Assembly: GCF_008087625.1 (NCBI RefSeq)
Contig: NZ_CP042997.1
Span: 4,340,001 to 4,404,000 of the forward strand
DNA length: 64,000 bases
Direction: 5' to 3'
Source of the DNA: Aquisphaera giovannonii
GTDB lineage: Bacteria; Planctomycetota; Planctomycetia; Isosphaerales; Isosphaeraceae
The notes under the pieces were generated by a model. That model saw nothing but the letters and a program-made list of their open reading frames with translations, ran no database searches and was not told the DNA's origin. Numbering within the stretch: the first letter of the stretch is position 1; every line of letters begins with the position of its first letter. Below are positions 1 to 64,000 of this stretch, one piece after another. A program made the translations under genes and the position numbers.

Positions 1-1
1 C

Positions 2-427
2 CTGGTCGAGACCTATGAGGAAGGCGACAAGGACTACGACATCGCGCAGTGGTCCCCGCTGGAGACGCCCCGGCAGGTGCTCGAGCAGCGCGGGTTCTGC
101 GGGGCCCATGCGGACGTCGGTGGCGGGCACGCGGACCGGAGCCTCTCGGACCTGTCCCTCCGCTGGATGCAGGATCGGGCGGCCGAGGCCGGCCTGGGCC
201 TCTCGCCCGTCCCTCTGGGTCCTTACAACTTCAGGGGGACGCTGACCGATTCCTTCGCCGTCTTCCTCAACGGCCTCTACCAGGGCGTGAGGCCCGCCTA
301 CTTCAGGCCGGTCGTGAGGACCGAGTTCGGCAACGAGGTGCTCGATCCCACCATCGAGCTGCGGCGGCGGGACGCGACGCGGGCGTACCGGCCGGAGAAC
401 GAAGGGCTGCCCACGCTGTCGGCGTAG
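2..427 (+). CDS. DUF2235 (Tle1-like phospholipase) protein, C-terminal part
   Basis: The 5' end lies outside the window; about 141 residues are visible in frame 2, ending at TAG. The segment FCGAHADVGGGHADRSLSD followed by LRWMQDRA is characteristic of the DUF2235 alpha/beta hydrolase family, which includes type VI secretion phospholipase effectors of the Tle1 type. The Asp and His of GAHADVGGG are in the part of the fold that usually carries catalytic residues. The nucleophile Ser motif (GxSxG) would lie upstream and cannot be checked. No secretion genes are visible nearby, so a role as a secreted effector is not supported; a housekeeping lipase-like hydrolase is equally possible. Confidence 0.8.
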   Translation: MVETYEEGDKDYDIAQWSPLETPRQVLEQRGFCGAHADVGGGHADRSLSDLSLRWMQDRAAEAGLGLSPVPLGPYNFRGTLTDSFAVFLNGLYQGVRPAYFRPVVRTEFGNEVLDPTIELRRRDATRAYRPENEGLPTLSA

Positions 428-494
428 GCCGGCGCCCGCCGCCCTTCGGCCCCCGGGGTTGAGGATCCCGGAGGCCTCGCCGACGACGATGGCG

Positions 495-2384
495 TCAATC
501 ATCTTCGACGTCCCCGCCGGCCCCACGGATCGGCCGGTCCGCGGTTTCGCCGCCCCGGGACACGTCGGTCGTCGCGACCGTCCCGACCTCCGGCGATCCC
601 GGGCCGGGGGCCGGTCGCGGGCCCGCCTCGGAAGGGACGAGGTCGTAGACGACGTAGCGGTCGCCGGAAACCCTGCGGCCGCGGCGGAACTCCAGGTCCA
701 GGCGATGCTCCCGCCGCGCCCGCAACTGGAATCGGCCCCCGGCGGCGCGGAGCCACCGGGGGACGGCGGCGGCCTCGGTCGGCGTCTCGTTGAAGACCAC
801 GACGCGCAGCGGATGCTTCGCGCCGACGCGGTCGAGCCGCGGGCGGATCCCGGCGGCATGTCGCGGCGAGTAGATGGCCTGGTGGCAGAGGTACATGACC
901 GCGCGGTCCGCTTCCCAGCGCAGAGGGTCGAGCGGCAGGCGGAGGTCGGTCCGGGCGCACGCGACCTCGGCGCCCTCGGACTCCTCCGCCCAGAACCGCC
1001 GGGCGAGGGCGCGGCTCTCCAGGAAGAAGACATCCTTGCAGGGGTACGCCAGGTCCCAGGCCATCTGCCCCAGGCCGCCGATCAGCATCGCCAGGAGGGC
1101 CCAGCGGGGCGACCGCTCGCGCCAACTCGGCCGCGGCAGCCGCGCGAGCAGCGCCGCGGCCCCGAGGCCGGCCATCAGGATGATGGAAGGGGCGACGTAC
1201 TGCATCGTCCGGGCGCTGCCGCCGTAGGGATACCGGCCCATCGCGGCGGCGGCCAGCCCGAGCGCGAACGGGGCCAGCAGGAGCGCCAGCACCCGACCCG
1301 GCCCGCGCCGCAGGTAGGCGACGACCGCCGCGAGGACAAGGCACGTCGTCAGCGTGCTGGAGCCGTGGTCCCCTCCGGCGGGATAGGCGAACATGTGGCT
1401 GGTGTGCGCGGCGACGAGCCACCCGAGCAACGCGCCCGGCGATCGCGGCGGGAAGGCGTTGGCCCAGTACAGGCCCATCCAGCCCTTGACGTGGTCGCCC
1501 TGCGGGCCGTTGATCCAGGCGAGCAGCCCCAGGAACGTCGCGCAGCTCGCCAGGCCGAACACGGCCAGCGCCGCCAAGTTGTGCCGCGATCGCGTCTTCA
1601 GGACCGGGACCGCCAGCACCAGCCCCACGGACGCCGCGACGAAGATCGACGGGTTCGAGATCCCGATGGCGACCGGCCCCAGCGCCGCCAGGCCCCAGAG
1701 GGGACCGGCCCGCTCGGGCCGTCGGAGCCATTCCACGGCCAGGGCGATCAGGCCGAGCGCCGCGAGGAGGTCGGTCGCATAAGGCTTCACCTCGCCCGCA
1801 TAGCGGACGGGCGTGTAGCCGATCGCGAGGACCGCGACCGCCAGCGCCAGCGAGCTGCCCCGGAGCAGCCGGCCCGCGACGTGGCGGAAGGCGAAGAGGC
1901 TCGCAATCGAGGCGAGCGCGGGCACGAGGCGCAGGGACCATTCGCTGAAGCCGAGGGCCAGGCTGGCCGCCTTCACCGCCCAGAGGAAGAGCAGGGGGCA
2001 GACCTGCCCGTAGTCCAATGGCCGGCACAGTCCCGCGAAGTCCCGCTCCAGGATGTTCAGCGCGAGGTACCCCTCGTCGTTCCAGAGCGGGAAGTTCAGC
2101 GCGTACCGGAGCAGGCGCATCGCGACGCCGAGCGACAGGAAGACGAGGACCCATCGCCGGACGCGGCCGTCGTCCCACCCCGGTTCGACGCCCTCCCTCG
2201 CCCCGCAGAGGCGAAGGTCGCGCGGCCCGCGGCCGGGAGGGGCCGATCGCTCCCGTTCCTGCGCCGGGCCGGTCTCGATCGTCCGCGGCGAGAGAAGGCC
2301 GGGATGACGGCTCGGGGACGGCCCGGGCAGGATGCGGGACCACCCGCGGTCGCTGCGAAGATCCCGCCGCGCGATCAAGGCCAT
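495..2384 (-). CDS. GT39-like multi-pass membrane glycosyltransferase
   Basis: A polytopic membrane protein of about 629 residues. After a charged N-terminal stretch it has a first membrane segment (VLVFLSLGVAMRLLRYAL) followed by FPLWNDEGYLALNILERDF. The acidic residues in this first outer loop (NDEGY) are typical of the PMT/ArnT/GT39 superfamily, which transfers sugars from polyprenyl-phosphate donors outside the membrane. About ten further hydrophobic segments follow, then a soluble C-terminal domain of about 150 residues. The start is uncertain: ATG at 2384 is used, but it leaves an unlikely basic leader, and the true start may lie closer to the first membrane helix at about 2162. The acceptor cannot be inferred from the neighbours. 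Confidence 0.75.
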   Translation of the reverse strand: MALIARRDLRSDRGWSRILPGPSPSRHPGLLSPRTIETGPAQERERSAPPGRGPRDLRLCGAREGVEPGWDDGRVRRWVLVFLSLGVAMRLLRYALNFPLWNDEGYLALNILERDFAGLCRPLDYGQVCPLLFLWAVKAASLALGFSEWSLRLVPALASIASLFAFRHVAGRLLRGSSLALAVAVLAIGYTPVRYAGEVKPYATDLLAALGLIALAVEWLRRPERAGPLWGLAALGPVAIGISNPSIFVAASVGLVLAVPVLKTRSRHNLAALAVFGLASCATFLGLLAWINGPQGDHVKGWMGLYWANAFPPRSPGALLGWLVAAHTSHMFAYPAGGDHGSSTLTTCLVLAAVVAYLRRGPGRVLALLLAPFALGLAAAAMGRYPYGGSARTMQYVAPSIILMAGLGAAALLARLPRPSWRERSPRWALLAMLIGGLGQMAWDLAYPCKDVFFLESRALARRFWAEESEGAEVACARTDLRLPLDPLRWEADRAVMYLCHQAIYSPRHAAGIRPRLDRVGAKHPLRVVVFNETPTEAAAVPRWLRAAGGRFQLRARREHRLDLEFRRGRRVSGDRYVVYDLVPSEAGPRPAPGPGSPEVGTVATTDVSRGGETADRPIRGAGGDVEDD

Positions 2385-2765
2385 CTCGATCGGACCTCCC
2401 GAATCGTCCTGAAACCTGGGACCGACGGAGGGGACCACCCGCGGCCTGCCCCGGAGTTCCCGGCCCTTCTTCCACGCCCGGCATGCCCCGTCGCGTCGCC
2501 TCCCGGTCATCCCGGGCCGCGCGGAGTCCCCCGCGGTCGCCTGGAGTGGATGCGGCCGGGGATGAACGGGCGTGCTCACCACATTGACCGGGATGCGGGG
2601 GCTGCATGAGGTGCGCGGCGGACTCTACACGGCGGGCCGCGATCCGACAAGAGAAGGGTCGCGAATGGATGTGACCCCGCGGGCAGCCAGGCGCACCTCG
2701 ACTCTCCACCCGGTCTTCGGGTGTCGGATCGCCATGGAGCGGGAAGTCGCGACCCTCTGGCGCAT
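2385..2765. other. Spacer without a supported gene
   Basis: This stretch lies between the GT39-like gene and the SLOG-fold gene, both on the minus strand. The open frames crossing it have Arg/Pro/Gly-rich translations with no family resemblance, typical of noncoding high-GC DNA. It may hold the promoter and true start of the glycosyltransferase gene; no clear -10/-35 pair or terminator was seen. Confidence 0.4.
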
Positions 2766-3233
2766 TCAGGCCCGGCGCCGGAGCGTTTCGATTACACGGC
2801 CCAGGAAGGACTCGACCCGGGAGGCGAGGCCCGGGGACGCCGAGGCCCGGTCGCCCGAGACGACGAGGGTCTCGACCTCGAAGGCTTCCAGCCAGCTCGC
2901 CGCGTCGCGGGTCGGCGTGAACGCGGGATCGATGGGGAGGGACGGCTTGCCCAGCTCCCGGCATGCGGCGAAGGCCTCGCGGGCCTCGGGCGACTCCGGG
3001 TCGCCGAACCAGAACAGGGCGTCGGCCCGGCGGAGGTTGCCGCGGACTCGCAGGGGATCCTCGAACGGGAACTCGATCGCCCCGTAGAGCGAGCCGAGCC
3101 GCGGCGCCGGCCCGGACTCGGTGAGGAACCCGCGCGGCATGTAGCCGCCGGTCTCGATCCCCGCCCGGCGCGCCGCCGCCCAGCCGGCCTGCTCGGCCCC
3201 CGTCTGGCCGCCCGTGATCACTTTCTTGACCAT
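2766..3233 (-). CDS. SLOG-fold (YpsA-like / putative molybdenum carrier) protein
   Basis: A soluble protein of 155 residues. It opens with MVKKVITGGQTGAEQAG, a Rossmann-like nucleotide-binding loop diagnostic of the cpYpsA-related SLOG family (PF12694, formerly annotated MoCo carrier). DALFWFGDPES, followed by a C-terminal strand and helix, completes the small fold. Related proteins bind nucleotide- or cofactor-like ligands; the molybdenum cofactor role rests on older annotation and is not supported by any neighbour here. The length is normal for the family and the start codon is ATG. It appears to be transcribed alone. Confidence 0.85.
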   Translation of the reverse strand: MVKKVITGGQTGAEQAGWAAARRAGIETGGYMPRGFLTESGPAPRLGSLYGAIEFPFEDPLRVRGNLRRADALFWFGDPESPEAREAFAACRELGKPSLPIDPAFTPTRDAASWLEAFEVETLVVSGDRASASPGLASRVESFLGRVIETLRRRA

Positions 3234-3593
3234 CCGAATCTCCCGCCGGGTGGCCGCGAGGGCAAGCCGACGCCGGCCACGCCCGCGGATGCCCCCCGCC
3301 TCCCCGGGTCGGAGCGGCCGGTATCACGGATTGTACGCCCGGCCGTCCCGCGACCCGAAGCCCCCACCGGCTCGCGGGACGATCCGTGCCGGCCGCATCA
3401 TTCGCCGGGCGCACGGCCCGGCGGGCGGGCGAAGCCCCGGACCTCGCCCCATCGGCCTCTCGAAGCGCCCCTCCCGGACTTCTCACCGGCAACCTCGATG
3501 TTCTATGAATCCATGGGAGGCCGGCTCGGCGCGTCCGGCCGTCGCCTCCCGCGCGACGAAGGATCCGAGCTCGACGACAGAGGAACCGAGACC
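3234..3593. other. Divergent spacer between SLOG gene and sedolisin gene
   Basis: The flanking genes diverge, so this 360-base stretch must contain promoters in both directions. It is GC-rich up to about 3480. A less GC-rich patch with TTCTATGAAT lies near 3500. No confident -35/-10 pair was found. Open frames here give Pro/Arg-rich translations only. Confidence 0.4.
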
Positions 3594-6281
3594 ATGCAGC
3601 GAGACTCCGCGAGGCCCGCGACCGAGCGCGCCGATCGGCGGCCGAGACGGGGGAATCGGCTGCGACTCCAGGTCGACCCGCTCGAGCCGAGGGTTGTCCT
3701 CTCGGCCGCCGGGGCGATCAACCCGTTCGCCCTGGTGCAGGGGTACGCCGGCGGGTCCGGCAAGAAGATTCAGGCCGCGCAGATCCGCGTCGGCCGGCTC
3801 GACTTCTCGATCCCCAACCGCCCGGTCCTGCTGCGGTTCGACATGGGCGCGGGCTCCCCGCCGGAGGCCGTGGCCCGGCTGCAGGGCGTCAAGCCGCTCG
3901 TCGGCGCCCACCCCGGCCCGCTGGTCACGAGCCAGTCGGCGATCGGCCGGCAGGGGAGCCGGCTGGCGCGGCTCCAGCCGGGGGTGTTCGACCTCGGCCT
4001 GGTCGGGAAGGGCTCGTCGTCGTCGGCCATGTATCAGGTGAACATCTCGCTCGCGGGCGACGTGGACGGCACCTACTCGGTGACCCGCCAGGACCTCGCG
4101 CAGATCCGAGCGCTCTCCGGCACGCCTTCCTCGTCCACAAATTATCTCCCGGCGGCCGACGTCAACGACGACGGGGTGATCAACGGGGCCGACCTCAAGC
4201 TCGCCGCGCAGAACCTCGGCGCGTCCACCACGCTGCGCCCGGTCACGCTCCAGATCGGCCAGGACCTGGTCCGCCAGTCGGGCTCCGACGACCTCTACCG
4301 CCGGATCACCGGCACGACGAACGGGGCGGCGGGGGTGACCGTCTCGCTCGCCAGTACGGGCGCGGCGGGCAGCCCCGTCGCCGTGACGCCCGACGCGCTC
4401 GGCAGGTTCGCCAGCCTGGCGACGGCGCTCGGGGGCCCCGACGCGCCGTTCACGGTGCAGGCGACCGCGACCGACGCCTTCGGCCAGCGTGCCGTGGCGA
4501 CCCAGTACACCTACGACCCGGTCCTCGTGCCGATCCCCGGCAGCGCCGCGCCGGCCTACGGCGGCGCGGCGAACGTCGGGACGATCTCCCCCTCGACGCC
4601 CATCTCCGCCGAGATCATCACGCGATACAAGCCGGGCAGCGGCGGCGAGGCGGCGATCCAGCAGATCGCCGGCGCGCCCCTGGCCCAGCGGCAGTACCTC
4701 ACCCAGGACCAGTTCGCGGACCGGTTCGGCACGTCCGACGCCGACCTCGCCGCATTGACGTCGTTCGCCCGCGACTACGGCTTCCAGGTGACGGGCGCGA
4801 ACAGGGCCACCCGCACCTTCGACTTCACCACGACCGTCGGCCAGTTCGAGCAGGCAATCGGGGCCAACATCATCAGCTACGACGACGAGGCCCAGGTGAC
4901 CCAGCAGGGGTACACCGGCCCGCTGTACGTCCCCAGGCGGGTCGCGGACGTGGTCGACTCCCTCTTCGGGGTCGAGACCCAGGGCATCCCCAAGCCGCCG
5001 CGCCCGCCCGCCGGGGACGACACGTCCGGCCACTTCTCCTCCCAGGTGGCCGCCGCCTACGACTACCCCTCGGCCCCCGCCGGCCAGCTCGCCGGCCAGG
5101 GCGTCTCGATCGGCATCCTGGAGCTGGGGGGCACCTTCGGCGCCTCGCAGCAGGCGACCGTGGCCGCGTACCTCGCCGCGCAGGGGATCGGCGTCACGCC
5201 GAACATCCACGTCGTCGGCTCCTCCTCCTATCAGGGGAGGAGCAAGGACGACCCCGAGACGGAGGTGATGCTCGACATCGAGGTCCTCGCGAGCATCCTC
5301 CCCGCGGCCGACTTCACCATGTACTTCCAGGACAACAACAACGGCAGCTTCGTGGACCTGGTCAAGGACGCGAGCTTCGACCCGGTGAACCACCCGTCGA
5401 TCCTGTCGCTGAGCTGGGGGGGCCCGGACATCGACGCGTCGAGGATGTACATCCGGGCGATGGACCAGGCGATCCTGGACGCCTCGGCGATCGGCGTGAC
5501 GCTGTTCGTGGCGGCCGGCGACGACGGCTCCAGCGACAAGGTCAGCACGGGCTACACCTTCACCGATTACCCCGCCTCCAGCCCGTATTCGGTGGCCGTG
5601 GGCGGCACCACGCTCGGCATCAAGGGGGGCGCGTGGGACGGCGAGGTCGCCTGGAACGAGACGTCGGTCACCGGCGGCTTCTTCAGCTATTACAACAGCA
5701 TCAGCGGCGGCTCCGGAGGCGGCGGCGTGAGCGGGATGAACCCCACCCCGTCCTACCAGACGAACGCCGGGATCACCCCGACCTCGGTGAATCCCTCGGG
5801 GGTCTTCGACGTCTTCAGCGGGACCGGCCGCGGCGTGCCCGACGTCTCGGCCGACGCCGACCCGATCACCGGCTACCGGGTCTGGGTCCCCTCCTCCTCG
5901 GGCACCACCAACGAGACCTACCTCGTCGGCGGCACCAGCGCCGCCACCCCCTTGTGGGCGGCCCTCGCCGGCTTGATCACGCAGAACACCGGCAAGAAGC
6001 TCGGCTGGTTCACGCCGGTGATCTACCAGGTCGGCGCCGGAAACGCGACCAACCACGCGTTCCACGACATCACGACGGGGGACAACATCACGAGCAACCA
6101 GCAGATCTCCCCCTATCCCGGCACGGACTCCGGCGTCCTGCTCCCGACCTACCTCGGCTACACGACGACCACCGGCTTCGACCTGGTCACCGGCTGGGGC
6201 AGCCCGCAGGGGAGCAACTTCCTCGCGGCCATCGAGGCCATGCTCGCGGATCAGGGCGTGCAAGGAACGTCATCCACTTGA
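3594..6281 (+). CDS. Secreted sedolisin (S53) protease with dockerin repeat
   Basis: An 895-residue endopeptidase. The N-terminus (MQRDSARPAT) leads to LEPRVVLS, the planctomycete extracellular-protein motif (compare PF07595). A dockerin-type calcium-binding repeat follows at about 155-200 (DVNDDGVINGADL). Residues 200-330 look like a beta-rich domain, then a pro-kumamolisin domain at about 350-475. The S53 catalytic core contains Glu557 and Asp561 (ETEVMLD spacing), the oxyanion Asp in FVAAGDDGS, and the nucleophile Ser782 in GGTSAATPLW. The calcium site is HDITTGDN near the C-terminus. All catalytic residues are present, so the enzyme is probably an active, self-processing acidic protease. 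The start at 3594 is chosen because upstream in-frame sequence shows no secretion signal. A dockerin with no cohesin visible is unusual. Confidence 0.93.
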   Translation: MQRDSARPATERADRRPRRGNRLRLQVDPLEPRVVLSAAGAINPFALVQGYAGGSGKKIQAAQIRVGRLDFSIPNRPVLLRFDMGAGSPPEAVARLQGVKPLVGAHPGPLVTSQSAIGRQGSRLARLQPGVFDLGLVGKGSSSSAMYQVNISLAGDVDGTYSVTRQDLAQIRALSGTPSSSTNYLPAADVNDDGVINGADLKLAAQNLGASTTLRPVTLQIGQDLVRQSGSDDLYRRITGTTNGAAGVTVSLASTGAAGSPVAVTPDALGRFASLATALGGPDAPFTVQATATDAFGQRAVATQYTYDPVLVPIPGSAAPAYGGAANVGTISPSTPISAEIITRYKPGSGGEAAIQQIAGAPLAQRQYLTQDQFADRFGTSDADLAALTSFARDYGFQVTGANRATRTFDFTTTVGQFEQAIGANIISYDDEAQVTQQGYTGPLYVPRRVADVVDSLFGVETQGIPKPPRPPAGDDTSGHFSSQVAAAYDYPSAPAGQLAGQGVSIGILELGGTFGASQQATVAAYLAAQGIGVTPNIHVVGSSSYQGRSKDDPETEVMLDIEVLASILPAADFTMYFQDNNNGSFVDLVKDASFDPVNHPSILSLSWGGPDIDASRMYIRAMDQAILDASAIGVTLFVAAGDDGSSDKVSTGYTFTDYPASSPYSVAVGGTTLGIKGGAWDGEVAWNETSVTGGFFSYYNSISGGSGGGGVSGMNPTPSYQTNAGITPTSVNPSGVFDVFSGTGRGVPDVSADADPITGYRVWVPSSSGTTNETYLVGGTSAATPLWAALAGLITQNTGKKLGWFTPVIYQVGAGNATNHAFHDITTGDNITSNQQISPYPGTDSGVLLPTYLGYTTTTGFDLVTGWGSPQGSNFLAAIEAMLADQGVQGTSST

Positions 6282-6402
6282 CGGGCCGGGACGCGGGCGG
6301 GGCGCTCTCCCTCGGCGCGTATGCCGCCAGCACGGCAACGTATCTCCCGGCCGAGATCGCGCATCCCGCGGCCCCGATGGCGAGCCCCGTCGTCGCCGTG
6401 CT

Positions 6403-6645
6403 CCGGACGGTCCGGCACAGGACACCGGCCGCTACGACGGGGACTACCTGAGGCAGAGTCGCATGAGCCACGCCGACGCCCTGTAGCTGACCGCACGGGT
6501 CATCGCCGCGGAGCAGAACCCAGACCTGGGGCAGTTCGCCCTCAAGGGCCAGCCTACCATCGCCGTGCACCTGCTCGCCGCCAGGGCCTTGAAGCGCCGG
6601 TTCGGCTGGGGATGCGGGTCGCGGCGTGGGCGGCCGGTCGCGTGA
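6403..6645 (+). pseudogene. Possible degraded ORF remnant with in-frame TAG
   Basis: Downstream of the sedolisin, frame 1 reads as protein-like sequence: GRYDGDYLRQSRMSHADAL, then TAG at 6484-6486, then LTARVIAAEQNPDLGQFAL and further helix-like sequence to a TGA at 6643. The composition differs from the Pro/Arg-rich noise of most noncoding frames here, and a single TAG interrupts it. No ATG restarts the downstream half. It could be the remains of a small gene or a chance frame; the family is not recognised. Confidence 0.25.
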
Positions 6646-6658
6646 CGGCCGCCCGCGT

Positions 6659-7366
6659 TCATTCGAGGTCATCGCGGGGCGAGGCGGCCTTCAGCAAAGT
6701 CCCCAGCCGCGCCGCGGCGCGGAGGCGTTGCGCGGTGGTGCCGTGGCTCAGGCCCAGGACCGCGCCGCCGGCCCCGAAGACCGCGCCCACGACGCCGCCG
6801 AAAAGCAGGATGGGGCCGGGGCCGCCGTCGCGGGTGGCCCCCACGAGCCAGGCCGTGGCGCCGAAGAGGAGGGCCAGGAACAGGCCGAAGGCCAGGCCCG
6901 CCAGCATGCCGGCCGCCGCGTCGATCATCAGCTCCGCGACCCCGCGCGGGCAATCCGAATCCGCGTCGGCCCACTGCTCGAGGTCCACCCCCTTGGGAGG
7001 ATGTCGGGACTTGCCGCGGTGGTACGCCCGGAGGACCAGACGCCGGAGTCCAGCCTCGATCAACCAACCGAATGCGGCGAAGGCGGCTTGCGACAGCACC
7101 GTCACGACGACGAAGACGAAGGCGAGCATGGCCGGCAGGACGACCGCCAGCGCGAACACGGGCGCCGGCTCCCCGGACGCGATCGCGATCCCCAGGCTCG
7201 GGAGCAGGCACGCGGCGGCGAACGTCAGCCAGAGCCTCAGGAACCACCCGGCCAGCGAAGGCAAGGAGCCCGCCGGCCCCGGCGCACCGATCGACGGTCC
7301 CACCTCGGATTCCAGCAGGTCCACGGCGGCCTCCCCTGCGGTGCCCGTTGCACGCGGGCGAGTCAA
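6659..7366 (-). CDS. Hypothetical multi-pass membrane protein
   Basis: A protein of 235 residues with four or five hydrophobic segments: near residues 38-62 (GWFLRLWLTFAAACLLPSLG), 70-100, 150-178 and two Gly-rich segments at 185-215. A cytosolic loop rich in charge (LRAYHRGKSRHPPKGVDLEQW) separates the halves. No family is recognised. It starts five bases after the stop of the upstream hypothetical gene on the same strand, so the two are probably co-transcribed and perhaps translationally coupled. Confidence 0.65.
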   Translation of the reverse strand: MTRPRATGTAGEAAVDLLESEVGPSIGAPGPAGSLPSLAGWFLRLWLTFAAACLLPSLGIAIASGEPAPVFALAVVLPAMLAFVFVVVTVLSQAAFAAFGWLIEAGLRRLVLRAYHRGKSRHPPKGVDLEQWADADSDCPRGVAELMIDAAAGMLAGLAFGLFLALLFGATAWLVGATRDGGPGPILLFGGVVGAVFGAGGAVLGLSHGTTAQRLRAAARLGTLLKAASPRDDLE

Positions 7367-7371
7367 GGTCC

Positions 7372-7692
7372 TCAGGCGCGATCATCGCCCGATCCGTCCC
7401 CATGATATCGCGAAGTCCGCCCCGTCCCCCCGGCATCCGGGCCGATCCCGCCGAGGTCTACCCTCAGCAGGCCCCTCATCGGGCGATTGGAGGGGGCCTC
7501 CTTCCAGTCCTCGGGATAAGGTAAGGGCTCGCCGGTCTTCTCGGAATAGCGGAGGGTCCCATTCCCGGGCGTCCCGCCCTGCTGCACCACGAGCGTCTTC
7601 GCGTCCCTGGTGTCGAAGACCCTCTCGATGTGCTTCATGACTCGGGCGATGGCGACGCGATACCCGGCCCTCTGAGGCTCGTCGTCGAGCAT
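7372..7692 (-). CDS. Hypothetical small protein, upstream partner of a membrane protein
   Basis: About 106 residues with a helical start (YRVAIARVMKHIERVFDTRD) and a Tyr/Pro-containing middle (GEPLPYPEDWKEAP). The protein is not recognised. The open frame continues upstream of this ATG (ending APPAIGVEM), so a longer N-terminus with an alternative start is possible. The stop lies only five bases before the start of the membrane protein gene, which is the main reason to believe the frame is expressed. Confidence 0.5.
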   Translation of the reverse strand: MLDDEPQRAGYRVAIARVMKHIERVFDTRDAKTLVVQQGGTPGNGTLRYSEKTGEPLPYPEDWKEAPSNRPMRGLLRVDLGGIGPDAGGTGRTSRYHGDGSGDDRA

Positions 7693-7805
7693 CTCGACGC
7701 CGATCGCCGGCGGGGCCGCCCCCGGCTCCCCCGGGCCCCGGGACGCGACGTCCCTGCCACCTGTACTGCGCGACGCGCCGAGGCGGGGACAGGGAGGGGA
7801 GGAAC

Positions 7806-8657
7806 CTAGGCCATGATGGAGACCATCTCGAGCGCGGGCTCGCCGAAGGCCGGCTCGCCCTCGATGCGGATGTCGGGGAACCGGGCGAGGGCCTTCGCAC
7901 GGTCGGTACGCTTGGTGAGGAACTTCCAGGCGATCGACTGGTCGATCGTCACGACCGAGTCTGTGCGGTCGCGGACGTCATGATACAGCTTCCAGGTAGA
8001 GCCCTCCCGCCTGACGAACCACTCGCCCCCCGCGTCGCCGAGGATCCGGATGCAGACGATCGTGCCCTCCGGCGCGTTGACGTCCCGGTAGGTGTGCGGA
8101 AGGGCTCGCAGGAACGTGTCGAGGACCGGGTGCTGGAGACGCCGTTCGTCGATCGGCGTGGGACGATCGAGCGCGTCGGCGATCTGCCGCTGGTGGTGCC
8201 AGCGCTCGGTGAACTCCCTGGCGGCGTCGAACCACATCCGCGAGTCGAGCTCGCCGGCCCACGCGACGGGGAAGAGGGCGGGGGCGAAAGGGTCCGCCGA
8301 CTCGAAGAGTTCGGCGAGCTCGCCGGCCGCCTGCTGCGTCCAGGCGATCAAAACGCGAGGGCTCAGCCGGGAGGTGGCGGACGTCCATTGGGCGTTCAGC
8401 CGATGGAGGTAGGCGACGAGCTCCTCGTGGGAATGGAACTCGCGAGGGGAATCTGGCGGGGCGTAGCCGTCCCGCTGCATCGAGAGCCGGCGCAGGGCCG
8501 TGTCGAGCAGGTGCGACGCGATGTCCTTCACGGACCACGCCGAGCAGACCGTCGGCCGTTGCCAGTCGTCGGCCGAGAGCGAGCGGAGCAGGTCGAGGAG
8601 ATGCCCGTCCAGCTCCCGGAAAAGATGCGCGACGAGGATGGGTTCCGGCGATCGCAA
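7806..8657 (-). CDS. DinB/MDMPI-like protein (maleylpyruvate isomerase N-terminal family)
   Basis: A protein of 283 residues. The N-terminal four-helix bundle begins LVAHLFRELDGHLLDLLRSL and has DDWQRPTVCSAWSVKDIASHLLD, the signature of the mycothiol-dependent maleylpyruvate isomerase N-terminal domain (PF11716), a DinB relative. The first metal-ligand His of the DinB fold is in IASHLLD; FTERWHHQRQIADAL supplies the C-terminal His pair. These proteins are metal-dependent thiol transferases or isomerases. The thiol cofactor of planctomycetes is not evident here, so the substrate is unknown. It is a single gene with ATG start. Confidence 0.85.
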   Translation of the reverse strand: MRSPEPILVAHLFRELDGHLLDLLRSLSADDWQRPTVCSAWSVKDIASHLLDTALRRLSMQRDGYAPPDSPREFHSHEELVAYLHRLNAQWTSATSRLSPRVLIAWTQQAAGELAELFESADPFAPALFPVAWAGELDSRMWFDAAREFTERWHHQRQIADALDRPTPIDERRLQHPVLDTFLRALPHTYRDVNAPEGTIVCIRILGDAGGEWFVRREGSTWKLYHDVRDRTDSVVTIDQSIAWKFLTKRTDRAKALARFPDIRIEGEPAFGEPALEMVSIMA

Positions 8658-8883
8658 GGCGGCCTCCTCCGTTCCTGGGGATCGCCGAATCGGACGCGCC
8701 GGATCGCGAAATGGTTCGGACGGACCGTCAGGCCGATCCGAACCCGATTGCCTTCCCGTTATCTTATCCGATCGCGAGGTGCCCTCCAGATGCCTTCGCG
8801 TGCGCGGATCGGGGAGCGGACCCGAGCATTCGTTGTCCGTCCCATGAGCCGCCTGGGGGCTGGATATGGGCGCGGGGCGGAGC

Positions 8884-9930
8884 TCAGAAGCTATCGGCGC
8901 TGACCACCTCGCCGCCGGAGCGGGTGGAGATGGCCTGCCAGATTCCCACGGTCGTGTTGGGCACGAACGACCAGGCGTTGGCGGTCCCCTGGACGTTGGT
9001 GATGGTGCAATTGGTGTTGTTGTAGGGCGAGGTGTTGATCGACTCCTTGATGAACTTCACGGAGCCGTCGCAGAACGCGAAGTTGGCGCCGCCCGGATGG
9101 AAGCTCCCCGCGCAGCCGTCCTCGACGTACGAGCTGTTGATGCCGACGGCGCCCATGCAGTCCTGCTTCGGGTTCATGATGTAGGCCGTGGTGAACGTCG
9201 CGTCGCCCGGATTGTAGCCGACCCACCAGTGCCACTGGTTCCAGTAATACTGGAGCTTGCCGAAGGGCCACTCGCCCAGCAGGATCGTGTTGCTGGTGCC
9301 GTCCGTGATGGCGTTGATGCCGATTCTCGAGCCCTGGAAGACGACGCCATTGGAGTTGGCCGCCCCCTGCTGGACCGCCGGCTGGTTCGCGAGGTACGGG
9401 GAGTTCTCGTTGAACCAGGTCCCCGCATTGCCCGCGTAGCTCGAGAAGTGCATGTAGACGTTGCCGTTGTACAAGGGCGCGTTGTTCACGCCCTCGTCCA
9501 CCCGCTCCGCCGCCCGGGCATCGCTCGGGCATTGGTAGGCGCCGATGCTGACGTCATAGACCGTCGTGTTCTCCGGGTTGAACACGCACATGGACGTGTT
9601 GAGTGCGGCATACAGGGTCTGCTGCTCGATGAACGGCAGGAGCGTGATCCGCCACCCCCATGCCTTCCGCGGTAGGGAGGAGTTGCCTGTGGAATCGCCC
9701 GACCAGCTCTCCGAGGTGATGAACATGTTGTTCTGGTCGTGATAGTTGTGGAAGCCCAGGGCGAGCTGCTTCAGATTGTTGATGCATTGCGCCCGGCGCG
9801 CGGCCTCGCGGGCCGACTGCACCGCGGGCAGCAGCAGAGCAATCAGCACCGCGATGATGGCGATCACGACCAGTAGCTCGATCAGCGTGAAGCCGCGCGA
9901 CGCGCGGCGGCCTCTGCGGGTCATTCCCAT
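8884..9930 (-). CDS. DUF1559 prepilin-like protein
   Basis: A 348-residue type II pseudopilin-like protein of the planctomycete-expanded DUF1559 family. A short basic leader ([13 protein letters not shown]) precedes the prepilin peptidase site [18 protein letters not shown], then a long hydrophobic helix ending in [12 protein letters not shown]. The body contains the family hallmarks [53 protein letters not shown] and the C-terminal [10 protein letters not shown]. The start at 9930 has AGGAG about 13 bases upstream. A lipoprotein gene lies just upstream on the same strand. The protein is probably membrane anchored and exposed; its function is not established. Confidence 0.95.
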
Positions 9931-10077
9931 CGTCTCGAAGCTCCTACTGCTGGGGGAAGCGGACACTAGAAGGGGACGTTCCCCGGATCGAGGAGGTCGC
10001 CGGCCGACCATCGCCCCGGCTCGCGGGCGGATCCCCGGCCCGGCCGAATCGCATCGAGGTTCCCGCGAGGGACGGGC

Positions 10078-10311
10078 TCAGATGTCATCTCCGGGCATGG
10101 AGCCTCCTTTGGCCTTGCCGGCGGCCCCCTTCGAGGGGCGCGAGGGCTTCTCCACGCCCATGCCCTTGATCGCGTCCGCCTTGGCCTTGCGCTGGGTGGC
10201 CGACTCGGCCGCGTCGGGGGCCGTTGTGCCGCCCGAGCAACCTTGAAGGGCCGACACGCCGAGGGCCGCGGATAGGAGGATGGCGACTCGCCCCGTGGTG
10301 ATCCTGGTCAT
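10078..10311 (-). CDS. Small lipoprotein upstream of DUF1559 gene
   Basis: A 77-residue protein with a classic lipoprotein signal: MTRIT, a hydrophobic core (VAILLSAALGVS) and lipobox ALQGC with Cys25. The mature part is short, Lys/Ala/Gly-rich and probably disordered (KAKADAIKGMGVEKPSRPSK). The start at 10311 has GGAGG 7-8 bases upstream. It lies 150 bases upstream of a DUF1559 gene in the same orientation; a DUF1559-lipoprotein pairing recurs at 55.1-56.8 kb, in the opposite gene order. It is likely an envelope-anchored accessory of the pseudopilin-like protein (inference). Confidence 0.8.
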   Translation of the reverse strand: MTRITTGRVAILLSAALGVSALQGCSGGTTAPDAAESATQRKAKADAIKGMGVEKPSRPSKGAAGKAKGGSMPGDDI

Positions 10312-11111
10312 GTCCGGTCCTCCGGTCGTCAACGATGTCATGTCCGGATGTCGCGACGATGGGCCCGGGGCGTGAGCGTCCGGCCACCGCGATCGAACGC
10401 ATCCAGGGCATGCGGACGCAGCAATCGCAACCTCAAGCCGTGCCCCCCGGAGGGTCGACCCGGAGCGGCCGTCGATGCCACCGCCAGGCACCATGACCGG
10501 GGTCCGTCGTCGCGATGCACCGCCTCTTGCAGTATGCATGCCGGGGACGGCCGCATTTCCATCCCTTAATTCATTCGTGGCCACGACCATACCGGAGGTG
10601 TCTCATACTAACAAGCCCTGTCTTCTCCCATTCTTCACATCCGGCCGACGACCGACAGGGCGCATGCATCCAGGCAGGCGGCGACCGAATTCCAGCCTCG
10701 CATCTCCGCGGCGAACCTCGCCCATCCGGGTGGCTGTAGCGGGAACGCAGCGACGCCACGGGGTCGCCACGGCTCGGGACGGCCGCCGGAGGTGCCCGCT
10801 CGCAGGGCCATGCCAACCATCAAGTCCCCGAAGGCCGGGATCGCCCGCCGCGGGAGGGCGACGGCGAAGCCCATCGGAAACCGCAGTCGAGGCGTGGCGG
10901 GTTAGCGACTTGCGGGGACGCTTACGAAGCAGATCGCACGACGAGCGGAGCCACGTCGACGCTGAGGCGTGGGGACCTGGAGGGGCTTCCGGACACGGCG
11001 GGGGGCCGTCGGCGGGGTGATTTCCGGGCGCCCGCCTCGCCCGGCCCTCGACGTCCGTCGGGGCCGCGGCGAGCGGGGCGGCTCGGCCAGGCCGGAGGGC
11101 CCGCCGAGGGA
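10312..11111. other. 800-base spacer, no supported gene
   Basis: The frames crossing this spacer on both strands give Arg/Pro-rich translations without recognisable domains. An AT-richer patch at about 10560-10640 (around CTTAATTCATTCGTGG) could contain the promoter of the lipoprotein-DUF1559 pair on the minus strand. No tRNA, terminator or repeat was found. Confidence 0.4.
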
Positions 11112-12458
11112 TCAGCGGGGTGCGGAGGCCGGGGACTTCCGAGGGGCGCCGGGCTCGAGGAACGAGGTGGTCAGGTGGTAGGAGAGGTCGTCCACCTCGA
11201 ACTCCAGGTCGGCGAAGTAGGCCGCAGAGCCGGTGGAGGGCTTCGGGAGCGGGGCGGTGATGGTGGTGCTCGGGGTCAGCGGGGTGGGGGTCCACCTGGA
11301 CTCGCGGAAGTCCCGGTTCGGAGAGGTCGCGCCCCAGAGGCGGACGGACTTCGGCGCCGGGCTGGACTCGATGCTCAGCCTGGCGGCGTCGCCGGACTCG
11401 TCCATCTTCCAGGTCACGACCGGCATCGGGCGGGCGGTCACGGCATGGCGGAAGAACGCGCCGAGGCCGTCGATCGCCCAGTTCCGGTTCTGGTCCAGGC
11501 CGTGGCCCGCGTTGGGGAGTTCGACCAGGTACTTCGGCCCCGACAGGCCGTCCCAGTAGAGGTCCAGCGCGTTGAGGGTCCAGTAGCGGTCATTGGCGCC
11601 GTTGATCAGCATCTTGGGCATCGTCAGGCGGTCGCGGAACGTGTACGGGTCCACCATCTTCCAGAGGTCGCGGCCCTCGGGGGTCTGGGCCTTCTCCATG
11701 AGGCCCTTGCTGACGTAATCCTCGATCTGCTCGCTGTACTTGCCCCAGACGTCCAGCTGGTTGGGCCCTTGCAGGCCGAGGTTCAGCATGACGATGACCA
11801 TTGGGGCGATCGCGACGACCCGTCGATCGGTCGCGCCGGTGAGCCAGGTGGTCCAGCCGCGCTTGGAGGCGCCGGTGACGACGAATCGCTCCATCCGGTC
11901 CTTGCCCTGCTTCTCGGCCCAGGCCTGGACCGCGTCCATGGCCCGGACTGCGCTCTTGGCCATCGGGAAAAGGAGGGGCCAGGTCTTGTCCTTCGTGGCG
12001 AGGTAACGCAGGAAGGTTTCGGAGATGAGGTCGTCCTCCTTGCGGTCGCCGAGCAGCGGCTGGTTGGGGACCTGGCGGAGGATGGCGACCCGGCCGCCGG
12101 TGGCCTTCGCCATCGCAAAGCCCTGGGCGAAGTCCTTGTCGCCGGGGTGGCTGCCGGTCGAGCCGCCGGTGATGAACAGCAGCGCCGCGTCGCGGTGCAC
12201 GAGGTCGGCGGGCTCGAAGATGGTGAGGTCATGCTTCCAGGTGATGTCGTGCCAGACCTGGGAGGTGAGCTCCAGGAGGTGGACCGTCCCCTGTGGCGTG
12301 CTCTTCGTGTCGAGCTGCTTCCAGGCATAGGCCGGGTCGGGCGCCTTGACGTACTCGTCGAGCTCGGCGGGCGGGGCCTGGCCGCGTGCCGTCGCGGCGA
12401 GGAAGACCGTGAGGGCGGCGATGCGGAACGGCAGCGACGGCGTCAATCGCGGGACCAT
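11112..12458 (-). CDS. PhoPQ-activated pathogenicity-related family protein, secreted
   Basis: A 448-residue protein with a cleavable signal peptide (FRIAALTVFLAATARGQA). The mature part matches the PhoPQ-activated pathogenicity-related family (PF10142), an alpha/beta hydrolase fold: LLFITGGSTGSH, FVVTGASKRGWTTWL (Ser nucleophile elbow GASKRG) and PKMLINGANDRYW near the acidic residue, with PNAGHG as the likely catalytic His. In Salmonella the family member PqaA is under PhoP control, but that regulation cannot be assumed here. The start at 12458 is preceded by GGGAG. It stands alone and diverges from the MlaE gene. Confidence 0.92.
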   Translation of the reverse strand: MVPRLTPSLPFRIAALTVFLAATARGQAPPAELDEYVKAPDPAYAWKQLDTKSTPQGTVHLLELTSQVWHDITWKHDLTIFEPADLVHRDAALLFITGGSTGSHPGDKDFAQGFAMAKATGGRVAILRQVPNQPLLGDRKEDDLISETFLRYLATKDKTWPLLFPMAKSAVRAMDAVQAWAEKQGKDRMERFVVTGASKRGWTTWLTGATDRRVVAIAPMVIVMLNLGLQGPNQLDVWGKYSEQIEDYVSKGLMEKAQTPEGRDLWKMVDPYTFRDRLTMPKMLINGANDRYWTLNALDLYWDGLSGPKYLVELPNAGHGLDQNRNWAIDGLGAFFRHAVTARPMPVVTWKMDESGDAARLSIESSPAPKSVRLWGATSPNRDFRESRWTPTPLTPSTTITAPLPKPSTGSAAYFADLEFEVDDLSYHLTTSFLEPGAPRKSPASAPR

Positions 12459-12691
12459 GGCGCGGTTTCTCCCTTCACTCAGGCGCACGCGGCGAGCCGG
12501 GACTGTCGCGGCGGAACGGTGGCACGCGGACCTCGTTTTGACCCCGGCGGCGCCACACCCTATCATGCAGAAAAGCGCCCTGGCAATGAACCAGTTTGAA
12601 TCTCCGCCGCCCGCGGCGAAGGACTTCTTGCGACGATGATTTCGGGCGTCCGGGCGGGAGATCCGGCCGGCGGGGCAGGGGGGCGGACCCG

Positions 12692-13477
12692 ATGATTGCC
12701 GGCGGGATGCGACGGCTCGAGCACTTCGGGCGGTTCGTGGACTTCTTCCTCCGGACGCTCGCCGCGGCGCCCCGGGCGGTCGCCCGGTCCTGGCTCGAGG
12801 TCGTGCTCCAGTTCGAGCGGGTCGCGGTGATGAGCCTGCCGATCGTGATGGGTGCGGGGTTCAGCGTCGGGCTGGTCACCTGGCTCCAGACGCACCGGCT
12901 GCTGGTGGCCAACGGCGCGGAATCGGCGCTGCCGAGCTTCCTGAGCGTCGCCGTGGTGGTGGAGATCGGGCCGGTACTCGCGGGGGTCCTGGTCGCCAGC
13001 CGGATGGGGGCAGGGCTGGCGGCGGAACTGGGGACGATGACCCTGAACGAGGAGATCGAGGCCCGGGTCGCCCTGGGGACCGATCCCGTCGCCGGGCTGG
13101 TAGCCCCCCGAGCGATCGCCTGCGCCCTGGCCGTCCCGTTGTTGACGGTGGTGATCGACGCCTCCGCGCTGGTCGGTGCCCTCACCGGCGAGCTGACCGG
13201 GGGGAAGCTCACGCCCTTGAGATTCTGGCGGGACTCGCTGACCTTCCTGCGGATGGCGGACGTGATCGAGGCCACGCTCAAGACGGCCGTCTTCGGCCTG
13301 CTCGTCGGCGTGATCGGCTGCTGGATCGGCCTGAATTCGGGCCGCTCGGCGGAGTCCGTCGGCCGGGCGGCCACGCGGGGGGTGGTCCTGTCCACGCTCG
13401 CCGTCTTCGCGGCCAACGTCGTGCTCGTGCCGTGCATCCAGCTCGCCAACGCGGCGCTCGGATGGGGCGGGCCGTGA
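12692..13477 (+). CDS. MlaE-type ABC transporter permease
   Basis: A 261-residue membrane permease of the MlaE/YrbE family, which moves phospholipids or other lipids across the inner membrane as part of MCE transporters. Visible hallmarks are VVEIGPVLAGVLVASRMGAGLAAELGTM (the conserved coupling region), the downstream EEIEARVALGTDPV, and five hydrophobic segments. The start at 12692 follows a purine-rich GGGGGCGG stretch; upstream codons are not supported. The MlaD-type partner begins about 140 bases downstream, but no MlaF ATPase gene is adjacent, so the ATPase must be elsewhere. Confidence 0.93.
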   Translation: MIAGGMRRLEHFGRFVDFFLRTLAAAPRAVARSWLEVVLQFERVAVMSLPIVMGAGFSVGLVTWLQTHRLLVANGAESALPSFLSVAVVVEIGPVLAGVLVASRMGAGLAAELGTMTLNEEIEARVALGTDPVAGLVAPRAIACALAVPLLTVVIDASALVGALTGELTGGKLTPLRFWRDSLTFLRMADVIEATLKTAVFGLLVGVIGCWIGLNSGRSAESVGRAATRGVVLSTLAVFAANVVLVPCIQLANAALGWGGP

Positions 13478-13619
13478 ACGCGGGCGAGGGGATCAGGAGC
13501 GGACGCCGGATGCATGCAGGCCGTTGATTCTGGCACGCAGGTTCCTAAAGTTTGCAGGGATATATCGAAGACACCTCCACGACAGGCAGGCAGGACGCCG
13601 CGACCGAGGGCGATCGGCC

Positions 13620-14735
13620 ATGAGTCGGGACATCGGGCGCTGGCGGGCGCTGGCGAATGCGGGGTTCGTGGTCCTGGTGCTGGCCCTGGGGGGCTTCGGG
13701 CTCTACCAGGTGGCGGGCCGGCGATGGCACGTCCAGCCGGTCTTCCACGTCCGGGCGACGTTCGCCACGGTCGCGGGGCTGGAGGCCGGCCATCGCGTGC
13801 GGCTCCAGGGGATGGACGCGGGTGTCGTGGAGCAACTGAACCCGCCGGGCTCGCCCGGCGAGCCGGTGGGGCTGGTCCTCCGGCTCGATGAGCGACTGCA
13901 CGGCCTCGTCCGCGAGGACGCCGTGGCGCGGATCCTCTCCGAGGGGATGGTCGGCGCCCGGGTGGTGGAGATCACCCCCGGCAAGCCCGACGCGGCGGTC
14001 GTGGCCGAGGGGGGCTCGATCCTCTCGGAGGCCCCGATCGAGCTGAGCGACCTCCTGAGGCAGGCGGGGGACTCGCTGAAGCGGCTGGACGAGGTGGCGA
14101 AGGCGGCGCGGACCGGCCTGGATGAGGTCAACGCCATCGCCGCGACGGTCCGCCAGGGCAAGGGCTCGCTCGGGAAACTCGTCCGGGACGAGGAGGCCTA
14201 CCAGAGCCTGATGACCGTCACGCACCGGGGCGAGCGAACCTTCGCCGCGATGGAGGACAACCTGGACGCCCTGAAACGGACGTGGCCCCTGTCCCGCTAC
14301 TTCGAGGGCCGGTCATTCTACGAGCGCGAGAAGATCCTCTACCAGCCCGGCGCGCGGAGGGAGAGCCGCACCCTCGCCGCCGACGACCTCTTCGAGCCCG
14401 GCCGCGCCATCCTCACCCAGGACGGCCGGCTCCGGCTGAATGAGCTGGGGGCCTGGTGCAAGGCATCGAACCGGGCCCGCTCCGACGTCGTGATCGCCGC
14501 CTTCACCGGGCCCGACCAGGACCCGGACCTCGCGGAGGTGCTCACCCAGGAGCAGGCCGACGCGGTGCGGAAGTACCTCGTGGAGAAGCACGGCATCGAC
14601 TCCGCCGGTTGGTTCAAGTCCCGCAAGGTCACCGCCGTCGGCTTCGGCACCCAGGTGCCACGCGGCCAGGAGCCCACCTCCGAATCCCTCCCCGCACGCC
14701 GCGTGGACGTGATCCTCTTCACGCCTCAGGCGTGA
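13620..14735 (+). CDS. MlaD/MCE-domain protein with OmpA-like C-terminus
   Basis: A 371-residue protein. A single N-terminal anchor (NAGFVVLVLALGGFGLYQVA) is followed by an MCE domain at about 40-145 (VRATFATVAGLEAGHRVRL, GMVGARVVEITPG). A helical coiled stretch follows at 145-230 (LLRQAGDSLKRLDEVAKAAR), and a C-terminal domain at 265-371 resembles a degenerate OmpA-like peptidoglycan-binding fold (VVIAAFTGPDQ, QEQADAVRKYLVEKHGI, VTAVGFGTQVP, SLPARRVDVIL). MCE domains form periplasmic hexameric lipid tunnels together with the MlaE permease encoded just upstream. The C-terminal domain could tether the tunnel to the cell wall (inference). Confidence 0.88.
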   Translation: MSRDIGRWRALANAGFVVLVLALGGFGLYQVAGRRWHVQPVFHVRATFATVAGLEAGHRVRLQGMDAGVVEQLNPPGSPGEPVGLVLRLDERLHGLVREDAVARILSEGMVGARVVEITPGKPDAAVVAEGGSILSEAPIELSDLLRQAGDSLKRLDEVAKAARTGLDEVNAIAATVRQGKGSLGKLVRDEEAYQSLMTVTHRGERTFAAMEDNLDALKRTWPLSRYFEGRSFYEREKILYQPGARRESRTLAADDLFEPGRAILTQDGRLRLNELGAWCKASNRARSDVVIAAFTGPDQDPDLAEVLTQEQADAVRKYLVEKHGIDSAGWFKSRKVTAVGFGTQVPRGQEPTSESLPARRVDVILFTPQA

Positions 14736-14808
14736 GGAGGGCAAACCCTGGAGCGGCGGCCGCCGCGCGGGATCGCCCCGGGACACCGTCGCATCCGGCC
14801 GAACAGCC

Positions 14809-16485
14809 ATGGGGGGCTCCTTGAGGCTTCTCGTCGCCATGCTCTGTTGCCTGGCCGCTCCGCCAGTCGTCCAGCCCAACACCGTCCGGGATGCCGCGAT
14901 CGGGGCGATCGGGCGGCTCGGCGGGAGGGTCGAGCAGGACGGGAAGGTCGTCGACCTATCGTCCACGCGGGTCACGGACGCGGAGCTCAAGGGGCTGGCG
15001 GCCCTCGAGGATCTCACGTCACTCGACCTCTCCGACACGAGGGTGACGGGTGAAGGGATCAGGGATCTCGCGGTCCTCCGGCACCTCACCAACCTTCGCC
15101 TTCGAGGGCCCGGCACGTACATCAGCGACCCCGACGCGGCCCGGAAGCCCTTGTTGAACGGCGTGGGTGTCGAGGGACTGGCCGCCCTCAAGAACCTCAC
15201 GGTCCTCGATCTCGCCTGGACCAACCTGACGCCCGTCGCCTTGAAGCCGGTGGCGGCCCTCGGGAACCTCCGCAGCCTCAACCTCACCTGCTCCGACGTC
15301 ACCGACGCCGGCCTGAAGGAGCTCGCCAACCTCAGGAACCTGGCTACCCTCAATCTCATCCAGACCAGGGTGACGGACGCCGGCTTGAAGGAGCTGGCGA
15401 CGCTCCGGAACCTCACCAAGCTCGATCTCTCGGGGACGACGATCACGGGCTCCGGCCTGAAGGATCTGGCCGCCCTCACATACCTCGCCACCCTCAATCT
15501 CTCCGACACGAAGGTGACGGGCCCCGGCCTGAAGGACCTCGCGGCGCTCGAGAACCTCAAGGCCCTCTACCTCGAGGGCCCCGGCCCGTACATCGCCGTC
15601 ATCCCGGAGACGACCCTGAAGCCGTCGCTGACGGACGCCGGCATGAGGGAGCTTGCAACGCTCGGTAGCCTCACCTCCCTGGACCTCTCCCTGACGAACG
15701 TGACGGACGCCGGCCTGAAACAGCTCGCGGCCCTCCGGGGCCTCGAGGCCCTCAATCTCTCCGGCAACAACGTGACGGACGCCAGCTTGAAGGAGGTGGC
15801 TGCGCTGAAGGCCCTGAACTCCCTCAACCTGTCCATGAGCAACGTGACGGACGCCGGCCTGAAGCACCTGGCCGGCCTGGAGAACCTCGCGACCCTGGAC
15901 CTCTCCGGGACGAGGGTGACGGGGACCGGGCTGAAGGACCTCGCCGTCCTCAAGGGCCTCACCACCCTCTCCCTCGGTGGCCCCCGTTCGCACATGGCCG
16001 CCTCATCCGACGCAGCTCGGGGACCGTCGCTGACCGAGGCCGGCGCGAAGGAAATCGCGGCCCTCGGAAGCCTTCGCGACCTCGACCTGTCCGGGAACAA
16101 TGTCACGGCCGGGATCCTGAGGGAGCTCGCGGCCTCCAGGAACCTCACAGCGCTCAACCTCACCGGGACGTGGCTGACGGACGCCGAGACGAAGGAACTG
16201 GCGGCCCTCCGGAACCTCCGCATCCTCTACCTATTCAGCAGCACGAAGCTGACGGATGACGGGATCAGGCAGCTCGCGACGATGAGGAACCTCACGATCC
16301 TGGACCTCAAGGTGACCCGGGTGTCGGATGCCGGGTTGATGGAACTTGCGGCCATCCCGGGGCTGGCCCACCTCGATGTGGCGGGCACGAACGCCTCGGA
16401 CGCCGGGGAGCAGGCGTTCCGGCGGAAGAAGCCGACGTGCGAGCTGTCCGTCCCCCTCTGGCGGGACGCCATAAAGCGGCGATGA
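14809..16485 (+). CDS. Secreted leucine-rich repeat protein
   Basis: A 558-residue protein with an N-terminal signal (LRLLVAMLCCLAAPPVVQ) and about twenty leucine-rich repeats of roughly 24 residues from residue 45 to the end. The typical unit is VTDAGLKELAALRNLTxLDLS, matching the bacterial cysteine-containing-like/LRR-6 pattern, with several longer loop insertions containing GPGxYI and DAA. The DNA is itself repetitive (GTGACGGACGCCGGC recurs), which favours copy-number change. LRR proteins form curved binding surfaces; the ligand is unknown. It follows the MlaD gene by 73 bases and may share its transcript. Confidence 0.92.
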   Translation: MGGSLRLLVAMLCCLAAPPVVQPNTVRDAAIGAIGRLGGRVEQDGKVVDLSSTRVTDAELKGLAALEDLTSLDLSDTRVTGEGIRDLAVLRHLTNLRLRGPGTYISDPDAARKPLLNGVGVEGLAALKNLTVLDLAWTNLTPVALKPVAALGNLRSLNLTCSDVTDAGLKELANLRNLATLNLIQTRVTDAGLKELATLRNLTKLDLSGTTITGSGLKDLAALTYLATLNLSDTKVTGPGLKDLAALENLKALYLEGPGPYIAVIPETTLKPSLTDAGMRELATLGSLTSLDLSLTNVTDAGLKQLAALRGLEALNLSGNNVTDASLKEVAALKALNSLNLSMSNVTDAGLKHLAGLENLATLDLSGTRVTGTGLKDLAVLKGLTTLSLGGPRSHMAASSDAARGPSLTEAGAKEIAALGSLRDLDLSGNNVTAGILRELAASRNLTALNLTGTWLTDAETKELAALRNLRILYLFSSTKLTDDGIRQLATMRNLTILDLKVTRVSDAGLMELAAIPGLAHLDVAGTNASDAGEQAFRRKKPTCELSVPLWRDAIKRR

Positions 16486-16775
16486 CGTTCGCGCCGGGCC
16501 ACGCCGCCTTGGGAGCGGCGAGGGCGGGGCCTAACGCCTCTCCCGGCCGCGCCACCCCTGACGGCCTTGGCATCCACACCTTTTCTCGCGATCATGCCGC
16601 CATTTGGCGACTCTCGGACGTGCCGTCCGCCCCGCACAGCCTCGCCACATTGACATGATCTCGAAAGTTGCGTGCGCATCGGGATCGTGTGTTAGATTTC
16701 GATCGCGGACGGATCGTCGGATGGCCGGGGGGAGACGCTCCAGGCCCGGAGACGCACACGGAGGTCGCGAGAGAG

Positions 16776-17390
16776 ATGAAACGGAAGCATCGCTTCGTCC
16801 CGATGGCCGCCGGCCTGGAGGAGAGGGTCGTCCTGAGCACCTACCGGGGCTCCTCGGTGGTCGTGAGCGGGCTGCATCCCAGGCAGAACGTGCTGACGAG
16901 GAGCCAGTCCGCGATCTCCGCGGAGGTGACCCAGGCGTTCACGTCGTTCCAGAACGACTACGGCCAGGCGAGATCGACCTACTTCTCCTCGATCGCCGAC
17001 CCGACCGCCGTGACCGGCGACACGACGAACGCCTTCACTCTCTACACGAAGCAGAGGGTCAGCCTGCTGGCCCAGCAGCTCATCAGCAGCTTCCTCCAGT
17101 ACAAGCCCTCCACGGCCCGGCAGAAGGGGAAGCCCAGCACGCTCCAGGTGCTCATCAACCACCGGATCATCGGGATCAACGGGCAGGCGACGGCCGGGTC
17201 CCTCGCCAGCTCGCTGCTCTCGACGATCCCCCCGGCCGGGACCTCGGCGCCGACGGCCACCCTCTACTCGCTGAGCCAGGACAACGCCATCTCGGCGGCC
17301 CAGGTCGCGGTCCTCAACGGCGCGGGGATCCTCCGCAACGGCGACTTCGGCAACACCCCGGCAACCTTCCAGACCCGCCACCGGAGCTGA
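16776..17390 (+). CDS. Secreted protein with planctomycete N-terminal motif
   Basis: A 204-residue protein that begins MKRKHRFVPMAAGLEERVVLS; the LEERVVLS element is the planctomycete extracellular-protein motif also seen in the sedolisin. The rest is Ser/Thr/Gln-rich and helical (SAISAEVTQAFTSFQNDYGQ; FTLYTKQRVSLLAQQLISSF) with no recognised domain. The start at 16776 has GAGAGAG directly upstream. The PKD-like protein gene follows 110 bases later in the same orientation and carries a related leader, so the two may be co-expressed. Function unknown. Confidence 0.75.
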   Translation: MKRKHRFVPMAAGLEERVVLSTYRGSSVVVSGLHPRQNVLTRSQSAISAEVTQAFTSFQNDYGQARSTYFSSIADPTAVTGDTTNAFTLYTKQRVSLLAQQLISSFLQYKPSTARQKGKPSTLQVLINHRIIGINGQATAGSLASSLLSTIPPAGTSAPTATLYSLSQDNAISAAQVAVLNGAGILRNGDFGNTPATFQTRHRS

Positions 17391-17500
17391 CCGGCGCGGT
17401 TCGTGCCGCCGACACGCCGGCCGCGTGCATCGCCGCTCGATTCCCCCGGACGCGGCGAGTTTCCGTCGGGGGACCCCATGACCGGAGGGTGGTGCGAGCC

Positions 17501-18985
17501 ATGGCATTCCTTCGATCCCCCTCGTCGGCCTCGGAATCCGCCCGGCCCACGCTGGCCGCGAGGCGCCGGGCGATGCGCCCCCGCGGCGACGTCCTCGAGT
17601 CGCGAAGTCTCTTGACGCTGACCCCCATCGCGGCGGCCGTCAATCTGGTGGCCGGCCCGCCCGCCACCGTGCGTATCGGTTCGTTCCTCGACTCCAACTC
17701 CGCCGTCGCGGGCGACTTCCAGGCCGTCATCGACTGGGGCGATGGCCATTCGTCGGCGGGCGTCGTCCAGGCGACTCCGACGGCCGGTCGTTTCGACGTC
17801 ATGGGGTCAAACTCGTACGCCAGCGCCAAGACCTATCCGGTGAAGATCCAGGTCACGAAGTACCCCGGCGAGGCGACCGAGATCGACAGCGAGGCCTTCG
17901 TCGCGGCCCCGGCGGTCGCGCTATCGCCGGTCGCCACCGTGGCGAACTTCACCGCCGGGATGCTCCCGGCCGATCCGGTGTCGATCGGCTCGTTCACCTC
18001 GACGAATGCGACGGCCAAGCCGACCGACTTCACCGCGACGATCGCATGGGGCGACGGGAATTCGTCGGCCGCCAACGTCAGCGGCACGTCCACGCCCGGC
18101 CTCTTCCTGGTCAGGGGGGCGAACCTCTATTCGAAGGCCGGCAACTACCCCGTCTCCGTGACGGTCCAGGATGCGTCCGGGAACCGAACCACGATCCTGA
18201 GCACCGCCGTGGTCGGCCCGCCGACCTCGTTGCATGCGTCCGGGATGGTGGCGCAGTTCACGGCCGGGGTCTCACCGTCGGCAACGGTCCCCGCCCTCGT
18301 CGGGGGATTCACGAGCTCGGACTTGACGGCTCAGGCCTCCGCGTTCGCGGCGTCGATCGACTGGGGCGACGGGACCTCGTCGGCGGGCACGGTCGCGGCC
18401 TCGCCGGACACGCCGGGTCTCTTCCTGGTCAGCGGGACGAACGCCTACGCCACGGCGGGTCCGTATCCGATCAAGATCGCGGTGTCCGGCCCCGGGGGCG
18501 TGTCGCTCGTCATCAACAGCCAGGCGACGGTCACGGCCGCGCCTGCCCCGGTCTTCTCCGGGGGCCTGGCCAACCTGATCGTCAACGGCCCCTTCGCCCC
18601 GTCGGGCTACACCAACACCAATCGGCCGACGTTCGCCGGGGATGCGACGCCGTTCGCCATCGTGAACGTGTATGCCCGGAATCTGAAGTACGACGCGCAG
18701 ATCCCGCTCGGCCAGGCCGTGGCCGACTCCGGCGGACGATGGACGCTCGTCTCGACCCCGCTCGCCCGGGGCGCGTATTCGGTCACGGCGACCTCCACCA
18801 TCCCCAAGGGCACGACGAGCACCCCGAGCGTGCTCAGCAACGCCGACGGCTCCCAGGTCGTCCACGTTGCCATGCAGCCCGCGGCGGCGAAGGGCCATCG
18901 CCCGGCCAGGACTCATCCGGCTCGGTCGAGGGCGGCCAGGGCCCGCCCGACGTTGCCCGCCCGCCCGGGGATGCGACGGGCCTGA
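17501..18985 (+). CDS. Secreted protein with three PKD-like repeats
   Basis: A 494-residue protein. The N-terminus has MRPRGDVLESRSLLTL, a variant of the planctomycete extracellular motif. Three repeats of about 100 residues follow, each containing a DWGDG or AWGDG core (IDWGDGHSSAG, IAWGDGNSSAA, IDWGDGTSSAG) and a terminal strand such as AGPYPIKIAVSGPGG, resembling PKD/Ig-like beta sandwiches. A fourth beta domain (TNTNRPTFAGDATPF) precedes a strongly basic tail (RPARTHPARSRAARARP). It is probably surface or matrix associated; no enzymatic domain is present. ATG at 17501 is chosen because it is the nearest start before the motif. Confidence 0.82.
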   Translation: MAFLRSPSSASESARPTLAARRRAMRPRGDVLESRSLLTLTPIAAAVNLVAGPPATVRIGSFLDSNSAVAGDFQAVIDWGDGHSSAGVVQATPTAGRFDVMGSNSYASAKTYPVKIQVTKYPGEATEIDSEAFVAAPAVALSPVATVANFTAGMLPADPVSIGSFTSTNATAKPTDFTATIAWGDGNSSAANVSGTSTPGLFLVRGANLYSKAGNYPVSVTVQDASGNRTTILSTAVVGPPTSLHASGMVAQFTAGVSPSATVPALVGGFTSSDLTAQASAFAASIDWGDGTSSAGTVAASPDTPGLFLVSGTNAYATAGPYPIKIAVSGPGGVSLVINSQATVTAAPAPVFSGGLANLIVNGPFAPSGYTNTNRPTFAGDATPFAIVNVYARNLKYDAQIPLGQAVADSGGRWTLVSTPLARGAYSVTATSTIPKGTTSTPSVLSNADGSQVVHVAMQPAAAKGHRPARTHPARSRAARARPTLPARPGMRRA

Positions 18986-19100
18986 CGGGACGAGCCGGTC
19001 GGCCCCGCCGGTTGACCCAGGCCGTGGCATCCGATAGGGTAAGGACTCGATCGATCGCGTCGGATGGGCGATTCACGTCGGGCCGAGGAGAGACGATCTC

Positions 19101-20804
19101 GTGGCCTCCTTGTTCGTGATCCAAGGGGCCGACCAGGGGAAGCGATTCGAGTTCCAGACGACCACCGTGGCGCTGGGCCGGGACAACTCGAACGCCATCC
19201 GGCTCCATGATACCGAGGTCTCCCGCCGCCACGCCGAGCTGCGGCAGGACGAGGATTCCTATCGCCTCATCGACCTCGGGTCGGCGAACGGGACGTACGT
19301 CAACGGCCAGCTCGTCTCCCAGGCGCCCCTGCATTCCGGCGACCGCCTCCAGCTCGGCTCGACGATCCTCCTCTACCACGAGGGGGCGACCCGGCCGGCC
19401 CGCGACCTCACCGCCCGCGTGGACCTGCTGGCCAGGAGCAGCCCCGAGGACCGCTCGGCGATCCTGAAGAGCATCCCCTCGGGCGAGGGCTCCCGCGTCC
19501 TCCGCCAGCCGGAGGCCGCCGCCGGATGGCTCAAGGAACGGCTGGCCAGCCTGTCGGTCATGTACCGGGCCACCCAGGCCATCAGCCACGTCCTCGAAAT
19601 CGACGCCCTGCTCCCCCAGATCCTGGAGCTCGTCTTCGAGTCCATCAACGCCGACCGCGGGGCCATCCTCCTGAAGGACGAGGCGGGCCAGCTCGAGCCC
19701 AAGGCCGTCCGGCTGACCAACCCCGATGGGCCCGACGAGCGGATGACGATCTCCAAGACGATCGTGGACTACGTCCTGGAGCAGGGGCAGGGCGTGATCA
19801 CCACCGACGCCCCGGCGGACAAGCGGTTCAGCCCCGCCCAGTCGATCGTGGACTACCACATCCGCGAGGCCATCTGCGTCCCCATCCAGGGCCGGCACAC
19901 GACCCTGGGCGTCCTCTACGCCGACATCCAGTCCGGCGCCATGGTCCTGGCCAACGGGGGCAAGGACGGCCCTCGCGGCAAGTTCTCGCAGGACCACCTC
20001 ATGCTCATGGTCGCGATCGGCCACCAGGCCGGGCTCGCCATCGAGAACACCGCCTTCTACAACGCCAAGATCCAGGCGGAGCGGCTGGCGGCCGTCGGCC
20101 AGACGATCGCCACGCTCTCGCACCACATCAAGAACATCCTCCAGGGCATCCGCGGCGGCTCCTACCTCATCGACATGGGCCTCAACGACAAGGACGAGGC
20201 CATCGTCCGCCGCGGCTGGACGATCGTGGAGAAGAACCAGACGAAGATCTACAACCTCGTCATGGACATGCTCTCGTTCTCCAAGGATCGGGAGCCGGCG
20301 CTCGAGCCGGCGGACCTGAACGAGGTCGTCACCGACGTCGCCGAGCTGATGCACTCCCGCGCCGAGGAACTCGGCGTCAAGCTCGTCACCAGGCCCTGCG
20401 CCGGGATGCCCCGCGTGATGATCGACCCGGAAGGCATCCACCGGGCGCTGCTGAACATCGTCACCAACGCCATCGACGCCAGCGAGGGCCAGCCCGAGGC
20501 GACCGTCACGATCTCCACCGAATGGGTCGCCGAGATGACGACCGCGCGGATCAGGGTGGCCGACAACGGGGTGGGCATCGACGAGGCCGACGTCGCCTCG
20601 ATCTTCCAGATCTTCGCCTCGTCCAAGGGCTCGCGGGGCACCGGCCTGGGCCTGCCGGTCTCGCGCAAGATCGTCGCCGAGCACGGCGGCAACATCACCG
20701 TCCAGTCTCAGCCCGGCCAGGGGGCGACCTTCGTCATCGACCTGCCCATGGCCCGCAAGGCCGGCCCGTCGGAGATGACCGACGGGCTGACCATGATGGG
20801 GTGA
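19101..20804 (+). CDS. FHA-GAF sensor histidine kinase
   Basis: A 567-residue soluble kinase starting with GTG (purine-rich GAGGAGAGA upstream). Residues 1-95 form an FHA domain (VALGRDNSNAIRL, VSRRHAEL, SANGTYVNG), which binds phosphothreonine. Residues about 150-320 form a GAF domain. The dimerisation helix carries the phospho-acceptor His341 in TLSHHIKNILQG, and the ATPase domain has NIVTNAIDAS (N box), VADNGVGID (G1) and GTGLGLPVS (G2). The FHA module suggests cross-talk with Ser/Thr kinases, which are abundant in planctomycetes. No response regulator is adjacent, so it is an orphan kinase here. Confidence 0.93.
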   Translation: MASLFVIQGADQGKRFEFQTTTVALGRDNSNAIRLHDTEVSRRHAELRQDEDSYRLIDLGSANGTYVNGQLVSQAPLHSGDRLQLGSTILLYHEGATRPARDLTARVDLLARSSPEDRSAILKSIPSGEGSRVLRQPEAAAGWLKERLASLSVMYRATQAISHVLEIDALLPQILELVFESINADRGAILLKDEAGQLEPKAVRLTNPDGPDERMTISKTIVDYVLEQGQGVITTDAPADKRFSPAQSIVDYHIREAICVPIQGRHTTLGVLYADIQSGAMVLANGGKDGPRGKFSQDHLMLMVAIGHQAGLAIENTAFYNAKIQAERLAAVGQTIATLSHHIKNILQGIRGGSYLIDMGLNDKDEAIVRRGWTIVEKNQTKIYNLVMDMLSFSKDREPALEPADLNEVVTDVAELMHSRAEELGVKLVTRPCAGMPRVMIDPEGIHRALLNIVTNAIDASEGQPEATVTISTEWVAEMTTARIRVADNGVGIDEADVASIFQIFASSKGSRGTGLGLPVSRKIVAEHGGNITVQSQPGQGATFVIDLPMARKAGPSEMTDGLTMMG

Positions 20805-20830
20805 TCACGGGCTCCCCGCCTGCCTATCGC

Positions 20831-22894
20831 TCACATCATGCCGCCGCCACCCCGCATACCGCCTCCCATGCCGCCTCCCATGCCCCCGAATCCGCCCATG
20901 CCTCCTCCGCCGGGTCCGCCCATCCCGCCGAAAGGATTGCTGGGATCCGCCCCCGCCTGCTCGGCCTGAAGCTCCCGCAGTTCGTTGAGGATCCCGTTCA
21001 CGGAGCTGATGACGAGGACGCCGTCGCGGATGCAGTAGGCCAGGCCGAGTTGCTTCAGGGCCAGGCGAAGGCTGAACTTCAGCGGCACGTCCTGGAGGTC
21101 GATGGTGACCGGCGAGGCCACGGTCTTGTCGGCCTCCTGGAGGCCGAGCGGGTCGACGTAGATCGGCATCGGCTTGCCGTCGGAGGAGGTCGTCGCCTGC
21201 TTGATCCGCTTGAGGACTTCCTCGAGGGGAGTCTCACTGGGGAAGTGCAGCGTGACGGGCTCGTCCAGCTTCTTGAGGAGGGCGACATTCCTGGGGTTCT
21301 TGTCCTTCACGGCGATGTAGGCCGAGAGGCGGGCGATCATGATGCGGGACTGCTGCAGGGCTTCCTCGTCGATGCCGCCGAAGCCGCCGCCTTCCATGCC
21401 GCCGCCACCGCCGAACTCGCCGGCCGCCGGGGGCTGACCGCCCGCGGGAGAGGCCGGCACCGGGGCGGGAGCCGGACCGCCCGCGGCCGGCGGCTGGGGG
21501 CCCGCGGCCGCTTGCGCGGCGGCCCCGGCGGGCGGGCTTTCTACCGCCTTCAGGGTCTGCTCGGCCTTGGCGATCGTCTCGAACCAGGCCTTCTTGAGTT
21601 GGCCCGCCGCGTCCTTATCCATCTTCACCAGGAGGTCGAGCATGCGATGGATGCGGTCAAGGTGCCTCCTCGCCGCGGCGATCCTGTCCTGCTGGTTATT
21701 CGCCCCGGCTCGCTCGATGCCGACGAGGCGTTCGGACCAGCTATCGTATTCCTCCGGGGACACCGGCATCTTGCCGGCGTTCCTTTCCATGTCCGCCAGG
21801 ATCTCCCGCACCATGCGGGCGGAGGACTCGCCCGGCGACGAGGTTTCCTTCGCGGCCGTCCTGGCGGCGGCCTTCGCGGCCGCTGGTTCCGCGGGTTGAG
21901 GTCCGCCGAAGCCCCCGCCGAGTTGGTAGGCGGCGACGGTCCCGCCGGTGGCGAGCGCCCCGGCCACGAGGGCGGGGACGGCGATCGATCGGACGAGCGA
22001 GAATCTCATGGCGTGGATCACTCCTTCGGTGAGCGCGGTGACGGATGGTGTGGCGGCCGGGCCCGCGGCGGAGAGCCCGGCCGGGCCCCCCGAGGCGAAC
22101 GGTAGCGCGGCCTTCAACGTCGACTGCGTCAGCGAGGCGGGGACGGAGGCCCGCAGGTCGGGCGCGACGAGCTCGGCGGCCATCGCCGCGGACGAGACGG
22201 CCACGCCCCGGCGGACCAGGCGCGAGCGGAGGAGGTCGCGGGCCCGGGACAGCCGGCCCTTCACGGAGCCGACCGGCCAGCCGAGCTTCGCGGCCGCCTC
22301 CTCATGCGTCAGGCCCTCGATGTAGCAGAGCACCACCGGATCCCGGTACTTGCGCGGCAGGCGGCGGATCTCGTCGTGGATGAGCGGCCGCTCCTCGGAC
22401 CGCAGCACGGCCTCGGCCACCGGTTCGGAGCGGTCGGGCGCCTGCTCGTCGAGCGAGCCGACGTCCCCCCCGCGGCTGGCCGTGCCTCGGACCTGCCCCC
22501 GATGCCTCAGGGACCTGGCCCGCAGGGCGACCCGATAGGCCACCCCGTAGAGCCAGTTCCCCAGCAGGTCCTTCCGCCGCAGGCTCGACGCCTTCCGCAC
22601 CAGGACGAGGAACGTCGCCTGGAAGGCGTCGTCCACGTCATTGGGATCGCGAAGGAGCTGCCGGCAGACGCCAAGGACCATCGGCCCATGCCGCTCCACG
22701 ATCGTGGCGAAGGCCACGCCGTCCCGGTCCCTGGCGAACCGATCCAGCAGCTGGTCCTCCCCGAGGCCCGCGAGCGTCCCCTCGCGGAAGAGTCGTTCGA
22801 ACTCCCCGTCGAGCCGCCCCTGGATCACCCCCATGCCCGCACGCTCCTGGCCCCCGGCCGGCGAGGGATCGCTCGTCCCTACGATCGCTGACAT
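20831..22894 (-). CDS. ECF sigma factor fused to membrane-anchored C-terminal domain
   Basis: A 687-residue protein, far longer than ordinary ECF sigma factors of about 180-200 residues. Region 2 lies at about 60-125 ([32 protein letters not shown]), region 4 at about 173-225 ([33 protein letters not shown]). A single membrane helix ([16 protein letters not shown]) is near 303-325. Beyond it is a periplasmic part with an Ala-rich linker, a helical segment, a small domain resembling secretin/TonB short N-terminal folds ([28 protein letters not shown]), and a Gly/Met-rich tail. Such fusions suggest a built-in sensor or anti-sigma-like control. Start at 22894 ([10 protein letters not shown]). 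Confidence 0.9.
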
Positions 22895-23024
22895 CGGGTA
22901 CTGCGCGCTCTCGAGGCTGTGGATACAAAAACTTGGGCAGCACCCCAAGATCCGCGAGGTGGGAAAACCGGCCCGAGGACAGTCTAATAAGGCACAAAAG
23001 AACGTGTAGCGACCTAATGCGAGC

Positions 23025-23489
23025 CTATTGCCGGATGCGAAGCAGCTTGCGGGTGCGGTCCTGGAGCATCGACCAGGGCGCATCGAGATGGGGCGGTGTT
23101 TCGTCGGGTGCCTCGTCCAGGGGCTCCGGCCGCCCGTCCTCGCCGACGTGGACGAACTGCATCAAGCCGTCCATCCACGGCATACGGGATCTCCCGAGCG
23201 GAGTCCCCCACAGGGCCACGACGATCTGGGCGCTCCCCCGATGGATCTGCCTCCCGCGGATCTGGACGACGTGGCCGACCGGGACGGGAGCATAGCAGCG
23301 GAGGTCGAGGACCCGCTTCAAGACCAGGTTGGCGCTCAATCCGGCGGCGTGGTAGGCCGTCGAGTAGCCGGCCTCGAGGGCGAGAGAGAGAAGGGTCCCG
23401 GCGTAGAGCGTGCCATGGTGGTTGGCATCCCTGGGGAGGACGAGCCGGTGGGTGATCGTCTCAGCATCTTGGGGCCGCGGTTCCGGCAT
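23025..23489 (-). CDS. Hotdog-fold acyl-CoA thioesterase
   Basis: A 154-residue protein of the hotdog superfamily (YciA/BACH-type acyl-CoA thioesterases). The motif HRLVLPRDANHHGTLYAG is the family's start: the Asn and His of NHHGT and the following helix (LLSLALEAGYSTAYHAAG) line the active site. A second strand set (VVQIRGRQIHRGSAQIVVALWG) completes the single domain, which normally works as an oligomer hydrolysing acyl-CoA. No fatty-acid genes are adjacent. Its start lies about 190 bases before the tRNA-Met terminator. Confidence 0.85.
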   Translation of the reverse strand: MPEPRPQDAETITHRLVLPRDANHHGTLYAGTLLSLALEAGYSTAYHAAGLSANLVLKRVLDLRCYAPVPVGHVVQIRGRQIHRGSAQIVVALWGTPLGRSRMPWMDGLMQFVHVGEDGRPEPLDEAPDETPPHLDAPWSMLQDRTRKLLRIRQ

Positions 23490-23628
23490 TCGCGATAAAT
23501 CCCACCGGGCGAAAGGCGTGGGAGATGGATAAGCCTCGACTGGGGCAATCTAGCACGCCGGCGAGGCCGCCGCAATCGCCGGCGCGGGCGTGGCCCCTTG
23601 GGAAGGATTTCGCCGCCACGCCGGGCGC

Positions 23629-23652
23629 AAAAAGAAACCCCGCAGGGCGGGG
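23629..23652 (-). terminator. Rho-independent terminator of tRNA-Met
   Basis: Read on the minus strand, a CCCCGC/GCGGGG stem of six pairs with a three-base loop (23638-23652) is followed by a T-rich run (TTTCTTTTT, 23637-23629). It lies about 20 bases downstream of the 3' end of the tRNA gene. Confidence 0.8.
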
Positions 23653-23672
23653 CTCTTGAGGACCTTTGCAAT

Positions 23673-23744
23673 TGCGCCGGTAGGAATCGAACCTACGACC
23701 TCCAGGTTATGAGCCTGGCGAGCTAGCCGCTGCTCCACGGCGCA
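23673..23744 (-). tRNA. tRNA-Met (CAT anticodon)
   Basis: The minus-strand 72-mer folds as a full cloverleaf: acceptor TGCGCCG/CGGCGCA, D arm GAGCAGCGGCTAGCTC, anticodon stem CCAGG/CCTGG around loop CTCATAA (anticodon CAT), and T arm GTAGG-TTCGATT-CCTAC. The acceptor's first pair is a normal T-A, which argues for the elongator rather than the initiator, although a tRNA-Ile with lysidine-modified CAT cannot be fully excluded from sequence. The CCA end is not encoded. Confidence 0.95.
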
Positions 23745-24046
23745 AGTGGATAATACGCAAAGGAGACCTACAAGGAAAGGGCCTGGTGCGGTGACGCCCG
23801 GGTTCACGCCCGCCTCGATATCACTAAATTGTTTATTGACAACATCTTGAGGCACGCCCATTTCCCCGAAAAAGTTCGCGGAGGCGGCGGAGATGCCGTC
23901 GAAGGATCGGGGTTGCGATGGATTCGCAGGGGACCGGAGGGCGATGGGATTGGCCCGTTGCGCCCGGAGCTGCGAAACGCCGAAAGTTAAGGGTAGCGTC
24001 GAGGCAGCCCGGATGAACGCAAAGGCGATGGCACGAGGGCCTGTGC
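23745..24046. other. Divergent spacer between tRNA-Met and recombinase gene
   Basis: About 300 bases without a gene. It contains the tRNA promoter on the minus strand and an AT-rich stretch at about 23822-23850 (TAAATTGTTTATTGACAACA) that includes a perfect TTGACA -35 box on the plus strand; no good -10 is correctly spaced from it. No repeat or coding remnant seen. Confidence 0.4.
23750..23755 (-). promoter_or_regulatory. Candidate -10 box for tRNA-Met
   Basis: TATTAT on the minus strand lies five bases upstream of the first base of the tRNA gene, the right place for a -10 element. The -35 is not convincing. Confidence 0.4.
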
Positions 24047-24931
24047 ATGCACTCTTCGATACCGATGTTCCTCAAACACCTGGAGCGGGAGCGGCAAGCG
24101 TCCGCGCATACCCTCCGGTCCTATCAGGATGATCTGGGCCTCTTCCACCGCTACCTGGAGGAGAGCGGCCTGGGGGAGCAGGACCCCGCCGGCCTAGATC
24201 CCGGGCGGCTGCGCCGCTATTCGGCCTGGCTGAACTCGCAGGGCTACGCGGCGACGACGATCGCCCGACGGCTGGCGAGCCTGAGGTCCTACTTCCGGTT
24301 CCTGAGGCGACGCGGCGATGTCGCCGGCGATCCCACGGCGGGCCTCCGCAACCCGAAGCAGCCGAAGAGGCTGCCGCGGCTGCTCCGGGTCGAGGAGGTG
24401 ATCGGCCTCCTGGAGTCGATCCCCGTGGACACCGCCGCCGGGGTCCGGGACCGGACCATGCTCGAGGTCCTCTACGGCGGCGGCCTGCGGGTCAGCGAGC
24501 TGGTGGGCATAGACCGCGACGACCTGGAGCCGGAGGCCCAGCTCGTCCGGGTGCGCGGCAAGGGTCGCCGCGAGCGCCTCTGCCCGACAGGACCCATGGC
24601 TTTTTTCTGGCTCGAGCGGTATCTTCCCTTGCGGTGCCCTCGTCGCCCCGACGAGCCCGCCGTCTTCCTCAATCGCTACGGGACGCGACTCACCACGCGG
24701 AGCGTCGGCCGGCTCCTGGAAGAGCACTTGCTCCGGGCCGGTCTGGCCGGCGCCGCCAGCCCGCACACCCTTCGGCACAGCTTCGCCACCCACCTCCTGG
24801 ACCGGGGCGCCGACCTCCGAAGCGTGCAGGAGCTGCTGGGTCATCGGAAATTGACGACCACACAAATGTATACGCACGTCACGCGGGAACGATTGCTGGA
24901 TATATACCATGGGGCCCATCCCCGCGCCTGA
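24047..24931 (+). CDS. Tyrosine recombinase of the XerC/XerD type
   Basis: A 294-residue site-specific recombinase, the normal Xer length. The N-terminal SAM-like DNA-binding domain begins FLKHLERERQASAHTLRSY. The catalytic set is complete: Arg148 (GLRVSEL), Lys172 (GKGRRER), His240 and Arg243 (HTLRHSF), His266 (LGHRKL) and the nucleophile Tyr275 (TQMYTHV). Xer enzymes resolve chromosome dimers at dif; the family also includes phage-type integrases, but there are no mobile genes around it and the sequence is Xer-like throughout. Starts are possible at 24047 or 24065. C-versus-D assignment is not possible from this window alone. Confidence 0.93.
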   Translation: MHSSIPMFLKHLERERQASAHTLRSYQDDLGLFHRYLEESGLGEQDPAGLDPGRLRRYSAWLNSQGYAATTIARRLASLRSYFRFLRRRGDVAGDPTAGLRNPKQPKRLPRLLRVEEVIGLLESIPVDTAAGVRDRTMLEVLYGGGLRVSELVGIDRDDLEPEAQLVRVRGKGRRERLCPTGPMAFFWLERYLPLRCPRRPDEPAVFLNRYGTRLTTRSVGRLLEEHLLRAGLAGAASPHTLRHSFATHLLDRGADLRSVQELLGHRKLTTTQMYTHVTRERLLDIYHGAHPRA

Positions 24932-25393
24932 CACAACGCGTCCGGCGTCACCTTCCAGCCGAGATTCTCCCGATCCTCACGGAATCCCGAGATCAGACCC
25001 CACGGAAACTTGTTCATCTACGCAAGGGAGCACGCCTTGTAAAGCGGCGTCCTTTCCGGAGGGCCCTCATGGCCTGGAGGCGGCGTCGGCATCGATCTTG
25101 ATTGGGACCGGGGTGGCAACGGAGTCCATGCCGAATTTGACGGGCTTGCATCCATGGCATAGGTGTTTATTGAGAGCGACGTACCGCGGCCCGAAGCGAC
25201 GGGCCGCGGCCGCCGCGACGAATCCTCGAAACGTCCAGGGAAGCCATCTTGCGAGTCAACTGCGTGGGTTGTGCCTCGCCTGGTTTCGCCGCCCCGGGGC
25301 CCGTGCGGCGCATCGGGACCCGGCCGAACCTCAGGGAAGATGCACCCGGCCTCGTGCTCTCTCGCGACAGAGCGTGAGCGGAGAGAATGACAC
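24932..25393. other. Spacer with a possible small coding remnant
   Basis: The stretch between the recombinase and the NtrC-like regulator. On the minus strand, 25255 to 25067 reads as a 62-codon open frame with protein-like sequence (FGPRYVALNKHLCHGC, then PVKFGMDSVATPVPIKID) ending at TGA, but it has no ATG/GTG/TTG start before Met43 and an in-frame TGA directly upstream. It may be the tail of a decayed gene. The rest shows nothing. Confidence 0.3.
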
Positions 25394-27037
25394 ATGCGTA
25401 AGTTCCGGATCCTCATCGTTTGCCCCGATCCGCAAGGGCTGGCCCTGCTGACGTCGATGCTGAAGTCGCTGGGCCACCTGATCGAAGAGGCCTCGACGGA
25501 TCGCGGCGCCGTGCGGCTGATGGAGCGGAGCCCGATGGACCTGGTGCTGGCGAGCGTGGACCCCGGCGAGAGCGAGGCGCTGGAGCTGCTCTCGTACACC
25601 CGCCGCAAGTACTCGGAAGTGCCGGTCATCCTGATGTTCCCGAGGGCGCATCCCGACCGGGCCAAGGAGGCCCTGCGGCTGGGGGCGATGGCGGTGCTGA
25701 AGTACCCGGTGCCGGCGGCCGAGCTCCGCGCCGCGGTGCTCCAGGCCCTGGAGCAGTGCCAGCCCCGGGCGGCCGACGGCCGGGCCGCGACGCCGCACGC
25801 CGGCCTCTCGTCGCGGCCCCAGGCCTACGCCGCGACGGCCGCGGCCCCGGCGTCGTCCCAGGGCGTCGCGCCGGCGAACCTCTTCGCGATGCCCATGTCC
25901 TTCGCCTCGCCCGCACGCCTGCCCTCCTACGGCACCCCGGGCCTGCAGTCGATGGATCCGGTCGACGGCGTCCTCCGCCCCGTCGACACGCCGGCCGCCT
26001 TCCCGACCTCGCCCGCCCGGCCCGCCCCCCGCGAGGCGGAGCTGGTCACCACCGATCCCGGCCTCCGCCAGGTGATCGAGCTGGCCGCCACCCTCGCGGG
26101 CACCTCGGCCCCGGTCCTGATCGTCGGCGAGCCCGGGACCGGCAAGTCGCTCCTCGCCCAGATCCTCCACGACGGCGGCGGCCCGCCGGATAGGCCGTTC
26201 GTCGTCCTCCGGGCGGGGGACCTGGAGGAGCCCGAGGCCGACGGCGAGGGCGAGGAGCCGGAGCCCGCGGCTCGCCGCGGCGCCGCGGCGTCCGCCCTGA
26301 CCGAGTGGGCGAGGAAGCTCGACTCCGCCCGCGGCGGCACCCTCTTCATCGAGGAAGTCGGCGCCCTCCCGGCCGAGATCCAGCTCCAGCTCCAGCGCGA
26401 GTTCCAGTATCGCGACATCGAGGTCGCCGCGGGCCGCGCCCGGCACAACTCCCAGCCCGGCGTCCGGTTCATCCTCTCCACGAGCGAGAACCTCCCCGCC
26501 GCGGTGGAGCAGGGGAGGTTCCGCCCCGAGCTCTACCACCGCATCAGCGCCCTCTCCCTGATGGTCCCCCCGCTCCGGCTCCGCGGCACCGACGTCGAGC
26601 TGCTCGCCGAGCAGTTCCGGGCCCGCTTCGCCCACGAGTTCCACAAGGATGTCGTGGGCTTCACCCGCGACGCCCTGGAAGCCCTCCAGAAGCACGAGTG
26701 GCCCGGCAACGTCCGCGAGCTCCAGGGCGTCATCCAGCGCGCCGTCTCGCGCTGCTCCAGCCCCCGGATCACCTCCAGCCATCTCACCCCGATCCTCAAC
26801 CTCCAGCGCCAGGCCCGCGCCGCCGCCGGGACGTCGGGGCCCCACGTCCCGATGGGCATCCGGCCGCTCAAGGAGGCCCTCGAGGAGCCCGAGAAGCGGA
26901 TCATCATCCAGGCCCTCCAGGCGTTCAACTGGAACCGCCAGGAGACCGCCCGGGTGCTCGACATCAACCGGACCACGCTCTACAAGAAGATGAAGAAGTA
27001 CGGCCTCCTGGTGGACGAGCCGATCTGGGCCGGCTGA
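25394..27037 (+). CDS. NtrC-like AAA+ regulator with degenerate receiver and no GAFTGA
   Basis: A 547-residue protein. Residues 1-115 fold like a receiver, but the phospho-acceptor Asp is Ser54 (DLVLASVDPG); Lys103 is retained (VLKYP). An Ala/Pro-rich linker follows to about residue 210. The AAA+ domain has Walker A GEPGTGKS (245-252) and Walker B LFIEEVG (Glu320-Glu321). The segment where sigma54 activators carry GAFTGA is instead acidic and Ala-rich (EEPEADGEGEEPEPAARRGA). The C-terminus is a Fis-type helix-turn-helix (NRQETARVLDINRTTLYKKM). It probably binds DNA and ATP but should not contact sigma54 in the usual way; Asp phosphorylation is unlikely. Confidence 0.9.
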   Translation: MRKFRILIVCPDPQGLALLTSMLKSLGHLIEEASTDRGAVRLMERSPMDLVLASVDPGESEALELLSYTRRKYSEVPVILMFPRAHPDRAKEALRLGAMAVLKYPVPAAELRAAVLQALEQCQPRAADGRAATPHAGLSSRPQAYAATAAAPASSQGVAPANLFAMPMSFASPARLPSYGTPGLQSMDPVDGVLRPVDTPAAFPTSPARPAPREAELVTTDPGLRQVIELAATLAGTSAPVLIVGEPGTGKSLLAQILHDGGGPPDRPFVVLRAGDLEEPEADGEGEEPEPAARRGAAASALTEWARKLDSARGGTLFIEEVGALPAEIQLQLQREFQYRDIEVAAGRARHNSQPGVRFILSTSENLPAAVEQGRFRPELYHRISALSLMVPPLRLRGTDVELLAEQFRARFAHEFHKDVVGFTRDALEALQKHEWPGNVRELQGVIQRAVSRCSSPRITSSHLTPILNLQRQARAAAGTSGPHVPMGIRPLKEALEEPEKRIIIQALQAFNWNRQETARVLDINRTTLYKKMKKYGLLVDEPIWAG

Positions 27038-27128
27038 GCGGTCGCCCGCTCGGGCCGGGCCCCGTCCATCGTCATCGATCCCCTCGCGGCCGGGCCCGGA
27101 TGCCCGGCCGCCGGCGTTGGACGGCCGG

Positions 27129-28643
27129 TCAATCGCCCTCGAACTGCGAGAGGTCCAGGTCCGGCAGCATCGCCCCCTGCTCCTGGAAGTTCAGGTAGAG
27201 CTCGAAGCACCGCCTCAGGTCGTGGCGGAGGTGCCCCATCGGGGACGACTCCAGGTAGTGGTGCAGGTAATCCCGGTAGGCGGGGTGGGCGCAGTTGTCG
27301 ATGATCGTCCTCGCCCGGGCGATCGGCGAGAGGCCCCGGAGGTCCGCCAGGCCCTGCTCGGTGACGATGACCTGGACGGAGTGCTCGTTGTGGTCCACGT
27401 GCGAGCACATGGGGACGATCGTGGAGATCTTCCCCCCCTTGGCCGTCGAGGGGCACATCAGGATGGAGAGGTAGGCGTTGCGCTCGAAGTCGCCGCTGCC
27501 CCCCAGGCCGTTCATGATCTGGGTGCCGAAGAAGTGCGTCGAGTTGGCGTGCCCGTAGATGTCCACCTCGATGGCCGTGTTGGTCGCGATGACGCCCAGC
27601 CGGCGGGCGATCCCGGGGTTGTTGGAGATCTCCTGCGGCCGGAGGATGATCCGGTCGGCGAACTCGTCGAACTCGTCGTACAGGAACTTCAGCTTCTCGT
27701 CGGTCAGCGACAGCGAGCAGGTGCTCGCCCCGATGACCCGGCCGGCGGCGATCAGGTCGATCATCGAGTCCTGGAGCACCTCGGTGTAGACCTTGAACTG
27801 GGGGAACTCGTCGATCGCGGCGATCCCGCCGAGGACCGCATTGCAGACGTTCCCCACGCCGCTCTGAAGGGGCAGGAAGCTGGACGGCAGGCGCCCGGCG
27901 GCCATCTCCCCGAGGAGGAACTTCGAGACGTTGGCGGCGATCCGTCCGCTGGTGTTGTCCGGCTGGCTGAACGCCCGCCCGCCGTCGGACTGGTTCGTGT
28001 GGACGACCCCGACCACCCGCGCCGGGTCCACCTCGGCGTAGCGGCGGCCGACGCGGTCCAGCGGGTCGTGGATCTGGATCGCGATCCGATTCGGCGGCGG
28101 CGGGAGGACGATGATGTCCGCCATCTCCCGGAGCCGCGGCGAGTGGTAGGCGTTGAGTTCGATGATGACCTTGTGGGCCTTCTTCAGGATCGCCGGGGAG
28201 TTGCCGATCCCGGTGGTCAGGTAGACCCGGCCGTCGGGGGTGATGTCGGTCGCCTCGATGATCGCGTAGTCGATCTCCCCCAGGAACCCCTCCATGATCA
28301 TCTGGGGGACGTGGGAGAGGTGCATGTCCACGAAGTCGATCCGGCCCGTGTTGGCCAGCTTCCGGATCGGGGCGGAAGTCATGTAGGGGGCTCGCCAGCT
28401 CAGGGCCTCGGCCAGGGCGAGCTCGTCGTCGCACGCCTTGCCGGTGCTGGCGCCGCTGAGGAGCTTGATCTGGAAGGGCTGGCCCGCCTTGTGGAGCGAC
28501 GAGGCGCGGGCCGCGAGGGCGGTGGGGACCGCCTTGGGCGAGCCCGCGGGGGTGAACCCGCTGACCCCCACCATCGCCCCGTGGGGTATCAGCGCGGCGG
28601 CCTCCTCGGCCGTCAGGGTCGGGTACGGAGATCCCGTGGACAT
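27129..28643 (-). CDS. Acetyl-CoA hydrolase / succinate CoA-transferase family
   Basis: A 504-residue class I CoA-transferase. Hallmarks are GVSGFTPAGSPKAVP at the N-terminus, LQSGVGNVCNAVLGG, and VYTEVLQDS, whose Glu is the expected acyl-thioester nucleophile, followed by GGSGDFERNAYLS and IVTEQGLADLRGLSP. The whole matches the YgfH/acetate:succinate CoA-transferase subfamily (TIGR03458), which interconverts acetyl-CoA and succinyl-CoA with free acids. It is full length. The gene is monocistronic; an extended -10 element lies about 325 bases upstream. Physiologically it could support acetate use or an acetate-forming TCA bypass. Confidence 0.93.
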   Translation of the reverse strand: MSTGSPYPTLTAEEAAALIPHGAMVGVSGFTPAGSPKAVPTALAARASSLHKAGQPFQIKLLSGASTGKACDDELALAEALSWRAPYMTSAPIRKLANTGRIDFVDMHLSHVPQMIMEGFLGEIDYAIIEATDITPDGRVYLTTGIGNSPAILKKAHKVIIELNAYHSPRLREMADIIVLPPPPNRIAIQIHDPLDRVGRRYAEVDPARVVGVVHTNQSDGGRAFSQPDNTSGRIAANVSKFLLGEMAAGRLPSSFLPLQSGVGNVCNAVLGGIAAIDEFPQFKVYTEVLQDSMIDLIAAGRVIGASTCSLSLTDEKLKFLYDEFDEFADRIILRPQEISNNPGIARRLGVIATNTAIEVDIYGHANSTHFFGTQIMNGLGGSGDFERNAYLSILMCPSTAKGGKISTIVPMCSHVDHNEHSVQVIVTEQGLADLRGLSPIARARTIIDNCAHPAYRDYLHHYLESSPMGHLRHDLRRCFELYLNFQEQGAMLPDLDLSQFEGD

Positions 28644-29071
28644 GGCTGGAACTCACCTCGACTCGCGGGCGGCCGCTCGACGCCGGGGGCCCTCGCGGGA
28701 GCGGATCGCCAAGGAAGATCCCGCCGCCACGGGCCGGACGACAACCATCGTCGCAGGGACCCGCCTCGGCGCGGCCGCTCGATCGCCGTGTCGCTCATCG
28801 GAGGGCCCGGGCGGGCAGGAGCGGCCTTCGGATGCCCGGCGGTGCGGCCCGCGGCGTGGACGAGGGGCCCGCTCGTGGGAGGGCCCGGCTCCCGTGGGCC
28901 GGGACGGATCCGCGCCGGGGTCGGGGCCGTCGCGAACGAGCCTGACGGCGGCCCCGATCGCGAGGGAGATTATACCAGATGCGAGGCGGGCAGGCCATGG
29001 ACCTTGCCCGCAAACCGCCGCGGCACCCCGCGGGCGACGTCGCCCTCGGGGATCGCGTCGTCGAGGGTGCT
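28644..29071. other. Spacer upstream of CoA-transferase gene
   Basis: About 430 bases between the acetolactate synthase stop and the CoA-transferase start, both on the minus strand. Apart from the promoter-like element at 28969-28977 it is GC-rich and featureless. Confidence 0.4.
28969..28977 (-). promoter_or_regulatory. Extended -10 promoter element
   Basis: The minus strand reads TGGTATAAT, a perfect TGnTATAAT extended -10 box, in otherwise very GC-rich DNA. No -35 consensus is correctly spaced, as is usual for extended -10 promoters. It points towards the CoA-transferase gene, implying a leader of about 320 bases. Confidence 0.4.
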
Positions 29072-30862
29072 TCAGCTCTTGATGATGTCCCGCACGGTGC
29101 CGCCGGCGGGGATCATCGGCAGGACGTGCTCCTGGTACGGGATCAGGACGTCGAGGACGTACGGACCGGGGTGGGCGATCATCTCCTTGAGGGCGTCCAC
29201 GACCTCCGCCTTGTCGCGGACCTGGCGGGACGCGATGCCGAACCCCCGGGCGATCTCGACGAAGTCCGGGTAGATGTATTCCGGCAGCTCCCCCTCGCCC
29301 TGGCCGATCGCCTCCGGCAGGTCCACCGGGCCGAGGTACGTGTGCGCCCGGTTCCCCTCGTGGAACCGGTCCTCCCACTGCACGACCATCCCGAGGTGCT
29401 GGTTGTTCAGCACGATGACCTTCACCGGCAGCTTCTCGCAGTAGACCGTCGCCAGCTCCTGGATGTTCATCAGGAAGCTGCCGTCGCCGTCGATGTCCAC
29501 CACCAGGGCCTTCGGGAAGGCCGCCTGGGCGCCCATCGCGGCGGGCAGGCCGTAGCCCATGGAGCCCAGGCCGCCGGAGGTGATCCACGTGCGGGGCTGC
29601 TTGAACCGCGTCCACTGGGCGGCCCACATCTGATGCTGGCCCACGCCGGTGGCCATCAGGAAGTCGCCGCCGGTCAGCTCGGAGAACTTCTGGATGACGT
29701 ACTGCGGCAGGATCATGTCGTCCCGCTGGTCGTAGGTCATCGGCTCGGATGCCTTCCACTCGTCCACCTGCTCGTGCCAGGCGCGCCAGTCGCCGGGAGT
29801 CGCGTGCGGGGTGATGGCGTCGAGGAAGGCCTTGGCGTCGGTGTTCAGGGCGACGTGGGCCGTCTTGTTCTTGTTGATCTCCGAGGCGTCGATGTCGACG
29901 TGGACGATCTTGCCGTGCTTGGCGAACTCCGCGAGCTTCCCGGTCACCCGGTCGTCGAAGCGGACGCCGATGGCCAGCAGCAGGTCGGCCTCGTTCACGG
30001 CGTAGTTCGCGTAGACGGTGCCGTGCATGCCGAGCATCCCCAGCGACAGGTAATGGTCGGTGGGCATCGCCCCCAGGCCGTGGACGGTCATCGCCACGGG
30101 GATCCCGGTCTTCTCGGCGAACGCGCGGAGCGACTCGTACGCGTTCGACGCCAGGACGCCGCCGCCGCAGTAGATGACCGGTTTCTGGCTCCCCTTGATC
30201 AGCGCGAGCACGTCCCGGATCTTCTCCGGCGAGGGGGGCGCGGGGAGGCGGTAGCCGGGAAGGTCCATCGGCGGGTCGTAGTCGGGCCTCGGCACCAGCG
30301 TGTTCTGGATGTCCTTGGGGATGTCGATGAGCACCGGGCCGGGCCGCCCGGAGTTGGCGATGTGGAACGCCTCCTTGACGATCCGGGCGACGTCCTTGGC
30401 GCTCTGCACCAGGTAGTGGTGCTTGGTGATCGCCCGGCAGACCTCGATCATCGGGGTCTCCTGGAACGCGTCGGTGCCGATGACGTGCGTCGGGACCTGG
30501 CCGGTGATCGCGATCAGCGGGATCGAGTCGAGCTTCGCGTCGGCCAGACCGGTGACGAGGTTCAGCGCGCCGGGCCCGGAGGTGGCCATCACGACGCCCG
30601 GCTTGCCCGTCACCCGCGCATAGCCCTCGGCGGCGAAGATGCCGCCCTGCTCGTGCCGCGGGAGGATCGTCCGGATCTTGTCGCGATAGCGGGTGAGGGC
30701 CTGGTGCATCGGGATGCTGGCCCCGCCGGGATAGGCGAAAATCACCTCGACGCCGTGCCGTACGAGCGACTCGACCAGGACATCGGCCCCCGTCGTGGGT
30801 CTCGCTTTCACCTGATCCGCGGTCCGGCGATCGTCGATGGCAGACACGGTATCCCTCGTCAT
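29072..30862 (-). CDS. ilvB: Acetolactate synthase, large catalytic subunit
   Basis: A 596-residue thiamine-diphosphate enzyme that condenses pyruvate with pyruvate or 2-oxobutyrate, the first common step of branched-chain amino-acid synthesis. The N-terminal TPP domain contains the catalytic Glu71 in LPRHEQGG and the [14 protein letters not shown] segment. The C-terminal TPP-binding motif is [14 protein letters not shown] followed by [12 protein letters not shown], as expected for the GDG-N27-NN signature. FAD-domain features (RFDDRVTGK) mark it as anabolic AHAS. The start at 30862 ([10 protein letters not shown]) is typical. The regulatory small subunit (ilvN/ilvH) is not adjacent, so it must be encoded elsewhere. 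Confidence 0.95.
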
Positions 30863-31007
30863 TCCGCCCGGTGAGGCATGGGAGCCAGGAGAGAACAGTC
30901 GGAAGCATACGATTCTAACAAGGCCTCGGCGCACGAGACAACCCGCACCGAGGCCATTCGGACAGGGCCACAGGGCCCGTCGCCCCCGGGTTCGCGGCGA
31001 TCCGCCC

Positions 31008-31760
31008 TCAGACGACCCGGCCGATCCGCAGCCTGAGGTCCCAGGTGACTTCCCGCGCCTCCCCCGGGTCGCCCCAGGCGGCGGCCATCGCGTCGCGGAC
31101 CTGATCCATCGGGTCATGGCCGTTCGCCCTGCGGTAGGCCTGCGAGGCCGACCAGGTGTCCACGAACGCCGCGTACTGCGCCATGTCCCAGCGTCGGACG
31201 ATCCGGAACGGCCGGGGTTCGATCTCCTCGAAAGGGAAGGGGAGCGACCGGTAGCCCGACTCGATGTGGCGGATCTGGGGCGCCCAGTACGGCCCCAGCA
31301 CGCCCGCGTAGAGCTCGTGGAGGGCGGCGTCCACCGACGGGCTCACCGACTGGAGGCTGTAGGTCCAGCAGGCCAGCACGCCCCCCGGGCGGACGACCCG
31401 GCGGACCTCGCCGTAGAACCGGTCGACGTCGAACCAGTGCAGGGCCAGAGCCACGGCCACCAGGTCCACGGAGGCGTCGGCCAGGGGGGCCCGCTCGGCC
31501 GGGGCCTGGACGTACTCCACCTTCGGATGGTCATTCGCCTCGGCGAGCTGCCGGGCGCTCGCGTCGGTGGCCACGACGCGGTCGAAGTGGGCGGCGAGGC
31601 CGATCGCCGCCTGGCCGTTGCCCGTGGCACAATCCCAGGCCAGCTCTCGGGACGGGGCGAGGCCGGCCAGATAGGCGAAGAGCTCGTCCGGGTACGTCGG
31701 CCGGTGCGCCTCGTACCGATCGGCGTGTCCCGAGAAGAGATCGGTGAAGTGGTGCGCCAT
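31008..31760 (-). CDS. Class I SAM-dependent methyltransferase
   Basis: A 250-residue protein of the Methyltransf_11 type. Motif I is [17 protein letters not shown], motif [16 protein letters not shown], and the post-II region [22 protein letters not shown] is typical of the family. The C-terminal half ([21 protein letters not shown]) resembles the trans-aconitate/UbiE-like group of small-molecule methyltransferases. The substrate is unknown. It lies about 145 bases upstream of ilvB in the same orientation, possibly sharing transcription but without functional logic. Confidence 0.88.
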
Positions 31761-32675
31761 GAAGTCCGATTCCGGCTCCCGTTTGGAAGATGCTGCCCGT
31801 CATCCGCGACCCGCGATCGTCGCCCCACCGACACGCGACCACTCCCGAGGTTCGCGGCCCGACCCTCGGCCGTCCGGTGCCCCGTCTTCGCCCTCGCCAG
31901 TCCGATAGACGCCGAGGCGGATGGCAATCCCCGATCCCCGGTCCTGACCCCTGGGGCGGCACCGAACCGACGGGCCGGCGTCATGACGGGCCTCTCATCG
32001 CCCATCCTCAATGATACGATGCCCGGCAACATCAATCCCCGAGGCCCATCCGCGACGACGCCAGGCACGTCCCAACACGGACGGCCCGGCCGATGGCGAA
32101 GGAGATCCAACCCCTCGGATTGGCGAAGATGCCGACCCAGCGACGACACTCCCGGTGACTCGCCCGCCGCCCCGCCTCGACGGCCGGGCTCGGGCCCGTC
32201 AAGCCTCTCGGGCGCGACGAGCACTCCGCTCCCGCTCCTCCCGGCCATTCCGACTCGACCGCGGCGTGGCTCCGCTCGTCGCGCGACCCTGCTTCGAACG
32301 CTAGCCCGCAAATCCTTGTGTCGAAAAGTGTTAACCTCGATTCCCGACCGGCTTCGCCGCCTCGCTTTTTCGCGTCTCGAGTTCGAGGCGTCGTGGAGCC
32401 AAGCTCTGCCCTGGATAGGATCCGCCTCGCCGCACGCACGACGCCCCACGTACGGACGATCCGCCCGAGAACGCCGCCGGTTCCACGGGCACGAAGGACG
32501 AGAGGGCACTCGCCGCGACGCCCTGACGTGCCGGGTGGCCCCGCCTGGCTCCTATGCCGCCCGTGTTGCTCGGTCGAGGAACTTGATTGGGACGAACCGA
32601 CGGCCTGGAAGGGTACGGCCGTTGCATGATTGACCGGGTCGATCGAACCCACCCGCGAACCGAAGGAGTTATGCC
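31761..32675. other. 915-base spacer, no supported gene
   Basis: The longest gene-poor stretch in the window. Open frames on both strands translate to Arg/Pro/Ser-rich sequence with no domains. AT-richer spots near 32305-32340 may be promoter sequence. No repeats, tRNA or terminator recognised. Confidence 0.4.
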
Positions 32676-32867
32676 ATGGGCGTCGACCCGGTCGCCAAGA
32701 AGATGTCCGAAGCCAGCGCCGACATCGGGATTTCCCGGCCGAAGAAGGGCGACGAATTTCGCTGCTCCGCCTGCGGCATGGAGATCAAGGTCACCGCCGA
32801 TTGCGAGTGCAAGGAGGGCGAGCACGTTCATTTCCATTGCTGCGGTAAGGAGTTGGAGAAGGTGTAG
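32676..32867 (+). CDS. Cys-rich small metal-binding protein
   Basis: A 63-residue protein. A helical N-terminus (VAKKMSEASADIGI) is followed by a compact metal-site region, FRCSACGMEIKVTADCEC, then HVHFHCCGKEL: six Cys and several His. The CxxC knuckle and the HFHCC end suggest one or two zinc or iron ions, reminiscent of small rubredoxin/metallothionein-like proteins, but no family is firmly recognised. An excellent AAGGAG ribosome site lies 7 bases before ATG, supporting expression. It could buffer metal or act as a zinc-ribbon adaptor. Confidence 0.8.
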   Translation: MGVDPVAKKMSEASADIGISRPKKGDEFRCSACGMEIKVTADCECKEGEHVHFHCCGKELEKV

Positions 32868-33119
32868 AAACCTGGCCGACCCGTCGCGGTGCGGCCGTGG
32901 CGGCAATGCTCACGACATCGTTCTCGTCGCGCCTGCCGTGATCCACCCCAGGGCCGGGATCACTCCCCCGGGCGAAGAGGAGTTCAGGAGCTGCGAGAGC
33001 AGACCATCCGGCGGTCCGCCCCCGCAGGCTGCCACCGCGGGGATGATGACGGAGAGGGCGAACCCTTGGAGGATGGGACGCGTCGGGATGACGGACAAAG
33101 GCGACAGGGAGGTTCGTCG

Positions 33120-34313
33120 GTGATAGCGGAAACAGCGGAGAGGCGGGCCGAGGCAACGACGTTCGCCGTCCTGGTGTCGCTGAGCGTCTCGCACCTTCTG
33201 AACGACACCATCCAGTCGCTGATCGCAGCCGTGTATCCGGTGTTGAAGGAGTCGTACGCCCTCTCCTTCACGCAGATCGGGCTCATCACCCTCGCCTTCC
33301 AGTGCACCGCCTCGCTCCTCCAGCCGATCGTCGGCCAGTTCACCGATCGGCGGCCGCAGCCATTCTCGCTCGTCCTCGGGATGGGCGTCACGCTCGTCGG
33401 GCTGCTCCTCCTGTCGGTCGCCGGCCGCTTCTCGACCATCCTGCTCGCGGCGGCCCTGGTCGGCGTCGGCTCGGCCGTATTCCACCCCGAAGCGTCCCGG
33501 ATGGCCCGGATGGCGTCCGGGGGGAGGCACGGGCTGGCCCAGTCGCTGTTCCAGGTCGGCGGCAATGGCGGCTCCGCCCTCGGCCCGCTGCTGGCCGCCT
33601 TCATCGTGGACCCGTGGGGGCAGCGCAGCCTGGCGTGGTTCTCCGTCGCGGCGGTCGCCGCCATGCTGATCCTCGGACGGGTCGGGGCCTGGTACCGCGA
33701 CCACCTGGCCGAGCGGGCGGCGAGGAAGGCCGTGACCGCGGCGTCGCCCGTATCACCCCGGCGCGTCGCGTTCGCCGTGGGCATCCTGCTCTGCCTGATC
33801 TTCTCGAAGTACTTCTACCTGGCCAGCCTCACCAGCTACTACACCCTGTACCTGATCGAGACGTTCGGGATCAGGGTGGCGGATGCCCAGCTCCGGCTGT
33901 TCGTGTTCCTCGGGTCGGTGGCGGCCGGCACCTTCCTGGGCGGCCCGATCGGCGACCGCATCGGCTTCAAGGCGGTCATCTGGGGGTCGATCCTCGGCGT
34001 GCTCCCGTTCACCCTCGCGCTGCCGCACGTGGGCCTGACCTGGACGACCGTGCTGACGATCCCGATCGGCCTGATCCTGGCGTCGGCCTTCTCCGCGATC
34101 ATGGTCTACGCCCAGGAGCTGATGCCGAGCCGCGTCGGCATGGTGGCCGGTCTGTTCTTCGGTTTCGCGTTCGGCATGGGCGGCGCCGGGGCCGCGATAC
34201 TCGGGTGGCTCGCCGACCAGACCAGCATCGGTTTCGTGTACCGCGTGTGCGCGTTCCTGCCGATGATCGGCCTGCTCACGGCGTTCCTGCCGAACCTCCG
34301 CCGTCCCTCGTAG
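33120..34313 (+). CDS. fsr: MFS efflux pump, fosmidomycin-resistance type
   Basis: A 397-residue, 12-helix major facilitator. It resembles Fsr: the opening VSLSVSHLLNDTIQSLIAAV followed by YPVLKESYALSFTQIGLI is characteristic, as are GQFTDRRPQP (motif A) and VGSAVFHPEASRMA. Fsr proteins export fosmidomycin and related compounds; native substrates are uncertain. The start is GTG at 33120, with GGGAGG seven bases upstream; the longer upstream frame has no membrane character. Its GTGA start overlaps the stop of a tiny upstream frame, probably by chance. Confidence 0.9.
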   Translation: MIAETAERRAEATTFAVLVSLSVSHLLNDTIQSLIAAVYPVLKESYALSFTQIGLITLAFQCTASLLQPIVGQFTDRRPQPFSLVLGMGVTLVGLLLLSVAGRFSTILLAAALVGVGSAVFHPEASRMARMASGGRHGLAQSLFQVGGNGGSALGPLLAAFIVDPWGQRSLAWFSVAAVAAMLILGRVGAWYRDHLAERAARKAVTAASPVSPRRVAFAVGILLCLIFSKYFYLASLTSYYTLYLIETFGIRVADAQLRLFVFLGSVAAGTFLGGPIGDRIGFKAVIWGSILGVLPFTLALPHVGLTWTTVLTIPIGLILASAFSAIMVYAQELMPSRVGMVAGLFFGFAFGMGGAGAAILGWLADQTSIGFVYRVCAFLPMIGLLTAFLPNLRRPS

Positions 34314-34397
34314 AGACCGTAGCCCGTCGGGACGACGGGGGTGTACCGAGTCATGCCGATGCGGCCGCTCGCCCGCTGGGGAGGCCCGGGCGCGGGG

Positions 34398-34730
34398 TCA
34401 GTAGCGGGGCCCGGCGCCTTCCATCGGTTCCTTGACGGAGCGGACGAAGTGATTCCCCTTGCCGCGGGCCTTGAGGTCGGCGGCCTTTGCCTCGGCGTCT
34501 GCCTTGTCGGCGTAGTCGAAAGTGGCGACGGTGCGGCCGCCCATGTCGCAGACGGCCCAGACGACGCGCATCCGCGGGCTCGCGGCCGGCTTGGAGCGCA
34601 TCTGCGAGGGGTCGTCGGCCGACCGGGAGGAGCGCCTCCGGCCCTTGTCGTCGTCCTTGTTCAGCCCGAGCGCCTCGGCGGCCTCGGCCGCCGCGCGGAG
34701 TTCCATCCGATTGAGGGGGCGTCGTCCCAT
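34398..34730 (-). CDS. Hypothetical small basic protein
   Basis: A 110-residue protein. The N-terminal half is charged and helical (MELRAAAEAAEALGLN, then KDDDKGRRRSSRS). The C-terminal half forms a small alpha/beta unit (RVVWAVCDMGGRTVATFDYA, then a helix DKADAEAKAADLKARG and HFVRSVKEPM), similar in layout to other short planctomycete proteins of unknown function. The gene runs in the same direction as the acetyltransferase upstream. Function unknown. Confidence 0.65.
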   Translation of the reverse strand: MGRRPLNRMELRAAAEAAEALGLNKDDDKGRRRSSRSADDPSQMRSKPAASPRMRVVWAVCDMGGRTVATFDYADKADAEAKAADLKARGKGNHFVRSVKEPMEGAGPRY

Positions 34731-34856
34731 GATTCCTCACCTGGTGTCGTCGGGCCTGCGCCAGCCGGCCCGGATCATCCGCGGGCCGCCGTCGGGATGG
34801 ATATCAGATCGGCCGGGGCACGCAAGGCCAGGCCCTCTCTGGAATATGATACCCCG

Positions 34857-35852
34857 TCAGGGAAGCGCCGACCGCCCCAGGAGGGGCGCCGGCAGCCGAT
34901 AGACGACGGACTGGTCCACGGGGACGAACCCGAGCGACTGGTAGAGCTCCAGCGCCGGCTCGTTGGTGGTCGGCGTCTGGACCTCGACCGCCTGGACGCC
35001 GAACTCGCGGGCCCAGCGGAGGACCTCGGAGACGAGGTGGCGGCCGTAGCCCTTGCGGCGCTGCCGCTCCGGGACGTGGACGTCGATCAGGCCGAGGCGG
35101 GAACGGCCGTCGCCCCGGCCGAAGAGGCTCATGTCCCAGGTGGCGGCCCGGGCCAGGAGCTCCCCATCGGCCCGAGCCCGCAGCGTCGCCCTGGAGAGGT
35201 GGAACTCGCCGATCGCCAGCTCCTCCCACCAGTTGGACGCCAGGACGTCCTCGACGATCTCCAGCTCGGCCTGGCGGCGGATCAGGACGGCCCGCGGGTC
35301 GCGGCGGTCGGGCACGCCCAGGTCGTACTCGAAGCAGACCGCGGTGCTGATCGGCTCGTAACCCATCGCGGCCAGTGCCTGAGCGACGATCGGGTGGGAC
35401 GAGAGGAACCCGGAGCACTCCGGTCCGGCGTAGATGCCCCAGTAGAACGGGTTGAGGGGGAACTGCCCGCCCGCGTAGAGCACCTTCGCGCCCCGGGAAC
35501 GCAGGTATCGCTCGGCCTCGAGGATCAGGGCGCGGGCCGCGTCGAGCTCGCCCGGGATGCCGGGCTCGACGGCCAGCATCGCGATCGTCCCCATCTCGGG
35601 GCTCGGGTCCAGGGGCCGCGACGCCTCGACGGGGAGTTCCGGGCCGAATCCCGCGTGCACGAAGCCGACCGCGCGGCCGTCGAGCTCCGCCACGATCAGC
35701 CCGGCCCGATCGAAGACGGGCAGGTTGAACGCCCGATCGTCGAGCTCATGGGCGCGGATCGGACGCACCGCACCGCGCCCCGGGACCGTCGCGTTCCAGA
35801 GCCGGGCCAGGTCGGGCGGATCACCGTTGCGGAAGGGTCGGTAGCGGATCAC
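34857..35852 (-). CDS. Tandem GNAT acetyltransferase
   Basis: A 331-residue protein with two GNAT folds. The first (1-155) begins IRYRPFRNGDPPDLARLWN but its acetyl-CoA loop is weak (AVEPGIPGELDAARALI). The second (about 175-325) has the full pyrophosphate-binding loop IDVHVPERQRRKGYGRHLV and the terminal ALELYQSLGFVPVD. Two-domain GNATs of this kind usually keep one active site. The acetyl acceptor is unknown and no neighbour suggests one. The start at 35852 is ATG. Confidence 0.88.
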   Translation of the reverse strand: MIRYRPFRNGDPPDLARLWNATVPGRGAVRPIRAHELDDRAFNLPVFDRAGLIVAELDGRAVGFVHAGFGPELPVEASRPLDPSPEMGTIAMLAVEPGIPGELDAARALILEAERYLRSRGAKVLYAGGQFPLNPFYWGIYAGPECSGFLSSHPIVAQALAAMGYEPISTAVCFEYDLGVPDRRDPRAVLIRRQAELEIVEDVLASNWWEELAIGEFHLSRATLRARADGELLARAATWDMSLFGRGDGRSRLGLIDVHVPERQRRKGYGRHLVSEVLRWAREFGVQAVEVQTPTTNEPALELYQSLGFVPVDQSVVYRLPAPLLGRSALP

Positions 35853-35903
35853 GGCACTCGTTCGCGACGACCTCCCTCGGGCGGGGCCGGGACGGTGGGC
35901 GGC

Positions 35904-36212
35904 TCACGGGACCTCGACGTAAACGTCCTGACCTTCCACGCTTACCGGGAAAACGGGCACTTTGATCTTGGGGCCGAGCGGGCTTGCGCCGGTGCAGACG
36001 TCGAATTGCCAGCCGTGCCAGGGGCAGGCGACCTTCGTCCCCTTGAGCGGCCCGTCGGCGAGCGGCCCCCCCTGGTGAGGGCAGATGCCGTCGATGACGT
36101 GGACCTGGCCGTCCACGTTGAACAGCGCGTAGATGCGACCCTCGAACTCGACCTCCTTCGCCCCTCCCGGGGGTAGCTCCTCCAGGGTCGCCATCTTCAC
36201 GAGCTTCGACAT
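35904..36212 (-). CDS. Rieske [2Fe-2S] ferredoxin
   Basis: A 102-residue Rieske protein of the dioxygenase-ferredoxin type. The cluster ligands are Cys44-His46 (CPHQGG) and Cys63-His66 (CPWHGW), in a single Rieske fold without membrane anchor. Such proteins pass electrons to oxygenases or oxidoreductases. The start at 36212 has GGAGG just upstream. It is divergent from the FAD-dependent oxidoreductase gene, with about 80 bases between the starts, so the two may share regulation and perhaps function. Confidence 0.93.
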   Translation of the reverse strand: MSKLVKMATLEELPPGGAKEVEFEGRIYALFNVDGQVHVIDGICPHQGGPLADGPLKGTKVACPWHGWQFDVCTGASPLGPKIKVPVFPVSVEGQDVYVEVP

Positions 36213-36294
36213 CCCGCCTCCTCCAAACCTCGAATCCACGCGGATCGTTCGTTCCGATCCCGTTCCAGTCTAGCAAACCCTTGCTAGGCCGAGA

Positions 36295-37944
36295 ATGCAG
36301 CCGGGCGCCTACAACAGAGTGGCATCGGTTGCGGAAGGCGACGATGCGTCATGGGAGGCGGCATCCTTGATCTACGACCTGGTGGTGATCGGCGGCGGGA
36401 TCGGCGGGCTGGCGACGGCTGCTCTGGCACAAGGGCGGGGGCTCCGGACCGCGCTGCTCGAGGCCCACACGAGGCTCGGAGGCTGCGCGGGGTATTTCGA
36501 CCGCGGCCCTTTCACGTTCGACGCCGGGGCGACTGCGATCATGGGCCTCGGCGTGGGGGAGCCGGTGGGCGACCTGCTCGCGGCGGTCGGCCTCGAATTC
36601 GATGCGGCCGAGACGCCGAGCTACCGGGTCCACCTCCCCGATCGGTCGATCGACATCGTCCCCGATGCGACCGAGTTCCTCGCCCGCGACGCCGAGGCGT
36701 TCGGCCCGGAACATGCCCGGAGGCGCCGTGCGTTCTGGAGCCTCCAGGCGGCCGTGGGCGGCCGCCTCTTCCGCGCGGCGGGCCGGGTACCGAGGCTGCC
36801 GGCCCGGTCGGCGGCCGACCTCTGGCACGACCTCAAGGCGCTGGGCCTCCCCGGCCTGGCGGCCGCCTCCACCGCCGCGATGACGGTCCTGCAGGTGCTC
36901 CGGATCCTCGGCCTGGACCGGGACCTGCCGTTCCGCTCGTTCGTGGCGATGCTCCTCCAGGACACGGCCCAGGCCGGGCCGGAGACCGTCCCGTTCGCCA
37001 ACGCCGCCGCCTGCCTCCAGGCGTACCGGCTCGGAATGCGAAGGCCGCGAGGGGGCATGAAGGCCCTGGCCGAAGGGCTCGGCCGGCGATTCGCGGGGCA
37101 GGGGGGCGACATCCGCACGGCGACGATCGTCGACCGCGTCGAGGCGAGGACCGGCGAGGATGATGACGCCGACGGGCCGCCCGGCGGGTTCGTCGTCACG
37201 ACACGCCGCCGCGACCGCCTGTCCGCGAGGCAGGTCGCCTTCAACCTCCCGCTCGACCTGGCGGCCCGATTGCTCGGGCGGAGCCTGGAAGGCCGCCTCG
37301 CCCGCGACGAGCGGAAGTCGCGCGCGGCCTGGAGCGCGTTCACGGGTTACCTGGCCATATGCCGATCGGCGATCGACGACGACGCCCCGCTGTTCCACCA
37401 GGTCCTCCGCGACTACGACGCACCGAGCCACGACGGCAACAACGTCCTGATCTCGCTCTCGCCGCCCGGCGACGAGGCGTACGGGCCGCCGGGCGTCCGC
37501 GTCGCCACGATGTCCACGCACACGAGGCCCGCGGACTGGGCGGGCCTGGATCGCGAAACCTACGGCCTGAAGAAGGCGGACTTCCGCGACCGCCTGCTCG
37601 ACGCCTTGGCCCGGGCCCTGCCGGATGTGCCGGCGGCCCTCGTCCACGACGAGTTCGCCTCGCCCCGCAGCTTCCGGCGCTACACCCGGCGGGCCGAGGG
37701 GGCGGTCGGCGGTGCGCCGGTCTCGCGATGGAACAGCAACGCGCTGGCGGTCGGCTCCGACGTCCTGGGGCCCGGACTCTGGGTGGTCGGCGATTCGGTC
37801 TTCCCCGGTCAGGGGACGATGGCCGTCGTGCTCTCGGCCATCCGGGTCGTCGAGCGGGTCACCGGCCGGCCGTGGACGCCGCGGACGGCCACTCACCGCC
37901 GGGAGCCGGTGACCGGGCGGGCGAACTTGCAGCCGCAGCCGTAG
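36295..37944 (+). CDS. FAD-dependent oxidoreductase, phytoene desaturase/CrtISO-like
   Basis: A 549-residue flavoprotein. The dinucleotide-binding motif is YDLVVIGGGIGGLATAALAQ near residue 27, then LLEAHTRLGGCAGYF. The C-terminal FAD-contact region is LWVVGDSVFPGQGTMAVVLS. It belongs with the phytoene desaturase/carotenoid isomerase/retinol saturase group. No carotenoid biosynthesis genes are adjacent, so the substrate is uncertain. The ATG at 36295 has no good ribosome site; a TTG at 36367 just before IYDLVVIGGG is an alternative. The 3' end overlaps the convergent RING-like gene by 52 bases. Confidence 0.88.
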   Translation: MQPGAYNRVASVAEGDDASWEAASLIYDLVVIGGGIGGLATAALAQGRGLRTALLEAHTRLGGCAGYFDRGPFTFDAGATAIMGLGVGEPVGDLLAAVGLEFDAAETPSYRVHLPDRSIDIVPDATEFLARDAEAFGPEHARRRRAFWSLQAAVGGRLFRAAGRVPRLPARSAADLWHDLKALGLPGLAAASTAAMTVLQVLRILGLDRDLPFRSFVAMLLQDTAQAGPETVPFANAAACLQAYRLGMRRPRGGMKALAEGLGRRFAGQGGDIRTATIVDRVEARTGEDDDADGPPGGFVVTTRRRDRLSARQVAFNLPLDLAARLLGRSLEGRLARDERKSRAAWSAFTGYLAICRSAIDDDAPLFHQVLRDYDAPSHDGNNVLISLSPPGDEAYGPPGVRVATMSTHTRPADWAGLDRETYGLKKADFRDRLLDALARALPDVPAALVHDEFASPRSFRRYTRRAEGAVGGAPVSRWNSNALAVGSDVLGPGLWVVGDSVFPGQGTMAVVLSAIRVVERVTGRPWTPRTATHRREPVTGRANLQPQP

Positions 37945-38741
37945 ATGGAGCAGGCGCCGACGTACTCCCAGCAATCGCGATGGTGGGGGGTCTGGCACTT
38001 GGTGCAGGCGACGGCCTCGGCGTCCTCGCCGATCGGCTCGCCGCAGACCTTGCACGTCGGCGGGCCCTCGTCCGGGTCGGCCTCCCCGGGCTTGTCGACG
38101 ATGGCGATCCCCTCGGACATCCGGCGTCGGACCCCCTGCTGGAGGCCGTCGTGGATGACGAGCGCCTCCCTCACGGCCCGGGCGAGGGCCTCGACGCTCT
38201 GCCCGAGGTTGCGATCGACCTGCACGAGCATGCGTTCGGGATTGATCGAGACGAGCATCCCCCCCTGATGGACGAGCCGCGACAGGTTGCCGACGGCCTC
38301 GCGGACGTCCGGGTTCAGGAAGTCGCGGGCCATGTCGGCGTCATTCGCCTGCACGAGGTAGTCGTGGTCGAAGCCCGCGCTGCCCGATCGCACCAGCCGG
38401 GTCCCCTTGGGCGCCTGCGCCGGCGCGGGCCGGCTGACCGGCGCGAGCTCCATGCGGAACGGGATCCCCTTCGGGAACCTCGCGACGACCCGGGTGCGCG
38501 GGAGGCTGGTCTGGCCGGGGATCGTCGGCGCGAGCCCCACCCGGACGAGTGTCCCCTGGTGATTGAAACTGACCGTCGGCGGGTCGCTGAGCCCCCGGCT
38601 CTCGTACCGCCCCTGATACCTCGCCGCGAGCTGCCGGTACGCCCGGAACCTCGCCCCCTGCCAGAGCGAGCCGAACGAGACCATCAGCCGGATGAAGGCG
38701 TAGATGAACAGGACGATCAGGGCCAGGACGAGGATTTCCAT
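37893..38741 (-). CDS. Membrane-anchored Prok-RING-like protein
   Basis: A 282-residue protein. A single N-terminal membrane helix (ILVLALIVLFIYAFIRLMV) precedes a globular region of about 190 residues with no recognised fold. The C-terminus from about residue 230 is a Cys/His metal domain: CKVCGEPI, CTKCQTPHHRDCWEY, then CSIYGCGCKF, matching the prokaryotic RING-finger type (Prok-RING, PF14446), which binds two zinc ions. Prok-RING proteins occur with putative bacterial ubiquitin-like or envelope stress systems, none of which is visible here. The start at 38741 is preferred over an ATG 144 bases upstream. Confidence 0.82.
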   Translation of the reverse strand: MEILVLALIVLFIYAFIRLMVSFGSLWQGARFRAYRQLAARYQGRYESRGLSDPPTVSFNHQGTLVRVGLAPTIPGQTSLPRTRVVARFPKGIPFRMELAPVSRPAPAQAPKGTRLVRSGSAGFDHDYLVQANDADMARDFLNPDVREAVGNLSRLVHQGGMLVSINPERMLVQVDRNLGQSVEALARAVREALVIHDGLQQGVRRRMSEGIAIVDKPGEADPDEGPPTCKVCGEPIGEDAEAVACTKCQTPHHRDCWEYVGACSIYGCGCKFARPVTGSRR

Positions 38742-38790
38742 GGGATCCAATCTAATTCGGAAGCCAGGCGGCTCGCAATCAGACTCAGGG

Positions 38791-39013
38791 ACTAACCACA
38801 GAGGCACAGAGGGCACAGAGAAGGCGGGGAAGAGGGGAGAAGCGGCGGGGCGGGAAGGGGAGCCCGAATTGAGCCGCCCCATCATGAACCATAATAAAGC
38901 ACATAATTACATCAACAATAATAATTCTAGTAATCTAGATTGAAACCGCCAAGCCATGCCTCGCTGCTCTCTCTTCCGGTCTTCTCTGTGCCCTTTGTGC
39001 CTCTGTGGTTAGT
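38791..39013. repeat. Inverted-repeat (MITE-like) element
   Basis: Two 32-base arms, 38791-38822 (begins ACTAACCACAGAGGCACAGA) and 38982-39013, are reverse complements with one mismatch. Imperfect complementarity continues some 25 bases inwards. The 160-base interior contains a strikingly AT-rich segment (38880-38945) in otherwise about 70% GC DNA. There is no coding capacity. The right arm supplies the TAA stop (39009-39011) of the phosphopantetheinyl transferase gene. No target-site duplication is evident. Confidence 0.75.
38891..38918 (-). promoter_or_regulatory. Promoter candidate inside the inverted-repeat element
   Basis: On the minus strand TTGTTG (38918-38913) and TATTAT (38896-38891) are separated by 16 bases. 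It would drive the RING-like gene, with the left repeat arm placed in its 5' leader. Confidence 0.35.
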
Positions 39014-39785
39014 ACCGATCCGGATCATGGACTGCCAGGGCGGCGATGTATCCCGCCCGGGGCCGCCCTTCCCAGAGCTGCCAGCCGTGGACGCGGAAGC
39101 GGGGCCCGGCGGGCCGGAAGGCGGGGGTGAGGGGGTCGTCGCCGAACATCGTCTCGTAGCCCGTCGCGAGCCCCGCGAGGCCGACCCCGATGGCCTTGAG
39201 GATGGCCTCCTTGCGGGTCCATCCGCGGAGGAAGGCGAGCTCCTGGGCGAGGTCGTCGAGCGCCGCGAAGCGATCGAGCTCGGCCGGCGTGAAGTAGGAT
39301 TCGACGATCCGCTTCGCCTCGCGGACGGGCCGCTCCTGCTCGATGTCCACGCCGAGCTCCCGCCCCCGGCAGGCCGCGATCAGGGCGAGCTCCCCGGAAT
39401 GCGAGACGTTGAAGTGCAGGGGCCTCTCCGGCATCCGGTCGATCCCCGCCGCCAGCACCGGCTTCCCTCCCGTGCCCGCGGCGAACTCGACGGCCCCCGG
39501 CGGCACCTCCAGCAACGCCCCGAGGATCCTCCGGAGCGCCGCCCGGCAGACCGCGAACCGCCGCCGGTCCCGCCCCCGGACGAACCGCAGGGCTCGCGCG
39601 CGCTCCACGTCGTCGAGGATCGCCCAGTCCCCGAAAGTCGCCGGCTCGAAGGCCACGTCCCTGTCCGAGTCGTCCCCCAGGCTCACGACGAACACCCGCA
39701 GCTCCCCAGCCCCGAGCTGCCCGACGGGATCGCCCGGACGCCATTCGTGGAACACCGGCGAGTGAGATGCATCCTCTGCGGCCAT
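39009..39785 (-). CDS. 4'-phosphopantetheinyl transferase, Sfp type
   Basis: A 258-residue enzyme that moves the phosphopantetheine arm from CoA to acyl- or peptidyl-carrier proteins. The Sfp-type motifs are all present: LHFNVSHSGELALIA, LGVDIEQER (Mg-binding Asp and Glu) and WTRKEAILKAIGVGLA. Length is normal for the two-lobed Sfp class. No carrier protein or polyketide/NRPS genes are near. The stop codon is provided by the arm of an inverted-repeat element, so the original C-terminus may have been slightly different. Confidence 0.93.
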   Translation of the reverse strand: MAAEDASHSPVFHEWRPGDPVGQLGAGELRVFVVSLGDDSDRDVAFEPATFGDWAILDDVERARALRFVRGRDRRRFAVCRAALRRILGALLEVPPGAVEFAAGTGGKPVLAAGIDRMPERPLHFNVSHSGELALIAACRGRELGVDIEQERPVREAKRIVESYFTPAELDRFAALDDLAQELAFLRGWTRKEAILKAIGVGLAGLATGYETMFGDDPLTPAFRPAGPRFRVHGWQLWEGRPRAGYIAALAVHDPDRY

Positions 39786-39925
39786 GCCTGATCATCCATC
39801 CCACGTACCCCCGCGGCCTGCGGAGGAGGCCGCGGAGCTGATGCGACAACTCCCAGGCAAGAGCTTAGCAGATCTGCCGCCTACGGGACGGCCCTGTTCG
39901 CGCTCCACGCCGATCGCGGCTGGGC

Positions 39926-39931
39926 TATAAT
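39926..39931 (+). promoter_or_regulatory. -10 box upstream of Uma2 gene
   Basis: A perfect TATAAT lies 58 bases before the Uma2 start; the -35 is not conserved. Confidence 0.35.
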
Positions 39932-39988
39932 GGGCTCGCGGGAACGATGCGGCCCCTTCCTCGGCCCGGTTCGCAGGGAAGTCCTCCC

Positions 39989-40696
39989 ATGAGCACCTTC
40001 ACCCCCCGGACGCCGCACCCCGGGATCGTCTACCCGGACAGCGACGGGCAGCCCATGGCCGAGAACACGCTCCAGTTCCAGTGGATCGTCACCATCAAGG
40101 AGAACCTCGACGCGGCCTTCCGGGACCGCCCCGACGTCTTCGTCGCCGGCGACCTCTTCTGGTATCCCGTCGAGGGGGACAACAAGACCCGGACCGCCCC
40201 CGACGCGATGGTCGCGATCGGCCGCCCCAAGGGCTACCGCGGCTCCTACATGCAGTGGCTCGAGGGCGACGTCCCGCCCCAGGTCGTCTTCGAAGTCCTC
40301 TCCCCGGGCAACAGCGGACCTGAGATGGTCCGCAAGCGCGGCTTCTACGAGCGCTTCGGCGTCCGGGAGTACTACGTCTACGACCCCGACGACGACACCC
40401 TCGAGGGCTGGATCCGCCACGGCGACACGCTGGAGAAGATCCCGGACATGGCGGGCTGGGTCAGCCCCCTGCTGGGCATCCGCTTCGACACCTCCACAAC
40501 GCCGCTGACGATCTACAAGCCCGACGGAAGCCGCTTCCGCACCTTCGACGAGATCGATCGGGACAACCAGGCCCTCGCACGCGACAATCAGGCCCTCGCA
40601 CGCGAGCGCGACGCCGCGGTGCGGCAGGCCGCGGAGAGCCAGGAGCGTGCCAGGCAACTCGAGGCCAGGCTGCGGGAACTCGGGCTCGAACCCTGA
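39989..40696 (+). CDS. Uma2 family (DUF820) putative endonuclease
   Basis: A 235-residue protein of the PD-(D/E)XK superfamily, Uma2/DUF820, expanded in cyanobacteria and planctomycetes. The nuclease core has APDAMVAIGRPK with the metal-binding Asp, then PPQVVFEVLSPGN with the following Glu, and VREYYVYDPDDD. The last 45 residues form a repeated charged coiled coil (RDNQALARDNQALARERD). The biological target is unknown. ATG at 39989 is chosen over an upstream in-frame ATG whose extension is Pro-rich. Confidence 0.9.
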   Translation: MSTFTPRTPHPGIVYPDSDGQPMAENTLQFQWIVTIKENLDAAFRDRPDVFVAGDLFWYPVEGDNKTRTAPDAMVAIGRPKGYRGSYMQWLEGDVPPQVVFEVLSPGNSGPEMVRKRGFYERFGVREYYVYDPDDDTLEGWIRHGDTLEKIPDMAGWVSPLLGIRFDTSTTPLTIYKPDGSRFRTFDEIDRDNQALARDNQALARERDAAVRQAAESQERARQLEARLRELGLEP

Positions 40697-40737
40697 GCGG
40701 GGATCTGGGAGCGGGGTCCGTACCGACAGGAGGTCAT

Positions 40738-41394
40738 TCAGCCGGCGATCCCCGCGATGTCCCGGAGGACCCGGTATACCTCCCCGGCGATGATCTTCGC
40801 CCCGTCGTCGTTCGGGTGCAGCTCGTCGGCGAAGTGCTCGTCGCGGAGCACCGGGTTGAGGTCCACGAGCGGGATATCCGCGTCCCGGCAAAAGCATCCC
40901 AGCCGCCCGTTGTGGTAGGCCCGATGGCACCGCAGTTGCTCCGCGATCGCCCTGGGGAACATCGAGCCGTTCGCGGGGGGCACGTTCAGGAGGATCGGCC
41001 GTCTGCCGGCCTCCCGGATGAGCCCCGCCATCCGGCCGAGGTTCTCGATGACGCGTGGACTCGTCTCCTCCACGTCCGGCCACAGGCCAAGGTCGTTCGT
41101 GCCGTAGCCGACCACGAAGTACCGGGCGTTCGGGAAGAGCCGCAGGTAGTCGCGCACCTGGTCGACGCCGTTCAGGCTGACTTCCCCCGCGATGCCGCCG
41201 TCGCCCACGATGAGCCCCTGAGGCTCGCAGAGCGTCGCGAGGAACTCCGGGTACGTGCGGCAGGGCCAATCGCGGGCCGGCCCGAAGTTGTTCCAGCCGG
41301 TGATGCTGTCCCCCGCGCAGGCCACGTCCACCGCCAGGCGAGCCGGCTCGAAGGCGGGAGAACGGCGGTCGGCGAGGTGGAGGACGGGGGGCAA
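40738..41394 (-). CDS. SGNH/GDSL hydrolase
   Basis: A 218-residue esterase/lipase-type protein. The four SGNH blocks are visible: block I VACAGDSITGW (Ser), block II GDGGIAG (Gly), block III VVGYGTNDLG (Asn) and block V FADELHPNDDG (Asp and His). There is no signal peptide, so it is probably cytoplasmic. Such enzymes deacetylate sugars or hydrolyse small esters. Neighbouring genes do not indicate a pathway; it diverges from the histidine kinase gene. Confidence 0.9.
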   Translation of the reverse strand: MPPVLHLADRRSPAFEPARLAVDVACAGDSITGWNNFGPARDWPCRTYPEFLATLCEPQGLIVGDGGIAGEVSLNGVDQVRDYLRLFPNARYFVVGYGTNDLGLWPDVEETSPRVIENLGRMAGLIREAGRRPILLNVPPANGSMFPRAIAEQLRCHRAYHNGRLGCFCRDADIPLVDLNPVLRDEHFADELHPNDDGAKIIAGEVYRVLRDIAGIAG

Positions 41395-41488
41395 CGTCGG
41401 TCCCTCGAGGTGTCCGGGCCGGCCCGCGACCCCCGGGCATGCCCCGGGAGGGTGGGGATTGGGGACGGTCCCCGCCCGTTCGAGCCTT

Positions 41489-41494
41489 TATACT
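41489..41494 (+). promoter_or_regulatory. -10 candidate upstream of kinase-regulator operon
   Basis: TATACT (five of six consensus bases) lies 64 bases before the histidine kinase start; no convincing -35. Confidence 0.3.
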
Positions 41495-41557
41495 GGACCG
41501 GCCCGATCGTCGCCACATCGGCGAGGCCTCGGGCCGCATCCGTCGACCGAGCGGGCC

Positions 41558-42829
41558 ATGCTGACGCGAAATCTCCTCCTCCGTATCGCCGGGCCGAGCC
41601 TCTTCGTGAGCCTCCTGTTCCTGGCCTCCTGCCTCGCGGCGGCCGCCTACCTGCACCGGCAGCAATCCGCGTCGCTCCGGGACCTCGACGAGAACCTGTG
41701 GAGCCGACGGACCGCGGCCGATCTCCTGAGGGTCCTGGAGGACCTCCCCGGGGATCGCCCGGCGGCGGAGGAGGCCCTGGAGCGACGGCTCCGCGACCTG
41801 GTGGACCAGGCCCGGCGATACGCGGACAAGCCCGAGGAACGGCGACTGGTGGAACGACTGGAGCTGGCAAGCACGCGCTATGTTCAGCGTCGGCGGGCCG
41901 GGTCACCGGGGCCGGAGGGCGGCGACCTGACCGCCCTGGTGGAGGCCGAGCTGATCCCCGCCTGCCGCGAGCTGGAGCAGTTCAACAGCGCGGAGGTCGA
42001 TCGGTCCGAGGGCGGCCTCCACCGATCCCTGGCCTGGACGGCCTGGGGGTTGGCGGGCATCGGGCTCGCGGGCGCGGTTGCGGGCCTGATCCTGAGCTAT
42101 GTGGTGGTGCGCGGGCTGGGGCGGGCCGTCCTCAGGGCGGGGACGCTCGCCGAGGTCGGCCAGGTCGCGGCCGGCATGGCCCACGAGCTGCGGAACCCGC
42201 TCACGGCGATCAAGATGCTCGTCCAGGCCAATCGCGAGGACGCCGAGTCCCAGGGGCTCCCGGCGGAGGACCTGCGGATCATCGAGCAGGAGATCCGCCG
42301 GATGGAGGACCGGCTGAACGTGTTCATCGACTTCGCCCGCCCCCCGCGGCCGGATCGCCGGCTCGTGGACCTCAACGAGGTCGTGCACCAGACGCTCGCC
42401 CTCGTCGGCGGCCGGGCGAGGAAGCAGCGAGTGGAGCTGAAGTTCGAGCCCCCGGGGATGGCGGCCCGCGTGGAGGCCGACGGCGAGCAGCTCCGGCAGC
42501 TCCTCGTCAACCTCGCCCTCAACGCGCTCGACGTCATGCCGCGGGGCGGCGTGCTGGAGATGGAGGTCCGCCCGGGCGCCGACGGGCAGTACGAGGTCGC
42601 GGTGCTCGACACCGGGCCGGGGATCCCCGCCCGGCACCTGCCCCGGCTCTACGAGCCGTTCTTCACCAGCAAGGAGACCGGCCTGGGCCTGGGCCTGGTG
42701 GTCTCCCAGCGCATCGCCCGCGACCACGGCGGCGCGCTGCACGCGTCGAATCGGCCCCAGGGCGGCGCGCGGTTCGTGCTGCGGCTGCCGGCCCGCGAGG
42801 GGCCCGCCGGCGGAGCGATCGGGAGGTAG
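41558..42829 (+). CDS. Membrane sensor histidine kinase
   Basis: A 423-residue kinase. Two membrane helices (about 10-32 and 150-180: WGLAGIGLAGAVAGLILSYV) flank a periplasmic helical sensor of some 120 residues. The cytoplasmic part has the H box with His209 in AAGMAHELRNPLTAIK, the N box LVNLALNALDVMP, G1 VLDTGPGIP and G2 ETGLGLGLVVS. It resembles AtoS/ZraS-type kinases that pair with sigma54 activators, and indeed the NtrC-type regulator begins three bases after its stop, so they form a two-component operon. The start at 41558 (MLTRNLLLRI) immediately precedes the first helix. Confidence 0.94.
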   Translation: MLTRNLLLRIAGPSLFVSLLFLASCLAAAAYLHRQQSASLRDLDENLWSRRTAADLLRVLEDLPGDRPAAEEALERRLRDLVDQARRYADKPEERRLVERLELASTRYVQRRRAGSPGPEGGDLTALVEAELIPACRELEQFNSAEVDRSEGGLHRSLAWTAWGLAGIGLAGAVAGLILSYVVVRGLGRAVLRAGTLAEVGQVAAGMAHELRNPLTAIKMLVQANREDAESQGLPAEDLRIIEQEIRRMEDRLNVFIDFARPPRPDRRLVDLNEVVHQTLALVGGRARKQRVELKFEPPGMAARVEADGEQLRQLLVNLALNALDVMPRGGVLEMEVRPGADGQYEVAVLDTGPGIPARHLPRLYEPFFTSKETGLGLGLVVSQRIARDHGGALHASNRPQGGARFVLRLPAREGPAGGAIGR

Positions 42830-42832
42830 GCG

Positions 42833-44281
42833 ATGGCGAAGATCCTGGTGATCGACGACGAGTCCTCCATCTTGCACGCCTTCCGGCGGGCGTTCGACGA
42901 CCCGGACGACCAGCTCCTGACGGCCGCCGACGCCGAGCAGGGCCTCGCCCTGGTCTCCGGCGCCGAGCCCGACGTGGTCGTGCTCGACCTGAACCTGCCC
43001 GATGCCCACGGCCTGGACGTCTACCGGCGGGTGCGCGCGATCGACGCCCGGATCCCGGTGATCTTCATCACCGGGCACGGCACCACGGAGACGGCCATCG
43101 AGGCGATGAAGCAGGGGGCCTTCGACTACCTGCTCAAGCCGCTGGAGCTGGCCCACGTGCGCGACCTGGTCGAGCGCGCGGCCGAGATCAGCCGGCTGGG
43201 GCGCGTCCCGGCGGTCGTCCCCGACGAGCCCGTGCCGGCCGGCACGTCGGCCGACATGCTGGTGGGCCGCTCCGCCCCCATGCAGGAGGTCTACAAGGCG
43301 ATCGGGCGGGTGGCGCCGCAGGACCTCGCCGTGCTGGTCCTGGGCGAGAGCGGCACGGGCAAGGAGCTCGTGGCCCGCGCCATCTACCAGCACAGCCGCC
43401 GCGCCGCCGGGCCGTTCCTGGCGGTGAACTGCGCCGCGATCCCCGAGACGCTGCTCGAGTCCGAGCTTTTCGGCCACGAGAAGGGCGCGTTCACCGGCGC
43501 CGACCGGCGGCGGATCGGCAAGTTCGAGCAATGCTCCCGCGGGACGCTGTTCCTCGACGAGATCGGGGACATGACGCCGCTGACGCAGGCGAAGCTGCTC
43601 CGCGTCCTCCAGGACGGCCGGTTCGAGCGGGTCGGCGGCAACGAGACGGTCCAGGCCGACGTGCGGGTCATCGCCGCGACCAACCGCGACCTGGCCCAGA
43701 TGGCGGCCGCGGGCGAGTTCCGAGAGGACCTCTACTACCGGCTCGGCGTGGTCACGATCACGCTGCCGCCGCTGCGGGAGCGGGCCGGGGACCTCCCGCT
43801 CCTGGTGGACCACTTCCTCAGGCGGTTCAGCCCCGAGATGGGCAAGGAGGTCGTGCAGGTGGCCCCGGAGGCGATCGAGCTGCTGGGCCGGTACGCCTGG
43901 CCGGGGAACCTCCGCGAGCTCCAGAGCGTGCTCCGCCAGGCGCTCCTGAGGGCCCAGGGGCCGGTCCTCCTCGCCGACTTCCTCCCCCCCGCGGTCCGCG
44001 GCGAGGCCCCGCCCGAGGCCGGGCCCCGGGCGGCGTCGATCGACTGGGAGGAGTTCCTGGACGAGCGGCTCCGGGCCGGCTCCCGGGACCTCTACGCCGA
44101 ATCCCTGGCCCTGATGGAGCGATCGCTCGTCTCGCGGGTCCTCCGCCACACGGGGGGCAACCAGCTCCAGGCCGCGAAGATCCTGGGCATCACCCGGGGC
44201 AGCCTGCGGACGAAGATCCGGACCCTCGGCATCACCATCGGCCGGTCCGTGGCCTCGGGCGACGACCCGCCGGGGCGCTGA
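42833..44281 (+). CDS. Sigma54-dependent response regulator, NtrC/AtoC type
   Basis: A 482-residue activator with all three modules intact. The receiver has the acidic pair IDDES and phospho-acceptor Asp52 (VVVLDLNLPD), with Lys in YLLKPLE. The AAA+ domain has Walker A GESGTGKE (from residue 171), GAFTGA (218-223) for sigma54 contact and Walker B TLFLDEIGDM. The C-terminal Fis helix-turn-helix is GNQLQAAKILGITRGSLRTK. It should activate sigma54 promoters when phosphorylated by the kinase encoded three bases upstream. Its targets are unknown. It contrasts with the degenerate homologue at 25.4 kb. Confidence 0.96.
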   Translation: MAKILVIDDESSILHAFRRAFDDPDDQLLTAADAEQGLALVSGAEPDVVVLDLNLPDAHGLDVYRRVRAIDARIPVIFITGHGTTETAIEAMKQGAFDYLLKPLELAHVRDLVERAAEISRLGRVPAVVPDEPVPAGTSADMLVGRSAPMQEVYKAIGRVAPQDLAVLVLGESGTGKELVARAIYQHSRRAAGPFLAVNCAAIPETLLESELFGHEKGAFTGADRRRIGKFEQCSRGTLFLDEIGDMTPLTQAKLLRVLQDGRFERVGGNETVQADVRVIAATNRDLAQMAAAGEFREDLYYRLGVVTITLPPLRERAGDLPLLVDHFLRRFSPEMGKEVVQVAPEAIELLGRYAWPGNLRELQSVLRQALLRAQGPVLLADFLPPAVRGEAPPEAGPRAASIDWEEFLDERLRAGSRDLYAESLALMERSLVSRVLRHTGGNQLQAAKILGITRGSLRTKIRTLGITIGRSVASGDDPPGR

Positions 44282-44304
44282 ACGGCCGACCGCCCGACCG
44301 CCGC

Positions 44305-45861
44305 TCAGTCGCGGCCGAAGATCCGCAGCAGCGCCCGCCGAGGGCTGTTCGGGGGGCCCCCCGTCGCCGGCTGGACGCTCGCGCCGATCGCCGGCGAGGC
44401 GACGAGCGGGGCACGCCCCGCCTCGTGCACGGCCACCGGGCGGAACGCGGGCGCGTCGCCGGCGAGCCCGCGGCCGCCGTTCGCCGCGTCGAGCGTGCGG
44501 ACGTTCGCCTCGGTCACCATGGGATTGTGGCCCTGCCAGCGGCTCTCGGCGATCTCCAGCAAGTTGAGCGGCGCATAGAGCGCGTCGCCTCCGACGCCGA
44601 TCCAGTCGCAGGAATGGGCGGCGGCCTCGTCGACGTCGCCCTCGGGCGTGTAAACGAGCTCATACTCATATCGGATCGTCCGCGGCTTCGGGTCCCGGTC
44701 GTTCAGGTTCGAGCCGGTGTTCGCGACGAGGTCCAGCTCGATCCGGGCCCTCCGCTCCCCGCGGCCGGCCACGGCGTGGAACCGGGCGTCGTACGCGCCG
44801 ATGCCGTGGTTCCAGACCTCGTCCGGCCCGCCGTTGGGCGGGAAGGAGCGCAGGTTGCCGAGCAGCGCGATCCGCCGGGCGCGGAGGTTCCGCTCGAGCA
44901 CGGCGTGGAACCGCGCCACGAATTGGTCGCAGGGGTCGTAGCCGGGCCGCGGCGGGCCGGCCGGGATGTTGACGGCGTAGTCGCCGATCCGATGGTTGAG
45001 ATGGTTCTCGCCCAGCTCGGCCCAGAGGGCCTTCAATTCATCACGGGTCAGGCCCGAGCCCTTCGCCGGGGTCGGCTCGTTCAGCAGGATCGAGGCCACG
45101 GCCCCCCCGAGGCAATGGCCCGGCCAGCGCTGCACGCCCAGCGTCTGGCTGTAGGCCGCTTCCCAGCTCCTCGCCGTGAGCCCGAAGATCTGGTCGTATT
45201 TGAGCAGGGGCGACGGTGTCTGATACAGGCCGACCTCGGCGCCCAGGGCGTACATGTCGTCGTAGAGGTTCGGGAACCAGGTCAGCGTGTCGCCTGCCGC
45301 CGGCCGGGTCTCGAGGAGGCCGTTGGCGCCGGGGAGGATGATGTCCTGTCCGGGAGCGATCGCGGCGCCGTAGGGGACGATCATCACGTCGTCGCCGGCC
45401 GGCGCCGGGGTGTCGACCCGTCCGTTGCCGCCCGCCCAGGGCTCGTGGACCGAGTCCCCCTTGGTCGGCCAGTAGTAATAGTTCCAGGGCTTCCGCGCCG
45501 ATCGGGCGGACTGCACGAAGGTCGTCTCGACGGAGTAGGGCCGGCCCGCCTCCGTCCCGGAGACCCGGAAGGTGTACCAGCCGTGTGCCGCGGGGCCGCC
45601 GACGTCCTGCCCGCTGGTCCGGGGCTTCCCGTCCGGCCCGGTTAGCGCCCGGACGGTCCCCCCCGTCGACTTGACGGTGAGGGTCCCACCCTGACGGGTC
45701 GGCACGTAGACGCCGTATGAACGGTCGCCGGCCTGGTCGTTCAACGTCCCGCCGAGGGGGACCGGTTGGACCCGCTCGGCCGCCTCCGTCTCCATCGGCC
45801 ACGCGAGCAGGGCCAGCAACGCCCAGGCCATGGCGCCGCAGCCGTTACAACCGATATGCAT
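44305..45861 (-). CDS. Secreted protein, possible transglutaminase-like Cys enzyme
   Basis: A 518-residue protein with an N-terminal signal (AMAWALLALLAWPMETEA). An initial beta domain (GVYVPTRQGGTLTVKSTGG) precedes a Cys-protease-like stretch, QRWPGHCLGGAVASILL, in which Cys250 begins a helix as in papain-fold and transglutaminase nucleophiles. Later, HGIGAYDARFH and CDWIGVGGDALY could supply His and other residues. The layout recalls the elicitor-type transglutaminase family (PF16683), but this is a pattern-level impression and the catalytic triad is not proven. Convergent with the regulator gene upstream. Confidence 0.6.
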   Translation of the reverse strand: MHIGCNGCGAMAWALLALLAWPMETEAAERVQPVPLGGTLNDQAGDRSYGVYVPTRQGGTLTVKSTGGTVRALTGPDGKPRTSGQDVGGPAAHGWYTFRVSGTEAGRPYSVETTFVQSARSARKPWNYYYWPTKGDSVHEPWAGGNGRVDTPAPAGDDVMIVPYGAAIAPGQDIILPGANGLLETRPAAGDTLTWFPNLYDDMYALGAEVGLYQTPSPLLKYDQIFGLTARSWEAAYSQTLGVQRWPGHCLGGAVASILLNEPTPAKGSGLTRDELKALWAELGENHLNHRIGDYAVNIPAGPPRPGYDPCDQFVARFHAVLERNLRARRIALLGNLRSFPPNGGPDEVWNHGIGAYDARFHAVAGRGERRARIELDLVANTGSNLNDRDPKPRTIRYEYELVYTPEGDVDEAAAHSCDWIGVGGDALYAPLNLLEIAESRWQGHNPMVTEANVRTLDAANGGRGLAGDAPAFRPVAVHEAGRAPLVASPAIGASVQPATGGPPNSPRRALLRIFGRD

Positions 45862-46525
45862 ACCGCCTCCGGAATTGCGGGGAAATCCGTCGCCCCCCTC
45901 GCCCGGCGGCTACGGGCCGCGCCGACGAGGGCCAGGGACCCGCCCCTTCACAATTCCCGTGCCGGCGCGGGCCCCCGGGCTCGCGGAAGGGGCCGCCCGC
46001 AGCCCGGACGAGCCCGGCGCGACCGCCGCGGGCGGCCTCGCGGGACGTTGGGGCGATCGGTCGCGTCGACGGCAGACGCCTCCTGGCCGCGCGACGACCA
46101 TCCTGGCCGCGTGGCGACCACGTCACCGACCGGCACCATCGTCAACATCGACACATCGGGCCGGGCGAGGCGCCCTCGTCCACCCGCCGCGAGGTGGCTC
46201 GTCGGAGGCCGCGCTGGTCGCCGTTCGACCACACGAAGCCCGGCCGATCGTCCCGGGGCGGGCCGCCCCGGCCGCGCGGCTCGCACCGGCAGGGCAGGCG
46301 CAAACCCAATCCCATTCAAGAAATATGACATTATGAAATGTGCCATGAAGCTCGTATCATTTGGTCGGCATCGAACTTGTTTATAGGGGATCCGGCATGG
46401 GGCGTCGCCGCGCGGCCCGGCCGCGGTCGAGGGCCGGCGTCCGATGCGGCCGGGAGTCTTCCCCGATGAGCGGCCCGCGCGGCGGGGATCCGAAGGACGG
46501 CAGGGCACGAGTGGGAGTGATTTTC
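45862..46525. other. Divergent spacer, promoter-bearing
   Basis: 660 bases between two divergent genes. It is GC-rich except for 46315-46390, an AT-rich patch (GAAATATGACATTATGAAAT region) likely to hold the WD40 gene promoter. No coding frame is convincing. Confidence 0.4.
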
Positions 46526-47536
46526 ATGTCGATTTCAGTCGATGCGAAGCGGAGGGCCCATCGCAAGGCCAGCCACGGCGACGTCGTCACGTCGGTGGCC
46601 TTCTCCCCGGACGGGGGGATCCTCGCGAGCGGGAGCTGGGACGGCACCGTCAAGCTCTGGGACGCGGTGGACGGCAGGCCCAGGCTGAAGCGCACCCTCC
46701 GCGGCGCATGGGACGAGGTGGAGGCGGTCGCCTTCACGCCGAGCGGCGAGGTCGCGGGCGTCGGGACCGGCTTCGACGACGCCCCCTTCGGCGAAGTCGT
46801 CCTGTGGAAGCCGGGATCGCCACGCGGGCGGTCCCTGGTCCGCGAGGCCGGGAAGATCGACGCGATCGCCTTCTCGCCGGACGGCGCGACGCTCGCGACC
46901 GGCAGCGGCGATCGCTCCTCGGTCTCGCTCCGGGACGTCGCCTCCGGCGAGGAGCGCTGGGCCCTGCCGGATCACCGCGGGCCCATCCGATCGGTCGCGT
47001 ACTCGCCCGACGGCCGTCGCCTGGCCGTGGCCTCCGGCGCCGTGCCGGCGGTCGCGGATCGGCTGCAGGGAGGCGGACTCGGGGAGATCTCACTCTGGGA
47101 CCTGGATGGACGGCCGCCGAGGCGTTTCGCTCGCCTCGCCGGCCACGCCTACGGGAGCCTCGCGGTGGCATTCTCGCCCGACGGTGCTCGCCTGGCGTCC
47201 GGCGGATTCGATCGGGTGACCAAGCTCTGGGACGCGGAGACCGGCCGGGAAGGGGCCACGCTGACCGGACACAAGGGGTGGGTGGCGGCCGTCGCCTTCG
47301 CGCCCGACGGCGAGGTGCTCGCCACCGGCAGCCACGACGAGACGATCAAGCTCTGGGACGCGGGGACCGGCCGCGAGCTCGCCACCCTGGCGGGGCACAC
47401 CGGGAACGTCTATTCGGTGTCGTTCTCGCCGGACGGCCGGCTGCTCGCCTCGGGGAGCCTGGACGGCACGGTCCGCCTGTGGGACATACCGCCGGCGCTC
47501 GGCCGGGCCGCGGGCAGGCAACGGACCGGCGGCTGA
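46526..47536 (+). CDS. WD40 repeat protein
   Basis: A 336-residue protein made of about seven WD40 repeats, enough for one beta-propeller. Repeats have the typical endings TVKLWDAVDG, EVVLWKPG, VSLRDVASG, ISLWDLDG, VTKLWDAETG, TIKLWDAGTG and TVRLWDIPP, each with the upstream VAFSPDG strand. No signal peptide or enzymatic domain is attached, so it probably scaffolds protein interactions in the cytoplasm. ATG at 46526 has TGGGAGTG upstream; longer in-frame starts give an unlikely Arg-rich leader. Confidence 0.9.
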   Translation: MSISVDAKRRAHRKASHGDVVTSVAFSPDGGILASGSWDGTVKLWDAVDGRPRLKRTLRGAWDEVEAVAFTPSGEVAGVGTGFDDAPFGEVVLWKPGSPRGRSLVREAGKIDAIAFSPDGATLATGSGDRSSVSLRDVASGEERWALPDHRGPIRSVAYSPDGRRLAVASGAVPAVADRLQGGGLGEISLWDLDGRPPRRFARLAGHAYGSLAVAFSPDGARLASGGFDRVTKLWDAETGREGATLTGHKGWVAAVAFAPDGEVLATGSHDETIKLWDAGTGRELATLAGHTGNVYSVSFSPDGRLLASGSLDGTVRLWDIPPALGRAAGRQRTGG

Positions 47537-47743
47537 ATCTCCGGCGGGCCGCTCCGATCCCCCCGTCGAGTCCAATCCAGGGATCGGACGCGTCCCCGGG
47601 AATCCGGGCCGGGCCGGGGCACTTCGGCCGAGGGATCGGCCCATCATTTCGTCGGTCCATCCCGGCTGGGGCCGGCACATCATCATCGGCCCCCCGAGAC
47701 GCGTCACCATCGCAGCCTCGCGGGGCGGGAGGAGGCACACCTC

Positions 47744-48439
47744 ATGTTCGCGGTCTTCGGCACCCTGTCCGTCATCCCCTGGATCCTCTTCGCGCAGGCG
47801 TCATGGAACCCGGCCCCCGCGCCCGCCGTCGACGTCGGCTCGTCGGGGCAGGCCGTCGACGTGGAGGTCCGGGATCGCGGCGAGCTCTTCGGCCCCGGGG
47901 CGGGGCGGCGGGCGCGCGAGGCCCTGCAGGGCATCGATCGCGTGCACCCCGCGCGAGTCCTGATCGAGGCGATCCCGTCGCTCGACGGCGCCTGGATCGC
48001 CGACGTGGCGCTTCGCCGGGCGAAGGACGCGGCGCCGGACCGGCTCTACGTCCTCGTCGCCGGCGAGGAGCGGGAGGTCGGCGTGGTCGCCGGCCGTCGC
48101 GGGCCGGCGAGCCGGCTCACGGACCGGCAGCGGGAGCAGATTCGCCAGGCGTTCCTCGGTCCGCTCCGGGCCGGCCATCCCGATGAGGCATTCGACCGGG
48201 GCATCCTCGAGATCCGTGCGACGCTCGATCGCGCCGCGGCCGGCACCGGCGCGGGGGCCCCCGCCGTCCTGCTCTTCGCCACGACCGTCCTGGCCGTCCT
48301 GCTGGCCTCCTGGGCGCGGGAGAAGCTCGGCGGGGGCGAGCGAACTCGCGAGGGTGGGGGGGCATGCCGGGAGCATGCGCGTGACGCGCCGCGGCGAGGG
48401 TATCGCGGAGCCGGATCTCCGAGGAAGGTTGGAGTGTGA
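47744..48439 (+). CDS. TPM-domain protein
   Basis: A 231-residue protein with an N-terminal signal or anchor (GTLSVIPWILFAQASW) and a TPM fold (PF04536) at about 40-160: VDVEVRDRGELFGPGAGRRA, YVLVAGEEREVGVVAGR and a final helix DEAFDRGILEIR. A second hydrophobic helix (VLLFATTVLAVLLASW) near residue 175 precedes a basic tail. TPM proteins are envelope proteins linked to photosystem repair in plants and to membrane stress in bacteria; the exact activity is unsettled. The Rnk-like gene starts three bases downstream. Confidence 0.82.
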   Translation: MFAVFGTLSVIPWILFAQASWNPAPAPAVDVGSSGQAVDVEVRDRGELFGPGAGRRAREALQGIDRVHPARVLIEAIPSLDGAWIADVALRRAKDAAPDRLYVLVAGEEREVGVVAGRRGPASRLTDRQREQIRQAFLGPLRAGHPDEAFDRGILEIRATLDRAAAGTGAGAPAVLLFATTVLAVLLASWAREKLGGGERTREGGGACREHARDAPRRGYRGAGSPRKVGV

Positions 48440-48442
48440 ATC

Positions 48443-48859
48443 ATGAAGACGAAGAAGAAGCCGATTTCCATCACACGCCCCGATCGCGAGCGGCTGGAAG
48501 GCCTGCTCGCAGGCCACCGGGGCCCGGACCTAGACGCCTACCTTTCGGCGCTCCGCGCCGAGCTCGAGCGGGCGAGGGTGATCGATGCCGATGAGGTCCC
48601 GCCCGACGTGGTCACGATGAACTCGACCGTCCGCCTCGTCGACGTGGCCGCGTCGGAAGAGGAGGAGTACACGCTCGTCTTCCCGGGGGACGCCGACGCC
48701 GACCTGGGCAGGATCTCCGTGATGGCCCCCCTGGGGACGGCCATGCTGGGCTACAGGGTCGGGGACGTCTTCGAATGGGACGTCCCGATGGGCCGCAGGC
48801 GGTGGCGCGTGGCCGGGGTCGTCTATCAGCCCGAGGCCGCGGGCCACCACCACCTCTGA
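48443..48859 (+). CDS. rnk: Rnk/GreA-like regulator
   Basis: A 138-residue protein of the Rnk group of the GreA/GreB superfamily. Its N-terminal helical part (ITRPDRERLEGLLAG, LDAYLSALRAELERARV) is short as in Rnk, lacking a full coiled coil. The C-terminal FKBP-like fold has MNSTVRLVDVAASEEEEYTL, then ISVMAPLGTAMLGYRVGD. Rnk binds RNA polymerase near the secondary channel and modulates nucleoside-diphosphate kinase levels in some species. The start lies three bases after the TPM gene, so they form an operon. The C-terminal HHHL is natural. Confidence 0.88.
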   Translation: MKTKKKPISITRPDRERLEGLLAGHRGPDLDAYLSALRAELERARVIDADEVPPDVVTMNSTVRLVDVAASEEEEYTLVFPGDADADLGRISVMAPLGTAMLGYRVGDVFEWDVPMGRRRWRVAGVVYQPEAAGHHHL

Positions 48860-48942
48860 TCGCGGGGCCCGCGACGCGAGGGCGACCGGCGGGCGGATCG
48901 TTCCTTGTGGCAGGAGTCGGCGATCGTTAACCTATCCTCGAG

Positions 48943-49118
48943 CGATGGGTGCCCGCCCCGGCCCGAGGCCGGCGGCGGGAGAATAGGGAAGCCGGTGAGA
49001 ATCCGGCGCGGGGCCGCCGCTGTAATCGGCCAGGCAACGGACATCAGAACCACTGCCGTCAGGCGGGAAGGTCGTCCGGGTGCCGCGACGAGCCGAGAGC
49101 CAGAAGACCTGCCCATCG
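48943..49118 (+). ncRNA. Cobalamin riboswitch
   Basis: The conserved core is present in order: AATAGGGAAGCCGGTGAGAA, TCCGGCGCGGGGCCGCCGCT, GTAATCGG, ACCACTGCC, GGGAAGG, and the B12 box AGCCAGAAGACCTGCC (about 49098-49113). P1 closes by CGATGGG (48943-48949) with CCCATCG (49112-49118). It binds adenosyl- or methylcobalamin derivatives. It lies 141 bases upstream of a DUF1559 gene on the same strand, which is therefore the presumed target. Confidence 0.93.
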
Positions 49119-49130
49119 TCGCGACGTCGA

Positions 49131-49151
49131 GACGCTCCGGCCGCGAGCGTC
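49131..49151 (+). promoter_or_regulatory. Hairpin between riboswitch and DUF1559 gene
   Basis: GACGCTC and GAGCGTC form a perfect seven-pair stem around a seven-base loop, 12 bases after the aptamer. No T-run follows, so it is not a standard terminator; it may be part of the expression platform. Confidence 0.4.
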
Positions 49152-49259
49152 CGCGCGGGCTCCGAGGCCAGGCCACGCCTGCTGCATCGGGCGCGCCGGG
49201 TTGCGGCCGGGACGCCGACCCACCCGGTCCGAGCCGACACGATCCCGGAGCCCGCCCCG

Positions 49260-50234
<975 letters not shown>

Positions 50235-50440
50235 GGCGGCCGCCCGGCCGGGCCGGCCCCCGCGGGGATCGCTCGCAGGCGGAGCCTCGCCCGGTCGCCG
50301 GACGGAGCCGGCTCCCAAGGGGCCGGCCCGTGTCCTCAGCTCGTGGGTAGACCTAGCTTCACCGGATCCCCGTGGCCAACCGCATCCATTCCGGGCGCCG
50401 GTAGCCACGGGCCGAGCCCGGCTGTCAAGCTTCGAATCAT

Positions 50441-52228
50441 TCAGGGCCTCAGGCCCCGGATCGCCTTCCGGGTGGCTTCGGGATCATGCCGCATCCGGAT
50501 GCGCCAGGCGAGCTCCTCGGGGGAGACCACCCGGATGGAATCCGGCAGGCGTTCGGCGCACCAGGTGGCCGGGACGTAGCCGCGGACGCCGCGAGAGGGG
50601 CCCTCGTCCTGGGGGATCTCCTCGGCCGCCTCGTCCACGCCGGGGGCCCGCCGGAAGTAGGACCAGGCGTGAACGATCGCCCAGTCCAGCCGCGGGGGCT
50701 CGCCGGCCTTGGCCGCCGCCGCGTCGGACTCGCGGATCAGGCGGGCGACCTTCGCGGGTGTGCCGCCCGAGCGGGACGCCGGGTAGTGCTCCCAGATGGA
50801 GTACCGGGCGGAGATCACGGGGAGCTCCACGCCGTCCGCATCCTTCACCCACCAGACCTTGCCGGCCCCGCCCTCGTAGGGGTTGTACTGGAAGACGAGG
50901 ATCGCGGCCAGGCCGCGCGACGCGCCGGCGATCGCCCGGTAGGACCGAACGGCTTCCGGCGAATCGACGTCGAGGACGTTGAAGCCGATGATCCGCGCCC
51001 CGGTCCGGCGCATCAGGTCCGCGGTGCGGCGGGCATGCTCGGCCAGCAGGCCCCGGGCGTCGGGCCGGTCGCGGGCGAAGAGGTCGGGGTAGTAGTAGCC
51101 GCCTCCCCATTCCACGAACGTGTCGTTCGGCCCCTGCTGCTCGCGGGCCCGGTCGATCAGGACCGGGCCGAGCTGCGCGAGGTGCGCGAACGGACACGAC
51201 CAGCCGAAGGGGATCTTGCCGCGCGCCGGGCTGGACCAGTAGTTCGCGTCGCCGAAGAAGCCCCCCTCGTACCACTGCACGTTGTCGCCGTCGGTCATCA
51301 CGAAGCTGACCGCGCCGCGGCCGTCGTCCCAGTTGATCGACCCCGGGTCGAGGGGCTTCACCTCCGTTGCCGTGCCGGACGAGGCCGCCATCAGTACCGG
51401 GAGGTTCATGCACCAGTCGGTCGCCGTCTGGAATTGGCCGTGGACCGTGGACAGCCGGGTCGTCTCCAGCTCGTCGCCGCCGTTCCATCCGAGCACCGGC
51501 GAGAGCGGCTCCAGCCACCTCAGCGCGGCCTCGACCGACGGATCGGGGCCGTAGGACGTGAACGACCTCTGGGCGATCGCGAGGTCCCGGACGTTCGGCT
51601 TCCGGGGGTCCTGGCAGGTGAGGAGCCGGCGATTGAATCGGCCTCGGTAGGTCTCGAGGCATCGGGACGGCGTCATGTCACGCGCATCGGCCAATCGCTC
51701 CAGTCCGCGGCGACGGGCCTCGGGCTCCAAGGTATCCTCGACGAGCACGGCGCCGAGCACGCCCGCCAGGCTCGTGGCCACGTTGACCGAGTTGTCCAGG
51801 CCCGGCCGGTGCTCGTTGATCTCGCCCTTCGACCGGTCCGCCCGGTAGACCACATAGCCGCGGACGATCCCCGCCTTCCGGAAGCGATCGACGAGCGCCC
51901 ACGGCTCGAGTTCCGCCCCTCGGGAGGTGGGCGCCCCCGGCCTCCTCAAGATCCGCGCGTACCAGTCTTCCAGGTCGCGATTGGTCGTCGAGACCCAGAC
52001 GAGCTCGTCGCCCCGGCCTTCGTTCACCGCCTGGGCCGCCAGCCCGGCGACGGACTGGACGAGCATCGAATGCGCGCGGCCGGGCTCCGGGAACCGGCCC
52101 TCCAGGACCGTCCGCACGATCCCCGCGGCCTTCGCCTGCTCGGGGAACCAGCGGGCCTCGGCCGCGATAGCCGGAGAGACAGCGAGCATGCCACACGCGA
52201 ACCACCACGCCACCTGTCGCTTCCTCAT
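50441..52228 (-). CDS. Secreted GxGYxYP-domain protein (putative glycoside hydrolase)
   Basis: A 595-residue secreted protein. The signal peptide is VAWWFACGMLAVSPAIAAEA. Near residue 395, FVEWGGGYYYPDLFA carries the GxGYxYP signature that names this family (PF14323), a putative glycoside hydrolase group with a TIM-barrel-like core; FVMTDGDNVQWY gives a further family hallmark with acidic residues. Upstream is an N-terminal domain of about 220 residues (VVYRADRSKGEINEHRPGLD). Substrate unknown. The start at 52228 follows AAGGGAC. Confidence 0.88.
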   Translation of the reverse strand: MRKRQVAWWFACGMLAVSPAIAAEARWFPEQAKAAGIVRTVLEGRFPEPGRAHSMLVQSVAGLAAQAVNEGRGDELVWVSTTNRDLEDWYARILRRPGAPTSRGAELEPWALVDRFRKAGIVRGYVVYRADRSKGEINEHRPGLDNSVNVATSLAGVLGAVLVEDTLEPEARRRGLERLADARDMTPSRCLETYRGRFNRRLLTCQDPRKPNVRDLAIAQRSFTSYGPDPSVEAALRWLEPLSPVLGWNGGDELETTRLSTVHGQFQTATDWCMNLPVLMAASSGTATEVKPLDPGSINWDDGRGAVSFVMTDGDNVQWYEGGFFGDANYWSSPARGKIPFGWSCPFAHLAQLGPVLIDRAREQQGPNDTFVEWGGGYYYPDLFARDRPDARGLLAEHARRTADLMRRTGARIIGFNVLDVDSPEAVRSYRAIAGASRGLAAILVFQYNPYEGGAGKVWWVKDADGVELPVISARYSIWEHYPASRSGGTPAKVARLIRESDAAAAKAGEPPRLDWAIVHAWSYFRRAPGVDEAAEEIPQDEGPSRGVRGYVPATWCAERLPDSIRVVSPEELAWRIRMRHDPEATRKAIRGLRP

Positions 52229-52515
52229 CCCGATCGTCCCTTCAACCGGCCCGACTTTCGTCACCCCATGATGGAGAGCCACCCTTGCCCTCGGCATCAC
52301 CTACGTGAACCGTGGAGCCGGGCGGAATCAAGCCTCCGCCGAGGAAAGGAGGCGGATCGGGTGACTTGCGGCCCGTCCCGCGGAGCCCGGCCCATGCTCG
52401 CGGCTACCGCACCGAGCTCGCACGCTTCATGGTAAGCTGGGGTACGGGCGGCGCGTGGGGGCTCCGCCGCATGCATCGGAGTCTCGGTCCCGCCGAACAG
52501 CGAAGGGCGATCGCC

Positions 52516-53862
52516 ATGTCCGAGGAGCGCAAGCTCTCCGACATCCTGCTCGAGATGGCCAAGATCCTGATGAGGAACCCGGATCGCGAGCCCTCCGAAG
52601 GCGCCGCGGCGGCGGCCCTGCTGATCGCCCACGTCGCGTGGAACCGGTCCGTGGGGCTGGGGATGGGCAACGACGGCTATCGCACCATCCTCGAGACCTT
52701 CGAGGAGGAAGAGCCCGAGCTCTGGGAACGGCTGAAATCGCGCGACGTGCCCGCACTGATCGACGAGCTCATGCGATACAAGCGGGAGCACTTCCCCGAC
52801 GACGGACGGCGCATCCTGACGTGCGGGATACCCAACGGCAAGGTCCGCGTCGAGTGGCTCCCCGCGCCCGAGCCCGGCGTGGACGCGAACGACCAGCTGC
52901 ACCTCCTCTCGCTGATCCGCATCGGCGACATCGACGGGGCGATCCGCCACGTACAGAAGGCCAGCAATCTTCCCCGGGACATGGCCGCGACGGTCGTCGC
53001 CCAGTACGCGAGGGGCATGGCGACTCCATCGGTCTACTCGCCCGGCGGGCGGGCTCAACCCGCGACCAAGTCGGCCGCCGGGAAGGCCGGCCGGCCCGCG
53101 ACCAAGTCGGACTTCCTCCGCAGGGCCCTGGCCCGCAACCCCGACCTGGACCTCAAGGAGCTCAATCGCCGATGGGCGAGGGCGGGGCATCCCGGCGAGA
53201 TCAGCTCGTCGCTGGCCTCGCAGGTCCGCCGCGAGCTGGGGATCTCGGCCGCGTGCGGCTGGCATCCGGCCGATGATCATCCGGAGAAGGGGACGGCCCC
53301 GGCCCTTCCGAAGGCGGAGAAGAAGGCCGCCGGGCCCGCCCAGGTCTACCAGCTCAAGGTCCCGCTCAAGGGGACGAAGCCGCCGGTCTGGCGGCGGATC
53401 CAGACCGCGGACACGGACCTCTCGGACCTCCACGACCAGATCCAGGCCGCGATGGGCTGGCACAACGCGCACCTGTACGAATTCACCCTCGACGGGCGTC
53501 GCTACTCCGTGTCGCGTGAGCTCGAGGACACGGAGGACGCCTCGGCCGCGAGGCTCGGCCGCCTGCTGAAGCGTAAGGGGCAACGCTTCTCGTATGTCTA
53601 CGACTTCGGCGACTCGTGGGACCACGAGGTCGTGTTCGAGGGCCGCGTCGCTGCCGAGCCGGGCGCCTCGTACCCCCGGTGCATCGGCGGCGCCCGCGCC
53701 TGCCCTCCGGAGGACTGCGGCGGGGTCTGGGGCTACCGGGAGCTCCTCGAGGCGACCGGCCCGCGGCGGGAGGAGTTCCTCGAATGGCAGGGGGGCGAGT
53801 TCGACCCCGCGGCGTTCAGCGCCGCGGACGCGACCCGGCGGATGCGGGTGGGCCGGCCGTAG
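52516..53862 (+). CDS. pRiA4b ORF-3-like domain protein
   Basis: A 448-residue protein. The N-terminal 230 residues are helical and unrecognised (LSDILLEMAKILMRN, IGDIDGAIRHVQKAS). A short linker with helix-turn-helix-like features (LDLKELNRRWARAG) leads to the C-terminal plasmid pRiA4b ORF-3 domain at about 275-440 (YQLKVPLKGTKPPVWRRIQT, YEFTLDGRRYSV, FSYVYDFGDSWDHEVVFEG, WGYRELLEA). The family is widespread; function unknown. The 3' end overlaps the convergent EamA gene by 47 bases. Start ATG 52516. Confidence 0.87.
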   Translation: MSEERKLSDILLEMAKILMRNPDREPSEGAAAAALLIAHVAWNRSVGLGMGNDGYRTILETFEEEEPELWERLKSRDVPALIDELMRYKREHFPDDGRRILTCGIPNGKVRVEWLPAPEPGVDANDQLHLLSLIRIGDIDGAIRHVQKASNLPRDMAATVVAQYARGMATPSVYSPGGRAQPATKSAAGKAGRPATKSDFLRRALARNPDLDLKELNRRWARAGHPGEISSSLASQVRRELGISAACGWHPADDHPEKGTAPALPKAEKKAAGPAQVYQLKVPLKGTKPPVWRRIQTADTDLSDLHDQIQAAMGWHNAHLYEFTLDGRRYSVSRELEDTEDASAARLGRLLKRKGQRFSYVYDFGDSWDHEVVFEGRVAAEPGASYPRCIGGARACPPEDCGGVWGYRELLEATGPRREEFLEWQGGEFDPAAFSAADATRRMRVGRP

Positions 53863-54721
53863 GAGGGCCGGCGCCGGCGACCCGGCCCGAGGGCGCGTAG
53901 CGGCAAAGGATGCCCAGGAGCAGGAACATGCCGCCGACCACGGTGGCCGGCGCGGGGAGCTCGCCGAGCACCAGGGCCACCCAGATCGGGCCGAGGATGG
54001 GCTCCACCAGCGCGATGAGCGCGGCCTCGGCCGCGGACACGTCGCGGAGCCCTCGGGCGAAGAGCACGTACGGGATCGCCATCTGCACGACGCCGAAGAC
54101 GGCGAGGAACGCGGCCTGCCCGGCCGTCGGCGTCGGGATCCCGCGGCCGGGGACCGTCATCCAGGCCGCCAGGGTCGCGGCGCCGAGGAGGTTGTACACG
54201 ACGCTCAGCCACGTCGGGTCGTGCTCGCGGAGGCCTCGCATGCCGGTGGCGATGACGGCGAAGCTCGCCCCGCTGGCCAGCCCGAGGGCGACCCCCCTCC
54301 ACTCGTCGGGCCGGCCGTCGTAGCCCCTCGCCACGATGACGGCGATGCCCACCATGGCCAGGGCCACGCCCCAGAGGGCCCGGCGACTCGGGTGCTCGCC
54401 CAGGAATAGCATCCCCAGCGGGATCACCCAGAAGGTGGCCGTGTACTGGAGGTAGATCGCGTTGGCCGCGGTCGTCAGCTTGATGGCCGCGAGGTAGAAC
54501 CCGATCATGGAGCCGAAGGCGATCCCCAAGGGGACCATCGACGGCCGGAACGCCCACCGCCGCGGCGACACCAGGGGCAGGAGGGCGAGCCCCGCGAAGA
54601 GGCTGCGGTAGAAGGCGATGCCCAGCGGGTCCATCGCCACCGACTTGCCCAACAGCCCGCCCAGGCTCCAGAGGATGCCCGCGGCCAGGACGAAGGCCCG
54701 GCCCCTGGTCGTCGGTCTCAA
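53816..54721 (-). CDS. EamA/DMT superfamily permease
   Basis: A 301-residue protein with ten hydrophobic segments arranged as two EamA repeats. The first repeat begins FVLAAGILWSLGGLLGKSV, with FYRSLFAGLALLPL; the second ends SAAEAALIALVEPILGPIW and VVGGMFLLLGIL. DMT transporters export amino acids, metabolites or drugs; the specific substrate cannot be assigned. The C-terminal tail is Pro/Ala-rich, and its coding region overlaps the pRiA4b-like gene end. Confidence 0.92.
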   Translation of the reverse strand: MRPTTRGRAFVLAAGILWSLGGLLGKSVAMDPLGIAFYRSLFAGLALLPLVSPRRWAFRPSMVPLGIAFGSMIGFYLAAIKLTTAANAIYLQYTATFWVIPLGMLFLGEHPSRRALWGVALAMVGIAVIVARGYDGRPDEWRGVALGLASGASFAVIATGMRGLREHDPTWLSVVYNLLGAATLAAWMTVPGRGIPTPTAGQAAFLAVFGVVQMAIPYVLFARGLRDVSAAEAALIALVEPILGPIWVALVLGELPAPATVVGGMFLLLGILCRYAPSGRVAGAGPPTAGPPASAGSRPRR

Positions 54722-55121
54722 CGCACGCCCCCCCAGCGACTCCCCGGGCCCGCCGCGGGCGAGGGTCCTCCAGGGTAGTCGGTCGGACGCGGCCTGTCAG
54801 GCCGGATCCCGGGCGGCCGCGCGATCGAAGGCGACGGCCGGACGAGCCAGCGCGGGAGACGGCCGCGACGCGGGCTATGCCCAGCCTTCGCCCGTCCCCG
54901 GGCATCGCCGACCGGTGATCTCAAGGGTGACGGCACTCCTCATGTGCGCGGGCGGATCTTGAGTGGCTGGCTGATCGCAGCTATCATGTTCTTGCCTCAA
55001 ATGGGCTCGACACAGAGCCCCGGGCAGCCGCCGGCCGCGTTCGGCCGGTCCTACCATGCTGCGCTCCTCGACCACGCGGCCCGCGACTCCGGCCCGTCGC
55101 CGTTCGAAGGGAGATGTTCGA
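54722..55121. other. Divergent spacer, 400 bases
   Basis: Upstream region of the EamA gene (minus) and a DUF1559 gene (plus). A short frame at 54944-55132 begins with a signal-like hydrophobic stretch but runs into the DUF1559 gene and is probably noncoding. No B12-box or other riboswitch motif is present, unlike at 48.9 kb. No strong promoter seen. Confidence 0.4.
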
Positions 55122-56255
55122 ATGACTCGTAGTCTCCGAAATCACGTTGCGGCTCGACGACCCGCATTCACGCTGATCGAGCTCCTCGTTGTCATCGCGA
55201 TCATCGCGGTGCTGATCGCGCTCTTGCTCCCGGCGGTGCAGGCCGCCCGCGAGGCCGCGCGGCGTGCGCAATGCGTGAACAACCTGAAGCAGCTCGGCCT
55301 GGCGACGGCCAACTACATGGAGGTCAACGGCACGACGCCCCTGCACATGCACCGCCGCTCCAACGAGTGGGACGTCCCGGCGAATGGGGCCTCGGGCAAT
55401 CACTCGTGGTACTGCGTGATCCTCCCGTTCGTGGAGCAGACCCCGGCCTACAACGCGATCAATTTCGATTACTCGTCTGGCTGGGACGAGATCGCGACGC
55501 AGAAGGGCCCGAACATCACCACGAACCTGATGGCGATCTCCTCGTTCCTCTGCCCCTCGGACGGCGAGCGGAACACCTACCTCGGCGTCAACTGGGGCAA
55601 CTTCAACTACGTGGCGAGCTGCGGGGTGCCGCGGAACTACCTGATGCCCGGCCAGGCGTCCACCAACGCCGCCTCGCCGCCGCCCTCCAACGGGATGATC
55701 TCCGAGTCGCGGATGAACGTGGCCGGGCCCTGGAGCGACAAGTGGCGGCAGAACACCAACCGCAGCTTCAGCCCCGCGGCGTTCACCGACGGGTTCTCGA
55801 ACACGGCGGCCTTCAGCGAGTCGCTCATCAGCAACGGGACCCAGCAGAACGCCGACGCCCGGCGAAACCTGAGGTCGCTGGACTCCGACTACATGGACAA
55901 CTACGACGCCTACATCGACATCGTCGTCCGCGACGGGCTCGCCACCGCGTACAACTGGGGCCCCTGGACCGAGGAGCGGGGGATGACCTGGCAGTTCTCC
56001 GATAGCTGGCAGAAGCACGTCTACGCCCACGCCTTCCCGCCGAACGTCTCCCCGGTGGTCTGCTACTACTCGGACACCTTCCGCTGCCACGAGTGCGACG
56101 GGGCCATGAACCCGACGAGCAATCACCCCGGCGGCATCAACGTGGCGTTCATGGACGGCTCGGTCCGATTCATCAAGAACAACATCAGCCTCCCGACGTG
56201 GTGGGCCCTCGGCACCCGCGCCGGCGGGGAGGTCGTCAGCGCCGATGCCTATTGA
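55122..56255 (+). CDS. DUF1559 prepilin-like protein
   Basis: A 377-residue protein. A basic leader ([15 protein letters not shown]) precedes [20 protein letters not shown] and [12 protein letters not shown]. Family blocks follow: [61 protein letters not shown] and the terminal [22 protein letters not shown] lies upstream of the chosen ATG. A lipoprotein gene begins 28 bases after its stop, in the same direction, and the two presumably form an operon. Confidence 0.95.
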
Positions 56256-56283
56256 CCCCCGGCCACGACGGAGCATCCCGACC

Positions 56284-56760
56284 ATGCGACTTGACCGCCT
56301 CGCGCGCCGTTGCCTCGTCCCGCTGCTCGCGGCCCCGCTCCTGATCCTCTCGGGCTGCGGTGGCGACGACATGTCCCACCTCAAGGCGCTCAGCACCTAC
56401 ACCCCGGACAACGTGGGCTCCGAGCTGCTCATCCGCTACAAGGCCGCCAAGCAGCGGGCGACGCCCCGGGGCGCGGAGAAGAAGTCCAAGGGGCAGGGGA
56501 TCGTCGTCGACGGCGACAAGAAGCCCGGCCCCGACGCGAAGCCCGGCGTGTCCACCGCGCACGACGCGTCGGCGGCCACGAAGGGGCAGTCGATCCAGGA
56601 CCTGATCGAGAACATCGCAAAGAAGGCGAAGCTCGTCGAAGGGACGCCTCAGCCGGAGGTCTACTCCAGGATCTCTTCGGCGATCGACGCGGACAAGGAG
56701 CTCTCGCCGGCCGACAAGGAGGACCTCAAGGCCAGCCTCAAGCAGGCGATGGGCGTCTGA
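56284..56760 (+). CDS. Lipoprotein downstream of DUF1559 gene
   Basis: A 158-residue lipoprotein. The signal is RRCLVPLLAAPLLILSGC with lipobox LSGC. The mature part is Lys-rich, with a disordered middle (KKPGPDAKPGVSTAH) and a helical C-terminus (GQSIQDLIENIAKKAKL, EDLKASLKQAMGV). The lipoprotein paired with the DUF1559 gene at 10 kb is much shorter and not clearly homologous outside the signal. Co-transcribed with the DUF1559 gene; likely an outer-face accessory (inference). Confidence 0.85.
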   Translation: MRLDRLARRCLVPLLAAPLLILSGCGGDDMSHLKALSTYTPDNVGSELLIRYKAAKQRATPRGAEKKSKGQGIVVDGDKKPGPDAKPGVSTAHDASAATKGQSIQDLIENIAKKAKLVEGTPQPEVYSRISSAIDADKELSPADKEDLKASLKQAMGV

Positions 56761-56813
56761 GGTCTCGGCCGAGGCCGCGTCATCCGGCGCGGCCTCAGCC
56801 GAAGGCGTGCCGA

Positions 56814-59609
56814 TCAGCGAGATGCCGAGGCCGTCGTCGCATCGGGCTCGCCCCAGACCTTTGGCGAGCGGAAGCCCGCGGGCTTCGGCCCGCTCCGGGG
56901 CGCCACCGCGGCGGCCGAATACCGGCCGAGGCGGCCCTCCAGCTCGGCGAGCTTCGAGGGGTTCTCCGCGGCGAGGTCCGTCTTCTCGTACGGATCCGCG
57001 GCGAGGTTGAACAGCTCCGCCTTGCCCGCCGCCGGCCCCCTCGCGCGGCGCGGGGCGTCGGACTCGTCGGGGATGCCCGCGCGGCCCGCGCCGTTGACCA
57101 CGAGCTTCCAGTCGCCGGCCCGGATCGCCCCGCCATGCGGCGTGGAGACGAGGAGGATCTCCTCGTGCGGCGAGGCCGCCCCCTCGGCGATCGCCGGCCA
57201 GGCGTCGCGCCCGTCCAGCGGCTGCGACTGGTCGAGCGAGCCGCCGGCGAGCTTCACGAGCGTCGGGTACCAGTCCACGGCGTGCAGCGGCGCGTCGACC
57301 ACGGTCCCGGCCTTGATGTGCCCGGGCCAGGCCGCGAAGGCGGGGACCCGCACGCCCCCCTCGTAGGGCGTCGCCTTGGCGCCCCGGAGCGGGCCGTTGC
57401 TGGTCACCTTGCCCGGGTTGGGGCCGCCGTTGTCGCTCGAGAAGAGGATGAGGGTGTCGTCGGCGATCCCCTTCGCGCGGAGGGCGTCGACGACCTTGCC
57501 GACGGCCTCGTCCATCGCCGCGACCATGCCGGCATAGGTCCTCCGCGGCTCCGGCAGCGAGGCGTACGGCCCCTTGTAGCGGTCCGGCACCTGGTGCGGC
57601 GCATGGACGGCGTTGAACGCCAGGTAGAGGAACAGCGGCCGAGAGGCGTCGTGCTCGGCGATCCGCCGTGCGGCCTCGTCGCCGAGCAGGTGCGTGCTGT
57701 ACCCCTCGTCGCGCGAGGCCCGGTCGTCGCGGTGCCAGTCCAGGCCGCCGTCACGCATGTGGGTGAAGTAGTCGATCGCGCCGTTGTACAGGCCGTACTG
57801 GTGGTCGAATCCGCGGCGAGTCGGCAGGAACTCCGGCAGGGCGTGGCCGAGGTGCCACTTGCCGACGATGGCCGTCTCGTACCCGGCCCCCTTCAGGGCC
57901 TGGGCGAGCGTCCGCTCCTCCATCGGCAGGCCGTAGGCGGCCCAGGGGCGGACGACGCCGACCTGGAGGCCGTGTCGGATCGGATACCGCCCGGTCAGCA
58001 GGGCCGCCCTAGTCTGCGTGCAGAGGGGCTCGACGTAGAACTGCTCCAGGCGGGCACCCGAGGCCGCGAGCCGGTCGAGCCGGGGGGGCCGGATCTCCTC
58101 GCCGTGCCAACCGACGTCCGCCCAGCCGAGGTCATCGGCGAGGATGTAGACGATGTTCGGCCTCTTGGCCGGCGAGACGGCCGCGGCGGGACGTCGCTCC
58201 GCGCGGTCCGCCGCGGGCTGGGCGTTGCCGGGCCCCCAGAGGGGCTTCGACAGTTTTGCGCTCCAGGATTCCCAGGCGGACTGGAGATCCCGGACCGTCT
58301 CTGGGCGCTCGGCCGCCAGGTCGTGCGCCTCGCCGATGTCCGAAGCCAGGTTGTAGAGCCTCGGCGGCGTCACCTTCGTCCTGGCCGGCGCGGACACGGT
58401 CCCTTCGTCGACCGCCGAGTCGTAGCGGACGAGCTTCCAGTCGCCCCGGCGGATGGCCCACTGCTGGCCGAGCCGCCAGTACAGCGCCTCGTGCGGCGTG
58501 CCGGACGCCTCACCCTTCAGGAACGGGAGGAGGTTCACGCCGTCCAGGTGCGCGTCCTCGCTCGCCGGGACGCCGGCGGCGGCGAGGGCCGTCGGCAGCA
58601 CGTCGAGCTGGATCACCGGCTTCTCATAGACCTTGCCGGCTTCCAGCTTGCCCTTCCATTGCACCGCGAAGGGGACGTGGATGCCCCCCTCCAGCGTCGT
58701 CCGCTTGGAGCCCCGGAGCGGGGCGTTGACGGATCCGTTGATCGTGGTCCCCTTCATGGTCGGCCCGCCGTTGTCGCTGAAGAAGAAGATCAGCGTGTCC
58801 TCCTCCAGCTTCGCGGCCCGCAGGGCGCCGAGGACCTTGCCGACGCCCTCATCCAGCGCGGAGAGCATCGCCGCGTAGGTCCGGCGCCGCTCGTCGGCGA
58901 TCCCGGCGAACCGCTTCAGCCTCGCGTCGGTCGCGTCCATCGGCGTGTGCACGGCGTTGTACGCCAGGTACAGGAAGAAGGGCCGGTCCTTGTGCCGCTC
59001 GATGTAAGAGACGGCCTCCCGCGTGAAGGCGTCCGTCAGGTACTCCTTCTCGCGGACGACCTCGTCCCCGCGGTAGATCGGCGCGCCCTGGCCCGGGATG
59101 TACGTGTGGGCGCCGCCGAGGAATCCGAAGAACTCGTCGAACCCGCGGCGGTTGGGCCGGTACTCCGGCGCGTTCCCGAGGTGCCACTTGCCGACGAGCC
59201 CCGTGTCATAGCCGGCCGCCTTGAGGCGGTTGGCGATGGTCGTCTCGGACAGGGGCAGGCCGAACGCGGCGCTCCCCTCCTCCGCCTGGGGCCCGGGGTT
59301 GAACTCGTGGCCGAACCGCTGCTGATAGCGGCCCGTCAGCAGCCCCGCCCGCGTCGGGCTGCAATACGGGCCCGACACGTACCCGTTGGTGCAGCGCACC
59401 CCGCCGGCGGCCAGCGAATCGACGTGCGGGGTCGGGATGTCCCGCGAACCCTGGAAGCCGACGTCCGCGAACCCCATGTCGTCGGCCAGGATGATGACGA
59501 TGTTGGGCTTGCCGGGCTCTCGCGCCGCGGCCACGCCGGCGACGGCCGTCGCCAGCACCCCCCCGACGATCGCCCCCCAGGCGGCGCCGGGTCGGAACGA
59601 ACCTCTCAT
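56814..59609 (-). CDS. Double sulfatase (two fused arylsulfatase domains)
   Basis: A 931-residue secreted protein (signal WGAIVGGVLATAVAGVAAA) with two complete alkaline-phosphatase-fold sulfatase domains. Domain 1 (about 34-465) has NIVIILADDMGFADV and the formylglycine motif YCSPTRAGLLTGR at Cys83. Domain 2 (about 480-900) has NIVYILADDLGWADV and LCTQTRAALLTGR at Cys530, where the usual Pro of CxPxR is Gln532. Both have GKWHLG and the metal motif SDNGGP. Most sulfatases are single-domain, so this looks like a gene fusion of an arylsulfatase A/choline-type and an arylsulfatase B-like enzyme. It follows a DUF1559 gene by 52 bases. Confidence 0.93.
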   Translation of the reverse strand: MRGSFRPGAAWGAIVGGVLATAVAGVAAAREPGKPNIVIILADDMGFADVGFQGSRDIPTPHVDSLAAGGVRCTNGYVSGPYCSPTRAGLLTGRYQQRFGHEFNPGPQAEEGSAAFGLPLSETTIANRLKAAGYDTGLVGKWHLGNAPEYRPNRRGFDEFFGFLGGAHTYIPGQGAPIYRGDEVVREKEYLTDAFTREAVSYIERHKDRPFFLYLAYNAVHTPMDATDARLKRFAGIADERRRTYAAMLSALDEGVGKVLGALRAAKLEEDTLIFFFSDNGGPTMKGTTINGSVNAPLRGSKRTTLEGGIHVPFAVQWKGKLEAGKVYEKPVIQLDVLPTALAAAGVPASEDAHLDGVNLLPFLKGEASGTPHEALYWRLGQQWAIRRGDWKLVRYDSAVDEGTVSAPARTKVTPPRLYNLASDIGEAHDLAAERPETVRDLQSAWESWSAKLSKPLWGPGNAQPAADRAERRPAAAVSPAKRPNIVYILADDLGWADVGWHGEEIRPPRLDRLAASGARLEQFYVEPLCTQTRAALLTGRYPIRHGLQVGVVRPWAAYGLPMEERTLAQALKGAGYETAIVGKWHLGHALPEFLPTRRGFDHQYGLYNGAIDYFTHMRDGGLDWHRDDRASRDEGYSTHLLGDEAARRIAEHDASRPLFLYLAFNAVHAPHQVPDRYKGPYASLPEPRRTYAGMVAAMDEAVGKVVDALRAKGIADDTLILFSSDNGGPNPGKVTSNGPLRGAKATPYEGGVRVPAFAAWPGHIKAGTVVDAPLHAVDWYPTLVKLAGGSLDQSQPLDGRDAWPAIAEGAASPHEEILLVSTPHGGAIRAGDWKLVVNGAGRAGIPDESDAPRRARGPAAGKAELFNLAADPYEKTDLAAENPSKLAELEGRLGRYSAAAVAPRSGPKPAGFRSPKVWGEPDATTASASR

Positions 59610-59661
59610 CTTTGCAGACTCCTCTCGAATCGCAGCAATCTCGAATGTGTTCGCCGGAGCG

Positions 59662-60735
59662 TCAGTAGCTGTCGCTGCTGAGCACCTCGCCGTCGGCCCG
59701 CGTGCCGAGGGCCATCCAGACCTGCTGGCTGATCGAGTCCTTGACGAACTTGACGCTGCCGTCGGCCAGCAGGACGTTCACGCCGCCGGCGTGGTGGCTG
59801 TTCGCCGAGCTGAACGCCGCGCCGCCGATCTGCCCGTCGGAGCAGTAGGCCCACGGGTAGGATTGCGAGTTGGGCGGCACCACCGTATTGAACATCGTCT
59901 GCGCCTCGGTGCCGTGGAACCAGTAGTTCCCGCGCGCCGTGTTCAGCTTGCCGGACCGGTTGGTCCAGGCCGCGTTGCAGGCCTGCAGGCCGGCCTGGAT
60001 GGCGGGCAGGTTCGACGACGCGTCGAGGATCTCCGCCGTGGCGGGTAGCGTCCCGAGCTGCACGATCCCCGCGGACTTCGTCCAGCTGGTCGAATTGTCG
60101 CCGACCAGGGCCTCGGAGAAGGCGATCGTGTTCGAGGTGCCGTCGGTGACGTTCGTGATGCCGTACGACCGCCAGAACGTGAACAGCCCCGTGCTCCCCG
60201 TGGCCGTCTGCTGGACGGCGTCGATCGTCGTCGTGCCGATGCTGTCGTTGTAGCTGTTCAGGTTCGTGACGCCGGCGTTGGCATCGGACGGGCAGACGAA
60301 CGCGGCGACCCTCGTGAGATACGCGGTGGAGTTGATCGGCCCGCACGTCGCGCTCGCGTTCATCCCCCAGTTGAAGTTGATCGCGTTGTAGAGCGGCGTT
60401 TCGCCCAAGAAGCCGAGCATCTGGGCGTGCGCGCTCAGCCCATGCTGGGCGTGGTACTCGCCCAGGTTCTGCATGTTCTTGGAAGACCCCATCGGGAACT
60501 TGTCGTAGGCCGAATGGTAGTTGTGCAGGGCCAGGCCGATCTGCTTCAGGTTGTTGGTGCACTGGACCCGCCGGGCCGCCTCGCGGGCCGACTGCACGGC
60601 CGGCAGCAGCAGCGCGATCAGGACGGCGATGATCGCGATCACCACCAGCAGCTCGATCAGCGTGAAGCCCGGCCGGGAGGCGCCCCGTCGGGCGCGATGG
60701 AGGGCGATCCGGTCGCCCGTGGACTCGAGGGACAT
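59662..60735 (-). CDS. DUF1559 prepilin-like protein upstream of double sulfatase
   Basis: A 357-residue protein. The leader ([16 protein letters not shown]) precedes [20 protein letters not shown] and [12 protein letters not shown]. Family blocks: [59 protein letters not shown] and the terminal [13 protein letters not shown]. The ATG at 60735 has GGAG nine bases upstream; another ATG at 60744 is in frame. The double-sulfatase gene begins 52 bases after the stop in the same direction, a common DUF1559-sulfatase arrangement in planctomycetes. Confidence 0.95.
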
Positions 60736-60842
60736 GCCAGACATCTCCGAGGGTGCAGGCCTCCGGTCCCTCCGGTCGGCGGCACTCGGATGCGGTTGTC
60801 AATCCGCCTCTCGATGACGAGTCGGCATTCCGCGGCCCGCGA

Positions 60843-61028
60843 TCAGCGGAGCCGCTCCTTCTCGATGCGCTCGATCTGGACGACCACCCCGTCCTGGACG
60901 ATCACCCGGACCTCGCCGAAGCGGAGCCCGCTGAGCGCCCGGCGCACGGGCTCCAGGTCGGCCTCCACGCCGCGGGACGGGGACGAGGCCCGCCGATCTC
61001 GGCCGTCCGCGAATGCCCTGGTCTCCAT
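60843..61028 (-). CDS. DUF2292 (YezD-like) mini-protein
   Basis: A 61-residue protein. The C-terminal half [20 protein letters not shown], then IEKERL, is the DUF2292 family (PF10055, B. subtilis YezD), small proteins often found with sulfur-assimilation genes. The N-terminal half is charged and variable. The ATG at 61028 has GAGAGAGA upstream. Its neighbourhood with a sulfatase on the same strand fits a link to sulfate metabolism, but this is association only. Promoter elements are seen just upstream. Confidence 0.85.
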
Positions 61029-61121
61029 GGATCTCTCTCGCCCGGCCCGGCGACGACCGGCCCGGCCCGACGGCCCACTCGCCGATCGTCCGCCCGGCAT
61101 CCACCGCGCTCGTCGCGTCCG

Positions 61122-61150
61122 AGTATTCCGCCGTCCACGCGAGTCGTCAA
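61122..61150 (-). promoter_or_regulatory. Promoter of the DUF2292 gene
   Basis: On the minus strand TTGACG (61150-61145) and AATACT (61127-61122) are 17 bases apart, within about 95 bases of the start. Confidence 0.45.
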
Positions 61151-61191
61151 GCTCTATATCGACAATTTCTATAGATTTAATAGACATTAAC

Positions 61192-61219
61192 TTTCCAGCC
61201 GGGCCGTTCCGGTTATGAT
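61192..61219 (+). promoter_or_regulatory. Promoter of the octahaem cytochrome gene
   Basis: TTTCCA (61192-61197) and TATGAT (61214-61219), 16 bases apart, lie about 40 bases upstream of the start, next to an AT-rich stretch (61155-61195). Confidence 0.4.
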
Positions 61220-61259
61220 AGTGCCGCGGTAATGTCCGTCCCGGAGGCTCGAGACCAGG

Positions 61260-63728
61260 ATGAACGCGGTGGCATCAGGATCGGACAGCAGGATCTCCCG
61301 CGCCCGGCGGCTGGCGGGGCTGATCGCGGCGATGGTCCTTGCGGCTGGCGGCTGCGGGACGAGGACGGCCGGGACGGGGACGCCCTCGGTGGCGGTCCCC
61401 GAGGCCCCGCCCGCGGCGGGGGAGCAGGCGGCGAAGGCAGGGCCCGCGACGAAGGCCGCGGAGGCCTCGTTCGCGGGATCCGCCTCGTGCGTCGATTGCC
61501 ATCAGCGCTTCCACGAGCTGTGGGCGACCTCGCGGCACGGGCTGGCCATGCAGCCTTACACGGCGGAGTTCGCGCGCAAGGAGCTGACCGCCCAGGCCCA
61601 GCCGGTGGTCATTGGGGGCAAGCCGTACCGCGCGGAGATCGGGCACGGGAAGGGCGTGGTCCGCGAGGGGGATGGCCCGGGCGCGAAGGATCTGCCGATC
61701 GCCCACGTGCTGGGCGGGAAGAACGCGTACTACTTCCTGACCCCGATGGACCGGGGCCGGCTCCAGGTGCTGCCGGTCGCCTACGACGTGAACAAGAGGT
61801 CCTGGTACGACACGGCGGCCAGCGGCGTCCGCCACTTCCCGGACCGGACTGACGCGGCCCTCCACTGGACCGACCGGATGTTCACGTTCAACACGACCTG
61901 CTTCAACTGTCACGTCAGCCAGCTCGCGACGAACTACGACCTGGGCACCGACACCTATCGGACCACCTGGGCGGAGGCGGGGATCAGCTGCGAGTCCTGC
62001 CACGGGCCGGCCGCCGAGCACGTCCGCGTGATGACCCATGAGAAGCCCGCCGGTCGCACGTCCAAGGACCTCAAGATCATCCGGACGAAGGAGTTCTCGC
62101 CGTCCCAGATGAACGACATGTGCGCGACCTGCCACGCCAAGATGGTCCCCCTGTCCACGAGCTTCGCCCCCGGCGACGCCTTCTTCGACCACTACGACCT
62201 CGTCACGCTCGAGAACCCGGACTACTACCCCGACGGCCGCGACCTGGGCGAGAACTACACCTACACGTCCTGGCTGTCCAGCCCCTGCGCCAAGGCCGGG
62301 AAGCTCGACTGCAACCACTGCCACACCGGCAGCGGCCGCCCCCGGTTCTCGATGGCCGAGTCCGACAAATCCTGCCTCCCCTGCCACCAGAAGCTCGTCG
62401 ACGACCCGGCCCCGCACGGGCATCACGCGAAGGGCTCCGAGGGCAATCGATGCGTCTCCTGCCACATGCCGACGACCCGGTTCGCGGCCATGGGGCGCAC
62501 GGACCACTCGATGCGCCCCCCGACCCCCGCGACGACGCTCGCCTTCAAGTCGCCCAACGCCTGCAACCTCTGCCACAAGGACAGGGATGCCGCCTGGGCC
62601 GACAAGGTCGTCCGCGAGTGGTATTCCCGCGACTACCAGGCCCCCGTGCTGGCGTCCGCGAGGCTCCTCGACGACGCCCGCCATGACCGCTGGGGGGGCC
62701 TGCCGGCGATGCTGGCCGCCGCCGTCGACCCCGCGGCCGACTCGGTCTGGAAGGCGTCGATGCTCTCGGCCCTCCACGGGGCACCCGGCGACCCTTCGGC
62801 GAGGGCGGGCACCTTCCTGAAGGCCCTGGATGACCCGTCGCCGCTCGTCCGCTCGCGGGCGGCGTCGGGGCTGACGAACCTCCTCTCGCAGGAGACGGCG
62901 ACCGCGCTCCTGAAGGCCTCGCGTGACCCATCGCGACTGGTCCGCATCCGCGCCGCCCAATCCCTGGCCGCGGTCCCCGATGGGGCCATCGCGGACCGCT
63001 CCGACCGCGCCGCCCGCGAGGCGGCCGTCGGCGAGTTCCTCGCGTCCATGGGGGCCCGCCCGGACGACTGGGCCTCGCACGCCAACGTCGGCAACTTCGA
63101 GATGGAGCGGGGGGCCTTCGACCGGGCCGCCCGCGAGTTCGAGGTCGCCGCCAGGATCGAGCCCCGGGCCGTCGGGCCGCTCGTCAACGCCTCGCTGGCT
63201 TACAGCAACCTCCAACAGCCCGACCGCGCCGAGGCCGCGCTTCGCCGGGCCCTCGAGGCCGAGCCGGGCAACGCCTCCGCGCTGTTCAACCTGGGGCTCC
63301 TCCAGGCCGAGACGGGCCGGCCCGCCGACGCCGAAAAGTCCCTCCGCGCCGCGATCGGGCGCGACCCGCACCTGGCCGCCGCGGCCTACAACCTCGGCGT
63401 CCTTGCCGCCTCCCGGGACAAGGCCGAGGCCGTCCGCTGGTGCCGCAAGGCGCTCGACATCGAGCCCACCTCGACGAAGTACGCCCACGCCCTGGCCTTC
63501 TACCAGCAGGACGCCGGGGACCTGCCGGCCGCCGCGAAGACCCTGGGCGACTGGCTCTCCTCGCACCCCGCCGACGCCGACGCCATCGCGGCACTGGGCA
63601 GCCTCCACGAGCGCCGCGGCGACCGCGCCGCCGCCGCCCGGCTCTACCGCGAGGCCTCCGCCAACCCCGCCATCCCGGCCGAGGTCAGGTCCTCCATGGC
63701 GGCGGAATTGAGGCGCCTCCAGCCCTGA
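61260..63728 (+). CDS. Octahaem c-type cytochrome with HEAT and TPR repeats
   Basis: An 822-residue lipoprotein-like secreted protein (signal LAGLIAAMVLAAGGC with lipobox Cys). Eight CxxCH haem sites are visible between about residues 78 and 440: CVDCH, CFNCH, CESCH, CATCH, CNHCH, CLPCH, CVSCH and CNLCH. This part resembles cytochrome c554/NrfA-like multihaem folds. Residues about 450-590 form HEAT-like repeats (SPLVRSRAASGLTNLL) and 600-810 at least five tetratricopeptide repeats (AEAALRRALEAEPGNASALF). It probably passes electrons in the periplasm while scaffolding other proteins. No partner reductase is adjacent. Promoter elements lie just upstream. Confidence 0.94.
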   Translation: MNAVASGSDSRISRARRLAGLIAAMVLAAGGCGTRTAGTGTPSVAVPEAPPAAGEQAAKAGPATKAAEASFAGSASCVDCHQRFHELWATSRHGLAMQPYTAEFARKELTAQAQPVVIGGKPYRAEIGHGKGVVREGDGPGAKDLPIAHVLGGKNAYYFLTPMDRGRLQVLPVAYDVNKRSWYDTAASGVRHFPDRTDAALHWTDRMFTFNTTCFNCHVSQLATNYDLGTDTYRTTWAEAGISCESCHGPAAEHVRVMTHEKPAGRTSKDLKIIRTKEFSPSQMNDMCATCHAKMVPLSTSFAPGDAFFDHYDLVTLENPDYYPDGRDLGENYTYTSWLSSPCAKAGKLDCNHCHTGSGRPRFSMAESDKSCLPCHQKLVDDPAPHGHHAKGSEGNRCVSCHMPTTRFAAMGRTDHSMRPPTPATTLAFKSPNACNLCHKDRDAAWADKVVREWYSRDYQAPVLASARLLDDARHDRWGGLPAMLAAAVDPAADSVWKASMLSALHGAPGDPSARAGTFLKALDDPSPLVRSRAASGLTNLLSQETATALLKASRDPSRLVRIRAAQSLAAVPDGAIADRSDRAAREAAVGEFLASMGARPDDWASHANVGNFEMERGAFDRAAREFEVAARIEPRAVGPLVNASLAYSNLQQPDRAEAALRRALEAEPGNASALFNLGLLQAETGRPADAEKSLRAAIGRDPHLAAAAYNLGVLAASRDKAEAVRWCRKALDIEPTSTKYAHALAFYQQDAGDLPAAAKTLGDWLSSHPADADAIAALGSLHERRGDRAAAARLYREASANPAIPAEVRSSMAAELRRLQP

Positions 63729-64000
63729 GCCGGCGTGCCAGTGCCACCGTCCCGACGGCCGAGAGTGCCTGCCCGGGGTCAGCGAATCCCTCGCCGGACC
63801 GCGCCAGACAGCCCATTCTTTCACCCTGTGCACCCACCCCGTCATTCCGGGATGGGCCGGGCCTTGGCCGGGAAAGCCCGACCGCCCTCTCCGCAATACC
63901 GCATCCGCAACCCCTGGAAATCCCTCAGTTTAGGATTCATGATGGGGTCGGGGCCAGCCTCCACCCCCGCGGCACAAAACTTGTAACGATCGCGGAGCCT

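Follow-up and report, generated by a model that had tools for sequence, protein, structure and literature searches.

Family-wide loss of the phosphorylation site and the GAFTGA loop in an NtrC-type regulator of Isosphaeraceae

The window, a 64,000-nucleotide stretch of the Aquisphaera giovannonii genome (family Isosphaeraceae, contig NZ_CP042997.1), carries at 25394..27037 (+) a gene for a regulator of 547 residues with no stop inside its frame. Pfam places a receiver, an AAA+ domain and a Fis-type helix-turn-helix (HTH) in the order found in sigma54-dependent group I enhancer-binding proteins. The receiver (residues 1-122, 25394..25759 (+)) matches Response_reg at 34.7 bits (cut-off 30.2), the AAA+ domain with its lid (residues 213-476, 26030..26821 (+)) matches Sigma54_activat (92.7 bits) and AAA_lid_14 (74.2 bits), and the HTH (residues 493-538, 26870..27007 (+)) matches HTH_8 (60.3 bits), in line with a preliminary description of this DNA that reported the Fis DNA-binding domain as kept. 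The protein passes the Sigma54_activat cut-off, and a name taken from that match alone would mislead. Directly upstream lies a gene for a XerC-type tyrosine recombinase (24047..24931 (+)), followed 258 nt before the regulator's start codon by a conserved sigma70-like promoter block (TTTGACG ... TGRCATA, 25136..25181 (+)). A histidine kinase gene at 19101..20804 (+), its domains read by eye, is a putative partner at most. The window also contains a tRNA-Met gene, a gene for another enhancer-binding protein with an intact GAFTGA (43205-44251 (+)) and a cobalamin riboswitch (48930-49130 (+), 96.5 bits).

The AlphaFold model is confident in the receiver, the AAA+ domain and the HTH, poor in the linkers (residues 127-213 and 479-492) and lower around residues 281-290, the former loop-1 region. 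Structural matches include NtrC1 (1ny5, Z 25.9, rmsd 21.0, 360 aligned) and VpsR (7v2b, Z 24.0, rmsd 14.3, 354 aligned), the latter covering most of the length; the large rmsd values go with differing domain placement.

By sequence and fold (Pfam, alignment, AlphaFold and structural search) the N-terminal domain is a receiver without the phosphotransfer residues, which fits the pseudo-receiver (aspartate-less) class. All five catalytic positions are replaced: Ser stands at position 54, where the phospho-Asp is expected, C10-P11 at the acidic pair and F82 at the Thr/Ser position, and Y104 aligns with the Lys. The preliminary description had named the Asp only; that loss is confirmed, and the acidic pair, Thr/Ser and Lys have gone with it. 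Across an alignment of 39 orthologues the phospho-Asp is absent throughout (24 Gly, 9 Ser, 2 Ala, 2 Cys, 2 Trp), so that the missing Asp is common to all and Ser itself to nine, and five further orthologues have Gly or Leu there. The acidic pair is replaced mostly by His, Cys or Tyr plus Pro (Pro in 36/39), the Thr/Ser by Phe in 37/39, and the Lys by Tyr (25/39) or Phe (13/39). Eight receiver residues are invariant in 39/39, and seven of them (G97, P105, A108, R112, A113, V115 and Q117) span the end of alpha4 to alpha5 in the AlphaFold model. The alpha4-beta5-alpha5 face forms the dimer surface of most pseudo-receivers of known structure, and Asp-less receivers make up ~2.0% of receivers sampled (excerpts of PMC12632262). 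Because seven of the eight invariant residues lie in this region, the pseudo-receiver would keep the protein in a fixed dimeric or oligomeric state.

The P-loop of the AAA+ domain is intact, with its Lys present in 38/39 orthologues, and the Arg fingers are kept in 37/39 and 35/39, so that the protein may still assemble into rings and hydrolyse some ATP. In Walker B the usual LDE has become IEE; the Asp of this motif is found in 23/39 orthologues, the position varying among D, E, H, S, K, Q and A. The sensor-I Asn is Ser364 in this protein and is Asn in 0/39 orthologues, compared with 38/39 rows of the sister clade described below. The earlier statement that Walker A and B are kept therefore stands for the P-loop but not for Walker B. 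GAFTGA is missing from 39/39 orthologues and from 5/5 further ones, as first reported for this copy. A variable segment (residues 274-308, 26213..26317 (+)) occupies the place of loop 1. It contains no GAFT-like string in any of the 39 orthologues; in 15 of them a loose LFG pattern of the former loop can be matched. Conservation within the ATPase is lowest in this segment (0.32 versus a mean of 0.63-0.68). The preliminary description saw GAFTGA replaced here by an acidic, Ala-rich stretch; the segment ranges from 14 to 59 residues and is at least 30% acidic in three of 39 orthologues (29% in the A. giovannonii protein), a variability that does not support a meaningful replacement. Judged from the alignment, the acidic segment is best read as a variable, low-constraint scar and not as a conserved device.

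Phosphorylation or sigma54 might still be reached through other residues, for example D56, two positions on from the lost Asp, or a different loop. D56 is Asp or Glu in 38/39 orthologues, the acid D12, one position past the lost acidic pair, is retained as Asp or Glu in 36/39, and the Sigma54_activat model still matches. Against this stand the replacement of the receiver acidic pair, Thr and Lys and the unconserved loop-1 segment, and we regard such a rescue as highly improbable. The residues support the earlier proposal that this regulator would be neither controlled by standard phosphorylation nor in contact with sigma54.

We searched 45 Isosphaeraceae genomes for orthologues. At E <= 1e-70, 39 genomes contained one; a laxer search of the remaining six added five, one of them truncated by a contig end, and gave nothing callable as an orthologue in the sixth genome (77% complete). 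The gene is thus present in 44/45 genomes, and 44/44 orthologues lack both the phospho-Asp and GAFTGA, which excludes chance or assembly error. None of the 39 aligned orthologues has an internal stop; one row of the alignment used for the residue counts (G005) ends before the HTH. In 16 pairs (Nei-Gojobori; synonymous sites near saturation in some), dN/dS was 0.01-0.15 in the receiver and <=0.05 in the HTH, where one pair gave no computable value. The two parts of the AAA+ domain gave 0-0.66 and 0.05-0.28, the lid 0.05-0.18, the loop-1 segment 0.06-0.82 and the linker 0.15-1.44. Purifying selection is strong on the receiver and the HTH and acts on the AAA+ parts too, to a lesser degree. Mean pairwise identity among the Isosphaeraceae orthologues was 0.62 in the receiver, 0.46 in the AAA+ domain and 0.92 in the near-invariant HTH, versus 0.63, 0.77 and 0.77 in the canonical sister clade and 0.30, 0.72 and 0.72 in seven Gemmatales-type relatives. 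The receiver was more conserved than the ATPase in 670/700 Isosphaeraceae pairs, 4/528 sister pairs and 0/21 Gemmatales-type pairs (700 of 741 Isosphaeraceae and 528 of 741 sister pairs were used, the remainder overlapping too little). Constraint is inverted in the Isosphaeraceae family relative to the sister clade.

These data bear on whether the gene is relaxed and decaying, retained by chance. The AAA+ domain has changed unevenly among lineages, as the variety of residues at the Walker B Asp position illustrates, but the gene is kept in nearly all genomes without internal stops and its receiver and HTH have dN/dS far below 1. The preliminary description held that homologues with intact Asp and GAFTGA would mark this copy as simply decaying. 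Such homologues exist, as the canonical sister clade; simple decay is nevertheless rejected, because all 44 orthologues found share the loss and purifying selection acts on receiver and HTH. We consider chance retention the least probable of the alternatives weighed here; in all probability the gene is not dying but encodes a regulator put to a new use.

For the origin of the family, the best 80 of 147 relatives were kept. A maximum likelihood tree of the AAA+/HTH part (66 rows, including 20 of the 39 orthologues, 21 sister proteins and six of the seven Gemmatales-type relatives) was rooted at its midpoint, and the term sister assumes a root outside the two groups. The Isosphaeraceae orthologues fall on one side of a branch with support 100/100 and are joined to a canonical planctomycete clade at 99/96. 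This nearest clade (for example L060 and L091) has the same domain order and differs in that its receiver active site, Walker B, sensor I and GAFTGA-type loop are intact in nearly all members. The receiver Asp is present in 33 of the 34 sister receivers in view (five of the 39 sister rows are without a receiver in view); one sister protein (L101) has Glu in place of Asp and a GSFTGA loop. The six Gemmatales-type proteins in the tree fall outside the Isosphaeraceae and sister grouping. All seven such relatives (L094, L098, L100, L102, L103, L106 and L109; five are named as Gemmatales or Gemmataceae) lack the phospho-Asp and have Trp at the receiver Lys position, and their loop is GAFTGA in six and GAFAGA in one (L100), suggesting that they lost phosphorylation and kept the sigma54 loop. 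A single receiver loss uniting Isosphaeraceae and Gemmatales-type proteins in one clade is weakly disfavoured (AU p 0.029; the branches are long). Among the loci examined the double loss occurs in Isosphaeraceae only, and the planctomycete-specific mechanism offered in the preliminary description is too wide a label. Sigma54 control itself has not been lost from A. giovannonii, since one sigma54 gene is present in its genome and 15 of the 16 AAA+ paralogues found there, with 150 of 166 candidates scored, carry a GAFTGA-type motif. A second own-genome paralogue without GAFTGA (L015, G000:C1:6111547-6112575) sits on a very long branch.

Gene order around the regulator is conserved. In 42/42 loci with enough DNA, xerC is the immediate upstream neighbour in the same orientation; these loci comprise 37 of the 39 orthologues (two are cut by contig ends) and 5/5 further ones. 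Within the fetched DNA, a thioesterase-like gene is found upstream in 27/39 loci and a histidine kinase gene resembling the one at 19101..20804 in 14/39; a tRNA-Met gene lies on the upstream side of 19/35 scanned loci. A cognate kinase retained as one partner common to Isosphaeraceae and the sister clade was considered and dropped, the proteins of the kinase cluster differing in make-up. The regulator's sigma70-like block (TTTGACG ... TGACATA) scored above 12 bits in 22 of 38 upstream regions (39 genomes with G014 left out), while the best of 190 shuffled regions reached -4.4; the block had been picked from an alignment of some of the scored regions, and the score is therefore a measure of conservation and no independent test. 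Several of the other 16 upstream regions show TTTGACG by eye. In the 5' leader, a block at window positions 25225-25300 is conserved in about five genomes (G000, G001, G002, G027 and part in G013), may form a small hairpin and occurs as a single copy in the genome; its best Rfam match, at 10.6 bits against a cut-off of 43, is not convincing. The constant neighbour, together with the Fis-type HTH, could mean that the protein is tied to xerC as a DNA-architecture or replication/segregation factor and is no transcription factor. Plain conserved gene order would, however, produce the same adjacency, as the thioesterase-like and tRNA-Met genes are also found upstream in many loci, and the regulator gene has its own promoter block; we hold this role to be very unlikely.

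The recognition helix offered a route to binding sites. Its sequence, NRTTLYKKMKKY, is found in 37/39 orthologues and 36/40 sister proteins, and the shorter TTLYKKMKK in 0/16 own-genome paralogues. In the sister clade an exact TGTTG-N8-CAACA dyad precedes the kinase-regulator pair in 8/9 Phycisphaerae-like loci (the ninth is L085) and the regulator in 3/24 Schlesneria-like loci, both terms being contig-group labels borne as names by only some contigs. Most of these dyads adjoin sigma70-like promoters (by eye). Over 16 sister genomes the dyad gave 133 matches versus 71 for a reversed control and was commoner than the control in 13 genomes, lower in one and equal in two. From its position, the dyad is a candidate enhancer that the sister regulator would use. 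Across the 45 Isosphaeraceae genomes it was not enriched (342 versus 390 for the reversed control). Around the 39 loci (81,927 nt) it occurred three times with at most one mismatch, where five control palindromes averaged 0.4, and 19 times versus 16.4 at two mismatches; the A. giovannonii genome has two exact copies versus none for the control, about chance by a hand estimate. A shortened form lies upstream of xerC in 3/36 loci (control words 0 to 1), where three other four-letter dyads are commoner (15, 10 and 4 loci); none of 38 regulator orthologues has the shortened form upstream. Dyads upstream of the regulator gene reached at most 4/38 regions, with a null of up to 3, and no operator was found there. 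Strong dyads upstream of xerC (16/36 loci; 36 of 39 kept) look like tRNA arms and were dropped as an operator because tRNA-Met genes occupy this region in many loci. By these motif counts, an operator common to the Isosphaeraceae protein and the sister clade may be taken as a lead only. We find it doubtful that the protein has kept a TGTTG-N8-CAACA-like specificity and governs a small sigma70 regulon that includes xerC, a former activator turned chromosome-maintenance regulator.

The same evidence bears on a role as a brake, in which the protein would occupy the enhancer sites of canonical activators, or join mixed rings with them, and be unable to contact sigma54. The recognition helix common to the canonical sister clade, the partial retention of AAA+ assembly residues and a genome that also encodes sigma54 and numerous activators bearing a GAFTGA-type loop would suit a brake. 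However, TTLYKKMKK occurs in no own paralogue found and the sister dyad is not enriched, so no common sites are evident, and we consider a brake unlikely.

The sister dyads also led to a candidate RNA. We examined 37 further sites (34 regions) of the 133 forward matches, of which 17 lie outside and 20 inside open reading frames of at least 200 aa. Using our own sigma54 and sigma70 search patterns built from consensus sequences, a strong sigma54 promoter match was found near 7/17 outside sites (six genomes), at a near-constant distance, and near 0/20 inside sites. The same sigma54-like promoters head a conserved RNA-like element with a predicted fold of 27 pairs, six of them changed on both sides; with a covariation term of +1.17, the alignment gives no proof of RNA structure. 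A covariance model of six sequences and 135 positions found the element in a seventh genome outside the training set (G054, E 7.8e-19), where a sigma54-like promoter accompanies it together with two dyads that each have one mismatch and are spaced by 92 bp. The candidate sigma54-dependent noncoding RNA (L287-L293, near position 1500; L253, L259, L262, L265, L267, L269) thus occurs in 7 of 33 genomes searched, with a TGGCAY-type promoter, upstream TGTTG-N8-CAACA dyads (paired at 91-92 bp with at most one mismatch in 6/7 genomes) and a GGA-rich stretch. The model had no match in 17 Isosphaeraceae and nine other sister-type genomes, Rfam had none at the candidate's position, and we found no description of it in the open-access literature searched. 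A regulatory RNA that depends on sigma54 and enhancer-binding proteins is known from Vibrio (Qrr1; excerpts of PMC10162802).

Read from the sequences, the receiver catalytic residues are replaced, GAFTGA is lost, the hydrolysis residues are changed, receiver and HTH are under selection and the nearest clade is canonical. We consider it likely that the protein is a DNA-binding regulator of sigma70 promoters, independent of phosphorylation and of sigma54 and converted from a canonical sigma54 activator. The conversion of this enhancer-binding response regulator would have taken place in the Isosphaeraceae ancestor. In the proposed mechanism the protein, held together by its pseudo-receiver, would bind ATP and hydrolyse it weakly or not at all, and its Fis HTH would bind sites at sigma70 promoters. 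Repression would be its most likely action there, at a little under an even chance; alternatively, it may activate by contact like R. capsulatus NtrC or VpsR. Its activity would be set by protein amount, a ligand or a partner and not by a kinase, although, given the histidine kinase upstream in 14/39 loci, the protein may be linked to a kinase by other means.

Among known enhancer-binding proteins, TyrR and DhaR lack a receiver altogether, and FleQ has AAA+ and Fis HTH domains and keeps both GAFTGA and sigma54 activation at flagellar promoters. FleQ of Pseudomonas resembles the Isosphaeraceae protein in being a pseudo-receiver protein that dimerises without phosphorylation, and differs from it in its GAFTGA; its receiver dimer is the named exception to the alpha4-beta5-alpha5 rule (excerpts of PMC12632262). 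TyrR, DhaR and HupR are former sigma54 activators with a broken GAFTGA and sigma70 dependence (excerpts of PMC3162934), and the likeness lies in an AAA+ domain of sigma54-activator type that has lost this motif; the HupR receiver has a phospho state (a title cited in PMC3162934), unlike the Isosphaeraceae receiver without phospho-Asp. VpsR of Vibrio cholerae and the NtrC proteins of R. capsulatus and Caulobacter are likewise NtrC-type proteins without GAFTGA that are reported to act at sigma70 promoters, but they keep and use the receiver Asp (excerpts of PMC10274813), whereas the Isosphaeraceae orthologues have lost the active site. The orphan NtrC-type protein XibR was dropped as a parallel because it keeps Asp and GAFTGA (excerpts of PMC5130282). 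We found no description of an NtrC-type family with both features lost throughout in the open-access literature searched, and no such proteins in 12 of 20 passages of a paper that mentions both GAFTGA and planctomycetes. The Isosphaeraceae family amounts to a natural experiment in which the residues for phospho-control and sigma54 contact are gone while receiver and HTH are held tighter than the ATPase, making testable both the role of a pseudo-receiver once catalysis is gone and the shift of an enhancer-binding protein from sigma54 to sigma70. The kind of protein is already known from TyrR, HupR, VpsR and FleQ; the family-wide double loss is new within the literature searched.
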